Shown: one piece after another, positions 1-64,000 of the stretch | Layout: every line of letters starts with the position of its first letter | How positions within the stretch are numbered: position 1 is the first letter of the stretch | Source: Agrococcus sp. ProA11 | Lineage (GTDB): Bacteria; Actinomycetota; Actinomycetes; Actinomycetales; Microbacteriaceae | NCBI RefSeq assembly: GCF_039880525.1 | Contig: NZ_CP156989.1 | Coordinates: 2,418,001 to 2,482,000, forward strand | Direction of reading: 5' to 3' | DNA: 64,000 nt | Notes under the pieces: model-generated | Seen by the model: only the letters and a program-made list of their open reading frames with translations | The model's database searches: none | What the model was told of the DNA's origin: nothing | Program-made: the position numbers and the translations under genes

Positions 1-295
1 TGCGGCCCAGGTCGGCGCCGGCGAGCCGCTCGTCGGCGACCTGCACGGCCGCGGATGCGCCCATCGCGAGCGCCTTCCGCAGCGTCGTCTGCGACTCGGT
101 CGGCGCCATCGAGAGCACGACGACCTCTGCGTCGCCCGCGGACTCCGCGTGCCGGATCGCGGTCTCGACCGCGCGCTCAGTGATCTCATCGAGCACGGTC
201 TCGCTGGCCGCGCGGTCCGCGAGCCCCGTCTCGAGGCTCAGGACTCGCTCGCCGTAGGTGTCGGGCACGGGCTTGACGAGCACGATGATCTTCAT
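1..295 (-). CDS. etfB: Electron transfer flavoprotein beta subunit (3' part outside window)
   Basis: The translation begins MKIIVLVKPVPDTYGERVLS, the standard N-terminus of ETF beta (FixA-like): a Rossmann-type strand followed by VKPVPDT. ETF takes electrons from acyl-CoA dehydrogenases and passes them to ETF-quinone oxidoreductase in the cytoplasm. Only about 98 codons are present; the gene runs off the left edge. It sits next to two acyl-CoA dehydrogenases, which would be its electron donors. The start is the first ATG, at 295. The gene is divergent from the marR gene across about 75 bp. The family call is strong; the alpha subunit would be expected downstream, outside the window. Confidence 0.88.
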   Translation of the reverse strand, partial: MKIIVLVKPVPDTYGERVLSLETGLADRAASETVLDEITERAVETAIRHAESAGDAEVVVLSMAPTESQTTLRKALAMGASAAVQVADERLAGADLGR

Positions 296-370
296 CGGCG
301 GGCTCCCTTCTGGAGGAGTGGGGCGGAGGGCACAGCCCACGCTACGGTGACTCGGAGTGAGGAGGCACCC

Positions 371-904
371 ATGAGCGACAGGCCGGAGACACTCGACCCC
401 ATCGCGGAAGCGCGTCGACAGTGGCTCGACCACGGCTGGGCGGATGCGGCGCCGGGCATGACGCTCGTGACCTCCGTGAACCGCGCGCAGCAGCTGCTGG
501 AGGCGCGGGTCGAGGCGGTGCTGCGGCCGTTCTCGCTGTCGTTCGCCCGCTTCGAGGTGCTGCGGCTGCTGGCCTTCATGCGCGAGGGGCGCATGCCCAT
601 GCAGTCGGCGGTGCGGCGGCTGCAGGTGCATCCGACGAGCGTCACGAGCACGGTCGACCGGCTGGTGCGGGACGGACTGGTGCTCCGGGAGCCGCACCCG
701 ACGGACGGGCGCGCGACGGTGCTGGCCATCACGGATGCGGGGCGCGAGCGGGTGGAGCTGGCGACGGCGGCGCTGAACGACGAGGCGTTCACGGCGACGG
801 GGCTGGAGGATGCGGAACTCGCGGAGCTGGTGCGGATCATCGCGCTGCTGCGGAAGCGGTCGGGGGACTTCGAGGATCCGCGGCCGGCGGCGGAGCCGCT
901 GTAG
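371..904 (+). CDS. MarR-family transcriptional regulator
   Basis: The 177-aa product has the MarR winged-helix layout: dimerisation helix near residues 35-60, recognition region around LQVHPTSVTSTVDRLVRDGL, and a wing at REPHPTDGRATVLAITDAG. The ATG at 371 is chosen because GGAGG lies about 7 nt upstream; a longer in-frame reading from 149 would run across the etfB start and has no support. MarR proteins usually repress neighbouring genes until a phenolic or acyl-CoA type ligand binds. Given the neighbours, control of the acyl-CoA catabolic genes or of etf is the simplest guess, but no operator is evident. Confidence 0.85.
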   Translation: MSDRPETLDPIAEARRQWLDHGWADAAPGMTLVTSVNRAQQLLEARVEAVLRPFSLSFARFEVLRLLAFMREGRMPMQSAVRRLQVHPTSVTSTVDRLVRDGLVLREPHPTDGRATVLAITDAGRERVELATAALNDEAFTATGLEDAELAELVRIIALLRKRSGDFEDPRPAAEPL

Positions 905-915
905 CCGGGGGCCTT

Positions 916-952
916 GGTCTCGTGACGGCTGGCTGCGCCAGCCTCCTCGACC
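916..952. repeat. Palindromic dispersed repeat, copy 1
   Basis: Starts GGTCTCGTGACG and ends CTCCTCGACC, with an inner hairpin GCTGG-CTGCG-CCAGC. It lies between the convergent ends of the marR gene and the crotonase gene. It belongs to a family with at least eight copies in this window, all with fixed ends and a variable self-complementary centre. Confidence 0.8.
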
Positions 953-978
953 AGCGGGCGGGCGGCGGCGGCGCGAAG

Positions 979-1021
979 GGTCTCGTGACGCGCGCGGGCT
1001 GCGGCCGCGTGCTCCTCGACC
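979..1021. repeat. Palindromic dispersed repeat, copy 2
   Basis: Second copy of the GGTCTCGTGACG...CTCCTCGACC family, 26 bp after copy 1 and in the same orientation. The centre CGCGCGGGCTGCGGCCGCGTG is a different imperfect hairpin. The tandem pair fills most of the gap between two convergent genes, where it may act as a bidirectional terminator. Confidence 0.78.
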
Positions 1022-1045
1022 GGCGGACGGGCGGCGCGGCGGGGG

Positions 1046-1822
1046 TCACGCATGGCGGAAGTTGGGCTCGCGCTTCTCACGGAAGGCCGCCATCCCCTCT
1101 TTCTGGTCGACGGTGTCGAACAGCGCCGTGAAGCGCTCGGCCTCGAGCGCGATCCCCTCCTCGAGTCCGTTCTCGAGCGCGCCGTCGAGCGCGGCCTTCG
1201 CCGCGACCAACGCCGGCAGCGACTTCGAGGCGATCGCGGTCGCCAGCTGCTCGGCCTCGGCCTGCAGCTCGGCCGCCGGCACGACCCGCGACACGATGCC
1301 GATCCGCTCGGCCTCCGCAGCGTCGATGCGGCGACCGGTGAGCACGAGCTCCGCGGCCTTGGGGTAGCCGACGATGCGCATGATGCGCTGCGTGCCACCG
1401 ATGCCGGGGATCACGCCCAGCCCGATCTCGGGGAAGCCGAACTTCGCCGAGTCGGAGGCGAGGATCACGTCACACATGAGCGCCAGCTCGAACCCGCCGC
1501 CGAGCGCATAGCCCGAGACCACGGCGATCACCGGCTTCTTGACGCGCGCGAACTCCATCCAGGGCCCGAAGTGATCCGCCTCCCGCATCTCTGCGGTCGA
1601 CTTCGACGCCATCTCCTTGATGTCGGCGCCTGCGGCGAAGGCCTTCTCGGAGCCGGTCACGACGATCGCGCCGATCGCGTCGTCGGCGTCGAGCGCCGTC
1701 GCGGCATCCACCAGCTCGTGCATGAGCTGCGTGTTGAGGGCGTTCAGCGCCTCCGGCCGGTCGAGCGTGATCCAGGCGACGCGGCCCTTTCGCTCGATCG
1801 TGATGGTCTCGTAGTCGGTCAT
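1046..1822 (-). CDS. Enoyl-CoA hydratase (crotonase family)
   Basis: 258 aa starting MTDYETITIERKGRVAWITL. Crotonase landmarks are present: RPEALNALN, the first oxyanion-hole segment AFAAGADIKEM, and the second oxyanion segment ALGGGFELALMCDV followed by FPEIGLGVIPGIGGTQR. Both catalytic glutamates of true hydratases are visible (FGFPEIGLG and ALGGGFE region). The reaction is hydration of 2-enoyl-CoA to 3-hydroxyacyl-CoA. The start at 1822 overlaps the stop of the upstream hydrolase gene by 4 nt (ATGA), so the two are translationally coupled. It is the last gene of an operon with the HIBYL-CoA hydrolase and acyl-CoA dehydrogenase, consistent with valine catabolism (methacrylyl-CoA hydration). 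Confidence 0.9.
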   Translation of the reverse strand: MTDYETITIERKGRVAWITLDRPEALNALNTQLMHELVDAATALDADDAIGAIVVTGSEKAFAAGADIKEMASKSTAEMREADHFGPWMEFARVKKPVIAVVSGYALGGGFELALMCDVILASDSAKFGFPEIGLGVIPGIGGTQRIMRIVGYPKAAELVLTGRRIDAAEAERIGIVSRVVPAAELQAEAEQLATAIASKSLPALVAAKAALDGALENGLEEGIALEAERFTALFDTVDQKEGMAAFREKREPNFRHA

Positions 1823-2874
1823 GGGATCTCCTCTGCGAGTGGGGCCGGCAGCTCGAGGTCGCCCTCGGGCACCGGTGCGAAGCATCCTTCCACCATGGCC
1901 TGCGTGACCCCGGCCAGGGTCGGCGGCGTCCACCTGGGGCTGCGGTCCTTGTCGATCAGCTGCGCGCGGATGCCCTCGCTGAAGTCGGGCGCGAGCGACG
2001 TGTGCCGCGAGACGCGGTACTCCTGCACGAGCGCCTCCTCCAGCGATCCGAGCCGGCGGGCGCGACGCAGCGCAGCGAGCGTGACCGCCACCGCGAACGG
2101 CGACCGCTTCGCAATGGTCGCCGCGAGCGCCTGCCCCTCCTCACCTGCGGCGTGCAGGCGCGCGACGATCTGCTGCGCGTCGTCACCGACGAACGCGTGA
2201 TCGATGAGCGCCCGCGCCTGCTCGAGCGTGCCCGCGGGCGGCTCGGCGGCGAGCTGCTCGATCGCGGCATCCGGATGCGTGGTCTCGAGCAGCCGCGCGA
2301 GCTCCGGCAGGCGCCCGGCCGGGACGTAGCGGTCGGCGAGGCCGAGCGCGATCGCGTCGGCGGCTCCGAAGTGCTCGCCGGTGAGCGCCGCGCGGGTGCC
2401 GAGCTCGCCTCGCCGCCTGGTGAGCAGCCAGGTGGCGCCGACGTCGGGCACGAAGCCGATCGTCACCTCCGGGAAGCCGATGCGGGTGGAATCGGTGACC
2501 ACGCGGTGGCTCGCGTGGCCGGAGACGCCGACGCCGCCGCCCAGCACGATCCCGTGCTGCAGCGCGACGACGGGCTTCGGGAAGCGCGCGATCTGCGCGT
2601 TCAGCGCGTACTCGTCACGCCAGAAGCGCGCCGCGCCCTGCCCGCGCGTGCGGTCCACGTCATCGCGCAGCGTCACGACGTCGCCGCCGGCGCACAGCGC
2701 CCGCTCGCCCGCGCCCGTGATGAGCACACGCTCGACCGCGTCGTCGGCCGCGATGGCGCGCAGCGCATCCGCCATCTCGCGCACCATGTGGTGCGTGAGC
2801 GCGTTCAGCGCCTCCTGGCGATCGAGCGTGATGACGCCCAGCGCGCCGCGGATCTCGGTGCGGATGCTGCCCAT
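1819..2874 (-). CDS. 3-hydroxyisobutyryl-CoA hydrolase (crotonase superfamily)
   Basis: 351 aa, the length expected of 3-hydroxyisobutyryl-CoA hydrolases and about 90 aa longer than plain hydratases. Seen: LDRQEALNALTHHMVREM, GERALCAGGDVVTL, and GIVLGGGVGVSGHASHRVVT with FPEVTIGFVPDVGATWLLTR, typical of the HIBCH subgroup. It releases 3-hydroxyisobutyrate and CoA in valine breakdown. It follows the acyl-CoA dehydrogenase gene by 11 nt and overlaps the hydratase gene by 4 nt. Together the three genes give isobutyryl-CoA to methacrylyl-CoA to 3-hydroxyisobutyryl-CoA to 3-hydroxyisobutyrate. Confidence 0.9.
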   Translation of the reverse strand: MGSIRTEIRGALGVITLDRQEALNALTHHMVREMADALRAIAADDAVERVLITGAGERALCAGGDVVTLRDDVDRTRGQGAARFWRDEYALNAQIARFPKPVVALQHGIVLGGGVGVSGHASHRVVTDSTRIGFPEVTIGFVPDVGATWLLTRRRGELGTRAALTGEHFGAADAIALGLADRYVPAGRLPELARLLETTHPDAAIEQLAAEPPAGTLEQARALIDHAFVGDDAQQIVARLHAAGEEGQALAATIAKRSPFAVAVTLAALRRARRLGSLEEALVQEYRVSRHTSLAPDFSEGIRAQLIDKDRSPRWTPPTLAGVTQAMVEGCFAPVPEGDLELPAPLAEEIP

Positions 2875-2885
2875 GCTGCTCCTGC

Positions 2886-4055
2886 CTAGCGCTCGCCGAG
2901 CACGGCGCGGCCGACGATCATGCGCATCATCTCGTTGGTTCCTTCGAGAATGCGATGCACGCGCAGGTCGCGCACGACACGCTCGATGCCGTACTCGTGC
3001 AGGTAGCCGTAGCCGCCGTGCAGCTGCAGCGCCTGGTCGGCGACCGTGAAGCCGGTGTCGGTGGCGAAGCGCTTGGCCATCGCGCAGGCGGTGGGGGCAT
3101 CGGGCGCCTTGGCGTCGAGCTTCATGGCCGCGCGCTCCAGCAGCGCTCTGGCGGCCTGCAGCTCGGTCTCCATGTCGGCGAGCTGGAAGTGCACGTGCTG
3201 GCGGGTCGAGAGCGGCTGGCCGAACGTGGCGCGCTGCTTGACGTAGTCGATGGTGCGCTCGAGCGCGAACTGCGCGCCGCCGATCGAGGCGGCGGCGATG
3301 CCGAGGCGGCCGCCGTTGAGGCCGCGCATGGCGATGCCGAAGCCCTCCCCCTCCGCGCCGAGACGGTTGGCGGCGGGCACGCGCACGCCGTCGAGGATCA
3401 CGGCGCGCGTAGGCTGCGCGTGCCAGCCCATCTTCTCCTCCTGGTTGCCGAACGACAGGCCGGGCGTGCCCGCGGGCACGATGAACGCCGTCATGCCGCG
3501 CGAGCCGCGCAGCTCGGGATCGGTGCCGCCGGTGCGCGCCATCACGACGTAGACCGCAGAGGTGCCGGCGCCGGAGATGAACTGCTTCGTGCCGTGCAGC
3601 ACGTAGTCGTCGCCGTCGCGCACAGCCGTCGTCGCGACCGCGGCGGCGTCGGAGCCGGCACCGGGCTCAGTGAGGCAGTAGCTCGCGAGATCGTCCATGG
3701 TGCACAGCCTCGGCAGCCACTGCTGTCGCTGCTCCTCGGTGCCCTCGGCGTCGATCATGCCGGCGACCATGTTGTGGATCGAGATGTAGGTGGCGACAGC
3801 GATGTCGCCGCGGGCGAGCTCCTCGTAGATCGCGATGGCGTCGACGCGGCTGAGGCCGGCGCCGCCGACGTCCTCGCGCACGCAGATGGCGGCGAGACCG
3901 AGCTGGCCGGCCTCCCGCAGGGTCGCGACGGGGAACTCGTGGTCGGCGTCGCGCTGGTTCGCGAAGGGGGCGAGGCGAGCATCGGCGAAGTCGCGCACCG
4001 CTTCGATCAGCGCGGCGCGATCCTCGTCGCTGGTCTGGCTCATCGTCAGCGTCAC
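2886..4055 (-). CDS. Acyl-CoA dehydrogenase, probable isobutyryl-CoA dehydrogenase
   Basis: FAD-linked acyl-CoA dehydrogenase of about 389 aa. Seen: YCLTEPGAGSDAAAV (FAD/substrate signature), KQFISGAGTSAVYVVMAR, and near the C-terminus HGGYGYLHEY and HRILEGTNEMM, where the Glu of LEG (about residue 371) matches the catalytic base of SCAD/ACAD8-type enzymes. The GTG at 4055 is preferred because GAGGAGG lies 10 nt upstream at 4066-4072; an ATG at 4043 is in frame but has no ribosome site. First gene of the valine-type operon; electrons would go to ETF, whose beta subunit is encoded nearby. Substrate choice is inferred from the operon. Confidence 0.88.
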   Translation of the reverse strand: MTLTMSQTSDEDRAALIEAVRDFADARLAPFANQRDADHEFPVATLREAGQLGLAAICVREDVGGAGLSRVDAIAIYEELARGDIAVATYISIHNMVAGMIDAEGTEEQRQQWLPRLCTMDDLASYCLTEPGAGSDAAAVATTAVRDGDDYVLHGTKQFISGAGTSAVYVVMARTGGTDPELRGSRGMTAFIVPAGTPGLSFGNQEEKMGWHAQPTRAVILDGVRVPAANRLGAEGEGFGIAMRGLNGGRLGIAAASIGGAQFALERTIDYVKQRATFGQPLSTRQHVHFQLADMETELQAARALLERAAMKLDAKAPDAPTACAMAKRFATDTGFTVADQALQLHGGYGYLHEYGIERVVRDLRVHRILEGTNEMMRMIVGRAVLGER

Positions 4056-4313
4056 GTCGACACGACCTCCTCGTCGCAAGCAGGGATCGCCCGCTCATGC
4101 TTGTCGTCCTCGCAGTTGCATGGACGTCCACATATCTACCATCCTGGGCAGGCGGCGCGCCAGCGGCGCTGTGGCTTCTGCCAAGATGCTTGCTCGCCGC
4201 GCCTGGCACCGGTTAGCGTCCAGAGCACCGTGCTTCGGACGCGGGAAGCGACGATGCTCGCCGCGCGACGCGATCGGACGGCGGCTGCCGATGAGGGCAG
4301 CGGAAGGGTCTCC

Positions 4314-5072
4314 ATGGACATCAAGGGGCAGGTGGCACTCGTCACCGGCGGCGCGTCGGGGCTGGGCCTCGCGACCACCGAGGCGCTGCTGGCGCAGGGC
4401 GCGCACGTCGTCGTCATCGATCTGGACGGCACACCCGCTGCCGATGCGGTGCGCTCCCGCGACGGCGTCACGTTCGTCGCCGCGGACGTGCGCGACGAGG
4501 CGCAGGTCGCCGCGGCGCTGGATGCCGCCGAGCGGGTCGGCGCGCTGCGCGTGGTGGTGAACTGCGCCGGCGTCAACGATGCGGCCAAGGTGGTCGGCAA
4601 GTCGGGCCCGTTCCCGATCGAGCGCTTCCAGCGCGTGCTCGACATCAACCTGGTCGGCACGTTCAACGTGATCCGGCTGGCGTCCGAGCGGATGGCGCGG
4701 CTGGAGCCGATCGGCGAGGAGCGCGGCGTCATCGTCTCGACCGCCTCGGTCGCGGCGTTCGACGGCCAGATCGGTCAGGCCGCCTACGCCGCCTCGAAGG
4801 CCGCGATCGTCGGCATGACGCTGCCGATCGCCCGGGAACTCGCCGATGCGCAGATCCGCGTCAACGCGATCGCGCCCGGCCTGTTCGACACCCCGCTGCT
4901 CGCGGCACTGCCGGATGAGGCGCGGGCCTCGCTCGGCGCCCAGGTGCCGCACCCCGCGCGGCTCGGCAACCCATCCGAGTTCGCGCTGCTGGTGACGCAG
5001 ATCGTCGCCAACCCCATGCTCAACGGCGAGACCATCCGGCTCGACGGCGCCATCCGCATGCAAGCCCGCTAG
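4314..5072 (+). CDS. Short-chain dehydrogenase, 3-hydroxyacyl-CoA dehydrogenase type 2-like
   Basis: 252 aa. NAD-binding TGGASGLG at the N-terminus, with IDLDG after strand 2 indicating NAD preference, NCAGVN, catalytic STAS, and YAASK. The C-terminus (PHPARLGNPSEFALLVTQIVANPMLNGETIRLDGAIRM) is characteristic of HSD10-type enzymes, which oxidise 3-hydroxy-2-methylbutyryl-CoA and other short 3-hydroxyacyl-CoAs. The ATG at 4314 has GGAAGGG about 6 nt upstream. It is transcribed divergently from the valine-type operon, 9 nt ahead of an acyl-CoA dehydrogenase, so the pair may serve isoleucine or fatty acid oxidation. Confidence 0.87.
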   Translation: MDIKGQVALVTGGASGLGLATTEALLAQGAHVVVIDLDGTPAADAVRSRDGVTFVAADVRDEAQVAAALDAAERVGALRVVVNCAGVNDAAKVVGKSGPFPIERFQRVLDINLVGTFNVIRLASERMARLEPIGEERGVIVSTASVAAFDGQIGQAAYAASKAAIVGMTLPIARELADAQIRVNAIAPGLFDTPLLAALPDEARASLGAQVPHPARLGNPSEFALLVTQIVANPMLNGETIRLDGAIRMQAR

Positions 5073-5080
5073 GAGACCCG

Positions 5081-6241
5081 ATGCGTTCCACGTTCTACGA
5101 CGACGACCACGATGCCTTCCGCGAGACGGTGCGCGAGCTCGTCGCCCGCCAGGTCGCGCCGCACTACGCGCAGTGGGAGGCAGACGGCCTCATCGACCCC
5201 GACCTCTACCGCTCGATGGGCGAGGCCGGCATGGTCGGGCTGGCGATCCCGGAGCGCTTCGGCGGCATGGAGGTCGACGACTACCGCTTCCGCATGGTGA
5301 TCAGCGAGGAGCTCTCGAAGGTCGGTGCGGCTGCCGTCAACGCGACCTTCGGCGTGCACGACGACATCGTGCTGGCCTACCTGCTCGACCTCGGCACGCC
5401 GGAGCAGCTCGAGCGCTGGCTGCCACCGATGGCCGCCGGCACCTCGATCGCCGCGATCGGCATGACCGAGCCCGACGCGGGCAGCGACCTGCAGGGCATC
5501 CGCACCAATGCGGTGCGTGACGGCGACGGCTGGGTGCTCAACGGCTCGAAGACCTTCATCACCAACGGCTTCCACGCCGACAAGGTGCTGGTCTTCGCGC
5601 GCACCGACCCGGATGCGGGCTCGCGCGGCTTCACGCTCTTCCTGGTCGAGAACGGCATGGAGGGCTTCACGCGCGGCCGCAAGCTCGAGAAGCTCGGTCT
5701 GCACTCGCAGGACACCGCCGAGCTCTTCTTCACCGACGTGCGCATCCCGGCCGAGAACGTGGTCGGCGAGCCGGGCATGGGCCTCATCGCGATGATGGAG
5801 CGGCTGCCCCGCGAGCGACTCTCGATCGCCACGGGCGCCCTTTCGTCGGCCGAGGCCGCCTACGCCTGGGGCCGCGACTACGTCTTCCAGCGCAAGGCCT
5901 TCGGCGGGCTGGTCGGCGACCTGCCGACCGTGCGCTTCACGCTCGCCGAGCTCGAGACCGAGCTCGACGTGACCCGCGCCTACATCGAGCGCTGCGTGCT
6001 GGCGCTCAACGAGGGCCACCTCACCACCGCGGATGCCTCCAAGGCCAAGTGGTGGGCGACCGAGCTCGAGCAGCGCGTCATCACCCGCAGCCTGCAGCTG
6101 CACGGTGGCTACGGCTTCATGGAGGAGTACCCGGTCGCACGGGCGTTCCGCGACTCGCGCGTGCAGTCGATCTATGGCGGCACGACCGAGATCATGAAGG
6201 AGATCATCGCGCGCGACATCGCCAAGCGCGCCAAGGCCTAG
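5081..6241 (+). CDS. Acyl-CoA dehydrogenase, long-chain/LCAD-like
   Basis: 386 aa. Seen: GMTEPDAGSDLQGIRT, NGSKTFITNGFHADKVLVFART, QRKAFG, HGGYGFMEEYPVAR and IYGGTTEIMKEI. The usual C-terminal catalytic Glu is Gly here (YGG), as in long-chain and isovaleryl-type enzymes, where the base instead lies in a helix; the matching segment is LPRERL with Glu near residue 245. The start has AGGAGAC upstream. It is 8 nt after the HSD10-like gene and probably cotranscribed. The 3' end overlaps a convergent membrane-protein gene by 4 nt. Confidence 0.87.
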   Translation: MRSTFYDDDHDAFRETVRELVARQVAPHYAQWEADGLIDPDLYRSMGEAGMVGLAIPERFGGMEVDDYRFRMVISEELSKVGAAAVNATFGVHDDIVLAYLLDLGTPEQLERWLPPMAAGTSIAAIGMTEPDAGSDLQGIRTNAVRDGDGWVLNGSKTFITNGFHADKVLVFARTDPDAGSRGFTLFLVENGMEGFTRGRKLEKLGLHSQDTAELFFTDVRIPAENVVGEPGMGLIAMMERLPRERLSIATGALSSAEAAYAWGRDYVFQRKAFGGLVGDLPTVRFTLAELETELDVTRAYIERCVLALNEGHLTTADASKAKWWATELEQRVITRSLQLHGGYGFMEEYPVARAFRDSRVQSIYGGTTEIMKEIIARDIAKRAKA

Positions 6242-7038
6242 GGGCGCTGCGCGGGGCGCATCGCGTGCGCCATCCACCACCAGGTGAAGATGCTGACGAT
6301 GATCGGCACGATGAGTGCCAGCAGATGCGCGATCGCGATCCAGGGTCCGAGCAGGCCGAGCAGCGTTCCGGGATCGCCGATGCTCTCGAGCAGGTCGCCG
6401 CCGCCCTGCGCGAACCACTCCTGCACCCGCGTGTCATCCATGGGTCCGGAGCCGAATCCGCCGCGGTCGAAGTCGGCGTCGCCGAACGGCATGCCCCCGA
6501 AGAACGGCAGCGTGATCGAGCCGAAGCCCGAGAGCACCATCGCCGCGACCAGTGAGATGCCGAAGCCAGCCCAGGTGACGCCGGTGGGACGCCGCAGGTC
6601 GGGGTGGCGCAGGATGCGGGTGCTGATCCAGAGCCCGAGCAGCGCGATGGCGATACCGGCCGGGATGCCGATCGCGAGCGCGATGCCGCCGGGGCTGCCG
6701 AGCCACGCGAGCGTCTGGTCCCAGGCGCCCGCGGTGGCGCTCGAACCATCCTGCATGACCGCGAAGCCGATGCCGTAGATGACGGCGCCGACGACCAACG
6801 GCAGGAGCAGCAGCGTCGCGCTCACCTGCGTGATGCCGAGGCCGAGCCAGGCGATGCCGCCGCCGACGCCTCCCGCGAGGCGTGCGCGGTGAGCGGCCGC
6901 CTTCGTGAGCTTCGGGCGCGGGGGCTTGCGCGGGGCGGTGTCGTAGACGGGCGGCATGTACGGCTGCTGCGGGTAGCCGCCGTAACCACCGGCACTGCCG
7001 GGCTGCGGGGCGTGGGTGTTGGGGTTCGGGACCGTCAT
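6238..7038 (-). CDS. Hypothetical four-TM membrane protein with proline-rich N-tail
   Basis: 266 aa, not assigned to a known family. Residues 1-45 are rich in Pro, Gly and Tyr (QPGSAGGYGGYPQQPYM), then a basic stretch (KPPRPKLTKAAAHRARLAGG). Four hydrophobic segments follow: near 60-95, 115-138, 150-175, and the C-terminus ending FTWWWMAHAM. A Gly/Asp-rich loop lies between TM3 and TM4. Such tail-plus-TM proteins are common in Microbacteriaceae and have no assigned role. It stands alone and converges with the acyl-CoA dehydrogenase gene, overlapping by 4 nt. Confidence 0.7.
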   Translation of the reverse strand: MTVPNPNTHAPQPGSAGGYGGYPQQPYMPPVYDTAPRKPPRPKLTKAAAHRARLAGGVGGGIAWLGLGITQVSATLLLLPLVVGAVIYGIGFAVMQDGSSATAGAWDQTLAWLGSPGGIALAIGIPAGIAIALLGLWISTRILRHPDLRRPTGVTWAGFGISLVAAMVLSGFGSITLPFFGGMPFGDADFDRGGFGSGPMDDTRVQEWFAQGGGDLLESIGDPGTLLGLLGPWIAIAHLLALIVPIIVSIFTWWWMAHAMRPAQRP

Positions 7039-7132
7039 GGCTCCACGCTAGGCCGAGCGCCGACGCACCGCATGGGGGATATCCGCCGGATCAGCGCGGG
7101 TCGTCCGCCGGGGTGACCGCCACAGCGAGCGA

Positions 7133-7630
7133 TCAGGCCCGCAGCGCCCGTTCGATGTCGCCGCGCAGCTCCTCGGGCTTCTTCGCCGAGCCGTAGCGCT
7201 CGAGGGGCGTGCCGTCGCGGCCGATCAGGAACTTCGTGAAGTTCCACTTGATGGCGCCGCCGATCATCCCCTTCTTCTCGTTCTTCAGCCACGCGAAGAC
7301 GGGATGCGCATCGGCACCGTTGACGTCGACCTTCGCGAACATCGGGAACGAGACGCCGTAGTTGCGCTCGCAGAACTCGGCAATGTCGCTCTCGGTGCCG
7401 GGCTCCTGGTTGCCGAACTGGTCGGAGGGGAAGCCGAGCACCACGAACCCCTCGTCGCCGAGCTCGCGGTAGAGATGCTCGAGCCCCTCGTACTGCGGCG
7501 TGAACCCGCATTTGCTGGCAGTGTTCACGACCAGCACCACCTTGCCGAGGTACTCGGCCAGCGACACCTCGCCGCCCGTGAGTGCCTCGGCCGTGAAGTC
7601 GCCGAGCGTGGTCGTGGAAGTCTGCGTCAT
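7133..7630 (-). CDS. Glutathione peroxidase family thiol peroxidase
   Basis: 165 aa. The three family motifs are present: NTASKCGFTPQYEGLE with the peroxidatic Cys, LGFPSDQFGNQEP with the catalytic Gln, and IKWNFTKFLI with the catalytic Trp/Asn. It is a Cys-type rather than selenocysteine enzyme. In actinobacteria, which use mycothiol, such enzymes probably take electrons from thioredoxin; this is family knowledge. ATG at 7630 is chosen; an in-frame GTG sits one codon upstream at 7633. It lies 22 nt downstream of the MFS gene on the same strand and may be read from the same transcript. Confidence 0.92.
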   Translation of the reverse strand: MTQTSTTTLGDFTAEALTGGEVSLAEYLGKVVLVVNTASKCGFTPQYEGLEHLYRELGDEGFVVLGFPSDQFGNQEPGTESDIAEFCERNYGVSFPMFAKVDVNGADAHPVFAWLKNEKKGMIGGAIKWNFTKFLIGRDGTPLERYGSAKKPEELRGDIERALRA

Positions 7631-7652
7631 CACTCCAGCATGCCAGCCACCG

Positions 7653-8906
7653 CTATGCGCGAGCCGAGCGCCACGTCCATACCGCGAGGGCCGCCGCGCC
7701 GATGCCCACGGCTGCCGCCAGCAGCAGCCAGCGGAAGTCGACGACCACCATCGCCGCCGTGCCGAACGCGAGCAGCAGCATCTGCGGCACGCTGATGGTG
7801 ACGTTCATCGCCGCCGACGCGCGACCCTGCAGACGGCGCGGTACGAGCCGCATCCGCAGCGTCGACAGACCCACGATGACCCACGGCACGCCGAAGCCCA
7901 CCGGCCACTGCACGAGGGCGATGCCGGCCCAGCGCATCCACGCCTCCGGCATCGGCCACTGCACGATCGCGAACGCCGCGAACGAGCCGATCGCGACGAG
8001 CGTCATGCCCCAGGCGAACAGGTGCCGCTCGCCGATGCGGCGCAGCAGCGCCGCCGAGACGAGGCCGCCCGCGAGCGCCGCGACACCCTGGATCGCCTGG
8101 GCGGGCCCCAGCGCGGCGGGGCCCTCCTGCAGGCCGTGCTCGATGAGGGGGAACACCGTGGCGTTGAGGATGCCCGTGAGGCCGAAGCCCGCCGCGGCCG
8201 CAAGCGTGAGCAGCCGCAGCAGCGGGTCGCGCCACAGCTCGCGGAAGCCCGCGGAGACCTCGCCCCAGTAGCTCTCGTCGCCGGTGCGCGGCTCGGGCAG
8301 CGACTCCTCGATGCGCACGCTGAGGAGCATGAGCGCCATCACGAGGTAGCCGGCGACGCTGACGGCGACGACGGCCCACGGCCCGGCGAGCACGTAGAGC
8401 CCAGCTCCCAGCGGCGGGCTGACGATGCGCATGCCGTTGTCGATCGAGGTGAAGATGCCGTTGGCGCTGCCGAGCTCGTCGTCGGGGAGCAGGTCGCGCA
8501 GCATACCTGCTTGCGCGGCACTGGTCAGGTAGGCGGAGAGGCCGTAGCCGAACGCGACGGCGTAGATGAGCCAGACCTGCGCCGCGCCCTGCACGAGCAG
8601 CAGCGTGAGGATGACGGATGCGGTGCCGAGGTTCGTGAGGATCATGAGCGGTCGTCGCCGCACGCGGTCGGCCAGTTGGCCCGCCCACGGCGCGACCAGC
8701 GCCGGCAGCGCGAGGAAGAGGAACACGAGCGCGCCGGCCGAATCGGATCCGGTGAGCTCCCGCACCCAGATGGCGAGCACGAGATAGAGGGCGCTGTCGC
8801 CCAGGTTGGTGGCGAACCATCCGACCATCAGGCGGCGGTAGGCGGGCCGGCGCATGGGCGACGGCGGCTTGACAGCCCGAGCGAGGGCGGGTGCGTTGTC
8901 GGTCAT
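7653..8906 (-). CDS. MFS transporter (drug efflux-like)
   Basis: 417 aa with about 12 hydrophobic segments. The loop after TM2 (ADRVRRRPLMILTNLG) has the A-motif character of MFS pumps. ATG at 8906 has AGGAG 8 nt upstream; longer readings to 8975 would run through a palindromic repeat. It lies downstream of a winged-helix regulator gene on the same strand, with the repeat in the 138-bp gap, an arrangement common for regulated exporters. The substrate cannot be read from sequence. Confidence 0.87.
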   Translation of the reverse strand: MTDNAPALARAVKPPSPMRRPAYRRLMVGWFATNLGDSALYLVLAIWVRELTGSDSAGALVFLFLALPALVAPWAGQLADRVRRRPLMILTNLGTASVILTLLLVQGAAQVWLIYAVAFGYGLSAYLTSAAQAGMLRDLLPDDELGSANGIFTSIDNGMRIVSPPLGAGLYVLAGPWAVVAVSVAGYLVMALMLLSVRIEESLPEPRTGDESYWGEVSAGFRELWRDPLLRLLTLAAAAGFGLTGILNATVFPLIEHGLQEGPAALGPAQAIQGVAALAGGLVSAALLRRIGERHLFAWGMTLVAIGSFAAFAIVQWPMPEAWMRWAGIALVQWPVGFGVPWVIVGLSTLRMRLVPRRLQGRASAAMNVTISVPQMLLLAFGTAAMVVVDFRWLLLAAAVGIGAAALAVWTWRSARA

Positions 8907-8936
8907 GGAAGGACTCCTGTGTCCTGTGCGCCCGTC

Positions 8937-8981
8937 GGTCGAGGAGCCTGCCGCCCGAAGGGCGCCAGGCGTCACGAGACC
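8937..8981. repeat. Palindromic dispersed repeat, copy 3
   Basis: Inverse-orientation copy: GGTCGAGGAG at 8937 and CGTCACGAGACC ending at 8981, with the centre CCTGCCGCCC-GAAG-GGCGCCAGG. It lies between the winged-helix regulator gene and the MFS gene. Placed between two genes of one operon, it could fold in the mRNA and lower expression of the downstream gene. Confidence 0.8.
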
Positions 8982-9044
8982 AGAGGGCGGTCAGCAGCCG
9001 TCGCCTCGCGGCGACGATCAGCAGTGGTGGTGGAAGGGCTGCGG

Positions 9045-9683
9045 TCAGCCCTCAGCCGGCTCCTCGCCCGTCGCGGGCAGGTCGAAGTCGGGGTTCAGCG
9101 TCACGAACAGGTGCGCCTTGCGGCTCCCGGCCGGACGCTTCGCGGGGTCCTTGCGGCCGCGGAAGCGGTCGGCGAGGTGCTCGATCTCGGCGGCGAGCTC
9201 GGCGAGCTCCTCCTTCGTCGCCCAGAACGCAGCGGAGTTCACCGTGGTGCCCGGCAGCCAATCCTCGTCGCTGAGCCCGTGCCGGGTCAGGAAGTCGACG
9301 ACCCGGTTGGCCTCGTGCTGCACGTAGAGGGCGCCGATGGTGGCGGAGGTGCGCATCGACTCGGGGTTTCCAGCCTCGGGGCTCAGATCGCGGCTCTGGT
9401 AGACCGACTTCCACGGCTTCGACGTCCCCTTGGCCTCGCCGCGCTCGATGAAGCCTGCCTTCGCGAGTGTGCGCAGGTGGAAGGAGCAGTTGGAGGGGCT
9501 CTCGCCGACCCTCTCGGCGATCTGGGTGGCCGTGGCCTCGCCGAGCTCGTCGAGCGTGGCGAGGATGTCGATCCGGAGCGGATGCGCGAGCGCTCGGAGC
9601 ATCGCCGGGTCGCCGGTGCGAAGCCCGCGACCGCGTTCGTCCTCGAACACCTCCGTGCCGTGCATGTCCCGCTCCTCAGTCAC
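9045..9683 (-). CDS. ArsR-like winged-helix regulator
   Basis: 212 aa. The HTH is clear: ALAHPLRIDILATLDELGEATATQIAERVGE, then SPSNCSFHLRTLAKAGFIERGEA. It lacks the metal-binding CxC typical of ArsR sensors and has a 110-aa C-terminal part with an acidic/amphipathic helix (TKEELAELAAEIEHLADRF). This form is often found next to MFS exporters and represses them. The start at 9683 follows a 51-aa gene by 2 nt. Two similar palindromes over the predicted promoter upstream of that small gene (9883-9924) are good candidates for its own operators. Confidence 0.85.
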   Translation of the reverse strand: MTEERDMHGTEVFEDERGRGLRTGDPAMLRALAHPLRIDILATLDELGEATATQIAERVGESPSNCSFHLRTLAKAGFIERGEAKGTSKPWKSVYQSRDLSPEAGNPESMRTSATIGALYVQHEANRVVDFLTRHGLSDEDWLPGTTVNSAAFWATKEELAELAAEIEHLADRFRGRKDPAKRPAGSRKAHLFVTLNPDFDLPATGEEPAEG

Positions 9684-9685
9684 GC

Positions 9686-9841
9686 TCAGATCAAACCACG
9701 CTGCATGGTGATCTCCGCTCGCAGCCGGTCGTAGTAGCGCTGCGAGTCGTCACGGTCGAGGCGCGTGCGGTTGCGTCGCGCCTCACTGGCCAGCTCGAAC
9801 GCGGCGGTCGCCGCGGTGGCGATCCTGCTCGTGCGTTCCAT
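9686..9841 (-). CDS. 51-aa small protein, unknown
   Basis: Starts MERTSRIATAATAAFELASE and ends RLRAEITMQRGLI. It is highly charged and alpha-helical in character, with no TM segment. It is judged real because AGGAGG lies 7 nt before the ATG, it ends 2 nt before the winged-helix regulator gene, and a promoter with paired operator-like palindromes lies just upstream. It may be a leader or partner of the regulator. No family is recognised. Confidence 0.6.
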   Translation of the reverse strand: MERTSRIATAATAAFELASEARRNRTRLDRDDSQRYYDRLRAEITMQRGLI

Positions 9842-9882
9842 GGGGTGCCTCCTCTTCCAATGCCGACGACCTGTCGACATAT

Positions 9883-9924
9883 GAAAGAGTACTTTCGAAG
9901 CACCGCTTTTGCAAGAGTCCTTTC
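9883..9924 (-). promoter_or_regulatory. Promoter with two operator-like palindromes for the small-protein/regulator/MFS operon
   Basis: Copy 1 (9883-9896) is GAAAGAGTACTTTC and copy 2 (9911-9924) is GCAAGAGTCCTTTC. They match at 12 of 14 positions and their starts are 28 bp apart. Read on the minus strand, a -35 TTGCAA (9914-9909) and -10 TACTCT (9891-9886) are separated by 17 nt, so one palindrome covers each promoter element. This is the expected layout for autorepression by the downstream winged-helix protein. Confidence 0.55.
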
Positions 9925-9986
9925 ACAACAATTGTTTCGGCGTGTCGCGAGGCGCGTGCAGAGGCGACAACCCGTTCGAGAACGCG

Positions 9987-10020
9987 CAGCGGCCCCGCCG
10001 CTCGCTCGACGGGGCCGCTG
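9987..10020 (-). terminator. Stem-loop terminator downstream of the butanediol-type dehydrogenase gene
   Basis: Perfect 11-bp stem CAGCGGCCCCG / CGGGGCCGCTG with a 12-nt loop, beginning 32 nt after the stop codon of the gene at 10052. There is no clear U-tract, as is usual in high-GC actinobacteria. Confidence 0.6.
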
Positions 10021-10051
10021 ATGTCGACGGCTGGCTCCGGCCGTCGTGCTG

Positions 10052-11113
10052 CTACTGCATCGACACGAGGATCTTCACCTCGTCCTTGCTCGTCGTGAGG
10101 CGCTCGAACCCCTGCTCGATGAGGTCGTCGACGAGGATCCGTCCGGTGATGAATGGCGCCAGGTCGACCTGGCCGCTGCGGGCGAGCTCGATCGCATCCG
10201 CGTGGTCATGCGCGTAGCCGATCGACGAGCCGAGCACCCGATCCTGCATGGTGAGCTCTGCGGTGATATTGAGCTCTACCGGCTTGCCGTGCAGCGCGAC
10301 GACCTCGAGACGACCGCCGGCTGCCAGCACCTCGAGCAGTTGATGGACGACCACACTGACGCCGGCGGCGTCGAATGCGACTGCGGCACCCGCGCCGTCG
10401 GTGTGCTGCTCGACCACCGCGATCAGATCCTCGCTCGCGGGATCGACCACGACGTCTGCCACACCGGTCTCGGACGCCTTCTCGCGGCGAGCCGCCGACA
10501 TCTCGCTCACGATGACTGTGAGGCCCTTCGCCTTGAGCACCGCGGCGATCAGCAGGCCGATCGGCCCGGCTCCGCCCACCACAGCAATCTGGCCGGCCTC
10601 GACACCCGCATGCTTGACCGAGTGCACCGCGACGGCCAGCGGCTCGATGAGCGCAGCCTGATCGAGTGGTAGATCGCCGACCGAGTGCACCCACCGCTCA
10701 TCCACAACGATGTGCTCGCTCAGGCCGCCGCCGCCGCCCGAAATGCCGATGAAGCCCATCTGCTTGCACAGGTTGTACTTGCCGGCCTTGCACGCCGGGC
10801 AGGCGTCATCGACCATGAGCGGCTCGACCACGACGGCGTCACCCACGGCGATGGCCTCGACGCCTTCGCCGACCTCTTCCACGACGCCGGAGAACTCGTG
10901 GCCGAGCACGACCGGCAGGGTCTCGCCCGAAAGCGGATGCGGGGTGTCGGCCGACGGAGCCGGCGGGATGGGACCGTCGTGGTACAGATGCAGATCGCTG
11001 CCACAGATGCCGTTGAATGCCGGCGCGATCTTCACCGCGCCAGGACGCGTCTGAGGCTCGTCGACCTCCTCGATGCGAATGTCTTCCTTGCCGTAGAACC
11101 GTGCTGCTTTCAT
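10052..11113 (-). CDS. Zinc-dependent alcohol dehydrogenase, 2,3-butanediol dehydrogenase-like
   Basis: 353 aa of the medium-chain dehydrogenase family. Zinc ligands are visible: FNGICGSDLH (catalytic Cys), GHEFSG, and the structural zinc cluster CPACKAGKYNLC. The Rossmann motif is VVGGAGPIGLL. The wording of GICGSDLHLYHDGPI and PHPLSGETLPVVLGHEFSGVV matches (R,R)-butanediol/acetoin dehydrogenases. It stands alone between the small regulatory operon and an SseB-family gene, with its own terminator. The substrate assignment rests on resemblance only. Confidence 0.88.
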   Translation of the reverse strand: MKAARFYGKEDIRIEEVDEPQTRPGAVKIAPAFNGICGSDLHLYHDGPIPPAPSADTPHPLSGETLPVVLGHEFSGVVEEVGEGVEAIAVGDAVVVEPLMVDDACPACKAGKYNLCKQMGFIGISGGGGGLSEHIVVDERWVHSVGDLPLDQAALIEPLAVAVHSVKHAGVEAGQIAVVGGAGPIGLLIAAVLKAKGLTVIVSEMSAARREKASETGVADVVVDPASEDLIAVVEQHTDGAGAAVAFDAAGVSVVVHQLLEVLAAGGRLEVVALHGKPVELNITAELTMQDRVLGSSIGYAHDHADAIELARSGQVDLAPFITGRILVDDLIEQGFERLTTSKDEVKILVSMQ

Positions 11114-11202
11114 TGGCGCCTCCCTCTCGCAGATGGATCCACCAACGTAGCGAGCGGGCCTGAATAGACGGTGTCCACGGTGCCATCGGGACGCTCGCGG
11201 GT

Positions 11203-11979
11203 TCAGTCGCCCAGGAACTCCTCGCGGCTGACCTCTGCCGAGGGCCCCGCCGGGTTGACCACCAGCGCGCTGAAGAGCGAACTCGTGCGCAGCTGCGCAC
11301 GGAGCTTGGCGGTCGTCGTCGAGATCACGGTGTCCTGCGGATGCCGCGCGGCGATCTCCGGCGCGGAGGTGAACACGAGCAGGGCGCGCGACCCGTTGGG
11401 CCGACCAAGCATCCGCAGCCGCGGCTGCCCCTCCGCTTCCTCGCCCGACTGCATCTCGCCCGCGAGCAGGATCGGCCCATCGATGCGCAGCGCGTCGACG
11501 ACCGCCTGCCTCGGGCCACCGGCGTCGGTCGCGGCGATGGCGGCGCTGATGCGGTCGTTGCGGTGGTGGCGCAGCGCGAAGTCGATGTCCTTCGACGACA
11601 GCGCGACCTTCTTGTCGGCAGGGTCGAGGAACAGCCAGCCGGCCCCCTGCTTCTTCGCCATCTCGAGCACGCCCGCCGCGGGCTGCGCGAGCGACTGGTG
11701 CTGCGTGCCCTCCGGATGCATGCGGGCGATCTCGGCATTGCTCGTGAACGCGAGCATGGCGCGACGCCCGTCGGGTCCGACGCCACTGCTGAGACGAATC
11801 GTGGAGCCCGTCTGCGGCTTGCCCTCGCGCAGGTCGAACTCCGAGCGAGTGGCGTCGAGCAGCAGCTCGCCGACCAGCGCGGCGCGCAGCACGTCGACCA
11901 TCCTCCGCTCGATCGGTTCGGTCGCGAAGTCCGCGATCGCCTGCCGCAGCCGCGCGTTGTCAACCTGATCGATGCTCAT
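11203..11979 (-). CDS. Tandem SseB-domain protein
   Basis: 258 aa. Two copies of the SseB N-terminal-type domain can be aligned by eye: GELLLDATRSEFDL...GRRAMLAFTSNAEIARMHPEG (residues about 37-93) and DGPILLAGEMQ...GSRALLVFTSAPEIAARHPQD (about 165-215). The domain is named after an enteric protein but occurs widely in actinobacterial proteins of unknown role. A duplicated version in one chain suggests an internal pseudo-dimer. It is divergent from the ArsR gene across 93 bp. Confidence 0.75.
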   Translation of the reverse strand: MSIDQVDNARLRQAIADFATEPIERRMVDVLRAALVGELLLDATRSEFDLREGKPQTGSTIRLSSGVGPDGRRAMLAFTSNAEIARMHPEGTQHQSLAQPAAGVLEMAKKQGAGWLFLDPADKKVALSSKDIDFALRHHRNDRISAAIAATDAGGPRQAVVDALRIDGPILLAGEMQSGEEAEGQPRLRMLGRPNGSRALLVFTSAPEIAARHPQDTVISTTTAKLRAQLRTSSLFSALVVNPAGPSAEVSREEFLGD

Positions 11980-12039
11980 GGCCCCACGCTAGCCACCCCT
12001 GCGCGCGCCCGCCGCCGCCTCTCCGTGTAATTCAGGGTT

Positions 12040-12053
12040 GACTTATATAAGTC
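12040..12053. promoter_or_regulatory. Palindromic operator in the ArsR promoter region
   Basis: Perfect 14-bp palindrome GACTTATATAAGTC, an AT-rich island in very GC-rich sequence, 20 bp before the ArsR gene. ArsR-family repressors bind such short AT-rich dyads over their own promoters, so it is probably the autoregulatory site. Confidence 0.6.
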
Positions 12054-12072
12054 TGCGTGCAACCATCCTTGC

Positions 12073-12522
12073 ATGCACGCCCTCGACGTTCTCGGCGATC
12101 CGGTGCGGCGGCGCATCCTCGAGCTGCTCAGCGACGGGGAGGCGAGCGCAGGCGCGATCGCGACGGTGATCGGCGAGGAGTTCGGCATCAGCCAGCCCGC
12201 GGTGAGCCAGCACCTGCGCATCCTGCGCGAGCAGGGCTTCGCGACGGTGCGGCCGGAGGGCCAGCGGCGGCTCTACGCCGTCGACGCGAGCGGCCCGAGC
12301 GAGGCGCGGGAGTGGCTGAGCGCCTTCGACGGCTTCTGGATGCCGAAACTGGCCGCCCTCGACACCGAACTCGCGCGTGGCCGTCGCCTGCGTCGCCGTC
12401 AAGCAGACGGCAGCGCGGCGATCGAGGCCGCGAGGCGCAGACAGACCGCTGCGCGGGGCGCCCGCGTGGACGACGAGACCGCGGGTGATGCGCCTGCGGA
12501 CACAACAGCAGAGCAGGAGTGA
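12073..12522 (+). CDS. ArsR-family regulator (SRPBCC-associated type)
   Basis: 149 aa. Winged helix: LGDPVRRRILELLSDGEASAGAIATVIGEEF, recognition helix ISQPAVSQHLRILREQGFATV, wing EGQRRLYAVD. The FDGFWMPKLAALD segment is typical of ArsR proteins paired with AHSA1/SRPBCC genes. No metal-site cysteines are seen. The C-terminal 40 residues are low-complexity and charged. There is no ribosome site before the ATG and the distance to the upstream palindrome is short. The next gene starts 4 nt after the stop. Confidence 0.88.
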   Translation: MHALDVLGDPVRRRILELLSDGEASAGAIATVIGEEFGISQPAVSQHLRILREQGFATVRPEGQRRLYAVDASGPSEAREWLSAFDGFWMPKLAALDTELARGRRLRRRQADGSAAIEAARRRQTAARGARVDDETAGDAPADTTAEQE

Positions 12523-12526
12523 AGCG

Positions 12527-13198
12527 ATGGATGTGCTGAGACAGTTGGGCGCGGTGTCGCGCGGCGTGCGCACAGAGGAGATCGACGGTCAGGCCTCGAC
12601 CGTGCAGACGCTCGAACAGGTCTATCCCTCATCGCTCGCCGATGTGTGGGACGCGGTGACGCGCGCCGAGCGGATCGCGCGCTGGTTCATGCCCGTGAGC
12701 GGAGACCTGCGCCTGGGCGGCAGCTACCAGCTCGAGGGCAACGCCGGCGGCAGGGTGCTCGAGTGCACGCCTCCTGCGGACGATGCCGCGAGCTACCGCG
12801 TCACGTGGGAGTTCGGCGGCGGCGTCACCTGGCTGACGATTCGGCTCGCGGCCGAGGGCCAGGGCACGAGGCTCGAGCTCGAACACGTCGCGCGCGACGC
12901 GGACCTCCCGGTCGAGATGGCAGAGATGTTCGGTCCCGGTGCCACCGGCGTGGGTTGGGACGGCGGCCTGCTCGGACTCTCCCGGCACCTGTCGGGCAGC
13001 GGCGAGACGGGCATGGACGCGGAGACCCTGAACGCCTGGGCAGCCTCGGAGGAGGGTCGGTCGTTCTACCGTGGAGCAGCGGATGCATGGGCGCGCGCCG
13101 CGATCGGCAACGGGGTCGCCGCCACGAAGGCGCAGGCCCAGGCAGACGCGACCTTCGGCTTCTACACCGGGGAGACGGGCGCCGGCGCTTCCGACTGA
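12527..13198 (+). CDS. SRPBCC (AHSA1-like) domain protein
   Basis: 223 aa. Start-like fold with LEQVYPSSLADVWDAVTRAERIARWFMPVSGDLRLGGSYQLEG and VTWEFGGGVTWLTIRL, the hallmark of AHSA1/Bet v1-like proteins paired with ArsR regulators. These are ligand-binding cups of unknown substrate in bacteria. The ATG at 12527 has GGAGTGA overlapping the ArsR stop, so the two are cotranscribed and probably coupled. The C-terminal 60 aa go beyond the domain and are Ala-rich. Confidence 0.85.
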   Translation: MDVLRQLGAVSRGVRTEEIDGQASTVQTLEQVYPSSLADVWDAVTRAERIARWFMPVSGDLRLGGSYQLEGNAGGRVLECTPPADDAASYRVTWEFGGGVTWLTIRLAAEGQGTRLELEHVARDADLPVEMAEMFGPGATGVGWDGGLLGLSRHLSGSGETGMDAETLNAWAASEEGRSFYRGAADAWARAAIGNGVAATKAQAQADATFGFYTGETGAGASD

Positions 13199-13380
13199 GG
13201 GCACCCGCGTCAGCGCAGCCGCACCTCCCGCCCCGAGCGGAGGCCTCTAGCCCCTCCGCCGCCTGGACCGCGGTCACACGCGGGCGGTGAGCAAGGAACG
13301 AGCGTGTGATCCCGCAGACGCGCGCGCTGCTTGCGCCGATGCCCGGAATCCGCGCGACTTCGCCACTAGATTCGGCAGGT

Positions 13381-14424
13381 GTGAGCGCCGTTGCACCCCA
13401 GTCCGTCATCCTCATCCGCGCGCTGCGGTTCCGCCCCAACCCGGCCACGGCGGCCGACAACGCCTTCCAGGCGGAGCCGAGCGACGGCGAGAGCCCCGAG
13501 ACGACCGCGGCCAAGGCACTCGCCGAAATGGATGCGCTCGCCGACGCGCTGCGCGATGCGGGCGTCAAGGTGCACGTGTTCGAGGATGAGGACCACACGC
13601 GCCCCGATAGCGTCTTCCCCAACAACTGGCTCTCCACGCACGCGGGCGGCACGGTCGCGGTCTACCCGATGTACGCATCCAATCGCCGCCACGAGCGCCG
13701 GGCCGACGTGCTCGAGATGCTGAAGGCGAGCTACCGTGTGCAGGCGATCGTCGACTACTCGGGCCTCGAGCCCGACGGCATCTTCCTCGAGGGCACGGGC
13801 GCCATGGTGCTCGACCCGATCTCGCGCGTCGCCTACACGGCCCGCAGCCACCGCGCCGACACGAACGTGCTGGAGCGCTTCTGCACCGACTTCAACTACG
13901 AGCCGATGGTCTTCGACGCGATCGACGCCGACGGCGTGCCGGTCTATCACACGAACGTCATCGCGACGATCGGCACCGAGGTCGCGCTCTTCGCGCTGGA
14001 GATGATCCCGGATGAGCGCCGCCGCGCGGAGGTGCGCGAGCGCCTGATCGTCACCGGGCGCAAGGTGGTCGAGCTGAGCGAGCGGCAGGTGCGTGAGTTC
14101 GCCGGCAATGCGGTCGAGCTGGCTGGGCGTTGGCCAGACGGTCGGCGTCGCACGATCATGGCGATGTCGGCGCGCGCGCGGGCGTCACTGTCGGATGCGC
14201 AGATCGCGATCATCGAGGAATCCTGCGAGATCGTCGCGGTCGACATCCCGACGGTCGAGCTCGCGGGCGGCTCGGTGCGCTGCATGATCGCGGGCGTGCA
14301 TCTCGACCCGCGCCCCGCGCAGTCTCCGGAGCTGACCGACGCGGTCGAGGCGATCGCCGAGGAGCCGGAGACCATGGACGGCGTGGAGGCCGCCTCGGAG
14401 CTGCCCCTCTCCGCTGCCCCGTAG
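13381..14424 (+). CDS. CtlX-like amidinotransferase/citrulline-type hydrolase
   Basis: 347 aa of the guanidine-modifying (pentein) superfamily. Seen: VILIRALRFRPNPATAADNAFQ, VFEDEDHTRPDSVFPNNW, TGAMVLDPISRVAYTARSHRAD, YHTNVIATIGTEVAL and, near the C-terminus, LAGGSVRCMIAGVHLDP with the nucleophilic Cys. The match is best to the CtlX group (citrulline/arginine-type hydrolases). The GTG at 13381 is chosen because it matches the usual family N-terminus. A -10-like TAGATT at 13367-13372 sits 8 nt upstream, suggesting a leaderless transcript; an ATG at 13306 would add an atypical tail. Confidence 0.82.
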   Translation: MSAVAPQSVILIRALRFRPNPATAADNAFQAEPSDGESPETTAAKALAEMDALADALRDAGVKVHVFEDEDHTRPDSVFPNNWLSTHAGGTVAVYPMYASNRRHERRADVLEMLKASYRVQAIVDYSGLEPDGIFLEGTGAMVLDPISRVAYTARSHRADTNVLERFCTDFNYEPMVFDAIDADGVPVYHTNVIATIGTEVALFALEMIPDERRRAEVRERLIVTGRKVVELSERQVREFAGNAVELAGRWPDGRRRTIMAMSARARASLSDAQIAIIEESCEIVAVDIPTVELAGGSVRCMIAGVHLDPRPAQSPELTDAVEAIAEEPETMDGVEAASELPLSAAP

Positions 14425-14451
14425 GTCGATGACCCCGCGCCCACCCTCGTA

Positions 14452-14492
14452 GGTCGAGGAGCCCGCGCCGCAAGCGCGGGCGTCACGAGACC
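14452..14492. repeat. Palindromic dispersed repeat, copy 4
   Basis: GGTCGAGGAG at the left and CGTCACGAGACC at the right, centre CCCGCGC-CGCAA-GCGCGGG. It lies in the convergent gap after the amidinotransferase gene, and its right arm supplies the TGA stop codon of the vanZ-like gene. A partial GTAGGTCGATGA just upstream (from 14422) looks like a decayed extra end. Confidence 0.8.
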
Positions 14493-14881
14493 GAACCGCG
14501 CCCCCTCCGCACCCCCGACCGCGCCCACCTGACGACCACCACACCGACGGCGAGCCCGATCCCAACCCCGGCGACGTCGGCCACCGCATCCCACGCATCC
14601 CCCGAGCGCTCCGGCAGCAGCACATGCTGCACGAGCTCGGAGGCGACGGCGTGCGCGACGAGCACCACCGCGAGCCGCAGCGGCCGGATGCCCGCCAGCA
14701 CGCCGAACAGCGCGGGGAGCAGGAAGATCGTCGCGTGCACGACCTTGTCGAGCCCGGGCACCTGCGGGGTGCCGTCGGGCGTCGAGGGCGCGTAGAGCAC
14801 CGCGAGCTGCACGAGCATCGCGATCGCGAAGGCGATCCAGGCGAACCTCAGCCGCGCCCCGGATGCCGCTGTCGATGCCAT
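14483..14881 (-). CDS. VanZ-family membrane protein
   Basis: 132 aa from MASTAASG, with four hydrophobic segments: FAWIAFAIAMLVQLAVLYA, ATIFLLPALFGVLAGI, LAVVLVAHAVASELVQHVLL and VADVAGVGIGLAVGVVVV. DKVVHA before TM2 and the SGDAWDAVADVAGVGIG C-terminal motif are typical of VanZ-like proteins. Their role outside teicoplanin resistance is unclear. The stop codon falls inside the right arm of a palindromic repeat, so the last residues (GSVS) come from repeat sequence. The start is taken at 14881 as the usual family N-terminus. Confidence 0.8.
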   Translation of the reverse strand: MASTAASGARLRFAWIAFAIAMLVQLAVLYAPSTPDGTPQVPGLDKVVHATIFLLPALFGVLAGIRPLRLAVVLVAHAVASELVQHVLLPERSGDAWDAVADVAGVGIGLAVGVVVVRWARSGVRRGRGSVS

Positions 14882-14969
14882 GGCTCGATGGTGGCACGGC
14901 GTCCGCCGGAGCACGCCGGCCTATGACGCGCTCGCTGGCCCGGCTGCTGCGTCGAGCTGAAGGAGCCAG

Positions 14970-15000
14970 GGCCCGAGCGAGGCGACGACTCCCTCGGGCC
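14970..15000 (-). terminator. Stem-loop downstream of the Tct operon
   Basis: GGCCCGAG (14970-14977) pairs with CTCGGGCC (14993-15000). Outer sequences CAGGGCC and GGCCCTG can also pair. It follows the last gene of the transporter operon by 30 nt. Confidence 0.45.
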
Positions 15001-15029
15001 GCTCGGAGTCGACCCGACCTGGCCCTGCC

Positions 15030-16007
15030 TCAGCGCACGAGCAGCAGCTTGCCTCCCGGCGCCTCCGGCGAGCCCATCAGGTCGTGCGCGCGACCGGCTT
15101 CCTCGAGCGCGAGTGTCGCGCCGATCACAGGCCGCACGGTGCCTGCCGCGATCGCCGGCCAGATGTGGTCGCGCACCTGTGCGATCACGTGCTGCTTCGA
15201 GCCGCGGCCGGTGCGCGGCCGGGCGCGCAGCGTCATCGCGCGAAGCGTGGCGCGGCTGCGCATGAGGGTGCGCAGATCCACCTCGGCCTTGGTGCCGCCC
15301 TGCACCGCGATGACGGTGAGCGTGCCGTCGAGGGCGAGCGCGGCCAGGTTGCGCGCGAGGTAGCTGCCGCCGATCACGTCGAGGATCGCGCCAGCGCCTC
15401 GGCCGTCGGTCGCGCCGTGCACCGCCGCCACGAAGTCCTCGCTGCGATAGTCGACGACGATCTCGGCCCCGAGGTCGCGGCAGAGCTCGTGGTGGCGAGC
15501 GCTCGCGGTGGTCGCGACCCGCCAGCCCGCAGCGACCAGCATCTGGATCGCCACGGTGCCCACCCCACCGCTGCCGCCGTGCACGAGCGCGAGGTCGCCC
15601 GGCTCGGGTGCGGGCAGCTCGCGCAGCGCCGTCCACACGGTGCAGACGGATTCCGGCAGCGCGGCGGCCTCGATCAGGGTCACGCCCTCCGGCACCGGCA
15701 GCAGCTGCGTCGCCGGCACGGCCACCAGCTCGGCGTAGCCGCCGCCCGCGAGCAGCGCGCACACCTCATCGCCCACCGCCCAGTCGGTGACGCCCTCACC
15801 GAGCGCGACGATCGTGCCGGAGCACTCGAGCCCGAGGATCTCCGACTCCCCCGCCGGCGGCGGATAGCCGCCCGCGCGCTGCAGCAGATCGGCGCGATTC
15901 ACGGCCGTCGCCGCGACCTGCACCAGCACCTCGCCGGGCGCGGCCACCGGGTCCGGCACCTCCACCCACTCCATCGGTCCATCGACCTCGAACTGCATCG
16001 CCTTCAT
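15030..16007 (-). CDS. NADPH:quinone oxidoreductase-like MDR protein
   Basis: 325 aa, zinc-free medium-chain reductase. Seen: NRADLLQRAGGYPPPAGESEILGLECSG (PIG3/quinone reductase motif), LVHGGSGGVGTVAIQ for NADPH, and VIGGSYLARNLAALALDGTLTVI. The PIG3-type N-terminal motif indicates a quinone oxidoreductase. It starts with ATG overlapping the stop of the MFS gene (ATGA, 16004-16007), so it is the fifth gene of the Tct transporter operon and may act on a compound brought in by it. Confidence 0.86.
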   Translation of the reverse strand: MKAMQFEVDGPMEWVEVPDPVAAPGEVLVQVAATAVNRADLLQRAGGYPPPAGESEILGLECSGTIVALGEGVTDWAVGDEVCALLAGGGYAELVAVPATQLLPVPEGVTLIEAAALPESVCTVWTALRELPAPEPGDLALVHGGSGGVGTVAIQMLVAAGWRVATTASARHHELCRDLGAEIVVDYRSEDFVAAVHGATDGRGAGAILDVIGGSYLARNLAALALDGTLTVIAVQGGTKAEVDLRTLMRSRATLRAMTLRARPRTGRGSKQHVIAQVRDHIWPAIAAGTVRPVIGATLALEEAGRAHDLMGSPEAPGGKLLLVR

Positions 16008-17206
16008 GCCGTGCTCCCTTCTCCGGTCAAACCCATTCTCGTCACCCACGCTCTGCTCGCCGCCACACCCACAGCCCCGAGCGCGAGCACCGTGGACATC
16101 CCCACGACCCCGACCCAGCCGAACCGGTCGTAGAGCACGCCGCCGAACCATCCCCACAGCGCAGCCCCCGTCAGCCAGCTCAGCTGGTAGAGCGCCGTCG
16201 ACTGCGCGCGGCCCCGGTCGGCCTCCATGCCAGAGAGGGTGCTCGACATCGGATGCGCCATGAACGTGCCGATGGTCAGCAGCGTGATGCCGACGAGCAG
16301 CACCCAGAAGCTCTGCCCGAGCATCGGCAGCGCCGCGATCGCCACGCTCAGGCCGCCGAAGGTGACGACCGACCATGGCGGCACGACGCTCGCGAGCCGC
16401 CCGGCCACTCGTGCGGCGAGCGCGCCGACGAAGTAGACGAGGAAGAACAGGCTCGCGATCGCCGCCGGGATGGAGAAGTGCGCACCGGTGAGGTGGAAGC
16501 CGAGGTAGTTGTAGACCGCGGTGAACGAGCCCATCACCAGGAAGCCCTGCAGGTAGATCGAGGTCGTCCGCCAGCGCGAGAGGTGGTGGCCGACATCCGC
16601 CAGCGATGCGCGGAAGCTCGTGGGTCGCGCGATGCGCTCCTCGATGCCGCGCGGCAGCAGCACGAAGAACAGCACGCACGCGACCAGCCCGATGGCCGCG
16701 ACGGCGATCAGCCCGACGCGCCAGTGCAGCAGCTCGCTGAGCGGCCCTGCGATGACGCGGCCGGTGACGCCGCCGATGGTGTTGCCGGTGATGTAGACCG
16801 CGGCCGCGGCAGGCACGCGGTGGCGCGGCAGCACCTCGACCAGCAGCGCCATCGCCACCGCCTGGATGCCCCCGAGCGCGATGCCCGTGAGCCCTCGCAT
16901 CACGAGCAGCACCTCCAGCGTCGGCGCGAGGGGCGCCAGGAGTGCGGCGGCCGTCGTCGCGACCAGGCTGATGCGCATGACGGCCGTCCTGCCGATGCGA
17001 TCCGACAGCCATGCCCACGCAAGCACCGAGACGGCGATGCCGGTCGTGGTGGCCGAGACCGCGAGGGCCGCGGTCGCGCTGGAGATGTCGAGATCGCGCG
17101 CGAGGCTCGGAAGGATCGCCTGCGCGTCGAACAGCTGCGAGAAGGTCGCGAAGCCGGAGACGAACAGCGCTGCGACGAGCCCCCGCTCCCGGCGATCGCG
17201 CGTCAC
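16004..17206 (-). CDS. MFS transporter (YnfM/arabinose-polymer efflux type)
   Basis: 400 aa with 12 hydrophobic segments. Seen: FDAQAILPSLARDLDIS, WLSDRIGRTAVMRISL (motif A), RGLTGIALGGIQAVAMALL, and GNTIGGVTGRVIAGPLSE. GTG start at 17206 overlaps the TctA stop by 4 nt, and its own stop overlaps the next start by 4 nt. Having an MFS protein inside a tripartite transporter operon is unusual; it may export a metabolite or serve as a second route for the same substrate. Confidence 0.87.
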   Translation of the reverse strand: MTRDRRERGLVAALFVSGFATFSQLFDAQAILPSLARDLDISSATAALAVSATTTGIAVSVLAWAWLSDRIGRTAVMRISLVATTAAALLAPLAPTLEVLLVMRGLTGIALGGIQAVAMALLVEVLPRHRVPAAAAVYITGNTIGGVTGRVIAGPLSELLHWRVGLIAVAAIGLVACVLFFVLLPRGIEERIARPTSFRASLADVGHHLSRWRTTSIYLQGFLVMGSFTAVYNYLGFHLTGAHFSIPAAIASLFFLVYFVGALAARVAGRLASVVPPWSVVTFGGLSVAIAALPMLGQSFWVLLVGITLLTIGTFMAHPMSSTLSGMEADRGRAQSTALYQLSWLTGAALWGWFGGVLYDRFGWVGVVGMSTVLALGAVGVAASRAWVTRMGLTGEGSTA

Positions 17207-18846
17207 TGCCGTCGCGCGTTCTCCGCGCGCTCCTCCTCCGTCTGCTCGCCGTCTGTCGCGTCAGTCGGAGCATCCCCTGCGGCGCGCTTCGCCCGCTGCT
17301 CGCGCTTCACGCGCGCGAGCTCGAGCAGGCCGGTGGCCGGCGGGATGTTGCGTGCCTGCACGAGCACCGACGGGCGGCCCTTCGTGCGGCGACGGATGGC
17401 GGCGTAGGCGATGCCGATGGCGAGCACCGAGTAGATGGTGATGGCGATCGGGTCGCTGACGAAGACGGTGAAGTCGCCGCCGGAGATGAGCAGCGACTGC
17501 CGCACCGACGCTTCGAGGATCGGGCCGAGCACGAACGCGAGCACGAGCGGGCCCGGGTCGAAGCCGGTGCGCTTCATGAGCCAGCCGAGGATGCCGAAGC
17601 CGAGCACGATCCAGATGTCGAAGGGGTCGTTCGCGATCGAGAAGGTGCCGATCAGCACGATCGCCATGGCGAAGGTGACGAGGATCCCCATGGGCACGCG
17701 CAGCAGCTGCACGAAGACACCCACCATCGGCATGTTGAGCACGAGCAGCATCGCGTTGCCGATCACCATCGAGGCGACCACGCCCCAGAAGATCTCGGGG
17801 TGGTTCGGGATCAGGCTCGGTCCCGGCGTGATGCCCTGGATGAGCAGGGCGCCGAAGATGAGCGCGAGCACGACGTTGGAGGGGATGCCGAGCACCAGCA
17901 GCGGCACGAATGCCGAGGTCGAGGAGGCGTTGTTGGCGGTCTCCGGGCCGGCGACGCCCTCGATGGCGCCCTTGCCGAAGCGCTCTGGCGTCTTCGAGCT
18001 GCGCTTCTCGAGCGCGTACGACGCGAGCGAGGAGAGCACGCCGCCGCCGCCGGGCAGGATGCCGATGAAGAAGCCGAGGAATGAGCCGCGCACGATCGGC
18101 ATGGCCGACTGCGCGAGGTCGCCGCGCGTCGGCATGATCTTGGTGACCTTCTTGGCCACCTTGTGCAGGTGGCCGCCCTGCTCGAGGTTGTGCAGGATCT
18201 CGCCGACGCCGAACAGGCCCATGGCGATGGCGACGAAGTCGAAGCCGTCGAGCAGCGAGGCGGAGCCGAAGTTGAAGCGCGGCATGCCGCTGATCTGATC
18301 CTGGCCGACGGTGGCGAGCAGCAGACCGGCCGCGGCCATCGTCATGGCCTTCCAGGTGGATCCGGTGCCGAGCGAGGTGACGAGCATGAGGCCGAGCACC
18401 ATGAGCGCCACCATGGCGACCGGGCCGAAGGCGAGTGCGGCGTCGGCGAGGATCGGGGCGAAGATCGCTAGCCCGATCACCGAGACGATGCCGCCGATGA
18501 AGGAGCCGATCGCGGCGATGCCGAGCGCGGGCCCGGCCCTGCCCTGCTTGGCCATCTGGTAGCCGTCGAAGGTCGTGACGACGGAGGCGGCCTCGCCCGG
18601 CATGCGCAGCAGCACCGACGTGATCGTGCCGCCGTACATGGAGCCGTAGTAGATGCCCGCGAGCATGATGATCGCGGTCGCGGGGTCGAGCGCGTAGGTG
18701 AGCGGCAGCAGCAGCGCGATGGTCGCGGTCGGGCCGAGGCCCGGCAGGACACCGATCGCGGTGCCGATGACGACGCCGACGAAGACGTAGAGCAGGTTGA
18801 TCGGGTCGAGCGCGACACCGAACCCGGTCAGCAGGCCATCAAGCAT
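17203..18846 (-). CDS. tctA: Tripartite tricarboxylate transporter large permease TctA
   Basis: 547 aa, a usual TctA length or slightly longer. Seen: INLLYVFVGVVIGTAIGVLPGLGP, MLAGIYYGSMYGGTITSVLLRMPGEAASVVTTFDGYQMA, and GIPSNVVLALIFGALLIQGITPGP, the family signatures, with about 11 TM segments. The C-terminal 45 residues are a charged cytoplasmic tail. It works with TctB and a secreted binding protein TctC in proton- or sodium-driven uptake of carboxylates. The gene follows tctB by 6 nt. Confidence 0.95.
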   Translation of the reverse strand: MLDGLLTGFGVALDPINLLYVFVGVVIGTAIGVLPGLGPTATIALLLPLTYALDPATAIIMLAGIYYGSMYGGTITSVLLRMPGEAASVVTTFDGYQMAKQGRAGPALGIAAIGSFIGGIVSVIGLAIFAPILADAALAFGPVAMVALMVLGLMLVTSLGTGSTWKAMTMAAAGLLLATVGQDQISGMPRFNFGSASLLDGFDFVAIAMGLFGVGEILHNLEQGGHLHKVAKKVTKIMPTRGDLAQSAMPIVRGSFLGFFIGILPGGGGVLSSLASYALEKRSSKTPERFGKGAIEGVAGPETANNASSTSAFVPLLVLGIPSNVVLALIFGALLIQGITPGPSLIPNHPEIFWGVVASMVIGNAMLLVLNMPMVGVFVQLLRVPMGILVTFAMAIVLIGTFSIANDPFDIWIVLGFGILGWLMKRTGFDPGPLVLAFVLGPILEASVRQSLLISGGDFTVFVSDPIAITIYSVLAIGIAYAAIRRRTKGRPSVLVQARNIPPATGLLELARVKREQRAKRAAGDAPTDATDGEQTEEERAENARRQ

Positions 18847-18852
18847 GGCGAA

Positions 18853-19392
18853 TCACATCCAGGACGTCAGCGGCGTCATGAGCAGGTCCCGAGGCATCGG
18901 GACGCCGAGCACGACGTCGAACAGCATGAAGAGGGCGATGGCACCGACGACGGCCAGCGGCGCGGCGGTGACCCACCGCATCTGCCCGAACATCCGCAGC
19001 CACAGCAGCATCAGCAGCATGGCGGGCAGCGTGAAGCCGAACACGGTGAAGAGCACGGCGAAGACCACGAGCGAGCCGAGCGCGATGAGGGTGCGCACGG
19101 ACTCCGTGCCCCATGGCTCGTAGTCGTCCAAGGTGTCGGTGAGGGCGACCACGATGGTCGAGCCGAGCATCAGCACGGCGGCGATGAACGGCCACAGCCC
19201 CGGCCCCGGGCGGGTGCCCGTGCCGAGGCCGTAGCCGGTGCTGAGGATGATGGCGACGACGCTGACCGCGGCGAGCACGGCGACCGCGCTCCAGCGCGCG
19301 ATCCGTCGCCCGCGAGCGCCCTCGAGCGCCTCGGGGGAATCGGATGCGGGAGGCGCCGTCAGCAGCGCAGCGCGGTCAGCGTCGTCGGTCAT
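18853..19392 (-). CDS. tctB: Tripartite tricarboxylate transporter small permease TctB
   Basis: 179 aa with four TM segments. Seen: GYGLGTGTRPGPGLWPFIAAVLMLGSTIVV, ALGSLVVFAVLFTVFGFTLPAMLLMLLWLRMF, and FDVVLGVPMPRD close to the C-terminus, all as in TctB. It follows tctC by 5 nt and precedes tctA by 6 nt. The first 45 residues form a hydrophilic tail. Confidence 0.92.
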   Translation of the reverse strand: MTDDADRAALLTAPPASDSPEALEGARGRRIARWSAVAVLAAVSVVAIILSTGYGLGTGTRPGPGLWPFIAAVLMLGSTIVVALTDTLDDYEPWGTESVRTLIALGSLVVFAVLFTVFGFTLPAMLLMLLWLRMFGQMRWVTAAPLAVVGAIALFMLFDVVLGVPMPRDLLMTPLTSWM

Positions 19393-19397
19393 GGTCG

Positions 19398-20408
19398 TCA
19401 GCTCCCGAGGATGCGGGTGTAGACCTCCTCGGCCTCCGCGAGGAAGCCGTCGAAGTCATCGGCGGTCTGGTACTCGGCCGGCACGTAGTTCTCGCCGATC
19501 GCGGCGACCGTCTCGTCGTTGGTGAGGCAGCTCTCAAGCGCGTCGGAGAGCGTCGCCACGACGTCGTCGGGCGTGCCCGCAGGGGCGGCGAGGGCGTAGA
19601 TCGTCACGGCCAGGGTGAGGTCGTCGTAGCCGAGCTCGCTCAGCGTGGGCGTCTCCGACAGGTGCGACTGGCGCTCGGGCGAGGAGACGGCGAGGGCCGA
19701 GAACTCACCGGACTCGATGCGCTGCACCACATCCTCCTGGTCGTTCACGAAGATCGAGTCGACGTGGCCGCCCAGCAGCGCGGTGATGGCGCCGGCGCTG
19801 CCGTCGAAGGGCACCACGGTGACCTCGATGCCGTACTCGTCGGCGAGGCGCTGGAGCTCGATGGCCTGCGGGGTGGATGCGCCGGAGACGCCGACCGTCA
19901 GCGTGCCGGGAGCCTCCTCCGCTGCGGCGAAGTAGTCCTCGGCCGAGGCGTAGGGCGAGTCCTGCCCGACGACGAGGATCATCGGCGAGTAGGAGATGAC
20001 GCCGATCGGGGCGACATCCTCACGGGAGTAGTCGAGGCCGTTCGCGATCGGGGACAGCGCGACCATGCCGGGCGAGACGATCGCGATTGTCTGGCCGTCG
20101 GCCGGCTTCGAGATCATGTCCTGCAGGCCGACCGAGCCGGAGCCGCCGGTGATGTTCTCGGCGATGATGTTGGTGCCGAGCTCGTCGCCGAGGCACGGCG
20201 CGAGTGCGCGGGCGGTGACGTCGGTCGGGCCACCGGCCGAGTACGGCACCACGAAGCGGATGTCGCCCTGGGGGAACGCCGCGGCCTCCGCCTCCGGTGC
20301 TGTGGTCTCGCCCGCGTCAGCCGCGCTGCAGCCTGCGAGCAGCGTGACGCCCATGATGGCTCCGGCCGCGATGAGCGACCGATTGTTGTTCCTGCTCATG
20401 CTGCGCAT
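19398..20408 (-). CDS. tctC: Tripartite tricarboxylate transporter binding lipoprotein TctC
   Basis: 336 aa. Lipoprotein signal: basic N-terminus, hydrophobic stretch, and lipobox LLAGC with Cys near residue 27. Family motifs: FVVPYSAGGPTDVTARALAP, NITGGSGSVGLQDMISKPADGQT, and GVSGASTPQAIELQRLADE. In Gram-positives the binding protein is lipid-anchored on the outer face of the membrane. AGGAG lies 6 nt upstream of the ATG. First gene of the operon; a promoter and palindrome lie upstream. The ligand is unknown; family members bind di- and tricarboxylates, aromatic acids and others. Confidence 0.93.
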   Translation of the reverse strand: MRSMSRNNNRSLIAAGAIMGVTLLAGCSAADAGETTAPEAEAAAFPQGDIRFVVPYSAGGPTDVTARALAPCLGDELGTNIIAENITGGSGSVGLQDMISKPADGQTIAIVSPGMVALSPIANGLDYSREDVAPIGVISYSPMILVVGQDSPYASAEDYFAAAEEAPGTLTVGVSGASTPQAIELQRLADEYGIEVTVVPFDGSAGAITALLGGHVDSIFVNDQEDVVQRIESGEFSALAVSSPERQSHLSETPTLSELGYDDLTLAVTIYALAAPAGTPDDVVATLSDALESCLTNDETVAAIGENYVPAEYQTADDFDGFLAEAEEVYTRILGS

Positions 20409-20451
20409 GGCGGCTCCTAACCTCGTTGTTAGTGACAGTGGACCTGGTTTT

Positions 20452-20511
20452 GAGAGTGGACTCTCGAAATGTCCTGTCGCGAACGTAGTCTCGTGGCGGT
20501 CGCGGCGTCAA
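20452..20511 (-). promoter_or_regulatory. Predicted promoter and operator for the Tct operon
   Basis: Minus-strand -35 TTGACG (20511-20506) and -10 TACGTT (20487-20482) are 18 nt apart. A perfect palindrome GAGAGTGGACTCTC (20452-20465) begins about 10 nt after the expected start site. With flanks it reads TGAGAGTGGACTCTCG, resembling the palindrome at 24410-24425 (11 of 16 positions identical), which has the same placement. A TetR gene lies next door. Confidence 0.5.
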
Positions 20512-20568
20512 GCCGCGATAAGCATCGACAATCACTCGGGGTGGTCGTGCGGTCGCTGCGCGCGCGCC

Positions 20569-21222
20569 TCATCGCGGCGCGACGAGCACGAGCGGCCGCA
20601 GCTGCGCATCCAGCCGCGGCCCGAGCCGCTCCCAGATGCGATTCGGATCGAATCCGCGCACCGGGGTGCGATCGATCTCGTGCATGAAGATCGCGTGGCA
20701 GTTCTGTGCGACCAGCAGCGCCTCGGCGCGCAGGTCGAGCAAGCCCCGCTCCTGGCCGGCCTCGATGATCGCCCGCACGAGCGCGATCGTGCGGTCACCC
20801 TGCGCGACGTTGCGCGCGCTCCGCTCGCTCAGCGCGAAGCCCTCGCGCAGGTAGCGCGCCGAGTTGGCCGGATTCCGGCGATAGAAGGCGCAGCGCTCGA
20901 GGTAGACCGCGCGCACGCGCTCGACGAAGTTGACGCCGGTGGGGCTGTCGCCCTGCGCGGCGACGAGCGCCGCATCCTGATCCTCGATGCGGTCGAGCAC
21001 GTCGTCGAGCTCATCGCCGAAGACCATGTGGAGCAGCTCGTCCTTGCTCGCCACGTAGCGGAACAGCGTCGCCTCGCCGACGCCGGCGAGCAGCGCGACC
21101 TCGCGCATCGTGATGTCCTCGAAGCGCTTCTCGTGCATGAGCGATGCGGCGGCAGCCTGGATGGCGTCACGCTTGCGCTGCTTGCCGCGCTGGCGCGCCG
21201 ACATCTCCGGAGCGGTCGTCAC
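20569..21222 (-). CDS. TetR-family regulator
   Basis: 217 aa. N-terminal HTH: KRDAIQAAAASLMHEKRFEDITMREVALLAGVGEATLFRYVASKDELLHMVF. The helical ligand-binding domain has no recognised specificity. It is the last gene of the SDR/MmgE/oxidoreductase operon, 4 nt after the oxidoreductase stop, and lies beside the tctC promoter. It is the best candidate for binding the related palindromes at 20452 and 24410. Confidence 0.9.
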   Translation of the reverse strand: MTTAPEMSARQRGKQRKRDAIQAAAASLMHEKRFEDITMREVALLAGVGEATLFRYVASKDELLHMVFGDELDDVLDRIEDQDAALVAAQGDSPTGVNFVERVRAVYLERCAFYRRNPANSARYLREGFALSERSARNVAQGDRTIALVRAIIEAGQERGLLDLRAEALLVAQNCHAIFMHEIDRTPVRGFDPNRIWERLGPRLDAQLRPLVLVAPR

Positions 21223-21226
21223 GGCG

Positions 21227-22192
21227 TCACCTCATCGCGTCTTGGGATCTGCTGCCCTGCCAGGGCTGCAGCACGATCTTGCCATCCAGGCCGCCTCGCT
21301 CGCCCGCACGGTGCGCCGCGGCGGCGTCGACGAGCGGGAACGTGCGCGCCACGCGGGGCCGCAGGGCACCGAGCTCGACCCACTGCGCAATGCGTGCCAT
21401 CCCGGTCTCGGACGGCTCGACCACGACCCTGCGCAGCCTGATGCCGCGCTTGCTGGCGCGCTGCTCCACGCTCTCGGCGGTGCGCGGGATGAGCGACACG
21501 AGGCTGCCGCCGGGTGCGCACCAGTCGAGCAGCGCGGCGGTGCGCTCGCCGCCGAAGGGATCGATGACCAGATCGTGCCGCGAGGGCTGCCCGGGCGTGC
21601 CGTCGGGCGCGGCCTCGACGACGGCTGCGCCCCACCTCGACGCCTCGATGAGCCGCGCGGGTCGGGCGCACGCCGTGACCGAAGCGCCGAGCGCCATGGC
21701 GATCTGCACCGCGAGCCTGCCGACTCCCCCGCCGGCGCCGCAGACGAGCACCGACTGGCCGGCGCGCAGCCGGCCCGCTGCCTCGAGCGCCTGCAGCGCG
21801 GTGAGCCCGGCCAGCGGGAGCGATGCCGCGTCGGCGAAGTCGAGCCCCGCAGGCATGCGCGCCAGCTGCCGCGCGGGAGCCGAGACGTACTGCGCGTACG
21901 CCGCAGCCGGCAGCGGAAAGCGCGGCATGCCGAAGACGCGGTCGCCGGGCACGAGCACGTTCGAACCGTCGGCGACCTCCTCGACGATCCCTGCGACGTC
22001 GAAGCCGAGGATCGCCGGGTCGCCCCAGAGGCCGCGCCCGCCGGTGGCGCGCGACTTCCAGTCGGTGGGGTTGACGCCCGCCGCCTCGACCCGCACGAGC
22101 ACCTCGCCGGGGAGCAGCGCAGGGATCGGCACGGTCACGGGCTGCAGCACATCCGGCCCGCCCCACGCGGTCGCCGCGACAGCCTGCATCAT
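21227..22192 (-). CDS. Zinc-free MDR oxidoreductase (quinone oxidoreductase-like)
   Basis: About 321 aa. Seen: GVNPTDWKSRATGGRGLWGDPAILGFDVAGIVEEVA (zinc-free MDR N-domain) and VLVCGAGGGVGRLAVQIA for the dinucleotide site. The start is taken as the ATG at 22192, which overlaps the MmgE/PrpD stop as ATGA; in-frame ATGs lie at 22189 and 22213. Part of the four-gene operon with SDR, MmgE/PrpD and TetR. The substrate is probably an enone or quinone-like intermediate of the pathway; this is inference. Confidence 0.83.
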   Translation of the reverse strand: MMQAVAATAWGGPDVLQPVTVPIPALLPGEVLVRVEAAGVNPTDWKSRATGGRGLWGDPAILGFDVAGIVEEVADGSNVLVPGDRVFGMPRFPLPAAAYAQYVSAPARQLARMPAGLDFADAASLPLAGLTALQALEAAGRLRAGQSVLVCGAGGGVGRLAVQIAMALGASVTACARPARLIEASRWGAAVVEAAPDGTPGQPSRHDLVIDPFGGERTAALLDWCAPGGSLVSLIPRTAESVEQRASKRGIRLRRVVVEPSETGMARIAQWVELGALRPRVARTFPLVDAAAAHRAGERGGLDGKIVLQPWQGSRSQDAMR

Positions 22193-23544
22193 CCCGAGCA
22201 CAGCGAGCCCCACGGCTCGATGCCGTACAGCGCATCGATCAGGCGCCGCATGCCACCGGCCTCATCGACGCCCTCGACCAGCGTCGGCAGCTGCATCGCG
22301 AGGCTCCGCGCGATGCCGGCTGCCGGCAGCAGCTCGACCGCGAGCTGGGCGGCGCGAGCGGCATCCATCCGCACACTGTCCAGCGCACCGCGCACGCGTC
22401 GACCGTCACGGAGCTCGATCGACACCTCGGCGCCGTGCGCGTCGGCCCCGCGACCATCGCTCGCGCGCAGCCCGCCCTCCACCTCGATCCGCTCGCGCAG
22501 GTGCGCCACCTCGGCGCTCGCCGGGTGCAGCGCCGCCACCGTCACGCGGCCCGCTGCGAGTGCGACGGCGACGCCCTGCCGCGCATCCATCATCGCCTGC
22601 GGCCACGACGTCGGTGGCTGTGGGCTGTCGATGCCGGGGTAGGCCGCATCCGCGTCGGACAGGCGCACGAGGACGCGCTCGACGGATGCGGCGTCGAACG
22701 GCTCGAGCTCGCCCCGCAGCTCGAGCGCGATCTCCACCGCGGCCTGGTTGATCGCGCACACCGGATGCGCCTTCAGCAGCATCTGCTCGATGACCGCGTC
22801 GCCCGTCAGCTCCGCTGCGAGCTGCCCGGTGTCGATGGGGTCTGCGCCCAGCGCGCGGAGCAGGCCGGACCGGCCTTCCAGCGCTGTCGCGGCGCCGCGA
22901 GCACCGCCCGCCGCCCAGAGCGCGGCCTCGACCCCGTCGCGCGACGCCGCCGCGGTCTGCAGCCGCCACTCGTCGGTGCCGACCAGCCATACCTCGGTGT
23001 AGCCGGCGGCGCGGTTCGCCGCGAGCGCGATCGCGTTGGCCGTCGCCCGCTCGTCGAGGCCGAGCACCGCGGCGACACCGGCGGCGGCAGCCATCGGGCC
23101 CACGACCCCGGTGGCGCGCATGCCGCGGGCGCGCGCGTGCGGCAGCAGCGCGCCGCCCAGCACGCCGCCCACCTGATAGCCGATCGCGAGCGCCGAGAGC
23201 ACGCGGTCACCATCGACGTCGCGGGGCGCGACCGCGAGCACGGCTGGCGTCACCACGCTGCCGAGATGCGTCACGGAGCGCGGATGCTCGTCGTGCTGGG
23301 CGCGTGCGCCCATGCGGAGCGAGGTCGCGAAGGCACGGTCGGGGACCGACACGGCCGTCGCCGCCCACGGCAGCTCGCGGCTGCCGGCGATCCCGGGCAG
23401 CGCCATGCCGTGCGCGGCGAGCCCGACGGTGAGGTTGTGGAGCAGCGCGGAGATCGTGGCGCTGCGCGTCGCAGCCGGCAGCGGCGTGGCCGCAGTGCGC
23501 ACGATGTGGGCGGCCAGCGTCGCCGCCAGCGTCGGCCCGGTCAC
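22189..23544 (-). CDS. MmgE/PrpD-family protein
   Basis: 451 aa. Seen: HNLTVGLAAHGMALPG, RMGARAQHDEHPRSVTHLGSVV, ALAIGYQVGGVLGGAL, and LLKAHPVCAINQAAVEIALEL, matching the all-alpha and second domains of MmgE/PrpD proteins (2-methylcitrate dehydratase, aconitate decarboxylase, iminodisuccinate epimerase). The family covers several dehydratase, isomerase and decarboxylase activities, so the reaction is not fixed. ATG overlaps the SDR stop by 4 nt. Its presence beside a TctCBA transporter fits metabolism of a polycarboxylate or a branched acid. Confidence 0.85.
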   Translation of the reverse strand: MTGPTLAATLAAHIVRTAATPLPAATRSATISALLHNLTVGLAAHGMALPGIAGSRELPWAATAVSVPDRAFATSLRMGARAQHDEHPRSVTHLGSVVTPAVLAVAPRDVDGDRVLSALAIGYQVGGVLGGALLPHARARGMRATGVVGPMAAAAGVAAVLGLDERATANAIALAANRAAGYTEVWLVGTDEWRLQTAAASRDGVEAALWAAGGARGAATALEGRSGLLRALGADPIDTGQLAAELTGDAVIEQMLLKAHPVCAINQAAVEIALELRGELEPFDAASVERVLVRLSDADAAYPGIDSPQPPTSWPQAMMDARQGVAVALAAGRVTVAALHPASAEVAHLRERIEVEGGLRASDGRGADAHGAEVSIELRDGRRVRGALDSVRMDAARAAQLAVELLPAAGIARSLAMQLPTLVEGVDEAGGMRRLIDALYGIEPWGSLCSG

Positions 23545-24248
23545 AGCGGTGCGGCCCCGATCGTCATGCCGCCGCAGACGTTGAGGTTCTGGCCCGTGAT
23601 GAAGCCGCGGTCGTCGAGCAGGAAGGCCACCGCCGAGGCGATGTCCTCCGGCTCCCCCACCCGCTTGACCGGGATCGCGTCGATGATCTGCTGCGTGCGC
23701 GGCTCACCAGCGGGGTTCGCCGCCTCGAACATGGCGGTGCGGATGGGGCCGGGGCTCACAGCGTTCACCGTAATGCCGTGTCGGCCCAGCTCGAGCGCCC
23801 ACGTGCGCGTGATGCCGATGAGGCCCGCCTTCGAGCCGCCGTAGGCGCCGCGGCCCGGCTTGCCGAGCGCCGCACGCGAGGCGATGTTCACGATGCGGCC
23901 GAAGCCGGCCTTCCGCATGCCCGGCAGCAGCGCCTTCGCGCAGCGCATCGCCGCGACCGTGTTGATCTCGTAGGTGCGCAGCACGTCGTCGAAGTCGAGA
24001 TCCTCCAGGTCGGCGACCCGGATGTAGCCGACGTTGTTGACGAGGCGATGGATGGGGCCGCCCGCGAGCGCTTCCGCGAGCGCCGCCTCGACCTGCTCGG
24101 CGTCGCCCATGTCTGCCTCGATGCCGCCGGGCTGCTTGTCGATGATCACGACCTCGCGCCCCTGGGCACGCTGCTGCGCCGCGATCGCCGCGCCGATTCC
24201 GCTCGCCCCACCGGTCACCAGCACCCGCTCGTTCGTCGTCTCGGCCAT
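23541..24248 (-). CDS. Short-chain dehydrogenase/reductase
   Basis: 235 aa from MAETTNERVLVTGGASGIG. Seen: NNVGY in place of NNAG, NIASRAALGKPGRGAYGGSKAGLIG with the catalytic Ser/Tyr/Lys set, and GPIRTAMFEAANP. The C-terminus GFITGQNLNVCGGMTIG is FabG-like. The start at 24248 is preferred to the ATG at 24350, which would place a low-complexity tail in front of the Rossmann strand. First gene of the operon that ends with the TetR gene; its promoter must lie in the 24249-24455 divergent region. Confidence 0.87.
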   Translation of the reverse strand: MAETTNERVLVTGGASGIGAAIAAQQRAQGREVVIIDKQPGGIEADMGDAEQVEAALAEALAGGPIHRLVNNVGYIRVADLEDLDFDDVLRTYEINTVAAMRCAKALLPGMRKAGFGRIVNIASRAALGKPGRGAYGGSKAGLIGITRTWALELGRHGITVNAVSPGPIRTAMFEAANPAGEPRTQQIIDAIPVKRVGEPEDIASAVAFLLDDRGFITGQNLNVCGGMTIGAAPL

Positions 24249-24363
24249 CGCCGCACCACCCGTCTCCAGCTCGTCGTTCGTCGTGGCAGCGCAAGGCAAG
24301 GGCTCCGTCGCCGCACCTCCGAGCGTAGGGAGCAAAGCGAGAGCCGGCAATCAGTTCCCCCTA

Positions 24364-24425
24364 TTGGCAACCGATCCGGAGCCGTGTAACCTCCCCGGAG
24401 AACATCTTTTGATAGCGTACTATCA
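24364..24425 (+). promoter_or_regulatory. Predicted promoter and operator for the hydrolase/monooxygenase operon
   Basis: TTGGCA (24364-24369) and TAACCT (24387-24392) are 17 nt apart, followed about 10 nt after the expected start site by the perfect palindrome TGATAGCGTACTATCA (24410-24425). The arrangement and the TGANAG...CT.TC pattern match the tctC operator. Confidence 0.5.
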
Positions 24426-24461
24426 GAATTCAGATCACGACGAAGTGAGGTTGAGGTGGCA

Positions 24462-25361
24462 ATGGTCACGGAGCAGGCTGCAGCGCCGAAGAGCGCATGG
24501 CACTCGGACGGGACCCTGCGAGCACCGCTGCTGGTCGAGCCGTCGGGGCATGTCGACCACGGTGACCGGTCGATCCCGATCTACGACAGCGGCAACGAGA
24601 CCGCGAGCCCCACGATCGTGCTCGTGCACGGCACCTCCGGCACCGCGCGCGGCAGCTTCCAGGCCGTCTACCCGATCCTCACCTTCACGCGTCGCGTGGT
24701 CGCGTTCGACCTGCAGCTGCCGGCCGAGGGCGAGCTCACGCTCGCCGAGGCGGTCGATCAGCTGCGCGCCGTCGTGGAGCACGCAGCCGCCGAGGGCCCG
24801 GTCGCCCTGGTCGGCTACTCCTTCGGGGCCGTCGTCGCCGCCGCCTATGCATCGACGCAGCCGGAGACCATCGCATCGCTCTCCCTCGTGGCCGGCTGGT
24901 CGAGGACCGACCGCCACCAGCTGCTGCGCAACGACCTCTGGCAGCGCCTGCACGAGAGCGACCCCGAAGCGCTCAGCGCCTTCGGCCTGGTCATGGGCTT
25001 CTCACCCGGCTACATCATCGGCCGCAACCAGCGCGACTGGGCTGAGCTGCAGGCGGCCGTGGCATCCCGCCCCTTCCCCGCACAGATCATGCGGCTGAAT
25101 CGCGAGATCGACATCGAGTCGGGCCTGGGCCGCATCCACGTGCCGACGCTCGTCATCGGCTGCAAGCACGACGCGATGGTGCCGCTGCACCACAGCCGGA
25201 TGCTCTTCGGCGCGATCTCCGACGCCCGCTACCTCGAGATCGACAGCGGCCACGGCGTCGTGACCGAACGCCCCGCCGAGCTCGCCGTCGCCATCGACGA
25301 CTTCACGGCTGACCCGCGCGAGCACGCCGCGGGCACCATCATCCGCACCGACCACGCCTGA
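24462..25361 (+). CDS. Alpha/beta hydrolase
   Basis: 299 aa. Catalytic features: VLVHGTSGTARGSF (oxyanion region), nucleophile elbow GYSFGA, acid in IGCKHDAMVP, and His in IDSGHGVV. It resembles lactonases and esterases of ring-cleavage pathways. The ATG at 24462 has TTGAGG 5 nt upstream; an in-frame GTG at 24456 is equally possible. First gene of a coupled operon with a Baeyer-Villiger monooxygenase, so hydrolysis of the ester or lactone made by that enzyme is the natural role; this is inference. Confidence 0.87.
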   Translation: MVTEQAAAPKSAWHSDGTLRAPLLVEPSGHVDHGDRSIPIYDSGNETASPTIVLVHGTSGTARGSFQAVYPILTFTRRVVAFDLQLPAEGELTLAEAVDQLRAVVEHAAAEGPVALVGYSFGAVVAAAYASTQPETIASLSLVAGWSRTDRHQLLRNDLWQRLHESDPEALSAFGLVMGFSPGYIIGRNQRDWAELQAAVASRPFPAQIMRLNREIDIESGLGRIHVPTLVIGCKHDAMVPLHHSRMLFGAISDARYLEIDSGHGVVTERPAELAVAIDDFTADPREHAAGTIIRTDHA

Positions 25362-25385
25362 CCGGCACCGACGCTGGGAGCCACC

Positions 25386-26924
25386 ATGCAGCACGCATCC
25401 ACGACCGCGACGAGCGAGCAGCCGTCGACCACCCACGCCAAGATCGCCATCATCGGCTCGGGCTTCGCAGGCCTCGGCCTGGCGATCCAGCTCCGCCGCC
25501 GCGGTGAGCACGACTTCATCGTGCTCGAGCGTGCCGGCGATGTCGGCGGCACCTGGCGCGACAACACCTACCCGGGAGCGGCCTGCGACATCCAGTCGCA
25601 CCTCTACTCGTTCTCGTTCCGACCGAACCCGGACTGGTCGCGGGTCTACGCGACGCAGCCCGAGATCCTCGCCTATCTGCGCGAGGCCGCGATCGACGAG
25701 GGCGTGCTGCCGCACGTCACCTTCGACGCCGAGCTGCTCTCCTCCACCTGGCAGCCCGATGCGGCGCGCTGGTCGCTGGAGACCACGGCCGGCGCGTTCA
25801 CGGCCGACTTCGTGGTGACCGCGGCCGGGCACCTCTCCGACCCGAAGCTGCCGAACATCCCTGGGCTCGAGACCTTCGCCGGCACCATGTTCCACTCGGC
25901 GCAGTGGGATCACTCGTTCGAGCCGGAGGGCAAGCGCATCGGCGTCATCGGCTCAGGCGCCTCGGGCATCCAGATCGTGCCCCAGCTCGCGAAGACCGCT
26001 GGCACGCTCACCGTCTTCCAGCGTTCGGCGCCCTACATCATCCCCCGCGTCGATCACGAGTACACCGACGCGCAGAAGTCGATGTTCCGCCGCATGCCCG
26101 AGACCGCGCAGGCGCTGCGAGACGAGCTGTTCTGGGGCAACGAGGCACGCCTGCCGCAGCGCCGCGGCATCGCCGACTTCATCTCCAAGATCGAGTCGAC
26201 GGCCCTCGACCACCTCGCCGCGCAGGTGCCGGAGGGCGAGCTGCGCGACAAGCTCACCCCCGACTACATGATCGGCTGCAAGCGCATCCTGATCTCGAAC
26301 GACTACTACCCGACCTTCCTGCGCGACAACGTCGAGCTCGAGACCAGCGGCATCGTCGAGGTCACCGAGCGCGGCATCGTCACGAACGAGGGCGAGATCG
26401 AGCTGGATGCGCTCGTGCTCAGCACCGGCTTCGAGGCGGCCGACCTGCCGATCACGCACCGCATCTTCGACGAGCACGGACGCTCCATGGCCGATTCCTG
26501 GACATCGGGCGGTGCCGCGTACGCCTGCTCGACGGTCGCCGGCTACCCCAACCTGTTCATCATGAACGGCCCGAACTCGGGCCTCGGCGCGGGCTCGATC
26601 ATCTACATCGTCGAGTCGCAGATCCGCTACATCATCGGCGCCCTCGAGCACCTGCAGCAGGTGGGCGCCTCCACGATCGAGATCACGCAGGAGGCGCAGG
26701 ACCGCTTCGTCGCGTCGGTGGACGAGCGCGCGCAGAACACGGTGTGGCTCAACGGCGGCTGCTACTCCTGGTACGTCGACCACCGGTACGGCCGCCTGAC
26801 GACAGTCTGGCCCGACTTCATGCACAAGTTCCGTCGCGAGAGCGGCACCTTCCGGCCCGACGAGTACCTCATCGATGGCGAGCCGAGCCAGGATGCCCGC
26901 GTGCTCGAGGGGGTGTCGGCGTGA
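25386..26924 (+). CDS. Baeyer-Villiger type flavin monooxygenase
   Basis: 512 aa. First FAD Rossmann motif IIGSGFAGLGLA, the sequence GGTWRDNTYPGAACDIQSHLYSFSF split by the flavin loop, BVMO fingerprint F-x-G-x3-H-x3-W at residues 164-174 (FAGTMFHSAQW), and second Rossmann GVIGSGASGIQ for NADPH. These mark a type I BVMO, which converts a ketone to an ester or lactone with O2 and NADPH. GGGAG lies 6 nt upstream. It is 24 nt after the hydrolase gene and overlaps the HTH-only LysR gene by 4 nt. Confidence 0.93.
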   Translation: MQHASTTATSEQPSTTHAKIAIIGSGFAGLGLAIQLRRRGEHDFIVLERAGDVGGTWRDNTYPGAACDIQSHLYSFSFRPNPDWSRVYATQPEILAYLREAAIDEGVLPHVTFDAELLSSTWQPDAARWSLETTAGAFTADFVVTAAGHLSDPKLPNIPGLETFAGTMFHSAQWDHSFEPEGKRIGVIGSGASGIQIVPQLAKTAGTLTVFQRSAPYIIPRVDHEYTDAQKSMFRRMPETAQALRDELFWGNEARLPQRRGIADFISKIESTALDHLAAQVPEGELRDKLTPDYMIGCKRILISNDYYPTFLRDNVELETSGIVEVTERGIVTNEGEIELDALVLSTGFEAADLPITHRIFDEHGRSMADSWTSGGAAYACSTVAGYPNLFIMNGPNSGLGAGSIIYIVESQIRYIIGALEHLQQVGASTIEITQEAQDRFVASVDERAQNTVWLNGGCYSWYVDHRYGRLTTVWPDFMHKFRRESGTFRPDEYLIDGEPSQDARVLEGVSA

Positions 26925-27205
26925 GCTGCGAGGTCAACATCTGGCGGCTGCGATGCTTCGCGGCGCTCGCCGAGGAGCTGCACTTCGGTCGCGCGGCCTC
27001 ACGCCTGTTCATCACGCAGCCAGCCCTGTCGCTGCAGATCAAGCAGCTCGAGATCTCGCTCGGCTACGACGTCGTCACCCGAGCCCGCAGCGTCGCGCTC
27101 ACCGCGAACGGTCGCCGGCTGCTGCCCTACGCCGCCCAGGTGCTGGCCGCGGCCGACGTGTTCGCCAACGCCGCCGCGGTGGGCGGCCGGCTGCACGCCG
27201 CATGA
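26921..27205 (+). CDS. HTH-only LysR-type protein (94 aa)
   Basis: GTG start overlaps the BVMO stop (GTGA). The product is a LysR DNA-binding domain: IWRLRCFAALAEELHFGRAA, SRLFITQPALSLQIKQLE, LGYDVVTRARSVALTANGRRLLPYA. It ends after the linker helix, with no effector-binding domain. The stop overlaps the next start (ATGA). Full LysR proteins are about 300 aa. Because both ends are exactly coupled to neighbours and the frame is intact, this looks like a kept reading frame rather than fresh decay. It could act as a competing DNA-binder of a full-length LysR. Confidence 0.72.
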   Translation: MSCEVNIWRLRCFAALAEELHFGRAASRLFITQPALSLQIKQLEISLGYDVVTRARSVALTANGRRLLPYAAQVLAAADVFANAAAVGGRLHAA

Positions 27206-28260
27206 CCGCCGCGCGCACCGTCACGCCGCAGCGCCTCCGCGAGTCGGTGCAGGCGATCCTGGTCGCGAACGGCTGCCACGAGGAGGTCGCGACGGTCGTG
27301 GCCGAGGGTCTCGTCGATGCCGACCTGCACGGGGTCGCGTCGCACGGCGTCTCCCGGCTCGGCCTCTACCTCGACCGGCTGCGCAGCGGCGCGATCGTCG
27401 GCCACGATGCCGCCCGGATCGTGCAGGAGTGGGGCACGGGCGCGATCATCGACGCCGGCCACAGCTTCGGCGCCTGGTCGGCCGCCCGCGCGACCGATCT
27501 CTGCATCGCCAAGGCGCGCGAGGCGGGCATGGCGATCGTCGTCGCCCGCGGCGCCGACCACTTCGGCCGCGCCGGCGCCTTCAGCGAGCGGATGGCGGCG
27601 GCCGGCATGGTCGGGATCGTCGCCGCGAACACCACGCCGCTCATGCCCGCCGTCGGCGGGGCGGAGGCGGTGATCGGCAACAACCCGCTCTCGATCGCGG
27701 CGCCCGGCAACGACGGCATCCCCGTCACCGACATGGCGCTCTCCGCCGTCGCGCTCGGCAAGATCATCGAGGCCGACCGTGCCGGCACCGAGATCCCGCC
27801 CACCTGGGCCACGGATGCGCAGGGCGCGCCGACGACGGATCCCGCGGCCGCGCGGCAGGGTCTGCTGCTGCCGGCCGGCGGGGCGAAGGGCTTCGGCCTG
27901 GCGTTCTTCATCGAGGTGCTGACCGGCATCCTCAGCGGCGGCGCCGTGGGCGGCGAGGTGCGCAGCCTCTACCAGGAGCGCGACCGGCCCAACGAGTGCT
28001 CGCACGTCTTCCTCGCCATCGACGCGTCGCGCTTCGATGGCACCGAGAAGGTCGCCGACCGTGTCGACCGCTTCGCCGCGCAGATCCGCGCGAGCGAGCG
28101 CGCGCCCGGCGTCGACGCGATCTTCGCGCCGGGCGACCTGGAGCGCGCCGCAGCCGCCCGCAACGCGGTGGAGCTCACGCTCTCGACGGCCACGGTGGAC
28201 GAGCTGCAGGCGCTCGCCGCGCAGGCGGGCGTGCCCTCCCCGTTGGAGGCGGCAGCATGA
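27202..28260 (+). CDS. Ldh2-family (malate/L-lactate-type) dehydrogenase
   Basis: 352 aa. Seen: EGLVDADLHGVASHGVSRLGLYLDRLRSG, VVARGADHFGRAGAFSERM, IVAANTTPLMPAVGGAEAVIGNNPLSIAAP, and LLLPAGGAKGFGLAFFIEVLTGILSGGAV. These are the NAD-dependent Ldh2/MDH2 motifs, including the HFG segment. Family members oxidise or reduce 2-hydroxy/2-oxo acids or imino acids. Both ends overlap neighbours by 4 nt. In the operon it could handle a 2-hydroxy acid released downstream of the hydrolase. Confidence 0.9.
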   Translation: MTAARTVTPQRLRESVQAILVANGCHEEVATVVAEGLVDADLHGVASHGVSRLGLYLDRLRSGAIVGHDAARIVQEWGTGAIIDAGHSFGAWSAARATDLCIAKAREAGMAIVVARGADHFGRAGAFSERMAAAGMVGIVAANTTPLMPAVGGAEAVIGNNPLSIAAPGNDGIPVTDMALSAVALGKIIEADRAGTEIPPTWATDAQGAPTTDPAAARQGLLLPAGGAKGFGLAFFIEVLTGILSGGAVGGEVRSLYQERDRPNECSHVFLAIDASRFDGTEKVADRVDRFAAQIRASERAPGVDAIFAPGDLERAAAARNAVELTLSTATVDELQALAAQAGVPSPLEAAA

Positions 28261-29039
28261 CGCTGCAGCGCATCGCGACCCCGGATGGTCGCGATCTGCT
28301 CGTGCGGCGGGGCGCCGGCGCGCTCGAGGTGCTGGGCGACTGGGACGAGGGCCGCATCCTGGAGGCGGTGCCGCAGCACGGCACAGAGCACCTCGACCCC
28401 GGCACCGCGAAGCCGCTGCCGTTCCTGCGGCACGGTGCCAAGATCCTGTGCGTCGGCCTCAACTACCGGCCGCACATCGAGGAGATGGGGCGCGAGGCGC
28501 CCGCGTACCCGACGCTGTTCGCGAAGTTCGTCGACTCCTGCGTCGGTCCGAGCGACGACATCGTGCGCCCGGCCGACGTGGATCAGCTCGACTGGGAGGG
28601 CGAGATCGCCCTCGTCATCGGCGGCCACCTGCGCCATGCCGCCGCTGACACCGGGGGCATCCTGGGTGTCAGCGCCTTGAACGATGTCACCTCGCGCGGT
28701 CACCAGTACCGCACGACGCAGTGGCTGCAGGGGAAGGCGCTCGACAGCCTCTCCCCCATGGGCTCCATCGTCGCGCCGCTCACCGACGACCTGGCGATCA
28801 CGACGCGGGTCGACGGCGAGGTCGTGCAACGCGGCCGCATCGACGAGCTGGTCTTCGACGCGGCCGCGCTGGTGGCCTACGCCTCCGGCCTCGTCCGCCT
28901 GCGGCCGGGCGACGTGATCGCGACCGGCACGCCGGGCGGTGTCGGGCACAGCATGCAGCCGCCGCGCCATCTGCAGCCGGGCCAGCTGCTCGAGACCGAG
29001 CTCTCCGGCGTCGAGACGCTGCGCAACCGCATTCGCTGA
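28257..29039 (+). CDS. Fumarylacetoacetate hydrolase-family protein
   Basis: 260 aa. Motifs: ILCVGLNYRPHIEEMGRE, YPTLFAKFVDSCVGP, LDWEGEIALVIGGHLRHA with metal-binding acidic residues, VSALNDVTSRG, and GDVIATGTPGGVG. Family members are metal-dependent hydrolases, decarboxylases or isomerases acting on 3-oxo or 2-hydroxy-dienoate acids. The fifth gene of the coupled operon, overlapping the Ldh2 gene by 4 nt. It probably acts on a late intermediate such as an oxo-acid. Confidence 0.92.
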   Translation: MTLQRIATPDGRDLLVRRGAGALEVLGDWDEGRILEAVPQHGTEHLDPGTAKPLPFLRHGAKILCVGLNYRPHIEEMGREAPAYPTLFAKFVDSCVGPSDDIVRPADVDQLDWEGEIALVIGGHLRHAAADTGGILGVSALNDVTSRGHQYRTTQWLQGKALDSLSPMGSIVAPLTDDLAITTRVDGEVVQRGRIDELVFDAAALVAYASGLVRLRPGDVIATGTPGGVGHSMQPPRHLQPGQLLETELSGVETLRNRIR

Positions 29040-29065
29040 GGCCGCGCCCGCCCGCGCGTCAGCGG

Positions 29066-29083
29066 GCACGAGTCAGCTCGTGC
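29066..29083. terminator. Stem-loop between convergent genes
   Basis: GCACGAG-TCAG-CTCGTGC, a perfect 7-bp stem with a 4-nt loop, in the 61-bp gap between the FAH gene and the convergent LysR gene. Probably a bidirectional terminator. Confidence 0.45.
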
Positions 29084-29100
29084 GGCTCAGCTCACCCGGC

Positions 29101-29997
29101 TCAGTTCGCGCGAGTCGTGAGGTAGGGATGCTCCGCGGCGAGCGCCCGGATCGCCCGGGAGATCTCGCGCACGCGCAGCAGCTCGCTGAGATCGCGCGGC
29201 ACGACGAGCCAGTAGGTGCGGCTGATGCGCAGCTCGTCGGGCAGCACGCCGACGAGCTCGGGATCGGTGGCGCCGATGTAGGCCGGCAGCAGCGCCACGC
29301 CCAGGCCCGCGCGTGCCGCGCTGTGCTGGCCGGTGATGTTCGTGGTCTGCAGGCGAGCATGCGCCCGCGGCAGCAGCTCATCGAGGATCCGCAGCGGCAC
29401 GACGTCGAGCATCGCGTCGACGTACCAGATGAGGTCGTGGTCGCGACGGAGCTCGTCGACCGACTCCGGCGTGCCACGACGGCCGAGATACTCGCGCGAG
29501 GCATAGCAGCGCAGCTCGTAGTCGGCGAGGTGCTGCACGGCCGCGGCGCGCGGCGAGGGCTGCTCGAGCGTCACCGCCACGTCGAAGTCGCGCGCCGTGA
29601 TGAGGTCGTGGCTGGTCGCCGTGATCACCTCGAGCGAGAGGCCGCGGTAGGTGTCGAGCAGCGGGCGCAGGCCCGGCATGAGCACGTTGGCGCCGAAGCC
29701 GTCGGGCGCGAGGATGCGCGCGGCGCCGCTCAGCTCGCCGGCGCGCGACGCGACGGCCTCCATGGCGCGCGAGACGCTCGACTCGATCGCCTCCGCATGC
29801 GGCACCACGAGCCTGCCGGGCTCGGTGATGCGCCACCCCTGCGGGGTGCGGTCGAACACCCGCACGCCGAGCTCCTGCTCGAGTCGGCTGATGCGGCGGG
29901 AGACGGTCGTCTCATCGACCTGCAGCCGTGCCGCCGCCTCGCGCAGCCGACCGGTGCGTGCGACCTCCAGCAGGTAGCGCAGGTTCTCGGTGTCCAT
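29101..29997 (-). CDS. LysR-family regulator
   Basis: 298 aa from MDTENLRYLLEVARTGRL. HTH: REAAARLQVDETTVSRRISRLEQELGVRVFDR; effector domain follows, with DFDVAVTLEQPSP and GLGVALLPAYIGATDPELVGVLP. The start at 29997 is preferred to 30078 because it gives the normal family N-terminus. It is divergent from the iron alcohol dehydrogenase gene; LysR proteins usually activate the divergent operon, here Fe-ADH, ALDH and SDR. Half-site-like repeats of TCTGCA/TCTGCG occur at 30006-30030. Confidence 0.9.
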   Translation of the reverse strand: MDTENLRYLLEVARTGRLREAAARLQVDETTVSRRISRLEQELGVRVFDRTPQGWRITEPGRLVVPHAEAIESSVSRAMEAVASRAGELSGAARILAPDGFGANVLMPGLRPLLDTYRGLSLEVITATSHDLITARDFDVAVTLEQPSPRAAAVQHLADYELRCYASREYLGRRGTPESVDELRRDHDLIWYVDAMLDVVPLRILDELLPRAHARLQTTNITGQHSAARAGLGVALLPAYIGATDPELVGVLPDELRISRTYWLVVPRDLSELLRVREISRAIRALAAEHPYLTTRAN

Positions 29998-30041
29998 AGG
30001 AACAGTCTGCACTTCTGCAGTCGAATCTGCGGGATTAGCCG

Positions 30042-30070
30042 TTGACGCCTGCATCGGTGCATCGCAGAGT
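30042..30070 (+). promoter_or_regulatory. Possible promoter of the Fe-ADH operon
   Basis: TTGACG (30042-30047), 17-nt spacer, CAGAGT (30065-30070). The -10 match is weak, as expected for a promoter that needs a LysR activator. TCTGCA-type repeats lie just upstream between this site and the LysR start. Confidence 0.35.
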
Positions 30071-30121
30071 GGAGCCATCCACTTTCCCCCTCTCTGGGCC
30101 GATCACGAAGGCGTGTCACTG

Positions 30122-31282
30122 GTGAGCATCGACATCCACACCCCTCCCGTCCTCCGATTCGGCGCGGGCAGCGTCGGCAGCATCGGCGAGCTGCTCGCGA
30201 CCATGGGCGTCGCGCGCCCGATCGTGGTGACCGACGGGTTCCTGGTCTCGGTCGGCGTGGCCGCGCAGGTCGCGGATGCGCTGCGCGCGTCGGGCCAGGA
30301 GCCCGCGGTCTTCGACGGCACGATCCCCGACCCCACGACCGACTCGCTGCAGGCGGGCCTGGACGCGATCAGCGCGCACGGCGCCGACAGCATCGTGGCG
30401 CTCGGCGGCGGCAGCCCGATCGACACCGCGAAGGCGCTCTCGGTGCTCGCGGTGCGCGGCGGCCACATGCGCGAGCTGAAGGCTCCGTTCCAGTTCACCG
30501 GCGAAGCGCTCCCCGTGATCGCCGTGCCCACGACCGCGGGCACGGGCTCCGAGGTGACGCAGTTCACGATCATCACCGACAGCGAGACGAACGAGAAGAT
30601 GCTGTGCGCGGGCCCCGGCTATTTGCCGAAGGCCGCCGTGGTCGATTTCGAGCTGACGCTCTCGATGCCGCCGCGCCTGACCGCCGACACCGGCATCGAC
30701 GCGCTCACGCACGCCATCGAGGCGTACGTGAGCCGCAAGGCCAACCCGGTCTCCGACACCTACGCGCTCGCCGCGATCGGCCGCATCGGCCGCTTCCTCC
30801 GCCGCGCCTACCGCGACGGCGCCGACCGCGTCGCCCGCGAGGAGATGATGACCGCGGCGACGCTCGCCGGCATGGCCTTCTCGAATGCGAGCGTCGCGCT
30901 CGTGCACGGCATGAGCCGACCGCTCGGCGCCCACTTCCAGATCGCCCACGGCATGGCCAACGCCATGCTGTTCGCCGAGATCACCGCGTTCTCGGTGCAG
31001 GACGCCGTGGAGCGCTACGCCACCTGCGCTCGCGAGCTGGGCGTCGCGAGCGCAGAGGACACCGACGCCGCCGCGGCCGACCGGCTGGTCGCCGAGCTGC
31101 GCGCGCTCGCGGTCGAGCTCGAGGTCCCGACGCCGGCCCTGCGCGGCATCGAGCGCGCCACCTGGGACGCGCTGGTGCCGGTGATGGCGCAGCAGGCACT
31201 GGCCTCCGGATCCCCCAACAACAACCCCCGCGTGCCGACGGCCGAACAGGTCGCGCAGCTGTACACGGCCATCTACGCCTGA
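30122..31282 (+). CDS. Iron-containing alcohol dehydrogenase
   Basis: 386 aa. Seen: DGTIPDPTTDSLQAGLDA, IVALGGGSPIDTAKAL (NAD loop), PTTAGTGSEVTQFTII, and iron-ligand segments TGIDALTHAIEAYVS and HGMSRPLGAHFQIAHGMANA. GTG at 30122 is preferred since GAAGG lies 10 nt upstream; an earlier in-frame GTG at 30113 has no room for it. The enzyme likely oxidises a primary alcohol, for example the hydroxy acid released from a lactone, handing the aldehyde to the ALDH encoded next. Confidence 0.9.
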   Translation: MSIDIHTPPVLRFGAGSVGSIGELLATMGVARPIVVTDGFLVSVGVAAQVADALRASGQEPAVFDGTIPDPTTDSLQAGLDAISAHGADSIVALGGGSPIDTAKALSVLAVRGGHMRELKAPFQFTGEALPVIAVPTTAGTGSEVTQFTIITDSETNEKMLCAGPGYLPKAAVVDFELTLSMPPRLTADTGIDALTHAIEAYVSRKANPVSDTYALAAIGRIGRFLRRAYRDGADRVAREEMMTAATLAGMAFSNASVALVHGMSRPLGAHFQIAHGMANAMLFAEITAFSVQDAVERYATCARELGVASAEDTDAAAADRLVAELRALAVELEVPTPALRGIERATWDALVPVMAQQALASGSPNNNPRVPTAEQVAQLYTAIYA

Positions 31283-31332
31283 GCGGTCTACGCCTGAGCG
31301 GTCTACGCCTGAGCCGTCTAGGCCTGAGCCGT
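31273..31332 (+). repeat. 15-bp tandem repeat at the end of the Fe-ADH gene
   Basis: Four head-to-tail copies of CTACGCCTGAGCGGT (31273, 31288, 31303, 31318), the last two with single changes, plus a partial fifth. The first copy includes the terminal Tyr-Ala-stop codons of the dehydrogenase. As 15 is a multiple of 3, each unit repeats an in-frame TGA. Confidence 0.85.
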
Positions 31333-31371
31333 CGACGCGTGACCCCGACATCCCACCGAGCAGGAGCATCC

Positions 31372-32886
31372 ATGACCATCACCGAGCAGACCACCAAGAC
31401 CACCAAGGTCCACCACTGGATCGGCGGCAAGGCGCACGAGAGCGCGAGCGGCCGCACCGCACCCGTCTACGACCCGGCGCGCGGCGTCGTCACGAAGCAC
31501 GTCGCGCTCGCCGACGAGGCCGAGGCGCGGGCCGCGATCGAGGCGGCGCACGCGGCATTCCCCGCCTGGCGCGACCTGTCGATCGCCCGCAAGCAGGCGA
31601 TCATGTTCCGCTTCCGCGAGCTGCTCAACGAGCGCAAGGGCGAGCTGGCCGAGATCATCACGAGCGAGCACGGCAAGGTCGTCTCGGATGCCGGCGGCGA
31701 GATCGCACGCGGCCTCGAGGTTGTGGAGCTCGCGACCGCGTTCCCCAACCTGCTCAAGGGCGCCTACAGCGAGAACGTCTCCACGGGAGTGGACGTCTTC
31801 TCGATCAAGCAGCCGCTCGGCGTCGTGGGCATCATCAGCCCCTTCAACTTCCCGGCGATGGTGCCGCTGTGGTTCTTCCCGGTCGCGATCGCCGCGGGCA
31901 ACACCGTGGTGCTGAAGCCGAGCGAGAAGGATCCCTCTGCGGCGATGTGGATGGCCGAGCTGCTGCAGGAGGCGGGCCTGCCCGACGGCGTCTTCAACGT
32001 GCTGCATGGCGACAAGGTCGCGGTCGACGGCCTGCTGACGGCCCCCGAGGTGCAGGCACTGTCCTTCGTCGGCTCGACGCCCATCGCGCAGTACATCTAT
32101 GAGACCGCCGCGCAGCACGGCAAGCGCGTGCAGGCACTCGGCGGCGCGAAGAACCACATGCTGGTGCTGCCGGATGCCGACCTCGACCTGGTCGCCGACG
32201 CCGCGGTCAACGCGGGCTTCGGCTCGGCCGGCGAGCGCTGCATGGCAGTCTCGGTCGTGCTGGCGATCGACTCGGTCGCGGATGCGCTGATCGAGAAGGT
32301 CAAGGAGCGGGTGTCGACGCTGCGCATCGGCGATGGCCGCCGCGGCACCGACATGGGGCCGCTCATCACCGAGGCGCACCGCGACAAGGTGGCCGGCTAC
32401 ATCGACATCGCCGTCGAGGATGGCGCGACGGTCGCGATCGACGGCCGCGGCATCGAGGTCGACGGCGACGCGGACGGCTTCTGGCTCGGCCCGACGCTGC
32501 TCGACAACGTGCCGACGACGTCGCGCGCCTACCGGGAGGAGATCTTCGGCCCGGTGCTCTCGATCGTGCGCATCGAGTCGTTCGAGGAGGGCGTCGAGCT
32601 CATCAACTCCGGCATCTTCGGCAACGGCACGGCGATCTTCACGAACGACGGCGGCGCTGCGCGCAAGTTCCAGAACGAGATCCAGGTGGGCATGGTGGGC
32701 GTCAACGTGCCGATCCCCGTGCCGGTCGCCTACCACTCGTTCGGCGGCTGGAAGCAGTCGCTGTTCGGATCCTCGAAGGCCTACGGCGCGGCCGGCTTCG
32801 AGTTCTTCACCCGCGAGAAGGCGATCACGCAGCGCTGGCTCGACCCCAGCCACGGCGGCCTCAACCTCGGCTTCCCCGAGAACTGA
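31372..32886 (+). CDS. mmsA: Methylmalonate-semialdehyde dehydrogenase-type CoA-acylating ALDH
   Basis: 504 aa. Seen: HHWIGGKAHESASGRTAPVYDPA, GIISPFNFPAMVPLWFFPVAIAAGNTVVLKPSEKDP, FVGSTPIAQYIYE, LGGAKNHMLVLPDADLD, and GFGSAGERCMAVS with the nucleophilic Cys. The GERCMA motif and YSENVSTGVDVFSIKQPLGVV are specific to MMSDH. The family makes propionyl- or acetyl-CoA from (methyl)malonate semialdehyde. AGGAG lies 6 nt upstream. It could complete valine catabolism begun at 1-6 kb, or serve the local pathway. Confidence 0.92.
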   Translation: MTITEQTTKTTKVHHWIGGKAHESASGRTAPVYDPARGVVTKHVALADEAEARAAIEAAHAAFPAWRDLSIARKQAIMFRFRELLNERKGELAEIITSEHGKVVSDAGGEIARGLEVVELATAFPNLLKGAYSENVSTGVDVFSIKQPLGVVGIISPFNFPAMVPLWFFPVAIAAGNTVVLKPSEKDPSAAMWMAELLQEAGLPDGVFNVLHGDKVAVDGLLTAPEVQALSFVGSTPIAQYIYETAAQHGKRVQALGGAKNHMLVLPDADLDLVADAAVNAGFGSAGERCMAVSVVLAIDSVADALIEKVKERVSTLRIGDGRRGTDMGPLITEAHRDKVAGYIDIAVEDGATVAIDGRGIEVDGDADGFWLGPTLLDNVPTTSRAYREEIFGPVLSIVRIESFEEGVELINSGIFGNGTAIFTNDGGAARKFQNEIQVGMVGVNVPIPVPVAYHSFGGWKQSLFGSSKAYGAAGFEFFTREKAITQRWLDPSHGGLNLGFPEN

Positions 32887-32893
32887 GCTCGGC

Positions 32894-33742
32894 ATGCGCG
32901 TCGAGCAGCTGGCCGGTCGCGGCGCCGTCGTGACCGGCGGCGGCGGTGGCATCGGCCGGTCCATCGCGCTCTCGCTCGCGCAGCAGGGCATGGATGTCGT
33001 GCTGGCCGACATCGAGCTGGAGTCCGCGGAGCGCGTCCGGGACGAGATCCGCGGACTCGGGCGGCGCGCGATCGCGGTGCGCACCGACGTGTCGCAGCAG
33101 GCGGACGTCGAGGCGCTCGCCGACGCCAGCTTCGACGCCTTCGGCGACATCGCCGTGCTCGTGAACAACGCGGGCGTCACCTGGCGCCCGTATCGCGCGA
33201 GCTGGGATGCCTCGACCGATGACTTCGCCTGGATCATGGCGGTGAACTTCTGGGGCGTGCTGCACGGGCATCGCGCGTTCGCGCCGCGGATGGGCCGCTC
33301 CGGCTTGCCATCGCACATCGTGAACACGGCGTCGCGCGCGGTGCTGCAGCCCATCCCCGGCCACGCCGCCTATACGGCGTCGAAGGCGGCGGTCGACGGA
33401 TTCTCGATGGCCGTGCGCGCCGAGTACGCGGCCGCCGGGCTGGACATCGGCGTGACGGTGCTCTTCCCCGGCCCCGTGCGCACCGACTTCGCCTCCAGCG
33501 AGCGGCTGCGCTCAGCCGATGAGCGAGCCGAGGCGCGCGGCGTCGTGCCGTGGACGACGTACACCGAGGGGCAGCCCTCGGACACCGGCGCGAGTGCGAG
33601 CGACGCGATCGACCCCGCGCTGGTCGGCCCCATGGTGGTGGACGCCATCGTGCACGACCGCGCGTACGTGCTGACGCATCCGCTCCCCTCGCACGTGACG
33701 GAGCGCGCGCGCATGCTCGCCGAGGCGGCAGCCACCCGCTGA
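32894..33742 (+). CDS. Short-chain dehydrogenase
   Basis: 282 aa. Seen: VVTGGGGGIGRSIA, ADIELE at strand 2, VLVNNAGVTWRPYRAS, NTASRAV, and YTASKAAVDGFSMAVRAEY. The C-terminus is extended by about 30 aa beyond classical SDRs. It follows the ALDH gene by 7 nt, so it is in the same operon. The substrate is unknown; oxidation or reduction of a side-chain alcohol is possible. Confidence 0.86.
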   Translation: MRVEQLAGRGAVVTGGGGGIGRSIALSLAQQGMDVVLADIELESAERVRDEIRGLGRRAIAVRTDVSQQADVEALADASFDAFGDIAVLVNNAGVTWRPYRASWDASTDDFAWIMAVNFWGVLHGHRAFAPRMGRSGLPSHIVNTASRAVLQPIPGHAAYTASKAAVDGFSMAVRAEYAAAGLDIGVTVLFPGPVRTDFASSERLRSADERAEARGVVPWTTYTEGQPSDTGASASDAIDPALVGPMVVDAIVHDRAYVLTHPLPSHVTERARMLAEAAATR

Positions 33743-33787
33743 CCCGCGCGCCCGCCCAGCCCCGCGCAGCCCGCCAGCCCGCCCGCC

Positions 33788-33847
33788 CGCGCGTGTCAGG
33801 TTGTTGCTGAGTTCGGGCCGCGACAGTGCAACAACCTGACACGCGCG
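33788..33847. repeat. Long inverted repeat, copy 1
   Basis: Perfect 20-bp arms CGCGCGTGTCAGGTTGTTGC (33788-33807) and its complement (33828-33847) around a 20-nt loop. A near copy lies at 38403-38456. It sits in the convergent gap between the SDR gene and the five-gene PIG-L operon. It is stable enough to act as a bidirectional terminator, but the sequence is shared with the second copy, which argues for a repeat family. Confidence 0.85.
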
Positions 33848-33910
33848 CGCCGGATGGGCGGGCGGAGCGAGCGAGGGGGCGCGGTGAGCGGGGTTGCGGC
33901 GCGCGCCTCG

Positions 33911-34051
33911 TCAGCCGACGATCAGCGTCCGGACGATGACGAAGGCGGAGACGATGGCCGCGGCGATGGCGGCCTGCACCAGCAGGTGGCGCTCGACCCG
34001 CTTGTCGCGCTCGATCTCCTGCTGCTCCGCCTCGAAGTCGAGCCCGCTCAT
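33911..34051 (-). CDS. 46-aa single-TM small protein coupled to the GT2 gene
   Basis: Starts MSGLDFEAEQQEIERDKRVE, then a hydrophobic segment AAIAAAIVSAFVIVRTLIV up to the C-terminus. ATG overlaps the stop of the glycosyltransferase gene (ATGA, 34048-34051), a strong sign that it is translated. Small membrane partners of processive GT2 enzymes are known (for example PgaD/IcaD with PgaC/IcaA); this could be an analogue, though no sequence likeness is claimed. Last gene of the five-gene operon. Confidence 0.68.
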   Translation of the reverse strand: MSGLDFEAEQQEIERDKRVERHLLVQAAIAAAIVSAFVIVRTLIVG

Positions 34052-35547
34052 GCCATCACCCGTCCTGTCTTCTCGGTCTTGTCCCAGACCATCGCAGCCC
34101 CCTGCGCCTCCTTGACGTAGGAGTCGAAGGTGATGGCGACGAGGATCGGCCCGTAGCCGAGCAGGTAGACGGTCATGGCCATCAGCCACTCTGGTGCGTT
34201 CGCCTCGTCGAGCTTCTTCACTCCCCAGGCGCCCAGGATGCACAGCGAGATCCACGCATAGATCGCGATGTACCAGATGTCGATGCCGGTCTCGGTCATC
34301 CGCAGGCCGAACAGCGAGGGCACCAGCTCGGTGAACAAGCCGGGGAAGAACGCTGAGAGCACGACGATCGTGAACAGCACACCGGGGAAGAGCACGACCT
34401 CGCGCCACGCGGTGCGCGTGATGCCGGGGTCGAGCATCGCGGCGAGCGTGATCGTGTAGATGCTGGCCGCGCCGACGACGATCCACATGGATCGGAAGAT
34501 GAACTCCGAGATCGGCGACTCCATCACGTAGAGCGAGATCAGCCCGATGGACGCCATGATCATGAACACCGGCAGCAGGTAGATGCCGAACCAGGCGAGC
34601 CCGAAGAAGATCGAGCCCAGCCGGTGCTCGCTCGAGGGCCGGAACCAGATGTCGCGGTAGCGCTTGGTGATCTGCACGTTGCCGCGCGCCCAGCGCAGCC
34701 GCTGCTTCCAGAGCGCGCCGACCCGCTGCGGCTCCTCGGCCAGCACCACCGCGAGCGGCTCGAACACGACGCGCTTGCCGGAAAGCTGGGTCTCGAAGGT
34801 CGTCACCGTGTCCTCGGCGAGCGAGCTCGTGTCGATCGCGCCGCCGAGATCCTCGATGTTGCGCCGCGTGTGCAGCTGCGCGCCGCCCGCCAGGCAAGTG
34901 ATGGCGCCGCCCACGTTCTGCGCGCGGCGGCTGCCGAGCTGGCCGAGGACGTACTCGAAGGAGACGAAGCGGCTGAGGTAGTTCTTGTCGGCGCTGCCCT
35001 CGCGGATGTAGGCGGTCACGGCGCCCACCTCGGGGTCGGCGAGGTGGCGCGTCATCTTGCGCAGCGAGTCCGGCAGGTAGATGACGTCGGCGTCCATGAT
35101 GAGGAGCGCCTCCATCCAGTCGTCGGCCATGACGTGGCGGATGCCGTGGTTGAGGGTGTGCGACTTGCCCTCGCCCCCGACCTCCCGGCGCAGGTGGAAG
35201 ACGGCACCCGGGTACTGCAGCGCCTTCGCCTGCACGACCTGGGGGGTGTCGTCGGTGGAGGCGTCGTCGACGACGTAGATGCGCAGGCGCCCGTCGGGAT
35301 ACTCGAGCCGCATGAGTCGGTCGATCGACTCGGCCAGCACGGCCCCTTCGTTCCAGGCGGGCACGATCACGGCGACGCGCGGGCTCGTCGGTGCGCTGCG
35401 CTTGAGGTGGTTGACGAATCCGTGCACGGGCACCAGCAGGAACTGGCTCGCCATCACGAACGCGGGCACCGCGCCGATGAGCACCATGGCGACGAGCACC
35501 ACCACGAGCACCGTTTCACCGATGTTCAGCCACTCCGCACCGGTCAT
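34048..35547 (-). CDS. Processive family 2 glycosyltransferase, membrane-bound
   Basis: 499 aa. N-terminal TM at about 12-38, GT-A domain with VIVPAWNEGAVLAESID, VVDDASTDDTP, DADVIYLPD (DxD), SLAEDTVTTFETQL (ED), and QRLRWARGN (QxxRW), followed by four or more TM segments in the C-terminal third. The DD/DxD/ED/QxxRW set defines cellulose/chitin/hyaluronan/PNAG synthase-like enzymes that polymerise and extrude a glycan. ATG overlaps the PHP gene stop by 4 nt. The product is unknown; a beta-linked amino-sugar polymer would fit the PIG-L deacetylase upstream. Confidence 0.9.
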   Translation of the reverse strand: MTGAEWLNIGETVLVVVLVAMVLIGAVPAFVMASQFLLVPVHGFVNHLKRSAPTSPRVAVIVPAWNEGAVLAESIDRLMRLEYPDGRLRIYVVDDASTDDTPQVVQAKALQYPGAVFHLRREVGGEGKSHTLNHGIRHVMADDWMEALLIMDADVIYLPDSLRKMTRHLADPEVGAVTAYIREGSADKNYLSRFVSFEYVLGQLGSRRAQNVGGAITCLAGGAQLHTRRNIEDLGGAIDTSSLAEDTVTTFETQLSGKRVVFEPLAVVLAEEPQRVGALWKQRLRWARGNVQITKRYRDIWFRPSSEHRLGSIFFGLAWFGIYLLPVFMIMASIGLISLYVMESPISEFIFRSMWIVVGAASIYTITLAAMLDPGITRTAWREVVLFPGVLFTIVVLSAFFPGLFTELVPSLFGLRMTETGIDIWYIAIYAWISLCILGAWGVKKLDEANAPEWLMAMTVYLLGYGPILVAITFDSYVKEAQGAAMVWDKTEKTGRVMA

Positions 35548-36266
35548 GCTGCTTCCTCCAGGATCGCGGCGACCCGCTCGTAGCGCCCGATGTCGTCGGC
35601 CGTGTGGCTGTCGGTGGATGCGACGAGGGCTGCGCCTGCGGTCCGTGCGGCGCGCACGGCGCGCGGGCTCGGGCATCCCCACTTCTCGTTGACCTCGATG
35701 CGGGTGCCGGTGCGCGCGGCCGCCTCGGCCCATGCGCGCAGCAGCTCGTCGTCGATGTCGCGCTCGTCGAGCCCGATCTTCGGCAGGATCGAGAACGGAT
35801 GCGCGAGCTGCGCGCCGCCTCCGGCGCGCTCCATGGCGGCGATGGTGGCACCGACCAGCGTGGCGACCGCATCGGCGGCGCTCAGGCCGTCGGCGAGTGC
35901 GGCAGCGGTGCGCGACGGGCTCCACGGCCCGTCCGGACCCGGGAACTGGTGGTCGGCGATCACGATGCCGTCGATGCCGCCGGGCCCGACGACCAGGTCG
36001 GCCGGGATGTCGAGGGTGCCCGACGCATCGAGGATCTTCGCCTCGACGCCGGTACGGACGGTCAGCGTGGGCGGCACGTCGAGCGCGCGCACGGCGGCGA
36101 GGAACTCCGGCACCCAGGTGGTGTCGACGCGCACGTGGTCGATCAGGCGGATCTCCCGCAGGCCGCGCGCGACGGCCGCGGCGACGTTCTCGGCGAGCGT
36201 GCTCTCGGCGTCGTCGGAGAAGGTCGAGTGGATGTGCCAGTCGCCGGCGAGCTCCGGGTGCGTCAT
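35544..36266 (-). CDS. PHP-domain metal-dependent hydrolase
   Basis: 240 aa. Seen: GDWHIHSTFSDDAESTLAENVAAAVARGLREIRLIDHV, VRTGVEAKILD, IVIADHQFPG, GGGAQLAHPFSILPKI, RIEVNEKWGCPSPRAV, and LVASTDSHTADDIGRYE. These match the metal-binding motifs of the PHP fold (histidinol phosphatase and phosphoesterase relatives). It is a stand-alone PHP protein, so phosphatase or phosphodiesterase activity is likely. It overlaps both neighbours by 4 nt, so its job belongs with the ATP-grasp and GT2 enzymes. Confidence 0.86.
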   Translation of the reverse strand: MTHPELAGDWHIHSTFSDDAESTLAENVAAAVARGLREIRLIDHVRVDTTWVPEFLAAVRALDVPPTLTVRTGVEAKILDASGTLDIPADLVVGPGGIDGIVIADHQFPGPDGPWSPSRTAAALADGLSAADAVATLVGATIAAMERAGGGAQLAHPFSILPKIGLDERDIDDELLRAWAEAAARTGTRIEVNEKWGCPSPRAVRAARTAGAALVASTDSHTADDIGRYERVAAILEEAA

Positions 36267-37237
36267 CGCACGGCCTCGGTCCCGGCCAGGATCTCGCTGG
36301 TCGCGACGAACACGTCCTCCAGGTAGCGGACGTTCGCGATCTCTGCGAACGGCACGCGCTCTGGTACCGGGCGGCCGAGCGCGAGGTCGATGGCGAGCGA
36401 CGGCATGTCGACACCAGCTGCGATCGTCAGGGGCATCGAGCCGGGGAAGCGCGGGTTGATCTCGAGCAGCGCCGGCTCGCCGGTGGTGGCGTAGCGCAGC
36501 TGCACGTTGCAGACGCCGACGATCCCGGCGGCCGCGGCGCAGGCCTCGGCCGTGCGCTCCAGCTCGTCGCGGTGCACGGTGCGGCCGGCGATCGCGATCC
36601 CGGAGTCGACGCGCGCGCGCAGGCGCGGCACGGCGGCGATCGCGGTGCCGTCGGCGCCCATGAGCACGTCGACCGAGAACTCCTCGCCGGGCAGGTTCTC
36701 CTGGATGATCCAGGCGTCATCGCGCGGCTCCGCCTCGAGTGCGGCGCGGTCGTCGACCAGGTGCACCCCGCGCGAGCCGGCGCCGCTGCGCGGCTTCACG
36801 ATCACCGGGAAGGTCCAGTCGACGGCCACGCCCGCGTCGTCGAGCACCGCGGTCTGCGGCACGCGCGCGTGCGGGGCGCACGCCTGCACGAGCAGCCACT
36901 TGTCGAGGCAGGTGCGCAGCGCGGCCTCGGACGGCGCCGCCAGCACGGCCCCGAGCGCATCCCGCTCGGCGCTCAGCGGCACGAGCTCGACGTCGACGGT
37001 CGAGACGACCACGTCGATCCCATCGACGGCGACGAGCGCGCTGACAGCATCCACGAATCCGGGGGCCTTGCCCGGCGGCACGATGCGCCGATGCTCGGCG
37101 TCGACCAGGTAGAGGCCGCTCGCCCAGCCGTCCATGTCGGCGGCGAAGACCTCCAGGTCACCGCGCTGCAACAGGGAGCGGATGACGGCGACGCCGGCTG
37201 CTCCGCCCGCTCCGGTTACGAGCACTCGGGTCGTCAT
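36263..37237 (-). CDS. ATP-grasp ligase (CarB/PylC-like)
   Basis: 324 aa. Pre-ATP-grasp Rossmann-like domain: MTTRVLVTGAGGAAGVAVIRSLL, followed by AADMDGWASGLYLVDAEHRRIVPPGKAPGFVDAV. ATP-grasp core: CLDKWLLVQACA, TFPVIVKPRSGAGSRGVHLV, QENLPGEEFSVDVL, ALLEINPRFPGSMPLTIAAG with metal-binding E and N. Such enzymes join a carboxylate to an amine through an acyl phosphate. The substrate is unknown. Start at 37237 overlaps the receiver-deacetylase stop by 4 nt and leaves its stop overlapping the PHP start. Confidence 0.88.
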   Translation of the reverse strand: MTTRVLVTGAGGAAGVAVIRSLLQRGDLEVFAADMDGWASGLYLVDAEHRRIVPPGKAPGFVDAVSALVAVDGIDVVVSTVDVELVPLSAERDALGAVLAAPSEAALRTCLDKWLLVQACAPHARVPQTAVLDDAGVAVDWTFPVIVKPRSGAGSRGVHLVDDRAALEAEPRDDAWIIQENLPGEEFSVDVLMGADGTAIAAVPRLRARVDSGIAIAGRTVHRDELERTAEACAAAAGIVGVCNVQLRYATTGEPALLEINPRFPGSMPLTIAAGVDMPSLAIDLALGRPVPERVPFAEIANVRYLEDVFVATSEILAGTEAVR

Positions 37238-38319
37238 GGTCGTTCTCCACTGGTCGTCTCGAATGCGCCGCCGAGCTGGTCGCGGCCGCGGTGTGCGTGC
37301 TCCGACGCAGCCTCGATACCGCGCGCATCGCGGATCATCTCGAGCGGCTCGACGTGCGTGCCGGTGCCGAAGCGCGACCAATAGCGTGCGGTTGCCCGCA
37401 CCAGGTCGGGTGCGAGGTAGTTGCGGATGCCGCTCTGCGACGCGAAGCTCTCCAGCAGCCGGAGCTTCGCATCGACGTAGCCGTCGATCGAGACGAAGCG
37501 GGTCGGCGCGAACCCGATGGTCGCGGATGGGCTCTGGTAGCAGCCGACCTGGGCCACGTTGCGCGTCGCGACCATGGCGGCTTCGTGCACGGCGCGGTGA
37601 TCCTGGTGCCGGTCGTTGCGGGAGTGCACGTAGACCGTCGTCGGCAGCACTTCGGCGACCACACGCTCGATGATGCCGACGGTCGGGTCGGAGTTCGAGA
37701 TGGCGGTGTCGGTCAGATCCTTCAGGAACAGTCGCGCGCCCAGCAGCTCGGCTGCCGCGAGCGACTCGTGCTGCCGGTCGTCGGCGCTGCCGCCGCGCGC
37801 CCCGCGGGAGAGCGTGAGGATCGTGATCGGGTCGCCCGCCGCCGCGTGTGCGGCCAGTGTGCCGCCGACGCCGATCTCGACGTCATCCGGGTGCGCGCCG
37901 ATGGCCAGCACCGATCGCGCGACGCGCGCTGCCCGCTTGCGCCGGGCCGCGAGGCCGAGGCGTTCGACCGCGGCGATCAGGTCGGCCGATGACAGCGGCT
38001 TCTGCAGGAATTCGTCGGCGCCGGCGCGCAGGGCGGTCACCGCATACGTGACCGAGCCGTGCGCGGTCATCAGGATGATGGGCAAGTGCGGGTCGAGGTC
38101 GCGAGCGGTGGTGATCAGGTCGAGGCCGCTGCCGCCGGGCATCTCGATGTCGGTGACGACCACATCGGGCGCGAACTCGCGCATCTCCTCGACGAAGCCG
38201 ACGACGCTCGGCATCCGTCGCACCTCGCAGCCGAGCCGTCGCTCGAGCACGGTCACCACGAGCATGGCGACGTCGTCGTCGTCCTCCAGGACGAGGACGC
38301 GGAGCGGGGGAGACGTCAT
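37234..38319 (-). CDS. Response-regulator receiver fused to PIG-L deacetylase
   Basis: 361 aa from MTSPPLRVLVLEDDDD. Residues 6-120 are a CheY-like receiver: acidic pocket at 12-15, phospho-acceptor Asp57 (VVVTDIEMPGGSG), Thr85, and Lys107 in LQKPL. Residues 135-345 are a PIG-L/LmbE domain: AIGAHPDDVEIGVGG (142-152) and the zinc motif RHQDHRAVHEA (His238/His241). There is no DNA-binding output domain, so phosphorylation would act directly on a zinc N-deacetylase. First gene of the operon. No kinase is encoded in the window. ATG at 38319 has no clear ribosome site; a palindrome sits right before it. Confidence 0.9.
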   Translation of the reverse strand: MTSPPLRVLVLEDDDDVAMLVVTVLERRLGCEVRRMPSVVGFVEEMREFAPDVVVTDIEMPGGSGLDLITTARDLDPHLPIILMTAHGSVTYAVTALRAGADEFLQKPLSSADLIAAVERLGLAARRKRAARVARSVLAIGAHPDDVEIGVGGTLAAHAAAGDPITILTLSRGARGGSADDRQHESLAAAELLGARLFLKDLTDTAISNSDPTVGIIERVVAEVLPTTVYVHSRNDRHQDHRAVHEAAMVATRNVAQVGCYQSPSATIGFAPTRFVSIDGYVDAKLRLLESFASQSGIRNYLAPDLVRATARYWSRFGTGTHVEPLEMIRDARGIEAASEHAHRGRDQLGGAFETTSGERP

Positions 38320-38321
38320 TT

Positions 38322-38334
38322 GTAGCCAGGCTAC
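38322..38334. promoter_or_regulatory. Palindrome just before the receiver-PIG-L start
   Basis: GTAGCC-A-GGCTAC, 13 bp with perfect arms, 2 nt from the start codon, occupying the place where a ribosome-binding site would be. It could be an operator or an mRNA hairpin. Confidence 0.4.
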
Positions 38335-38402
38335 CGGTTCAAATCTGCGCAATCCGCTATATTTCCGACCCTGTCTCGCCCTGAAGCCCCCTCCTGTGCG
38401 GC

Positions 38403-38456
38403 GCGTGTCAACTTGTTGCAGTTCTGCGGCGCAGGGACAGCAACAACCTGACACGC
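38403..38456. repeat. Long inverted repeat, copy 2
   Basis: GCGTGTCAACTTGTTGC (38403-38419) and GCAACAACCTGACACGC (38440-38456), 15 of 17 positions paired, 20-nt loop. It is a near copy of the repeat at 33788-33847, with loops of equal length and a shared AGTTC. It lies between the oleD stop and the five-gene operon start. Confidence 0.82.
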
Positions 38457-38493
38457 GTCGGCTGGCCCCGCGGGGGCGGGGCGGGGGGGGCGG

Positions 38494-39459
38494 CTAGGCG
38501 TAGTGGGCGGCGAGGCGGCGCAGGCCCTCGTCGATCGTGACCGTCGGCGCCCAGTCGAGCGCGGCGCGCGTCTCGCGCTGGTCGAACCAGTGCGCGGTCG
38601 AGAGCTGCTCGGCGAGGAAGCGCGTCATGGGCGGCTCGTCGCTGCCCGGGCGGATCGCCCAGACGCGCTCGACGGCCGAGCCGGCCGCGCGCGCGAGACC
38701 GGCGGGGATGCTGCGGCGCGGCACCGGCACGCCTGCGGCCAGGCAGATGCCCGCGAGGATGTCGGCGACCGGCCGGGGCTCGCCGTTGGTGACGACGTAG
38801 GCCTTGCCGTGGGCGGCATCCGCTCGGTGCAGTGCGGCGACGATCGCGCTGGCCGCGTTGTCGACGTAGGTGGTGTCGATGAGTGCGCGTCCGCCGCTCA
38901 GCAGCGGCACGCGGCCGCGCCGGGCGCGCTCCACGACGCGCTCGATGAGCTGCGTGTCGCCCGGACCCCAGACGATGTGCGGGCGCACGGCCAGCACGTG
39001 CATGGTCTCGGTGTCGCGCTCGAGCGCGAGCAGCTCGGCGGCGGCCTTGGTGCGGGCGTAGTCGCCGCGCGCGTGCTCGGGCGATGCGGGCTCGGCGCCC
39101 ACGCCCGCGAGCGACGAGCCGGTGTGCGCGACCGAGGGCGAGGAGACCTGCACGAAGCGCGCGACGCCCGCACGCTCGGCGGCATCCAGCAGCGTGCGCG
39201 TGCCCTCGACGTTCACGCGGCGGAAGTCGTCGGGGTCGCCCGCGAGCGACACCTTCGCCGCGAGGTGCACGACGCCCTCGACGCCCTCCATGGCGAGCGC
39301 CACGTGCGTCGGGTCGGCGACCGAGCCCAGCACATCCGTCGCGCCTGGCACGCTCGAGGGGCGCCGCTGCAGCGTGCGCACCTCGTGGCCGGCGTCGACG
39401 AGCGCCGCCGCGACGGCGCGGCCGAGGAAGCCGGAGGCGCCGGTTGCGAGCACCCTCAC
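38494..39459 (-). CDS. oleD: OleD-like NAD(P)-dependent 3-hydroxy/2-alkyl ketoacid reductase
   Basis: 321 aa extended SDR. Seen: VLATGASGFLGRAVAAAL, VVHLAAKVSLAGDPDDFRRVNVEGTRTLLDAA, VQVSSPSVAH, YARTK (catalytic Tyr and Lys), VRPHIVWGPGDTQLIERVVERA, and DTTYVDNAASAIVAALH. OleD reduces the 2-alkyl-3-ketoacyl product of OleA to the 2-alkyl-3-hydroxy acid. Identity rests on the neighbouring oleA and oleBC genes. 31 nt after oleBC on the same strand. Confidence 0.88.
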   Translation of the reverse strand: MRVLATGASGFLGRAVAAALVDAGHEVRTLQRRPSSVPGATDVLGSVADPTHVALAMEGVEGVVHLAAKVSLAGDPDDFRRVNVEGTRTLLDAAERAGVARFVQVSSPSVAHTGSSLAGVGAEPASPEHARGDYARTKAAAELLALERDTETMHVLAVRPHIVWGPGDTQLIERVVERARRGRVPLLSGGRALIDTTYVDNAASAIVAALHRADAAHGKAYVVTNGEPRPVADILAGICLAAGVPVPRRSIPAGLARAAGSAVERVWAIRPGSDEPPMTRFLAEQLSTAHWFDQRETRAALDWAPTVTIDEGLRRLAAHYA

Positions 39460-39490
39460 CGGCGGCTCCCGGTGCTGCTCGAGCGCGTGA

Positions 39491-42343
39491 TCACGGCTTG
39501 CCCGCCCGCTCGCCGGCGAGCATCCGCTCGGCCCACTCGGAGAGGCGCGACCGGTCGATCTTGGAGTTGTGGCGGATGTCGGTGGGCAGCTGCGGCACGA
39601 CGAGCACCGCCGCGAGCGGCGCCCGCGAGCGCTCGCGTGCGGCGGCGGTCAGCTGCGGGTCGGCGAGCCCGGGGCGCGCCTGCGGGCGAGAGCCGTCGGC
39701 GGCGGGCTCGATCACCGCGACCGCCTGCCGCAGCCCGTGCGGGCCGATGCCGACGACCGCCGCCCGGCGCACGCCGTCGACCACCTCGAGATCCTGCTCG
39801 GGGCCGACGGGCGCGACCGGGCCGTCGGCGGTGACGATCACGTGCTGGATGCGGCCCTCGACCCAGAGGCGGCCGTGCTCGTCGAGGTGGCCGATGTCGC
39901 CGGTGCGGTGCCAGCGGGCGGTGGGGGCGGTCTGGTCTCGTGACGCGCGCGCCTGCGGCGCACGCTCCTCGACCGGCGAGAGTGACTCCGTGTCGCGCGT
40001 TGCGGCGCGGTCGGTGAGGTAGAGGCGGTCGTAGCGCTGCTTGAGGTGCGGGGCCGAGATGATGACCTCGCCGAGCACGCCGGGGGTCGCGCTCGGCTCC
40101 CCCGTCGCGCGGCCGTCCGCGTCAAGAGCGCTGACGAGCACGCGGTTGGCGCCGATCGGCGTGCCGACGCAGACACCGGCATCCGGAGCCTCGGCCGCCG
40201 CGCGCACGCCGTCGAGCGTGATGTCGGCGACCAGCAGGCACTCGGTCATGCCGTAGGGGGTGTGCGGGGTGGCGTTGGGCATCAGCTCGGCGACGGCGGT
40301 GAGCATGGCCGCGCTGATCGGCGCGCCGGTGGAGAGGAAGGTGCGCACGCGCTCGAGTGCGCGGCGGTCGTCGGCGGTGAGCGCATCCGCCGTCTCGACC
40401 ACGTTGAGGATCGCGGCGGGCGAGAGGAAGACAATGCCCGCCACCGACGCGCGCACCGCATCGGCGACCGCTCTGGCGGTGAGCGTGCGCGGCGCGGAGA
40501 CATCCATGTCGGGTGTGGCCGAGCGGGTGCCGAGCGCCGGGCCGAGGAGCGCGAACGGCGCGAAGCCGGTGACGAGCCCGATCTCGGGCGAGATGTCGAG
40601 GTGGGCGGCGAGCACGTCGCGCAGGGCGCTCAGCTGCCCGTGGCGGTAGACGACGCCCTTCGCGGGACCGGTGGAGCCGGAGGTGAAGAGGATCGCGGCC
40701 TCGTCGTCGGGGCCGGGCTGCTCGGGGTCGGGCTGCTCGGAGTCGGGGACGCCACGCCCCAGCTCGGCGACATCGGCGAGGCTGCGCGAGACGCCGAGCG
40801 CCGCGGCTGCGACGCGCGGCAGCCGTTCGGCGGAGATGCGGGTTCCCGGCCAGCCGAGCGCGCGGGCGGCGGTGAGGCCGAGGCGCTCGCCGATGACGAC
40901 GTCGGGCCAGGAGCCGCGCACGGCGCGAGTGAGGCCGCGGATGCCGAGGCCTGCGTCGGCGACCACCACGACGGCGCCGATGCGGAGGCAGGCGTAGAGG
41001 ACGGCGGTGAGCGTCGGACCGGGCTGCAGGAGGAGCGAGACGCGGTCGCCCTTGCGGATGCCCGTGGCGTGCAGGCCGGCGGCGAGCTCGCGCACGCGGG
41101 TGTCGAGCTGCCGCCAACTGACGCGGCGCTGGCCGCCGCCGCGCGCGGCCATGTCGATGACGGCGACGGCGGCGTCGCCGGCGCGCTGGTCGAGGCCGTG
41201 CCAGAGGGGGGTGAAGGGGGCTCTGGTCTCGTGACGCGCGTCGGCTTCGCCGATGCCCTCCTCGACCGACGGGGTGAGGGCGGGGTGGGCGGCTTGGTCT
41301 CGTGACGCCGCCTTCGGCGGCTCCTCGACCGGCGAGGTGGGCGAGTGGGCGAGCCAGTCGAGGACGGCGGGGGCGTAGGGGCGGTCCTCGGCGATGAGGT
41401 GGCTGGCGCCCTCGAAGCGGTGCACGTCGGCGTGCGGCATCCGGTCGATGAGGTCATCCAGGTAGCGGTCGCCGAAGACCGGGTCACTCGGCCCCCACAG
41501 CAGCAGCGCGGGCACGGTCAGCGCGGCGACACCGGCGTTGATGCGCTTGAGCTCGGCGAAGCTCTCGTGCTGCGCGTCGACGGGGATGTCGGCGACGAAG
41601 CCGCCGATGCCCTGGCGCCGCGATGCGGAGCCGTACGGCGCGCGGAACGCGGCCTGCACCTCGGGCTCGAGCGACGGCGACGCGAGCGCCAGCGTGGTGT
41701 CGAGGAAGCCGCTGGTCGCGACCGTCGCCGCGCTCAGCACCCCGCGAGCGCCCGCGAGTCGCAGCGGTGCCGGGATCGGGGTGCCCTCCGGGTGGTGCAC
41801 GGCGGTGTTCAGCAGCGCGACGCCCGCGAGCGACTCCGGATGGTCGATCGCCCAGCCGAGCGAGATGACGCCGCCCCAGTCGTGCCCGAGCGTGACGACC
41901 GGGCCGTGGAGATCCAGCGCATCCGTGAACGCCGACAGGTCGGCGACGCGCTGCGCGAGCGTGCGGTGCCGACGGGCGCCGACGGCGAGCTTCGTGCGCT
42001 CAGAGAAGCCCATCTCGAGCTGGTCGACCGCGACCACGCGCCAGGCGGTCTCCCCCGCGGCCGCGCGCCGCAGCGACTCGGCGGCGATGCGGCGCCACAG
42101 GTATGACCAGGTGGGGTTGCCGTGCACGGCCAGGATCGTGCCGGCCGCCTCCACGCCGAGCTGCGCCAGCGCATCCGCAGTGTCGAGGCAGTGCCACTCG
42201 CGCGTGCGTTCCGCGTCGAGGCCGCGCCCGGGCACCTGGACGAGGCGGCTCCACGCCGGGTCGAGACCGGGCAGGTCGCTCGGCGGCAGCGACGCAGCGG
42301 CGCCGGCGGGCGCCGCCGCAGACGGCGAGGCCAGCGCTGTCAC
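39491..42343 (-). CDS. oleBC: OleBC fusion: beta-lactone decarboxylase plus beta-lactone synthetase
   Basis: 950 aa. Residues about 25-335 are an alpha/beta hydrolase of the haloalkane dehalogenase type: HGNPTWSYLWR, nucleophile Asp155 in GHDWGG, acid in LLWGPSDPVFGD, His in GASHLIAED. Residues about 377-950 are an AMP-forming ligase: LFTSGSTGPAKGVVYRHGQ, TPYGMTECLL, WHRTGDIGHLDEHGRLWVEGR. OleC closes the beta-hydroxy acid to a beta-lactone and OleB decarboxylates it to the cis-olefin. Such fusions are known in actinobacteria. GTG at 42343 overlaps the oleA stop. Three palindromic repeats are translated within it (residues about 338-349, 359-372 and 790-803). Confidence 0.9.
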   Translation of the reverse strand: MTALASPSAAAPAGAAASLPPSDLPGLDPAWSRLVQVPGRGLDAERTREWHCLDTADALAQLGVEAAGTILAVHGNPTWSYLWRRIAAESLRRAAAGETAWRVVAVDQLEMGFSERTKLAVGARRHRTLAQRVADLSAFTDALDLHGPVVTLGHDWGGVISLGWAIDHPESLAGVALLNTAVHHPEGTPIPAPLRLAGARGVLSAATVATSGFLDTTLALASPSLEPEVQAAFRAPYGSASRRQGIGGFVADIPVDAQHESFAELKRINAGVAALTVPALLLWGPSDPVFGDRYLDDLIDRMPHADVHRFEGASHLIAEDRPYAPAVLDWLAHSPTSPVEEPPKAASRDQAAHPALTPSVEEGIGEADARHETRAPFTPLWHGLDQRAGDAAVAVIDMAARGGGQRRVSWRQLDTRVRELAAGLHATGIRKGDRVSLLLQPGPTLTAVLYACLRIGAVVVVADAGLGIRGLTRAVRGSWPDVVIGERLGLTAARALGWPGTRISAERLPRVAAAALGVSRSLADVAELGRGVPDSEQPDPEQPGPDDEAAILFTSGSTGPAKGVVYRHGQLSALRDVLAAHLDISPEIGLVTGFAPFALLGPALGTRSATPDMDVSAPRTLTARAVADAVRASVAGIVFLSPAAILNVVETADALTADDRRALERVRTFLSTGAPISAAMLTAVAELMPNATPHTPYGMTECLLVADITLDGVRAAAEAPDAGVCVGTPIGANRVLVSALDADGRATGEPSATPGVLGEVIISAPHLKQRYDRLYLTDRAATRDTESLSPVEERAPQARASRDQTAPTARWHRTGDIGHLDEHGRLWVEGRIQHVIVTADGPVAPVGPEQDLEVVDGVRRAAVVGIGPHGLRQAVAVIEPAADGSRPQARPGLADPQLTAAARERSRAPLAAVLVVPQLPTDIRHNSKIDRSRLSEWAERMLAGERAGKP
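39934..39974. repeat. Palindromic repeat copy inside oleBC (ligase domain)
   Basis: 41-bp member with GGTCTCGTGACG and CTCCTCGACC ends, centre CGCGCGCCTGCGGCGCACG. In the gene it is read as SPVEERAPQARASRDQ and lies just before the WHRTGD motif of the AMP ligase, where family members have a short surface loop. Confidence 0.82.
41225..41266. repeat. Palindromic repeat copy inside oleBC (linker, second)
   Basis: 42-bp member, centre CGCGTCGGC-TTC-GCCGATGC. Read in the gene as PSVEEGIGEADARHETRA, in the linker between the hydrolase and ligase domains. Confidence 0.82.
41296..41330. repeat. Palindromic repeat copy inside oleBC (linker, first)
   Basis: 35-bp member, centre GCCGCC-TTC-GGCGGC. Read in the gene as SPVEEPPKAASRDQ. 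With the second linker copy it makes up most of the joint between the OleB and OleC domains. Confidence 0.82.
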
Positions 42344-43362
42344 CAGGCGAGCTCCATCATGGCGGTGTTGAGCCCGGAGCCGACGCCCATGAGCAGCACG
42401 CGGTCGCCCTTCTTGAGCCGCTCCTGCTCCTCCACGAGCGTGATCGGGATCGACGCGGGGCCGACGTTGCCGAAGCGCGGGAAGGTCGTCGGCACGCGGG
42501 CGGGATCGAGGCCGGCCGCCTTCACGATCGCGTTGGTGTGCACGGAGGAGACCTGATGGGTGATGTAGCGATCCATGGAGGACCAGTTCCACTCCGGCGC
42601 CGATTCCTTCCACGCCGAGACCACGAGGTCGAGGCCGCCCTTCAGCAGCGCCTTCGCGTTCGTGTACATGCCCTCGGCGCTGCCGACGCACAGGTCGTGC
42701 CACTGGGTGGCGGCGCGCGTGACGCCGCCCAGGATCCGGTGGCCGTCGGGGTGCAGGTCGGTGCGGCCGAGCACGGCGGCGGCCGAGCCGGAGCCGAGCG
42801 TGAGGGTGGCGAACTCGCTCAGGAAGTCGGAGCGGTCGATGTCGCTGCCGAGCAGGCGGTCGATCGTGTTGACCTGGATGTCGTCGGCGTCCTCACCGTT
42901 GACGACGATCGCGTAGTCGATCTGGCCCGACTCGATCATGCCCCCGGCGAGGCTCATGCCGTTGACGAAGCCGAGGCAGGCGTTCGCGACGTCGAAGTTG
43001 ATGGCGCTGGTCGGCAGGCCGAGCTCGTGGTGGAGGCGCACGGCGACCGAGGGCTCGAGGTGCTTGCGCGTGACCGAGGTGTTGATGAGCAGGCCCACCT
43101 CCGAGGCGTCGACGCCGGCCTCGGCGAGCGCGCGCCTGCCCGCCTCCACGGTGGCGTCGTCGGCGGATTCGCCGTCGGCCCAATTGCGGCGCTCGTCGAC
43201 GCCCGCGACGCGGCGCAGCAGGCCACTCTTGAGCCGCAGGCGCGAGAGTGCGTCGCCCAGTCGCTCCTCGATGTCGATCGAGGTCGTCACCCTGCTCGGC
43301 AGCGTGCTCGCGACCGACAGCAGCGAGACGTTCTCGAACCGCGTGGTCGCGTTGCCAGCCAC
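42340..43362 (-). CDS. oleA: OleA-like thiolase-fold 3-ketoacyl synthase
   Basis: 340 aa, ketoacyl-ACP synthase III-like. Cys129 in FDVANACLGFVNGM is the nucleophile, followed by SMDRYITHQVSSVHTNAIVK (His) and RFGNVGPASIPITL (Asn). The N-terminus VSLLSVASTLPSRVTTSIDIEERLGD matches OleA rather than FabH. OleA condenses two fatty acyl-CoAs head to head. GTG start with GGAGG about 5 nt upstream. First gene of the ole operon; its stop overlaps the oleBC GTG. Confidence 0.9.
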   Translation of the reverse strand: MAGNATTRFENVSLLSVASTLPSRVTTSIDIEERLGDALSRLRLKSGLLRRVAGVDERRNWADGESADDATVEAGRRALAEAGVDASEVGLLINTSVTRKHLEPSVAVRLHHELGLPTSAINFDVANACLGFVNGMSLAGGMIESGQIDYAIVVNGEDADDIQVNTIDRLLGSDIDRSDFLSEFATLTLGSGSAAAVLGRTDLHPDGHRILGGVTRAATQWHDLCVGSAEGMYTNAKALLKGGLDLVVSAWKESAPEWNWSSMDRYITHQVSSVHTNAIVKAAGLDPARVPTTFPRFGNVGPASIPITLVEEQERLKKGDRVLLMGVGSGLNTAMMELAW

Positions 43363-43464
43363 AGAACCTCCGTCGCGAGCCAGTATCGGGAAAGGGCCCG
43401 TCGTTCAGCGTAACGAGTGCGCCTATGACCCAGGTGGATGTGCAGCGTGGATCTGCGGCCCGCG

Positions 43465-44715
43465 TCACAACCGGCGCCGGGTCGGCATCTCGTCGACGGT
43501 GACCATCTCGGGCGCGGACGCCGGCGCCCCCTCCAGGTGCCGCGCGAGTCTGGCCGCCCACGGGCTTGCCGTGGCGCCGTGCGCGAAGACACTGACGAGG
43601 ATGGTCCACACCGCCACCGAGAAGACGGTGTCGCCGACCGCGCCGCTCAGCTGCTCGGCCACCATGAGCGCGAACAGGATGGATGCGAGACCACGGGGTC
43701 CGAACCACCCGATGAACAGCCGCGTCTGGGTGCGAGTCCCAGACCAGGCGAGCGCGAGCAGCACCGGCAGCATCCGCACGACGGTCAACGAGAGCACCAC
43801 GTAGAGCGCGATCTGCCAGGTCAGCGATCCGAGCACCTGGGTGGCCAGCACTGCACCGAACACGAGGAACGTCACCGCCTCCAGCAGCTGCCCTTCGTCC
43901 TCGGTGAAGTCCTGCACATGCTCGCTCTGCTCGCGCGCAACATGACCGAATGCGAGCCCGGCGACGAACGCAGCGACGAATCCGTTGCCGCCGACCACGC
44001 CGGCGGTTGTGAACGCTGCGACCGCGATGGCGATGGCGGCCAGCTGCCGGTAGACGCCCGCGACCTGGCCGGCGCGAGCGAGACGGTCGAGCAACCACCC
44101 GCCGAGCAGGCCGACCAGGAGGCCGGCAAGGATCCCGAAGCCGATCTGCTGCGCGGCGAAGAGACCCCAGTTGTCCATGCCCGAGCCCGTCTCGGTCGCC
44201 GCGATCGCGAGCAGCACCGTGACCACCGGCACCATGATCCCGTCGTTGAGGCCGCTCTCCACGTTGAGCGTCTGCCGGATGCGCACCGGCAGCCGCTTGT
44301 CGCTCACGACGGCCTGCCCGAGGGCCGCGTCGGTCGGGGCGAGCACGGCAGCGATGAGCGCGGCCTCGATGATCGTGAGCCGCTCGAAGAGGACGACGGC
44401 GGCGAGCGTGCCGAGGAGGATCGTCAGCGGGAGACCGATGCCCAGCAGCCGCGCGGGGAGAGCCATCTGACGCCGCAGCGCTCGCAGATCGATGCGCACC
44501 GCGTCGGTGAAGAGCACCAGCACGAGCGTTGCCTCGACGAGCAGCGAGACCGCCTCGCCCTCCAGATCGAGGCGGAACCACTCGCCGCCGACGAGACCCA
44601 GCAGCACGCCCACGCCCGTGAACACCATCGGGGCTGTCACCGGCGACATGGAGAGCCGCCCCGACACCATGGCGAAGGCGAACACGACGATCGAGATGAT
44701 CAGGAGCTCTGACAT
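43465..44715 (-). CDS. CPA-type cation:proton antiporter
   Basis: 416 aa with about 12 hydrophobic segments. Seen: TAPMVFTGVGVLLGL, LVLFTDAVRIDLRALRRQ, AAVLAPTDAALGQAVVSD, LNVESGLNDGIMVPVV (ND motif), and GWFGPRGLASILFALMV. These are CPA1/NhaP-type signatures. ATG at 44715 has GGAGG about 6 nt upstream. It stands alone after the ole operon and is divergent from the coiled-coil protein gene. The ion is probably Na+ or K+. Confidence 0.9.
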   Translation of the reverse strand: MSELLIISIVVFAFAMVSGRLSMSPVTAPMVFTGVGVLLGLVGGEWFRLDLEGEAVSLLVEATLVLVLFTDAVRIDLRALRRQMALPARLLGIGLPLTILLGTLAAVVLFERLTIIEAALIAAVLAPTDAALGQAVVSDKRLPVRIRQTLNVESGLNDGIMVPVVTVLLAIAATETGSGMDNWGLFAAQQIGFGILAGLLVGLLGGWLLDRLARAGQVAGVYRQLAAIAIAVAAFTTAGVVGGNGFVAAFVAGLAFGHVAREQSEHVQDFTEDEGQLLEAVTFLVFGAVLATQVLGSLTWQIALYVVLSLTVVRMLPVLLALAWSGTRTQTRLFIGWFGPRGLASILFALMVAEQLSGAVGDTVFSVAVWTILVSVFAHGATASPWAARLARHLEGAPASAPEMVTVDEMPTRRRL

Positions 44716-45037
44716 GGCTTCCTCCGCTACTCTCCCGGCCCGCCGCAGCGGACCACGATCCCGCTCTGCGACTCTTCCACACCGGCCTGCTGGCGTCAGT
44801 CGTCGCCCTGGAGCGCAGCGAATCACCCCCGCCTCGCACGGTCCGACCGCGCGAGCGCTGCGGTCACCGGCGTCTTCGCCCATGGCGGATACCGCGCGGC
44901 GCGCACTCAGGTTGGAGAGTGCGATAATGGGGTACGAGAGCGACCTCGCTGCAGCGCCTCCTCACCCCATCAATCCAACGGCGGATGCCTCGCGCTCCGT
45001 CGCGCGCGCATCCGTCTCACACGACGAGAGCATCAAC
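44716..45037. promoter_or_regulatory. Divergent intergenic region with extended -10 promoter
   Basis: 322 bp between the antiporter and coiled-coil genes. TGCGATAAT (44920-44928) is a good extended -10 for the rightward gene; no clear -35 at the usual distance. An ATG at 44929 directly behind it opens a frame into the coiled-coil gene, but it would lie at or before the transcription start. No other gene is seen. Confidence 0.4.
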
Positions 45038-45382
45038 ATGAGCAACACCGGAACCATCGACCAGGTCACCCCCGCAACCGAGGCCGGCGCAACGACCGAG
45101 GCGCCGAAGCAGGCGCCCGCCCGCACCGCACGCCGCTGGCCGTGGATCGCCGCGCTGGTCGTGGTGGCCGGTCTCGGTGCCGCCGGCACCGGCATCGCCG
45201 CTGCATCCGCGGCCGACGCGCAGGCACAGCTCGCCGCGCTGCAGGAGGAGCACGGCGACCTCGAGACCCGTGCGGGCATCGCGCAGAGCAGCCTCGACCT
45301 GATGCGCGAGAACCGCGACCGCCTCGAGCTGCAGCTCGAGGAGCTGCAGGCGCAGATGGACGAGCTGCAGGCCTCCAACTAA
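45038..45382 (+). CDS. Membrane-anchored coiled-coil protein
   Basis: 114 aa. Residues 1-32 are polar (GTIDQVTPATEAGATTEAPK), then one TM segment WPWIAALVVVAGLGAAGTGIAAA, then a coiled coil rich in Leu, Glu and Gln (DLMRENRDRLELQLEELQAQ). The layout, N-in with an external coiled coil, is common in small actinobacterial envelope proteins of unknown role. The start at 45038 is likely since an ATG at 44929 coincides with the promoter -10. 42 nt before the NYN gene. Confidence 0.7.
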   Translation: MSNTGTIDQVTPATEAGATTEAPKQAPARTARRWPWIAALVVVAGLGAAGTGIAAASAADAQAQLAALQEEHGDLETRAGIAQSSLDLMRENRDRLELQLEELQAQMDELQASN

Positions 45383-45424
45383 GGCTGCACGTCACTGGTG
45401 CCGCTCGGCCAATAGGCTCAGGCC

Positions 45425-45973
45425 ATGGCCGAGCGCACCACCTATCTCCTCGTCGACGGCGAGAACATCGATGCGACGCTCGGCGTCTCGATCCTCGACC
45501 GGCGCCCCGAGCCGCATGAGCGGCCGCGCTGGAACAAGGTGCTCACCTTCGCCGAGCAGGAGTGGCAGCAGCCGGTCAAGGGGCTGTTCTTCCTCGCGGT
45601 GACCAACGAGCTGCCGGCATCGTTCGTGCAGGCGCTCATCGCGATGGGCTACCGGCCGGTGCCGCTGAGCGGTGACGGCAAGGTCGTCGACATCGCCATC
45701 CAGCGCACGGCGGAGGCGCTCGTCGAGCGCGACGCCGACGTCATGCTGCTCAGTCACGACCGCGACTTCGTGCCGCAGCTCGAACGCCTGGCTGAGGACG
45801 AGAACCGCCGCGTCGGCATCCTCGGCTTCGGCGAGTTCATGGCGGCCAGCCTGCGCGAGGTGCCGGGGGCCGAGTTCTTCGACCTCGAGTACGACGTCGC
45901 GGCGTTCACCAGCCGCCTGCCGCGCGTGCGGGTCATCCCGATCGACGAGTTCGACCCGCTCGAGTTCCTCTAG
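45425..45973 (+). CDS. NYN-domain (PIN-like) nuclease family protein
   Basis: 182 aa. Acidic motifs of the NYN/PIN fold: TYLLVDGENIDATLG, GDGKVVDIAIQRTAEAL, and ADVMLLSHDRDFVPQLERL. These residues bind metal in family RNases. Proteins of this type are thought to cleave structured RNA. It follows the coiled-coil gene by 42 nt and converges with the LacI gene, overlapping by 4 nt. Confidence 0.87.
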   Translation: MAERTTYLLVDGENIDATLGVSILDRRPEPHERPRWNKVLTFAEQEWQQPVKGLFFLAVTNELPASFVQALIAMGYRPVPLSGDGKVVDIAIQRTAEALVERDADVMLLSHDRDFVPQLERLAEDENRRVGILGFGEFMAASLREVPGAEFFDLEYDVAAFTSRLPRVRVIPIDEFDPLEFL

Positions 45974-47049
45974 CGGTCGCGCGAGGGCGGCGCGACCGAC
46001 TCCCGGACGATCAGGTTCTGATCGAGCACCACCGTGATCGCAGCATCGTTCGACCCGTGGATGCGCCGGATCAGCAGCCGCGCCGCTTCCGCGCCGATCT
46101 CGTGGATCGGCTGCGCCATCACCGTGATGCCTGGCGTCGCGACCTCTGTCCAATCCGCGTTGTCGAATGCGACGAGCGAGAGATCGGTCGGGATGCGCAG
46201 CCCGAGTTCGCGTGCCGCACGGAAGACGCCGAGCGCGACCAGGCTGTCGGAGGCGACCACCGCCGTGACGGCGTCGCGACCGGTCAGCAGCCGTCGCGCG
46301 AGCGACTCTACGCCTTCTGCTCGCGCGTTCAGATGCACGAAGGCCTCGGGTTGCGAGACGCCCGCCGCCGCGAGTGCATCGGTGAAGCCTTCCACGCGCT
46401 CAGCCACCGGCGACGAGTACAGCGGGTCGGAGCCATCGAAGGCGGTTGCGTGCGCAAGCGTGGAGACGAACGCGATCCGTCGATGGCCCGCATCGACCAG
46501 CAGTGCGGTGAGGTCTCGCGCCCCACTGCGGTTCGCCGCGATGACGGTGTCGACACCGAGCTCGGGGACGGCCCGATCGAACAGCACCAACGGTCTGCCC
46601 GACTCGATGATCGGGCGCAGGTTCTGCGTCGCCAGCGATGATGCCGCGGCGACCAGCAAGCCATCCACACGCTTCGCGAGCTGCACGCCGATCGCCTTCG
46701 CCTCGATCTCGGCGTCCTCGTCGGAGTTGGAGAGGATGAGGTCATACCCGGCTTCTCGCGCGACGTCGGCTGCGCCCCGGGTCGCGCGCGCGAAGAAGAT
46801 GTTCTCGATGTCGCCGACGACGATGCCGATGGTGTTCGACCGGCCCGTGCTCATGGTGCGTGCGAGCGCATTCGGGCGGTAGCCCAGCCGATCCGCAGCC
46901 GCCAGCACGCGATCGCGCACGGCGTCGCTCACGGCTCCGTAGTCACCGAGCGCCCGCGCAGCCGTCGCCTTCGAGACAGCCGCGGCAGATGCGACGTCAG
47001 CCACGGTGGCCTCGCGGCGGCTCGCAGCCTCAGCGTGGGGTTCGGGCAC
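45970..47049 (-). CDS. LacI-family repressor
   Basis: 359 aa. HTH: ATVADVASAAAVSKATAARALGDYGAVSDAVRDRVLAAADRLGYRPNALARTMSTGRS, followed by the periplasmic-binding-like domain with NTIGIVVGDIENIFFA and LVAFDNADWTEVATPGITVMAQP. GTG at 47049 has GGAGG 4 nt upstream. It is divergent from the ABC operon, whose promoter carries two perfect LacI-style palindromes, so it very probably represses that operon. Confidence 0.93.
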   Translation of the reverse strand: MPEPHAEAASRREATVADVASAAAVSKATAARALGDYGAVSDAVRDRVLAAADRLGYRPNALARTMSTGRSNTIGIVVGDIENIFFARATRGAADVAREAGYDLILSNSDEDAEIEAKAIGVQLAKRVDGLLVAAASSLATQNLRPIIESGRPLVLFDRAVPELGVDTVIAANRSGARDLTALLVDAGHRRIAFVSTLAHATAFDGSDPLYSSPVAERVEGFTDALAAAGVSQPEAFVHLNARAEGVESLARRLLTGRDAVTAVVASDSLVALGVFRAARELGLRIPTDLSLVAFDNADWTEVATPGITVMAQPIHEIGAEAARLLIRRIHGSNDAAITVVLDQNLIVRESVAPPSRDR

Positions 47050-47068
47050 CCGTCCTCCAAAGATCGTG

Positions 47069-47151
47069 TTGACGTCTCATCACATCGTCGCGTACTGTCG
47101 CTCCCAGCAACTGAGACCGGTCTCAACGTACGGGACTGAGACCGGTCTCAG
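47069..47151 (+). promoter_or_regulatory. ABC operon promoter with twin LacI operators
   Basis: TTGACG (47069-47074) and TACTGT (47093-47098), 18-nt spacer. Two identical palindromes TGAGACCGGTCTCA follow at 47112-47125 and 47137-47150, 25 bp centre to centre; the second extends to 16 bp. The central CCGG with TGA/TCA arms is typical of LacI/GalR sites. Lying after the start site, they should block elongation. Confidence 0.78.
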
Positions 47152-47210
47152 CAAGCCTTCCCCGAATCCGATCACGCTCCAACGACTGCAGCACCATCGA
47201 GAGGACCACC

Positions 47211-48068
47211 ATGAAGTTCCGCACCACCTTCCGCCGCACGGCGGCCGTCACTGTCGCCGCCACGGCGGCGCTCGTCCTGGCCGCCTGCTCTGGCGGCACC
47301 GCCCCCGCGGCCGATACCGCTGACGCTGTCGACGACAACCCCTACGGCCTCATCACGCCGGGCCAGATCCGCGTCGCAAGCCTTGGCGACGCCCGCCCCT
47401 ACACCTTCACCGATGAGTCGGGCGAGTTCACCGGCTTCGACGTCGAGCTGTTCACCGACGTCGCGGAGCGCATCGGCATCGACGATGTCGTCTTCACGGG
47501 TCAGGACTTCTCGGGTCTGCTCGCCGCGGTCGCGAACGGCCAGTTCGACGTGGGCGTCGCCGCGATCGGCATCACCGAGGAGCGCCAGCAGACGGTCGAC
47601 TTCTCCGACGGCTACCTCGCGGGCTACCTCACGGTGATGGCGAGCCCCGACGCCGGCATCAGCGATGTCGAGGACCTGGCCGGCATGCGTCTCGGCGTCG
47701 TGCAGGGCACGCTGCAGGAGGCGTACGCGGTCGAGCACTTCACCGACACCGAGCTGGTTCGCTTCCCCGACAACAACACCGCGATCTCCGGCGTCAACTC
47801 GGGCTCCATCAACGCGACGTTCCTCGACTACGAGGCGGCAAAGGTGTACGCGGAGCAGTACGGGCTCGTGAACTCGATCGACATCCCGTCGTTCGACGCT
47901 CCTGCTGGCTTCGCGATCGCGAAGGACAACCCGGCGTTCCAGGAGGCCCTCAACGAGGCACTCGCCGCAGCCATGGAGGACGGCACCTGGAAGGAGCTCT
48001 ACCAGGAGTGGTTCCCGGGCTCCCCGATGCCCGAGCAGTACCTGCCCTCCGGCGAGCAGTCCGAATAA
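47211..48068 (+). CDS. Polar amino acid-type ABC transporter substrate-binding lipoprotein
   Basis: 285 aa, family 3 solute-binding protein. Lipoprotein signal with VLAAC, Cys near residue 26. Seen: [72 protein letters not shown], and W-F at [21 protein letters not shown]. It is the capture component for an amino acid-like ligand. First gene of the LacI-controlled operon. Confidence 0.92.
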
Positions 48069-48137
48069 TCCCGCCGTCGGCGACCGGCGCGGGGCATCCA
48101 CCTCACGCCGGTCGCCGCCCACCGGATGGAGCACACC

Positions 48138-48926
48138 ATGAACTGGCTCGACAACCTCGTCAGGACGTTCCTCGACTTCGGCGCAATGTGGCAGGTCCTG
48201 CCGCAGATGCTCGGCACCGGGCTCGTCAACACCCTCATCATCTCGATCGCCGCGACCGTCATCGGCGTCGTGCTCGGCATGATCGTCGCGATCATGGGCA
48301 TCTCGCCCTCGCGATGGCTGCGCGTCCCGGCGCGCGTCTACACCGACATCTTCCGCGGCCTGCCGGCGATCCTCACCATCCTGCTCATCGGGCAGGGCTT
48401 CGCCCGCGTCAGCCAGGAGTTCTTCGGCCCGTCGCCCTACCCGCTCGGCATCCTCGCGCTCAGCCTGATCGCGAGCGCCTACATCGGCGAGATCTTCCGC
48501 GCCGGCATCCAGAGCGTCGACCGCGGCCAGCTGGAAGCCTGCCGCGCGCTCGGCATGAGCTACGGCTCGGCGATGCGCCTGGTGGTCGTGCCGCAGGGCA
48601 TCCGCCGCGTACTTCCCGCGCTCGTCAACCAGTTCATCGCGATCGTCAAGGATTCCAGCCTCGTCTACTTCCTCGGCCTGCTCGCCTCGGAACGCGAGCT
48701 GTTCCGCGTGGGGCAGGACGCGGCCGTGCTGACCGGCAACCTGTCGCCGCTCGTGCTCGCCGGCATCTTCTACCTGGTGATCACCGTTCCGCTCACCCAC
48801 CTCGTCAACTACTTCGACGACCGCTTCCGCACCGGGCGCCGCAAGGCGGCCCCGCCGAAGAGCGGCCTCGACGAGGTGGAGGACTTCTCGCCCAGCCCGG
48901 CGCTCACCCACGGGAGCAACACATGA
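48138..48926 (+). CDS. Polar amino acid-type ABC permease
   Basis: 262 aa with five or more TM segments. Seen: GTGLVNTLIISIAATVIGVVLGMIVA, RVYTDIFRGLPAILTILLIG, ALSLIASAYIGEIFRAGIQSVDRGQLEACRALGMSYGSAMRLVVVPQGIRRVLPAL (the EAA loop region), and IVKDSSLVYFLGL. ATG at 48138 has GGAG 7 nt upstream. The C-terminal tail of about 25 polar residues overlaps the ATPase start. Confidence 0.93.
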   Translation: MNWLDNLVRTFLDFGAMWQVLPQMLGTGLVNTLIISIAATVIGVVLGMIVAIMGISPSRWLRVPARVYTDIFRGLPAILTILLIGQGFARVSQEFFGPSPYPLGILALSLIASAYIGEIFRAGIQSVDRGQLEACRALGMSYGSAMRLVVVPQGIRRVLPALVNQFIAIVKDSSLVYFLGLLASERELFRVGQDAAVLTGNLSPLVLAGIFYLVITVPLTHLVNYFDDRFRTGRRKAAPPKSGLDEVEDFSPSPALTHGSNT

Positions 48927-49693
48927 CCTACACCACGCCCGTGCCCATCACCGATGGCCACCACTACACCGGCTCGAGCCTTGAGCTGCGCCACCTGAGC
49001 ATGGCGTACGGCGAGATCGAGGTGCTGCGCGGCGTGAGCCTCGCAGTTCCTCCCGGCACCACCACCTGCATCATCGGCCCGTCGGGGTCGGGCAAGTCGA
49101 CGCTGCTGCGCGGCGTCAACCGCCTGCACGAGCCGAAGTCGGGTGATGTGCTGCTCGCAGACGAGAGCGTGCTGAACCAGAAGCCCGATGAGATTCGTCG
49201 GCGCATCGGCCTGGTCTTCCAGCACTTCAACCTCTTCCCCGACCACAGCGCCCTCGAGAACGTGGCGCTCGCGCTGCGCAATGTGAAGCGGATGTCGAAG
49301 GCGGAAGCGCAGCGCATCGCGCGCGAGCGGCTCGAGGAGGTCGGGCTCGGCGAGCGCGCCGATCACCGACCGCGCGATCTCTCCGGCGGTCAGCAGCAGC
49401 GCGTGGCGATCGCCCGTGCGCTGGCGATGGATCCCGAGGTCATGCTCTTCGACGAAGTCACGAGCGCGCTCGACCCCGAGCTCGTCAAGGGCGTGCTGAA
49501 CCTGATGGCACAGCTGGCCCAGCGCGGCATGACCATGCTCGTCGTCACGCACGAGATGGGCTTCGCGCACAAGGTCGCCGACCAGGTCGTCTTCATGGAT
49601 GAGGGCAAGGTCGTCGAGGCCGGGCCGCCCAACGAGCTGTTCGAGAATCCGCAGAGCGTCCGCCTGCAGCGGTTCCTGTCGGAGGTGCTGTGA
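48923..49693 (+). CDS. Polar amino acid-type ABC ATPase
   Basis: 256 aa. Walker A GPSGSGKSTLLR, Q-loop VFQHFNLFPDHSALENV, signature LSGGQQQRVAIARALAM, Walker B VMLFDEVTSALDPE, and switch His in VVTHEMGFA. ATG overlaps the permease stop (ATGA). GlnQ/HisP-like wording fits a polar amino acid importer. Confidence 0.95.
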   Translation: MTYTTPVPITDGHHYTGSSLELRHLSMAYGEIEVLRGVSLAVPPGTTTCIIGPSGSGKSTLLRGVNRLHEPKSGDVLLADESVLNQKPDEIRRRIGLVFQHFNLFPDHSALENVALALRNVKRMSKAEAQRIARERLEEVGLGERADHRPRDLSGGQQQRVAIARALAMDPEVMLFDEVTSALDPELVKGVLNLMAQLAQRGMTMLVVTHEMGFAHKVADQVVFMDEGKVVEAGPPNELFENPQSVRLQRFLSEVL

Positions 49694-50736
49694 TGCCGGG
49701 CTCCGAGACGCCCATCCGCACGGCGATCATCGGCTTCGGCACCTCCGGTCGCATCTTCCACGCGCCCTTCCTGGCCGCCGACCCCGACTTCTCGCTCGAC
49801 GTCATCGTGACGGCTGACGAGACTCGGAGGGCCGCCGCGTCGGAGGAGTACCCGAACGCCCGCATCCTCTCGACACCGGCAGAGCTATGGGCCGAGAGCG
49901 AGTCGATCGACCTGGTCGTGATCGGCTCCCCCAGCGGCACGCACGCAGCGCTTGCGCGCGCCGCCCTCGAGGCCGGGCTCGACGTCGTCGTCGACAAGCC
50001 CTTCGTCGCGACAGCACGGGAGGCGGAAGCGCTCATCGCGCAGGCCGAGCGGCTCGGCCGACGGATCACCGTGTTCCAGAACCGTCGCTGGGATGGCGAC
50101 TTCCGCACGCTGCGGGCGCTCGTCGACGACGGCGCGCTGGGCGACATCCGTCGCTTCGAATCGCGCTTCGAATGGTGGAAGCCGCAGTTGCGTGCCGGAT
50201 GGAAGGCCGAGGCCACCGCGGCAGAAGCCGGCGGCATCCTCTACGACCTGGGCGCGCACCTGATCGATCAGGCGCTGCAGCTCTTCGGGCCGGTCTCGCA
50301 CGTGCACGCCGAGGCCTCCACCCGTCGCGCGGGCGCCGGCGCCGATGACGACTCCTTCGTGGCACTGCAGCATGAGTCGGGCGTGATCTCACACCTGTGG
50401 ATGAGTGCGGTCGCGCCGATGTGCGGCCCGCGATTCCGCGTGCTCGGCTCGCGCGCCGCCTACACGTCCTGGGGGCTCGACGGACAGGAGCCGGCGCTCA
50501 TCGCCAGTGCGCGCCCCGGGGATCCCGGCTTCGGCGAGACGCCCGAAGCGCGCTGGGGCACGCTCGGCACCGACGCTGAGCATCACCCGGTGCCGACGCA
50601 GCGCGGTGATTACGGCGCGTTCTACCGCCAGCTCGCTATCGCGCTGCGCACCGGCGGGCCACTGCCCGTCGACCCCCGCGACGCCGTCGCGGCACTCCAG
50701 ATCATCGAGCAGGCGCACGCCCTGGCAGCGCGCTGA
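49693..50736 (+). CDS. Gfo/Idh/MocA-family oxidoreductase
   Basis: 347 aa. Rossmann IIGFGTSGRIFHAPFLAADPDF, VDKPFVATAREAEALI (EKP-like motif as DKP), FQNRRWDGDFRTLRALVDDG, and GGILYDLGAHLIDQALQLFGPV with the catalytic His. The DRW-type segment places it with YdgJ/IolX-like sugar or imine oxidoreductases. ATG at 49693 has GGAGG 7 nt upstream. It follows the ABC ATPase directly, so it likely acts on the imported compound. Confidence 0.9.
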   Translation: MPGSETPIRTAIIGFGTSGRIFHAPFLAADPDFSLDVIVTADETRRAAASEEYPNARILSTPAELWAESESIDLVVIGSPSGTHAALARAALEAGLDVVVDKPFVATAREAEALIAQAERLGRRITVFQNRRWDGDFRTLRALVDDGALGDIRRFESRFEWWKPQLRAGWKAEATAAEAGGILYDLGAHLIDQALQLFGPVSHVHAEASTRRAGAGADDDSFVALQHESGVISHLWMSAVAPMCGPRFRVLGSRAAYTSWGLDGQEPALIASARPGDPGFGETPEARWGTLGTDAEHHPVPTQRGDYGAFYRQLAIALRTGGPLPVDPRDAVAALQIIEQAHALAAR

Positions 50737-50762
50737 CCTTCGACCAGAAAGCGAACACCACC

Positions 50763-51932
50763 ATGGCCAACAGCCAGCCCACCCACGTCGTCGTGCTCGG
50801 CGGCGGCATCCTCGGCGCGTCGACGCTCGCGCACCTCGCGCGCGCGGGCGTCCAAGCCACTCTCGTCACCGCGGGCGCCATCGCCGACGGAGCATCCAGC
50901 CGCTCGATCGCGTGGCTGAACTCCTCCGGTGCGCGCTCGGGCGCCTACCACTACCTGCGCCTGCTCGCGCTCGACCGTTACCGCACGTGGGCGGTTCGCC
51001 ACCCGGAGAGCGCTTCGTATCTCCGGTTCGATGGCGCCCTGAAGTGGGCGGCGCCGGGCGAGAGCTTCGCGGACACCTACGCCTTCGAGCGCGCTGGCGG
51101 CTATGACTCCGTGTGGGTCGACCGAGCCGACATCAGTCGCGTCGCTCCCGACGTGGATCCGGACGCAGTGGCCGAAGAAGGCGCGATCTTCAACCCCGGT
51201 GAGGGCTGGGTCAACCTGCCGAACCTCATTGCGGCGCTCATCGACGAGGCGACCGCGCTCGGCGCGCGCGTCGTCGAGGAGGCTGGCGACGCCCGCGTCG
51301 ACGCGCAGGACGGCTCGGTCGCGGGTGTGATCCTCGGTGACGGCTCGCGCATCGACGCGGACCGCGTCGTGCTCGCCACCGGCGGTGCCGTGCCGGCGCA
51401 GCTGCTGGCACTCGGTGTCGAGGTACCCGACGCCACGCCCACTGCATTCGTGCTCTTCACCGACCCGGTCGACGTGCCCGTCAAGACCGTGCTCAATACT
51501 CCTCGTGTGGCCGTGCGCCCCACGCCCGACGGTCGCCTCGTGCTCGACGCCGACTGGGCCGAGCAGTCGATCCGCGTCGCCGACGATGGCACGATCACCG
51601 TGCCGGATGCGTCGGTGCAGGGATTGCTCGAAGCGGCGTCGAAGGTGCTGGCGGGCAACCCAACGCTGACGGCGCAGCGCGTCGGCGCTGGGCTCAAGCC
51701 CATCCCCGGCGACGGCGACCCGGTTGCCGGGCGCGTGCCGTCGGTCGACGGGCTCTACACGCTGTTCACGCATTCGGGCGCGACGCTCGGACTCGTGCTG
51801 GGAGAACTGCTCGCCGAGGAGATCGCGACCGGCACCTCGTCGCCGGTGCTTGCGCCGTTCAGCATCGAGCGCTTCGCGACCGCGGAGGCTGCTGAGCCGG
51901 TGGGCACCGGAGCGTGGGTGCCGCTGCGGTAG
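50763..51932 (+). CDS. FAD-dependent amine oxidoreductase (DAO family)
   Basis: 389 aa. FAD motif VVVLGGGILGASTLAHLARAG, SSRSIAWLNSSGAR, RLDADRVVLATGG-like segment (SRIDADRVVLATGGAVPAQL), and C-terminal PIPGDGDPVAGRVPSVDGLYTLFTHSGATLGLVLGELLAEEI. The fold oxidises secondary or D-amino acid amines. With an amino acid-type importer and a Gfo/Idh enzyme, the substrate might be an opine-like or glycated amino acid; this is inference. Last gene of the operon. Confidence 0.87.
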   Translation: MANSQPTHVVVLGGGILGASTLAHLARAGVQATLVTAGAIADGASSRSIAWLNSSGARSGAYHYLRLLALDRYRTWAVRHPESASYLRFDGALKWAAPGESFADTYAFERAGGYDSVWVDRADISRVAPDVDPDAVAEEGAIFNPGEGWVNLPNLIAALIDEATALGARVVEEAGDARVDAQDGSVAGVILGDGSRIDADRVVLATGGAVPAQLLALGVEVPDATPTAFVLFTDPVDVPVKTVLNTPRVAVRPTPDGRLVLDADWAEQSIRVADDGTITVPDASVQGLLEAASKVLAGNPTLTAQRVGAGLKPIPGDGDPVAGRVPSVDGLYTLFTHSGATLGLVLGELLAEEIATGTSSPVLAPFSIERFATAEAAEPVGTGAWVPLR

Positions 51933-51952
51933 CGGACGCGGCTCGGCGGCGA

Positions 51953-52936
51953 TCAGCCAGCGATGGTTCGCGCGGTCTCGTCGCGAACGGCGGCAAGTGC
52001 GCCTTCGAGCATCCGCGCTTCGGCAGACGTCAGCAGCCTGCGGCCGCTTGGGCCGTCTAGGTAGAACTCGGGTTGACCGACAACAGCGCCCGCGTCGGCT
52101 CGATCCGACCCTGTGTCCACGAACCGCACTGCTGGCTGGACCGCGGCAGACCGCGAAGCGGATCGTGGCGCCTGTCTCTCCGAGCGTGGCCGGGGACGAT
52201 GGCGAGGAGGTTCGGGCGCGACGATGTAGCCGGTTGCAGTATCGCCGTAGACCTCAAGCCGCTCGTCAGCATTAGCCCAGAGATACGCCAGCCACGCGCA
52301 GACGATGCCGTCCACCTCATCTTCGATGCGGTTCAACTCGCTGTGCTTTGTCGCCTGCGCCGCGACTGCACGGATCTCACCCCATCGGGGAGACTCGGCG
52401 ACGCGGAGTGATGACTCTCCCTTGAGCAGAGTCAGCAACTGGCCGAACTGCTCCTTCCGGAACGAGAACTCGTACTTCGCCTTGTGCTTGTACTTCAGGA
52501 TCAGGTCGAGTTCCCACAGACCGACCATCGCTGGATGCGGGTAGACCTCGATCGCGACCGCATCGCGCGGTCCGTCTGGATCGACCGGCAGGCCAAGCCG
52601 CTCAGCGATCACCGCTCCTCGTGGCGGGTTCATCTCAGGGTTGCCGAGGTTCGTGGAGTGCGGACTGGCGTCGTACCGCCCGAAAGCCGCGTGGATGAAC
52701 GACTCGCACATCCGCCGTCCCACCGCGTTCGTCACGATCAGTGGAGCATCGATGGCGACCACGCCCAGCTGCGGCGCGTTCGCACGGATCCATTCGACGA
52801 TCTCGTCGTCTCCGCCTGCGCTTCCCGATGCGAGCAGCCGGCCATCCGCGGCGACCACCCCGAGGCCGGTGCGATTCTTCGGACCCCACGCAAGGTCGAT
52901 GCCGACGTGTACCGAAGCGTCCTCACTCATGGGCAT
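51953..52936 (-). CDS. DUF429-family protein
   Basis: 327 aa. Seen: HVGIDLAWGPKNRTGLGVVA, VVAIDAPLIVTNAVGRRMCE, and EIRAVAAQATKHSELNRIEDEVDGIVCAWLAYLWA. The DUF429 fold is RNase H-like, predicted to be a nuclease, with acidic residues in GIDLAW, IDAPL and EDEVDG. A disordered Arg/Pro-rich segment follows (about 245-275), then a short helical C-terminus (LTSAEARMLEGALAAVRDE). ATGs at 52936 and 52930 are both possible; no clear ribosome site. Stands alone. Confidence 0.75.
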   Translation of the reverse strand: MPMSEDASVHVGIDLAWGPKNRTGLGVVAADGRLLASGSAGGDDEIVEWIRANAPQLGVVAIDAPLIVTNAVGRRMCESFIHAAFGRYDASPHSTNLGNPEMNPPRGAVIAERLGLPVDPDGPRDAVAIEVYPHPAMVGLWELDLILKYKHKAKYEFSFRKEQFGQLLTLLKGESSLRVAESPRWGEIRAVAAQATKHSELNRIEDEVDGIVCAWLAYLWANADERLEVYGDTATGYIVAPEPPRHRPRPRSERQAPRSASRSAAVQPAVRFVDTGSDRADAGAVVGQPEFYLDGPSGRRLLTSAEARMLEGALAAVRDETARTIAG

Positions 52937-53044
52937 CACGCTAGCGCCGTGGGTCTCTGTCGGCGGCCTGCCCGGCGAGTCTCGCGAGAGCAGCAACCAG
53001 ATGTCTACTGGATGACCGCCGGGGTGACGCTAACGGCGGAGTGC

Positions 53045-53701
53045 TCAGCAGCGCGCGATCGCCCTCACCGGCGACCCGTCGAGCCGCTGCAGCCGCAGGG
53101 GCAGCGCGATCAGCTCGCACGTCTCCCCCGGCACCATGTCCAGCCCACGCAGGTTCTCGATGATGAGACCACCCGCGCCGAGCCAGCGATCGTGCACCGG
53201 TAGCACCGCGGGGCCGTCGTCGGCGTCGTCCGCGCCAGGCTCCGATGAGTCGGGGCTGAGCGTGTCGACGCCGAGCACATCGACGCCGAGCGCGAGCAGC
53301 GCGTCCGCGAACTCGACCGAGACCGCCGGGTGCCGCAGCATGCGGTCGGTGCCCCAGTGGGCATCCCACCCGGTGTGGAGGAGGGCAATCCGCTCGCCAT
53401 CCCAGGCGCGCAGCTGCGCGTCGAGCCCGTCCACGCCGATCGTCTCGCCATCACCGACGGTCACCCGCAGGATGCGCGCGCGGCCCATCAGCCGCGAGGG
53501 GTCGATCTCGTCGATCGCCGCGCCGCCCGCGATGGAGTGCGACGGCGCATCCACGTGCGTGCCCGAGTGGGAGCCGAGCTGCAGCGCCGTCACGGCGAAG
53601 CCGTCGGCCTCGAGCGTGGTGGCCGGCGACGTCGCCACCTCCGGATCACCTGGATACAGCGGCATCCCCGTGACGATCGGATGCGACAGGTCGACGATCA
53701 C
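53045..53701 (-). CDS. Cyclase/kynurenine formamidase-like metal hydrolase
   Basis: 218 aa. Family motif HSGTHVDAPSH with metal-binding His/Asp residues, N-terminal DLSHPIVTGMPLYPGDP, and LLHTGWDAHWG. The cyclase family includes arylformamidase and isatin hydrolase. ATG overlaps the NCS1 permease stop by 4 nt. A coupled permease and amidase-like hydrolase suggests uptake and opening of a nitrogen ring or amide compound. Confidence 0.88.
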   Translation of the reverse strand: MIVDLSHPIVTGMPLYPGDPEVATSPATTLEADGFAVTALQLGSHSGTHVDAPSHSIAGGAAIDEIDPSRLMGRARILRVTVGDGETIGVDGLDAQLRAWDGERIALLHTGWDAHWGTDRMLRHPAVSVEFADALLALGVDVLGVDTLSPDSSEPGADDADDGPAVLPVHDRWLGAGGLIIENLRGLDMVPGETCELIALPLRLQRLDGSPVRAIARC

Positions 53702-55101
53702 GCGGCGTCGCCGTCGGTGACGCCCTCGACCTCAGCCAGGTTGCGCGATTCCACCGTGTCACCGGCACCGACGCGCGTCGCACGCGCCCAGACCCAGTAG
53801 AGGAGGAACGCCACGGCGAAGGTCGGCAGTGCCGCCCCAATCGGCGAACCCCACCAGAACGTGAGCGCGAGGTAGGTGAGTGCGCCGATGGCCCAGGTGA
53901 CGATCGCCGCCCAGTGCACGCCGCCGGTGAACCAGTAGCGGCCGCCCTTGCGCTCGAGGATGTCGCGGCCGTAGGCGCGGCCGCGGATCAGGTAGTAGTC
54001 GACGATCATGATCGCGAACACCGGGATGAAGAGGGCGCCGATGGTCGACAGGAAGACGGTGAACTGCTCGAGCAGCGCGAGCCAGGTCGAGCCGATGATC
54101 GCGATCGCGCCGACGACGAGCGCGGTCGGCAGGAAGCGCAGCGGCTTGCGGGTGGGGAGCGCGTTCGTGAGCGACAGCGTCATCCCGTACATGACCATCG
54201 TGTTGGTCGCCATGACCGACAGGAAGATGGCGATCGCGAGCGGGGCACCGAAGGCCTCGATGATCGTCACCGGGTCGAAGGCGATGACCTCGCCGCCGGA
54301 GAGCAGCACGAAGGCGATCGCGACCGCGCCAAGCGTCATGGTCAGCGTCGTGGAGAGCGTGTAGCCGACGAAGGCGCCGACGCCGCCGGCGCGCTGCGTG
54401 CGGGCGACGCGGGTGAGGTCGGCGGAGAGCACCGTCCAGGAGATTGCCGTGGCGAAGACGATGTCGAACACCAGCGAGCTCGTCATGCCGAACTCGGGGT
54501 CGGGCTCGATCGCGGCGAACTCGGTGGGCGCGTAGGTCGTGAGCGCGACCACGAAGATGTAGGCCATGATGCCGAGGATCACGAACGCGAAGTAGGGCTC
54601 GATGCGGGCGATGCCCTCGTGGCCGAAGATCGCGAGCGTCACGACGATCGCCTGGCAGATCGCCGCCCACATCGCCGGGTTCGAGAAGCCCGTCGCCTGC
54701 GCGACGAGCCAGTCGATCGAGATGCCGGCGAGCATCGCCTGCACCCACGACCAGCCCATCAGCACGATGAAGTTCGAGATAGCGGGCACGATCGAGCCGC
54801 GAAGGCCGAAGGAGCCGCGCGTGAGCGACATGGTCGGCAGGCCGGTGCGTACGCCCATCACGCCGATGAGCGTCAGAACGACCGCGCCCATGACGGTGCC
54901 GAGGGCGATCCACATGATCGCTTCGCCGATGCTCACGCCCGGCACGAACAGCGTGCCGGTGAGGAGCGTCGTGACGACGAGGTTGGCGGCCAGCCAGATG
55001 AGCAGCACGCGGCCGGTGCCGCGGTTGCCGCGGATCGGGCCGAAGCCGCCGGAGCCCTCCTCGATCCGATCGAGCAGGCGGCGGCGATTGGTGTCGGTCA
55101 T
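53698..55101 (-). CDS. NCS1-family nucleobase/cation symporter
   Basis: 467 aa with 12 hydrophobic segments. Seen: NRGTGRVLLIWLAANLVVTTLLTGTLFVPG, TRGSFGLRGSIVPAISNFIVLMGWSWVQAMLAG, SADLTRVARTQRAGGVGAFVGYTL, and PVFAIMIVDYYLIRGRAY. These are cytosine permease/CodB-like motifs. NCS1 carriers move pyrimidines, purines, hydantoins and thiamine. Coupled to the cyclase gene; a palindromic repeat lies just upstream. Confidence 0.9.
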   Translation of the reverse strand: MTDTNRRRLLDRIEEGSGGFGPIRGNRGTGRVLLIWLAANLVVTTLLTGTLFVPGVSIGEAIMWIALGTVMGAVVLTLIGVMGVRTGLPTMSLTRGSFGLRGSIVPAISNFIVLMGWSWVQAMLAGISIDWLVAQATGFSNPAMWAAICQAIVVTLAIFGHEGIARIEPYFAFVILGIMAYIFVVALTTYAPTEFAAIEPDPEFGMTSSLVFDIVFATAISWTVLSADLTRVARTQRAGGVGAFVGYTLSTTLTMTLGAVAIAFVLLSGGEVIAFDPVTIIEAFGAPLAIAIFLSVMATNTMVMYGMTLSLTNALPTRKPLRFLPTALVVGAIAIIGSTWLALLEQFTVFLSTIGALFIPVFAIMIVDYYLIRGRAYGRDILERKGGRYWFTGGVHWAAIVTWAIGALTYLALTFWWGSPIGAALPTFAVAFLLYWVWARATRVGAGDTVESRNLAEVEGVTDGDAA

Positions 55102-55149
55102 GGATGTCCTTCAGTGGTTCGTCGTCGTCGAGGAGTGCCGTCCCCTGTC

Positions 55150-55184
55150 GGTCGAGGAGCGCCCAAAGGGCGCGTCTCGAGACC
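55150..55184. repeat. Palindromic dispersed repeat, outermost copy
   Basis: GGTCGAGGAG and TCTCGAGACC ends with centre CGCCC-AAA-GGGCG. The right arm differs by one base from the others (TCTCGAGACC instead of TCACGAGACC). It lies between the SnoaL-like gene and the NCS1 permease gene. Confidence 0.78.
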
Positions 55185-55212
55185 AGTGTCAGTCATCGGC
55201 GAATGCGTCGCC

Positions 55213-55617
55213 TCACGCCCCGCCGTCGTCCTGCGCCGGAATCGGCGAAAGATGCTCGTGCACCGCAACCAGGCGCGCGTCCCGCCGCTCGAACACGATC
55301 GACTCGCGCTCACGATAGGTCTCGACCGCGTCCGGCTCTCCTGCCGTCGTCTCGAGCTCATGCAGGTAGACGCCGCCGTCGCCAATGACTTGCACGTGAT
55401 CCCACAGCGTGCGGCACTCCTGCACTCGCCAGCCGCTCGCCTGCAGTTCGCGCCAGCCTTCGCGCCAGGCGTCGGCGCCGAGCAGCGGCGCAGTATCGGT
55501 GTGGAACGCGAAGGAGCAGTCGTCGGCGAAGCCGGCGAAGTACGCCTCCTCGTCGTTGTTGCGGAAGGCGCGCACGATCGCCTGGGCGGCTTCGCGGATC
55601 TCGTCGTCGAGGGTCAT
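55213..55617 (-). CDS. SnoaL/NTF2-like protein
   Basis: 134 aa. EIREAAQAIVRAFRNNDEEAYFAGFADDCSFAFHTD and GWRVQECRTLWDHVQVIGDGGVYLHELETT match the cone-shaped NTF2-like fold (nuclear transport factor 2/SnoaL relatives). Such proteins can be dehydratases, isomerases or plain binders, so no reaction is given. It is upstream of the permease gene on the same strand, so the three may form one operon. Confidence 0.8.
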   Translation of the reverse strand: MTLDDEIREAAQAIVRAFRNNDEEAYFAGFADDCSFAFHTDTAPLLGADAWREGWRELQASGWRVQECRTLWDHVQVIGDGGVYLHELETTAGEPDAVETYRERESIVFERRDARLVAVHEHLSPIPAQDDGGA

Positions 55618-55784
55618 GGAACCGGTTTAGCGCACAACGGCCCATGCCCAGTAGTTGCGACCGCGTCCCACATTGGCCAGAGGTGCGCCACGAACGCGCA
55701 AGAACCTTCTGAAACGATGTGAGCTAAGTCTGTTGACGCGGCGCGGAACAGTCCTGTCGCTCATGCCGCGGCGACGGACAACCC

Positions 55785-56495
55785 CTAGGGCAGGGTGCGC
55801 CCTAGAGTCGCAGCGATCACACTGCCGAGCCGATGCCCCTCGGCCTTGTAGATAGGCATCATCTCGTGAGTGCCGTGGAACGTAGCCACCCGTCCCTCCG
55901 TATCGAAGATCGCGACTGGCGCTTCGCCTCGTAGGAGCACCCAGATGTGCTCCCAAGGCTCGAACATGGTCCTTGTCTCGTCGCGGCTCGAGACGAGCTC
56001 AACGCCACCCGGGAAACCCTCGATCACGGACGGTGGCAAGTACAGCTCGGACGTCTCGTCGAGTGCCGCCGTCGACGGTCGCACGTGCCGTGCGTCCCAA
56101 GCATGCTTGTCTTCCACTTGCGATTGGAGCACATTAGCGATCACCCGGTAGGTCAGCGACCGAGGTGTGGTCACGGCATGACCCTTAGCCCACCCGGCCG
56201 CAGACTCCACCCGCTTCACCAATGCGAAGGGCTCATCGAGTTGCAACATCTCGGACATACCAACCGGTCGCCAATCCCGGTCAGCGTGCACGTGCAGACT
56301 GCCGGGACGATTGATGTCGACCGTCGAGCCGAAGTCTCTCAGTTCTCCGTCGCGAATCCCGAGCGAGTCGTAGAAGCCACCCATCGGATGGTGTCCCCAA
56401 ACGAGGAGGCGCGAGTTCCTTCGCGCCAGCGTCGACGCGAACCACCAGGCGAGCGCATTCTGACGACGTAGGTGTTTGCTCTGGGACTCGGTCAC
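55785..56495 (-). CDS. Hypothetical protein, accessory island
   Basis: 236 aa from a GTG at 56495 that has AAGGAG 8 nt upstream. No family recognised. Seen: TESQSKHLRRQNALAWWFASTLARRNSRLLVWGHHPMGGFYDSLGI, DLGSTVDINRPG-like segment (GSTVDINRPGSLHVHADRDWRPV), and near the C-terminus TFHGTHEMMPIYKAEGHRLG. It is soluble, with no signal or TM. Base composition is less GC-biased than in genes before 55 kb. It lies among EcsC and IS elements. Confidence 0.6.
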   Translation of the reverse strand: MTESQSKHLRRQNALAWWFASTLARRNSRLLVWGHHPMGGFYDSLGIRDGELRDFGSTVDINRPGSLHVHADRDWRPVGMSEMLQLDEPFALVKRVESAAGWAKGHAVTTPRSLTYRVIANVLQSQVEDKHAWDARHVRPSTAALDETSELYLPPSVIEGFPGGVELVSSRDETRTMFEPWEHIWVLLRGEAPVAIFDTEGRVATFHGTHEMMPIYKAEGHRLGSVIAATLGRTLP

Positions 56496-56646
56496 GCATC
56501 CACTCCTTCGCGGCGGCGCGCACGTCCTGCACGCGACAGCGACCCGGACATCATCGCCCAAGTCAGGATGCGACTCGACGCCGCGCCGAGGAGGCTGCGA
56601 GCCGACGACATTCGACTGAAGTTCTTCTGCCATCGCGCCGACATGC

Positions 56647-57687
56647 TCAACTCGCCCGCCCAGCGGGGACGTCGCCTTCGACGACGCCGTCTACGACCTG
56701 ATTGAACAAGTCATCGACCGCCGCGCTGGACGGATCAATGGACGACTCATCATCGGTTGCACGAGCTTGGCTTGCGTCGAACATTGCATCCCACGACAGG
56801 TTGTGCTTCTCCGCGAGGTACCGCGCTCGGTAGAGCCTCGTCGCATCATCGGCAGCGCTCTTCAGCGCTTGGAAGCTCAACCCCGACGAGATGACGACCC
56901 CTGCTATCGGCACAGCGGTCGCCAACTTGGTATGGGTCAACTTCAGTCCCAACGTCGCGAAGATGCGCTGGATGATGATGACAATGGGGTCAGTGCTGAG
57001 TTGGGCCCATGTGGGGTTTCGCATCATCTGTTGCGATAGCCGTGAGACGCTAGCAAGCGCGGCGGTCCTGCTGCCGCTGGTTGCAGCCATGCTGTAATTG
57101 AGCACGCCGAGCAAATACAGTTCTTCCTCAGGCAGTCGGGGATCGTAACCATAATTCGCTGCAATCTCGGCGATCGTTCTGCCGAGCAATGCGATGGAAG
57201 CAATGGCATCCGCGGCAATGGCACCCAGTGCGACCAGTGCCGTCGTGCCGCCACTCACCGTTGCGCTGACTGTCAACCCGCTAACGACAACGGATGCAGC
57301 GCCCGACTCTGCAGCTCCGACGAACGGGGTAACAGTTCCGGGCCGATGACGATCGAGATGCTTCAAGTCGATCGACAAGAATGGCGATTCAGGGTCCGCC
57401 TGGGGGAAGGACTTGAGGACACGGCGCTCTGCGCGGTCGATCGATGCCGTTCGAATCGCGGGGATGAACACGGCGTGGAACGCGCCCTCAAGTGCCTTGC
57501 CGAGCGTCTCTCCACTCAACTCGAATACCGAATCGGCGACTTCGTTCTCTCGCACCCGAGCGACAGCGATGCCGACCGCGTGGGAGACACGCGTGACTAC
57601 ACGTGAGGCAGGCCGGCTTCGCCGCGCTCGCTCCCCCGCAACAAGAGCGGACCAAACCTTCTCTTCGTAAGCTGAAATCTGCGTCAT
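56647..57687 (-). CDS. EcsC-family protein
   Basis: 346 aa. Seen: EKVWSALVAGERARR, VSGGTTALVALGAIAADAIASIALLGRTIAEIAANYGYDPRLPEEELYLLGVLNYSMAATSG, and VPIAGVVISSGLSFQALKSAADDATRLYRARYLAEK. This is the EcsC domain, with two hydrophobic stretches. EcsC was described from a Bacillus ABC transporter operon and its role is open; such genes recur in mobile and defence regions. ATG at 57687 has GAGGAG 8 nt upstream. Alone on its strand, 149 nt from the unknown gene. Confidence 0.8.
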   Translation of the reverse strand: MTQISAYEEKVWSALVAGERARRSRPASRVVTRVSHAVGIAVARVRENEVADSVFELSGETLGKALEGAFHAVFIPAIRTASIDRAERRVLKSFPQADPESPFLSIDLKHLDRHRPGTVTPFVGAAESGAASVVVSGLTVSATVSGGTTALVALGAIAADAIASIALLGRTIAEIAANYGYDPRLPEEELYLLGVLNYSMAATSGSRTAALASVSRLSQQMMRNPTWAQLSTDPIVIIIQRIFATLGLKLTHTKLATAVPIAGVVISSGLSFQALKSAADDATRLYRARYLAEKHNLSWDAMFDASQARATDDESSIDPSSAAVDDLFNQVVDGVVEGDVPAGRAS

Positions 57688-57932
57688 GTACTGCGCTCCT
57701 CGGATCGGATCAGCCGCTGGCGCTATGCAATCAGAAACGGCCGACATGTGCGCCATCGGCGCTTGCGGAAGGGCTCACCCGCCGCCGCTTCGAGGCGCAA
57801 CAGCGGCCTCTCGCCAACCCGGCGGACGGCGCCACAACGCAACACCAGCGCGACGTCCCTGACGTCTCGAGGTCATCAACTTGGCAATGGCGGCGACGAC
57901 GTCGCAGCGACTCATGGCTGCAATCCAAAAAG

Positions 57933-59384
57933 GGCTCTTCGGACATTCGGTGGGGGTCACGCGGTGAGGCCGCCGGCGGCGAGGAGCATGCGGAGGCGGT
58001 AGTTGTCGCGGTTTCGGAAGCCGCGGGCGAGGCGGCGGTGGAGTTCGATGATGCCGTTGATGGCCTCGGTGCCGCCGTTCGATGAGCGGTTCGTGGTGAA
58101 GTACGCCAGGAACGCGGCCCGCGAGCGGCGCAGCGTCCGCCCGAGCCGCGCGACCTCCGGGATCGGGCTCGTGTGCAGGCTGTCCGCGAGCCGCTCGGCG
58201 ATCGCGCGGCCCTCGGCGAGGTTGCCGGCGCGGTAGGCGGTGCGGAGGTCTTGCGCGCATTGCCAGGCGATGAAGACTTCCTCGTGGGCAGGGTCGGCTT
58301 CGATCGCGGCGGCGAGGCGGGCGAGCTGCTTGTCGGTGAGGTGCTCGGCCCCGGCGCGAAGGATCGTCTGGATGCCGTAGAGCGGGTCGCCCTTGCGGCC
58401 GCGGTGACCGAGCGTGGCCTGCTGCACGCGCCGGCGGACCTCGTCCACGACCTGGGTGCCGAGCTTGACGACGTGGAACGCGTCGAGCACGGCGGTCGCG
58501 TCATCGAGCCGGGCATCGATCGCGGTCTTGTAGCCGGCGAACGGATCCAGTGCCGCGACCCGCACGCCGCGCCGGAACGCGTCGCCGCGCTCGACCAGCC
58601 AGCCCGAGTAGGCCTTGCCGCTTCTGCCGGGCACGAGATCCAGCAGCCGCGCCCGCACGCGGCTCTGGCTGTCACGGGTGAGGTCGACCATGCCGGTGAG
58701 CTCGCGGGGCCCACGCCTGCGGCGGTCGACGTGGTGCCAGACGTGCTCGTCCACCCCGAGCGAGGTGACGCCGTCGAAGCGCGACTCGTCGGCGGCCAGC
58801 CGTTCCAGCTCTGGCCGGATCGCCCGCCAGAGCGTCTTCCACGACGTGCCCAACTGCCTGGCGATCCCTGCGATCGTGCCATGCTCGCGGCGCAGTTGCC
58901 CGATCGCCCAGTCGATCGCCCGGACGGTGATGGAGCCGCGAGGGGCGACCAGGCCGGGCAGCTGTTCGATGAAGACGCCGCGCGCGCAGTCGGGATCGGG
59001 GCAGCGCCAGACGCGCTGCCGCCAGAGGATTCGGACCCGCACGGTCCCTGGCGCGTCGTTGAGCATGCGCTTGCGGCGACCGTGGCCGACCGCGACGACA
59101 CCGCACGACGGGCATCCGGCCGACCCATCCGCGCTCGAGACCGTCACGGTCATCACCCGAGCGCCGCGATCGACATGCTCGACCCGGACACACTCCAGGC
59201 CAAGCAGCAGATCGCAGCGCGAGCAGGGGTCGGTAGCGCGCGCGGCAGCGCGCCCCGTAGCGTGGAACACGTCGAGGTCCTTCGATCGATCGGGTGGTTA
59301 GCGCTTCCGATCTTCGGGGACCTCGACCCCTACCCGCGCGTCATCACCCGGCGCGCCCCTGCCCTACCGAATGTCCGAAGAGCC
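57933..59384 (-). mobile_element. ISL3-family insertion sequence, intact
   Basis: 1452 bp. The 19-bp terminal inverted repeats are perfect: GGCTCTTCGGACATTCGGT at 57933 and its complement ending at 59384. GGCTCTTC ends are typical of ISL3. The flanking 8-bp direct repeats CCAAAAAG at 57925-57932 and 59385-59392 are identical, as expected of the family. The element encodes one full transposase and is likely recent and possibly active. Confidence 0.93.
57957..59270 (-). CDS. ISL3-family transposase
   Basis: 437 aa, full length. N-terminal zinc-finger region CPSCGVVAVGHGRRKRM and CPDPDCARGVF, then the DDE domain: GVDEHVWHH (first Asp), ALDPFAGYKTAIDARL (second Asp), and NGGTEAINGIIELHRRLARGFRNRDNYRLRMLL with the Glu. 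GTG start at 59270. Contained within the terminal repeats. Confidence 0.95.
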   Translation of the reverse strand: MFHATGRAAARATDPCSRCDLLLGLECVRVEHVDRGARVMTVTVSSADGSAGCPSCGVVAVGHGRRKRMLNDAPGTVRVRILWRQRVWRCPDPDCARGVFIEQLPGLVAPRGSITVRAIDWAIGQLRREHGTIAGIARQLGTSWKTLWRAIRPELERLAADESRFDGVTSLGVDEHVWHHVDRRRRGPRELTGMVDLTRDSQSRVRARLLDLVPGRSGKAYSGWLVERGDAFRRGVRVAALDPFAGYKTAIDARLDDATAVLDAFHVVKLGTQVVDEVRRRVQQATLGHRGRKGDPLYGIQTILRAGAEHLTDKQLARLAAAIEADPAHEEVFIAWQCAQDLRTAYRAGNLAEGRAIAERLADSLHTSPIPEVARLGRTLRRSRAAFLAYFTTNRSSNGGTEAINGIIELHRRLARGFRNRDNYRLRMLLAAGGLTA

Positions 59385-59392
59385 CCAAAAAG

Positions 59393-59611
59393 CCCCGCGA
59401 CTCGTGTCGCCCAACCGGCGAAGGCATCGGGCTCGCCGCGTCCCGTCGCCTCGTTGCCTTCTGCGATGAAGGTGACCGCTCCTCGATTCTCATCGTTAGC
59501 GTCGACCTCCGCCCGGGAGCCCGCCGTTGTACGCCCAGACACTGCTCGTGGGTGAACTCGACCGGGTCAAGTCCCAAGTAGTGGTGTAGCGGTGTCCTTC
59601 GTTCTGGAGGG
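59393..59611. other. Inter-IS spacer, no gene seen
   Basis: 219 bp between the ISL3 element and the IS256 transposase stop. No reading frame with a ribosome site or a known motif was found. The segment GTGTCCTTCGTTCTGG near 59593 may belong to the end of the IS256 element. Confidence 0.5.
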
Positions 59612-60809
59612 TTAGGCGGAGAGCTGCAGGACGGGGTCGGTGGTCACCTCGCTTCCGGTGTCGGGGACGAGGGTAAGGCGGCTCTTGGCGAGCACGTCGA
59701 TGCCGAGGTATCGGCGACCTTCGGCCCATTCGTCGGTCTGCTCGGCCAGGACCGCGCCGACGAGGCGGATGATCGCGTCGCGGTTCGGGAAGATGCCGAC
59801 GGAATCGGTACGGCGGCGGATCTCACGGTTCAGGCGCTCGTTCGGGTTGTTCGACCAGATCTGCTGCCAAACGGCCTCGGGATAGCCGGTGAAGGCGAGG
59901 ATGTCGGCTCGGGCGGCATCGAGGTGCTGGTGCGCGTCGGGCAGCTTCTCCTCGACGTAGTCGAGCAGCCGCTCGAACTGAGCGTGCACGGCGGCAGCGT
60001 CGGGCTGGTCGTAGACGGAGTGCAGCATCGCCTTCACGGCCGGCCAGTAGCTCTTGGGCGTCACCGACATGAGGTTCGCGGCATAGTGGGTGCGGCAGCG
60101 TTGCCAGGCCGCTCCCGGCAGGTTCGCGGCGATCGCCTCCACGAGCCCGCGGTGGGCGTCGGAGGTGACCAGGCGCACGCCCGCCAGGCCGCGGGCGACG
60201 AGGTCGGCGAAGAACGTGTTCCAGGCCGGCCCGGTCTCGCTGGTGGCGACCTGCATGCCGAGGACCTCTCGGCGCCCGTCGCCGTCCACGCCAGTCGCGA
60301 CGAGCACGACGGCGTTGATGACGCGGCCGCCCTCGCGGACCTTCATCGTCAGCGCATCCGCGGCGACGAACGTGAACGGTCCAGCCTCGTCCAACGGTCG
60401 GTGGCGGAACTGCTCGACGTGCTCGTCGAGCTCGGCCGCCATGCGCGAGACCTGCGACTTCGACAGCGAGTGGATGCCGAGCGTCTTCACCAGCTTGTCC
60501 ATCCGCCTGGTGGAGACGCCCGCGAGGTAGCAGTCGGCGACGACCGTGATCAGCGCCGTCTCGGCGCGCTTGCGCCGCTCGAGCAGCCAGTCGGGGAAGT
60601 AGGTGCCTTGCCGCAGCTTCGGGATCGCGACATCGACCGTGCCGACCCGGGTGTCGAGCGGGCGATGCCGGTAGCCGGTGCGACGCGCGAGCCGGTCGGG
60701 GCTGGGCTGGCCCCATTCCGCGCCCACCACCGCGTCCGCATCGGCGGACAGCAGCGCGTTGATCATCGTCTGCAACAGACTGCGCATCAGATCCGGCGAC
60801 GCGTCGGAC
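59612..60809 (-). pseudogene. IS256-family transposase, N-terminus removed at an IS3 junction
   Basis: The body is typical IS256/mutator type: SPDLMRSLLQTMINALLSAD, TRVGTVDVAIPKLRQGTYFP, VADCYLAGVSTRRMDKLVK, FVAADALTMKVREGG, WSNNPNERLNREIRRRTDSVGIFPNRDAIIRLVGA. About the first 20 residues and the corresponding terminal repeat are missing; the sequence meets the IS3 end at 60810. An internal ATG at 60787 could still give 391 aa. The frame runs open into the IS3 element, but that extension is not transposase. No other part of the IS256 element is seen beyond the IS3 element. Confidence 0.85.
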
Positions 60810-60836
60810 TGAACCGTCCCCGGTTCTCTGCCGCTC

Positions 60837-61703
60837 CTATGCGGGTGCCAGCACCGGGTGTGATGGCGTTTCGAGGTCAGCGTAGTACGCGGCCTCGAAC
60901 TCCTCGGGAGGGACGTCGCCGAGGGTCGTGTGCAGGCGCCTGGCGTTGTACCAGTCGACCCATTCAGCGGTGACCCATTCGACGTCCTCCAGCTGCTTGA
61001 GCGGACCGGTCCGGAAGGGCGAGTCGTCGCGAATCGCTTCGGTCTTGAACAGCCCGATCGTCGACTCGGCGAGAGCATTGTCATACGCGTCGCCGATCGA
61101 GCCGATCGACGCAGCGATGCCCTCCAGGGCGAGCGTCTCGGCGAAGCTCACGGACGTGAATTGAGACCCGGCATCGCTGTGATGGACCAGTCCGTCGAGC
61201 GCCGGGCGGCCGGCTCGGTCGCGCCGCCACAGGCCCATCCGCAGCGCCGTGGTCACCAACGGTGTCGTCTTCGTGGTCGCGGCCTGCCAGCCGACGATCG
61301 CGCGTGAGAAGCAGTCGATCACGAACGACACGTACGCGAACCCGGCCCAGGTGCGCACGTAGGTGAAGTCCGCCACCCAGCGCTGGTTCGGCGCGGGCGC
61401 GGTGAAGTCCCGCTCGAGCAGATCCGGTGCGCGCTCGGCGTTCCGATCCGGGACGGTCGTGCGCACGCCACGCCCGCGCACCCGGCCGTTGAGGCCGAGA
61501 TCCCGCATCAGCCGGTCCACGCGCCGCTGGGACACGTCGTGGCCGGCACGTCGCAGATGCGTGGTCATCTTCCGCCGCCCGTACATGCCCTCCGGCGTGC
61601 CGACGGTCGCCAGCAGCGCGTCGATGACGGCCGCGTCGGCGAGGTCCCTGCTGCTCGGCTGAGCGTGCTTCCACGCCCGGTAGGTTCGCGCGGCGACCTC
61701 CAC
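60837..61703 (-). CDS. IS3-family transposase OrfB (integrase core)
   Basis: 288 aa from a GTG at 61703; the same frame stays open upstream to the orfA end, reading IVGFIDEQRAKGRAVESICQ. DDE core: RWVADFTYVRTWAGFAYVSFVIDCFSRAIVGW (first Asp), LVHHSDAGSQFTSVSFAETL (second Asp), and YDNALAESTIGLFKTEAI (Glu), then VEWVTAEWVDWYNARRLHTTLG. In IS3 elements OrfAB is made by -1 frameshifting. The frames meet near a run of five C residues at 61792-61796. Confidence 0.92.
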   Translation of the reverse strand: MEVAARTYRAWKHAQPSSRDLADAAVIDALLATVGTPEGMYGRRKMTTHLRRAGHDVSQRRVDRLMRDLGLNGRVRGRGVRTTVPDRNAERAPDLLERDFTAPAPNQRWVADFTYVRTWAGFAYVSFVIDCFSRAIVGWQAATTKTTPLVTTALRMGLWRRDRAGRPALDGLVHHSDAGSQFTSVSFAETLALEGIAASIGSIGDAYDNALAESTIGLFKTEAIRDDSPFRTGPLKQLEDVEWVTAEWVDWYNARRLHTTLGDVPPEEFEAAYYADLETPSHPVLAPA

Positions 61704-61780
61704 ACCCTGCTCCCGCAGGACCTGGCAGATCGACTCGACCGCGCGGCCCTTGGCTCGCTGCTCGTCGATGAAGCCGACGA

Positions 61781-62092
61781 TCAGCGGCGTCGGGGGTCGA
61801 GTTCCCCGGCGAAGAAAACCGCCGCGTCGCGCAGGATCGCGTTCGCCTCACGCAGCTCACGGTTCTCCCGCTCAAGCCGCCGCACCCGCTCCGACTCGCT
61901 CGTCGAGGCGCCCTGCCGTTCGCCGGCGTCGATCTGAGCCTGCCGCACCCATCGGCGCAGCGACTCGGCCCCGAAGCCGAGCCGTTTCGAGACCGTCTCG
62001 CACGCGGTCGTCAGGTTCGGGTACTCATCGAGATGGTCGAGCACGAGCCGGATCGCTCGCTGCTTCGTCTCCTCCGGGATCTGCTTCGGCAT
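61781..62092 (-). CDS. IS3-family transposase OrfA (HTH)
   Basis: 103 aa. MPKQIPEETKQRAIRLVLDH, ACETVSKRLGFGAESLRRWVRQ (HTH), and the leucine-zipper SERVRRLERENRELREANAILRDAAVFFAGEL. ATG at 62092. Overlaps orfB in the -1 frame, the usual IS3 layout. Confidence 0.92.
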   Translation of the reverse strand: MPKQIPEETKQRAIRLVLDHLDEYPNLTTACETVSKRLGFGAESLRRWVRQAQIDAGERQGASTSESERVRRLERENRELREANAILRDAAVFFAGELDPRRR

Positions 62093-62149
62093 GATGACTA
62101 TCTTCCTTCCAGACTCGAAAGGAACCGGCATCAAACCGGGGACGGTTCA

Positions 62150-62391
62150 CAGTGCCGCCGCTGCTCCCGGTGCCACCTTCGAGGATGCAACGGAAACCAG
62201 CCTCGCATCGCATTCCAGCCAATCAGCCGAGCCGAGGACGAGCGACACGGATGCAGACGTCGTCGCCTGAAGTTAGCGAGCCAACATCCGGATGACCTCG
62301 GCCCACGACGGCTTCGGCCTAATCCGATGTCATCGGCTCGCTCCGGACTTGCCATGACGCCACGCGCCGTGCTCGATTCGACGAAGACGTG
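62150..62391. other. Spacer between IS3 and the BrxL-like gene, no gene seen
   Basis: 242 bp. No reading frame with a plausible start or known motif. A remnant of the IS256 5' end was looked for here and not found. Confidence 0.5.
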
Positions 62392-64000
62392 TCACTGCGC
62401 TGCCTCCTCTCTGGGCGCGATGGGGATCTTCACGTAGTGGACACTGAACGCGGAGCCAATGAGTCGGAACTCCTGGCGGTTACGGCCGAAGTCGAAGGGG
62501 TTGTCGCTCGGCTTCTGCCAGATGTCGAGGCCCTTGCCGAGGTCAACACGCCAACCGTGGTTGGTCTCGAGGCGGCGGTCGTGGATCGTATCGTCGAGCC
62601 GCACACCGAGGCGTACACCTACGGCGTCGGACGCGTCTTTGATCGACTTGAGCATTAGCAACTGGTTGTGCTTGAACTCGACCTTTGGCTCCTCGGTGGT
62701 GACCAACTCGACATCGATCTCGTCGGCGTCGTCCTTGGCCGCGGCGAGCAGGCTCAGCAGGTCCGCGAGGTTGCGCCCCTGGTGCGGCAGGCGGATGTAC
62801 GGGTCCGTGATGGTGATCTTGGATGCGCCGCGAAGGTAAGGCAGAAGGAGTGCTTCGTAGGACACGCCCTTCTGGCCGGCCGTGAAGTCCCGATGCCCCT
62901 CGGCCAACGCTGAGGTAGCGGGCTCCGCGGGCTTGTCCGGTGCGGCCGCAGAAGAGGCGGTCGATGGCGCGGGCGTCGGGGTCGGATAGGTCGCTGTAGG
63001 CGCACCTGCACCTGAGCCGCCTTCATCGTGGGGCGATGAATCCCAGTCCCGTCGATAAAGCTGTGGGTACTGGTCCTCTTCAAGTGTGGTGACGTCGTGC
63101 CACCCGCCCGTCTTGTCGGCGTACCGGAAGTGGACGGAGGTGTCGCGCATCGTGGCGTCGATGCGAAGGATCGAGTCCTTGATGCGCTTGCGACCCTCGA
63201 TCGCGAACTCGAGCAGCGCACGGATCTCGTCCTCGGTGGCCGCGCCACTCGGGTGCACAAGCTTCATTAGCCCCGAAAAGGTCTTGCGGACGCCGTCCTG
63301 GTCGCGCGTCGAGATCGAGTTGTCAAGTGCGAAGTACTCCTTGTACTTGTCCGAGAAGTCTTCAGACCGCTTGGCGCGCAGGATCTCGGCGAGGTAGTCG
63401 ACGACGAAGCCGTATCCGGTCGAGAACATCTCCGAGCGGATCGGGGCGACCTCCCAGCCCGGGATGTAGTGGTGGATGCGGTCGAGCCAGGCCGGGTCGC
63501 GGTATGCGTCGGGCAGTTCGTCGAACAAATCGGTGTTCTTTAGCATGTACGGCACTGTGTGCGTGGTGTTGCCAATGAAGGCCATCGAGGCCTCGGCGCC
63601 GTAGATGCTCGTTCCTCGCGAGAACGACTTGTTCGCAAGGTAGTTCTTCATGACGTTGACAAGGTTCTGGTCGGCCCGTCGGATGGAGGCGAACTCGTCG
63701 AACGCGACGCAATCCCAGTACCCGACCAGGCCGATACGGCCGCTCGCGTTGTTCACGAAGAGCTTGGCGACGGTGACCTCGCCGCCGGAGATGAGGATGC
63801 CGTTCGGGGAAAACTCGCTGAACGTGTGCGACTTGCCGGTGCCCTTGGGGCCGAGTTCGACGACGTTGTAGTTGCGCTCGACGAACGGGATGAGCCGAGT
63901 CAGAGCGATAAGTTTGCCGCGTTCGTTGAACCGCTCGGGGTTGAGACCGATCGACTGCATGAGCAGGTCGATCCACTCGTCGGTGGTGAAGGCCTTGCGC
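62392..64000 (-). CDS. BrxL-like AAA+ ATPase fused to MIT C-terminal-like domain (5' end outside window)
   Basis: At least 536 codons. The frame continues past the ATG at 63960 into RKAFTTDEWIDLL, conserved in BrxL N-termini, so the start is beyond the edge. Walker A GPKGTGKSHTFSEFSPNG, then GEVTVAKLFVNNASGRIGLVGYWD and Walker B CVAFDEFA, are BREX Lon-like (BrxL) signatures. The C-terminal Lon protease domain of BrxL is absent. After a Pro/Ala/Ser linker comes ITITDPYIRLPHQGRNLADLLSLL and HGWRVDLGKGLDIWQKPSDNPFDFG, like the MIT C-terminal (phospholipase D-like) domain. Probably phage defence; its partners lie outside the window. Confidence 0.82.
   Translation of the reverse strand, partial: RKAFTTDEWIDLLMQSIGLNPERFNERGKLIALTRLIPFVERNYNVVELGPKGTGKSHTFSEFSPNGILISGGEVTVAKLFVNNASGRIGLVGYWDCVAFDEFASIRRADQNLVNVMKNYLANKSFSRGTSIYGAEASMAFIGNTTHTVPYMLKNTDLFDELPDAYRDPAWLDRIHHYIPGWEVAPIRSEMFSTGYGFVVDYLAEILRAKRSEDFSDKYKEYFALDNSISTRDQDGVRKTFSGLMKLVHPSGAATEDEIRALLEFAIEGRKRIKDSILRIDATMRDTSVHFRYADKTGGWHDVTTLEEDQYPQLYRRDWDSSPHDEGGSGAGAPTATYPTPTPAPSTASSAAAPDKPAEPATSALAEGHRDFTAGQKGVSYEALLLPYLRGASKITITDPYIRLPHQGRNLADLLSLLAAAKDDADEIDVELVTTEEPKVEFKHNQLLMLKSIKDASDAVGVRLGVRLDDTIHDRRLETNHGWRVDLGKGLDIWQKPSDNPFDFGRNRQEFRLIGSAFSVHYVKIPIAPREEAAQ

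Follow-up and report, generated by a model that had tools for sequence, protein, structure and literature searches.

A rare, well-conserved operon with a receiver–PIG-L de-N-acetylase fusion in Agrococcus sp. ProA11 and its possible role in tuning a surface glycan

The window, i.e. the whole analysed stretch of 64,000 nucleotides from Agrococcus sp. ProA11 (GCF_039880525.1, NZ_CP156989.1, forward-strand positions 2,418,001-2,482,000), includes an operon of five overlapping genes that is rare yet well conserved and begins with a CheY-like receiver joined to a PIG-L de-N-acetylase. With moderate confidence we propose that the operon produces a surface polymer of amino sugars and adjusts its chemistry, phosphorylation gating the de-N-acetylase and the ATP-grasp enzyme acylating the amine. 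A more specific reading, put forward tentatively and as somewhat short of an even chance, is a two-component system with sugar chemistry as its direct output, in which the de-N-acetylase switch would set the charge and acylation of the nascent polymer.

All five genes are on the minus strand, and the open reading frames and the four ATGA overlaps between them were found exactly where the first-pass annotation had placed them. The receiver–PIG-L fusion (361 aa, 37234..38319) is followed by an ATP-grasp ligase (324 aa, 36263..37237), a PHP-domain metallohydrolase (240 aa, 35544..36266), a GT2 membrane glycosyltransferase of apparently polymerising type (499 aa, 34048..35547) and a single-TM protein (46 aa, 33911..34051), the overlaps being located at 37234-37237, 36263-36266, 35544-35547 and 34048-34051. 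The longest frame of the first gene starts with a GTG at 38454 and has 406 aa; the alternative ATG at 38319 agrees with the ends of the homologues. A 50-bp palindromic element at 38405..38454, at the boundary between the operon and the ole-type genes upstream, is a possible terminator, and another of 50 bp at 33793..33842 (z-score -7.85 as RNA), located on the 3' side of the operon between convergent genes, a possible bidirectional one. The reading of the operon as an anti-phage defence system was rejected, as the PADLOC models produced only local matches to it, all of 20 bits or less.

The fusion protein comprises a receiver (PF00072, approximately residues 8-119), a long helix (111-131) and a PIG-L de-N-acetylase domain (PF02585, 81.2 bits, approximately residues 137-330). 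Both the Pfam domains and the residues agree with its earlier description as a receiver with a full phosphorylation site joined to a zinc PIG-L enzyme: D13/D14, D57, T85 and K107 are all present in the receiver, and H143, D145, D146, H238 and H241 in the PIG-L domain, where H143, D145, D146 and H241 were invariant in all 35 aligned sequences. Also the claimed absence of a DNA-binding domain was borne out by the Pfam scan, which found none. The AlphaFold2 model of the protein (pLDDT 91.5, pTM 0.78) matched BshB, TT1542, diacetylchitobiose deacetylases and CheY-like receivers in Foldseek; the PIG-L fold was closest to amino-sugar deacetylases. Taking sequence and fold together, BshB was nearest to the PIG-L domain, which also matched glycopeptide deacetylases. 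In the tree constructed here, the receiver-linked PIG-Ls formed one clade spanning three phyla, Actinomycetota, Pseudomonadota and Myxococcota. Loss of the phospho-acceptor across homologues had been named in advance as evidence against a phosphorelay, and most homologues keep it: the strict set of five residues was intact in 27 of the 35 aligned sequences and altered in at least one residue in eight. The degenerate receivers belong to four alphaproteobacterial sequences, of which one keeps D57, Ser and Lys, to Legionella rowbothamii and to one actinobacterial branch.

In the GT2 protein, the DxD, ED and QxxRW motifs claimed earlier were read as MDAD, AED and QRLRW, and hydropathy indicated one TM segment ahead of the catalytic domain (PF13641) and about five behind it. 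These features together with the partner genes fit a membrane polymerase and exporter. The best NCBIfam model was PgaC_IcaA, with 119.8 bits against a cut-off of 422.3; identity to Escherichia coli PgaC was 26% across the GT domain, and the NodC, HpnI, HpnB and MftF models were also matched. As the scores remained far under the cut-offs of all curated GT2 models, the processivity and the sugar of the enzyme are putative.

The 46-aa protein had no Pfam or NCBIfam match; alignment with 18 counterparts revealed conserved D16 and E20 residues ahead of the TM segment. One of these counterparts is the C-terminal tail of the Legionella rowbothamii GT2 protein, with the TM segment fused to the synthase. 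The proposed resemblance to the small partner of PNAG-type synthases was not recovered: hhalign of 19 small TM sequences against E. coli PgaD produced a probability of 0.3%, and the protein was rejected as a PgaD relative, with a distant tie possible given the shortness of the sequences.

The second protein of the operon is an ATP-grasp enzyme (PF15632/PF02655) of the PRK12767/ATPgrasp_Ter-like type in Pfam and NCBIfam (ATPgrasp_Ter, 108.4 bits), its closest solved relative by sequence being 2pn1. The third belongs to PHP (PF02811), for which the suggested phosphatase role is favoured, since a histidine phosphatase occupies the place of PHP in six of the nine proteobacterial loci, adjoining the ATP-grasp gene in L088, L090, L091, L094, L095 and L096; none was seen in L081 and L084. 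A TPR protein was present in five scanned proteobacterial loci (L081, L084, L088, L091 and L096), with weak matches to PgaA and BcsC through its TPR part. The variant-locus proteins C17 and C18 were considered as PgaB-like hydrolases and rejected for lack of hhalign support; they had no Pfam or NCBIfam match among the members scanned and no PDB match of weight, and the AlphaFold2 model of C18, built with two sequences (pLDDT 46.6), was set aside. A third variant-locus protein, C19, also had no Pfam or NCBIfam match.

Co-occurrence of the genes in other genomes, on which the first reading had been made to depend, was found. In the order, the PHP and GT2 searches matched the identical 14 of 297 genomes, in all of which a PIG-L match was present within about 3 kb; in a phylum sample, GT2 and the full two-domain receiver–PIG-L protein matched the identical 3 of 396. 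Among 60 loci (63 minus three duplicates), ATP-grasp, PHP and GT2 genes were all found around PIG-L in 38, hereafter called complete. Stop-start overlaps of 1-8 bases, counted with the duplicate loci included, were frequent at every junction: 37/54 between PIG-L and ATP-grasp, 35/41 between ATP-grasp and PHP, 32/38 between PHP and GT2, and 29/35 between GT2 and the TM gene, followed by 13/14 between the TM gene and a second receiver and 13/15 between this receiver and a kinase. Since the PHP and GT2 matches fall in the same genomes, and both gene order and overlaps are conserved in relatives, the gene set is not a chance grouping. Two Leifsonia operons did not include GT2, which was located on another contig in each genome.

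As the last two junctions show, a histidine kinase can be part of the same operon in relatives, and many of the loci with a kinase also encode a stand-alone receiver within this coupled operon. A kinase of at least 150 bits was found within 9 kb in 30 of the 38 complete loci; at the window locus no kinase gene was found. Among the nine kinases that a search for the window partner returned, the closest over its full length (L144, 270 bits) faces a receiver gene together with a further GT2 gene and is not clearly the partner. A kinase accompanied 24 of 27 intact receivers against 1 of 8 deviating ones, an association that rests on one or two independent phylogenetic contrasts, and with these the phylogeny-aware test shows nothing. 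The phosphorelay-gated glycan pathway suggested by the first-pass annotation is thus supported by the co-occurrence of the genes, the phospho-sites and the kinases in the operons of relatives, and weakened by the missing PgaD likeness, the absence of a kinase at the window locus, the degenerate receivers of some lineages and the genomes where the fusion turned up with neither GT2 nor ATP-grasp; its synthase-type character is favoured by the PgaC-like GT2 scores, all below cut-off, and by the TPR proteins.

Three other explanations were weighed. By analogy with the bacillithiol BshB or the HpnI/MftF pathways, the GT2 enzyme might be no polymerase and instead place a single sugar, or a few, on a lipid or another small molecule, with PIG-L, ATP-grasp and PHP yielding a modified glycolipid or small glycoside. 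That the nearest PIG-L relative is BshB and that glycopeptide deacetylases are also matched, all enzymes using small molecules, would agree with this, as would the HpnI, HpnB and MftF matches of the GT2 protein. The explanation nevertheless appears unlikely: PgaC/IcaA was the best GT2 match, the QRLRW motif is present, the synthase of Legionella rowbothamii is fused to the small TM segment, and polymer export is in keeping with the TPR partners of the five scanned proteobacterial loci, although a barrel in them is putative.

It is very improbable that the receiver–PIG-L protein and the kinase form a separate signalling module deacetylating a general metabolite, the glycan genes being frequent but dispensable partners. 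Six loci (L041, L042, L068, L073, L075 and L079) with a kinase nearby and with neither ATP-grasp nor GT2 speak for it, and their genomes were without a match to GT2 (E 1e-20) or ATP-grasp (E 1e-10) when 11 genomes, chosen mostly for incomplete-looking loci, were searched; four of these six are metagenome assemblies and maybe incomplete, and two are 99% complete. The deacetylase may thus work without these genes, or such loci are remnants. Against a separate module, ATP-grasp and GT2 were both kept in 47 of the 60 loci, and GT2 was never found without ATP-grasp among the 60. The eight loci with neither gene include L087, truncated within an ATP-grasp gene, and L086, with both genes elsewhere in the genome. 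Furthermore, L068, L073 and L075 group apart in the tree as a separate branch, L068 and L073 with substitutions at several PIG-L positions conserved elsewhere. Also improbable, to a hardly lesser degree, is a receiver serving, at least in the window genome, as a fixed dimerisation or docking part and not as a phospho-switch. The window locus without a kinase and the eight sequences deviating under the strict rule are in line with this, whereas the five intact phospho-site residues of the window protein and of the 27 homologues, and the kinases near most complete loci, argue against it.

In the preferred reading, the tuned surface polymer, a histidine kinase, in the window genome presumably as well, would phosphorylate the soluble receiver–PIG-L protein, which in its phosphorylated state would de-N-acetylate an amino-sugar precursor, either cytosolic or linked to the membrane. 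The amine so exposed would receive an acyl or aminoacyl group from the ATP-grasp enzyme, the PHP enzyme would take a phosphate off in the precursor pathway, and the GT2 protein and its small TM partner would polymerise and export the glycan, probably an amino-sugar one, from a cytosolic nucleotide sugar.

The operon shares with the PNAG-type synthase-dependent systems PgaABCD and IcaADBC a de-N-acetylase, a small TM partner and a membrane GT2 carrying polymerase motifs, to which the five scanned proteobacterial loci add a TPR protein. The deacetylase of the operon is, however, a PIG-L without TM segments, in contrast to the secreted PgaB/IcaB, and no polysaccharide deacetylase of the latter kind was found by Pfam among the five window-operon proteins. 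The operon also adds ATP-grasp and PHP, its TM protein is not detectably PgaD-like nor C17 and C18 of the variant loci detectably PgaB-like, and it has a receiver where PNAG has c-di-GMP control. The fold, the AHPDD motif and the zinc-site residues are shared with PIG-L/LmbE enzymes such as BshB, diacetylchitobiose deacetylase and Dbv21/Orf2, from which the operon protein differs in being fused to a receiver. CheB and PleD, which Foldseek returned by virtue of the receiver, likewise combine a receiver with an enzyme and have no DNA-binding domain, but the output of the fusion is a sugar de-N-acetylase. The logic is also that of NodC-NodB-NodA, where a GT2 builds an amino-sugar chain, a deacetylase frees the amine and another enzyme acylates it, although the Nod deacetylase and acylation enzymes belong to different families.

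In the partial library consulted, no description of receiver–PIG-L proteins, of this gene set or of its product was found, and the gene clusters described in the abstract and matching passages of PMC13390465 were of other kinds. As far as known, synthase-type polysaccharides are mainly controlled via c-di-GMP or transcription. If the proposal is true, a phosphorelay acts directly on the enzyme setting the chemistry of the polysaccharide product, and cells may alter the chemistry of their surface polymer bypassing gene regulation. The small gene set so defined consists of kinase, receiver–PIG-L, ATP-grasp, phosphatase, GT2 and TM partner, and it is found in natural variants with the phosphatase swapped, the switch residues lost or the synthase relocated.

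The sequence bore out the five-gene unit described in the first-pass annotation: it occupies 33911-38319 of the minus strand, and each of its four junctions is an ATGA overlap. Its domain content was likewise confirmed, comprising a receiver joined to PIG-L (P0001, 361 aa), ATP-grasp, PHP and GT2, together with a small protein of 46 aa with one hydrophobic segment. The phospho-site of the window receiver (D13/D14, D57, T85 and K107) is complete, as had been claimed for D57, T85 and K107, and the PIG-L domain retains its catalytic and zinc residues.

The expectation that the five genes occur together beyond the window also held. P0001 had matches in 30 of 297 genomes of the order (E 1e-20), 16 spanning both domains, 13 covering the PIG-L part only and one beginning at residue 68. 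The PHP and GT2 searches each matched 14 of the 297; the two sets were identical, lay entirely within the 30, and had the PIG-L match about 3 kb away or nearer. The naive probability of such identity, about 3e-24, ignores kinship and is an overstatement because the genomes are related. Among the 16 genomes with a two-domain match, four (G060, G220, G223 and G292) were without PHP and GT2 matches. In the phylum sample (n = 396) GT2 was found in three genomes and the two-domain receiver-PIG-L in the same three, a few kilobases apart, while two further genomes matched the PIG-L part only. The single other Agrococcus genome in the order sample was without the gene set at the thresholds used, and the set is therefore rare and patchy. 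That the operon genes form one pathway is rather probable.

The neighbourhood tally took in the window locus together with L035-L050 and L055-L100, 63 loci in all, or 60 distinct ones when three second copies of the same genome were discounted; L055-L134 were the best 80 among the matches listed, picked by likeness to P0001, and L051-L054 and L101-L134, which are more distant, were inspected outside the tally. ATP-grasp, PHP and GT2 genes were all present near the PIG-L gene in 38 of the 60 loci, here called complete, of which 33 had a receiver of at least 60 bits and 30 a detectable small TM gene. Nine loci had ATP-grasp and GT2 without PHP, five had ATP-grasp without GT2 (L082 and L095 near a contig end), and eight had neither, including L087, where the contig is cut inside the ATP-grasp gene, and L086, with both genes elsewhere in its genome. 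GT2 without ATP-grasp occurred in none of the tallied loci. In two Leifsonia loci, L055 and L093, the operon lacks GT2, and in each genome a GT2 56-57% identical to that of the window lies on another contig. Stop-start overlaps recurred at every operon junction (simple gene caller, duplicates kept). Other variant loci carry the extra proteins C17, C18 and C19, for which no identity was found.

Some arrangements were seen in single loci or pairs. Both Leifsonia loci keep the small TM gene despite having no GT2 in the operon (L055:11039-12033, L093:11019-11956), and one receiver-PIG-L family locus has a tandem pair of GT2 genes (L074:11987-15008). In L046 and L077 the receiver-PIG-L gene is convergent with a variant-type C17-GT2-ATP-grasp unit, possibly a link between the two variants.

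In relatives, a histidine kinase (HisKA and HATPase), often with a stand-alone receiver, is encoded in the same coupled operon. PAS matches were found in all four kinases scanned, one of them weak, and several TM segments were predicted in the three checked. A kinase of at least 150 bits lay within 9 kb in 30 of the 38 complete loci and was not found at the window locus, L035 (only 236 bases of upstream sequence covered), L048, L050, L097, L099, L085 and L089. Of these, L048, L050, L097 and L099 form one branch of the tree; receiver residues are degenerate in L097 and L099, and Pfam detected no receiver in L050 or in L049, which comes from the same genome as L097. Conservation of the phospho-site stood for most homologues, the strict residue set being intact in 27 of 35 aligned proteins; the other eight deviate at one or more of its residues. 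A kinase match within 6 kb, counting any kinase-model match down to 44 bits, accompanied 24 of the 27 strict-set proteins versus one of the eight others (Fisher p 1.3e-4), an association that is at most suggestive because it includes only one or two independent contrasts. Among nine kinases found by search in the window's own genome there was no clear orthologue of the operon kinase. One kinase of this genome, related full-length to the operon kinase model, is encoded convergently with GT2, membrane protein and receiver genes (L144, C1:484500-492500), possibly a second two-component-GT2 locus.

Of 94 PIG-L domains in a quick maximum-likelihood tree, from which five related loci were left out as near-copies and three as duplicates, 56 receiver-linked ones fell on one side of a branch (SH-aLRT 99.8; L051 moved into the receiver group by eye). 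This clade includes sequences from Actinomycetota, Pseudomonadota and Myxococcota. AlphaFold2 gave a confident model of P0001 (pLDDT 91.5, pTM 0.78), in which receiver helix 5 extends as far as residue 131 and PIG-L begins its first strand at 137; in this model the extended helix is a plausible coupling element between the domains. In the Foldseek search the PIG-L half had matches in BshB, TT1542 and diacetylchitobiose deacetylases.

The proposed product is a synthase-type amino-sugar polymer. Its precursor would lose N-acetyl groups to the PIG-L enzyme, gated by phosphorylation, and the ATP-grasp ligase would re-acylate it, PHP acting as the putative phosphatase. The best-scoring model for the window GT2 was PgaC/IcaA, far below cut-off. 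The GT2 of Legionella rowbothamii carries the TM segment as its C-terminal tail, and the proteobacterial loci scanned (L081, L084, L088, L091 and L096) each encode a TPR protein weakly matching the PgaA and BcsC models through its TPR part. PHP was found in none of the nine proteobacterial loci; in six (L088, L090, L091, L094, L095 and L096) a histidine-phosphatase gene adjoins the ATP-grasp gene, confirmed by family models in L091 and L088 and indicated by a scripted RHG motif in the other four. L081, L084 and the cut-off locus L082 showed no such motif, a weak absence because the same pattern also missed L088. In L113, a distant actinobacterial relative, a HAD enzyme is encoded along with a UDP-GlcNAc 2-epimerase; together with the histidine phosphatases, these genes favour a UDP-GlcNAc-linked pathway as well as a phosphatase step. 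Against the mechanism stand the receiver-PIG-L proteins without a GT2 or ATP-grasp match in six of 11 selected genomes (four of the six being metagenome assemblies), the degenerate receivers and the lack of a local kinase at the window locus. The mechanism as a whole has about an even chance of being right.

In L113 and L101 (Actinoplanes and Geodermatophilus) an exosortase/archaeosortase-like domain is fused to ATP-grasp (L113:11060-13066, L101:4334-6514; TIGR04178, 28.4 and 34.3 bits, cut-off 23) and clustered with PIG-L and a PgaC-like GT2; the UDP-GlcNAc 2-epimerase and HAD genes were recognized by Pfam in L113 and by eye in L101.

Enzyme-output response regulators and synthase-type glycan loci are both known kinds. 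In the partial coverage of the literature searched (full text, titles and abstract beginnings), no description of receiver-PIG-L proteins or of the operon gene set was found, and the union of the two kinds via a de-N-acetylase appears to be new.

The operon is flanked by two copies of a 50-bp palindrome (33793-33842 and 38405-38454), which suggests that it may be transcribed separately from the upstream olefin (ole-type) genes. The palindromes, with 15-base arms and a 20-base middle, are intergenic and often at convergent gene ends; a pattern search of the own genome gave 13 full copies and two further one-arm sites, including four pairs about 1-5 kb apart, each bracketing one to five genes. 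The likely olefin-biosynthesis genes (38494-43362) encode, by Pfam, an NAD-dependent epimerase, an alpha/beta hydrolase-AMP ligase fusion and a ketosynthase, which we take to be OleD-, OleB-OleC- and OleA-like, respectively.
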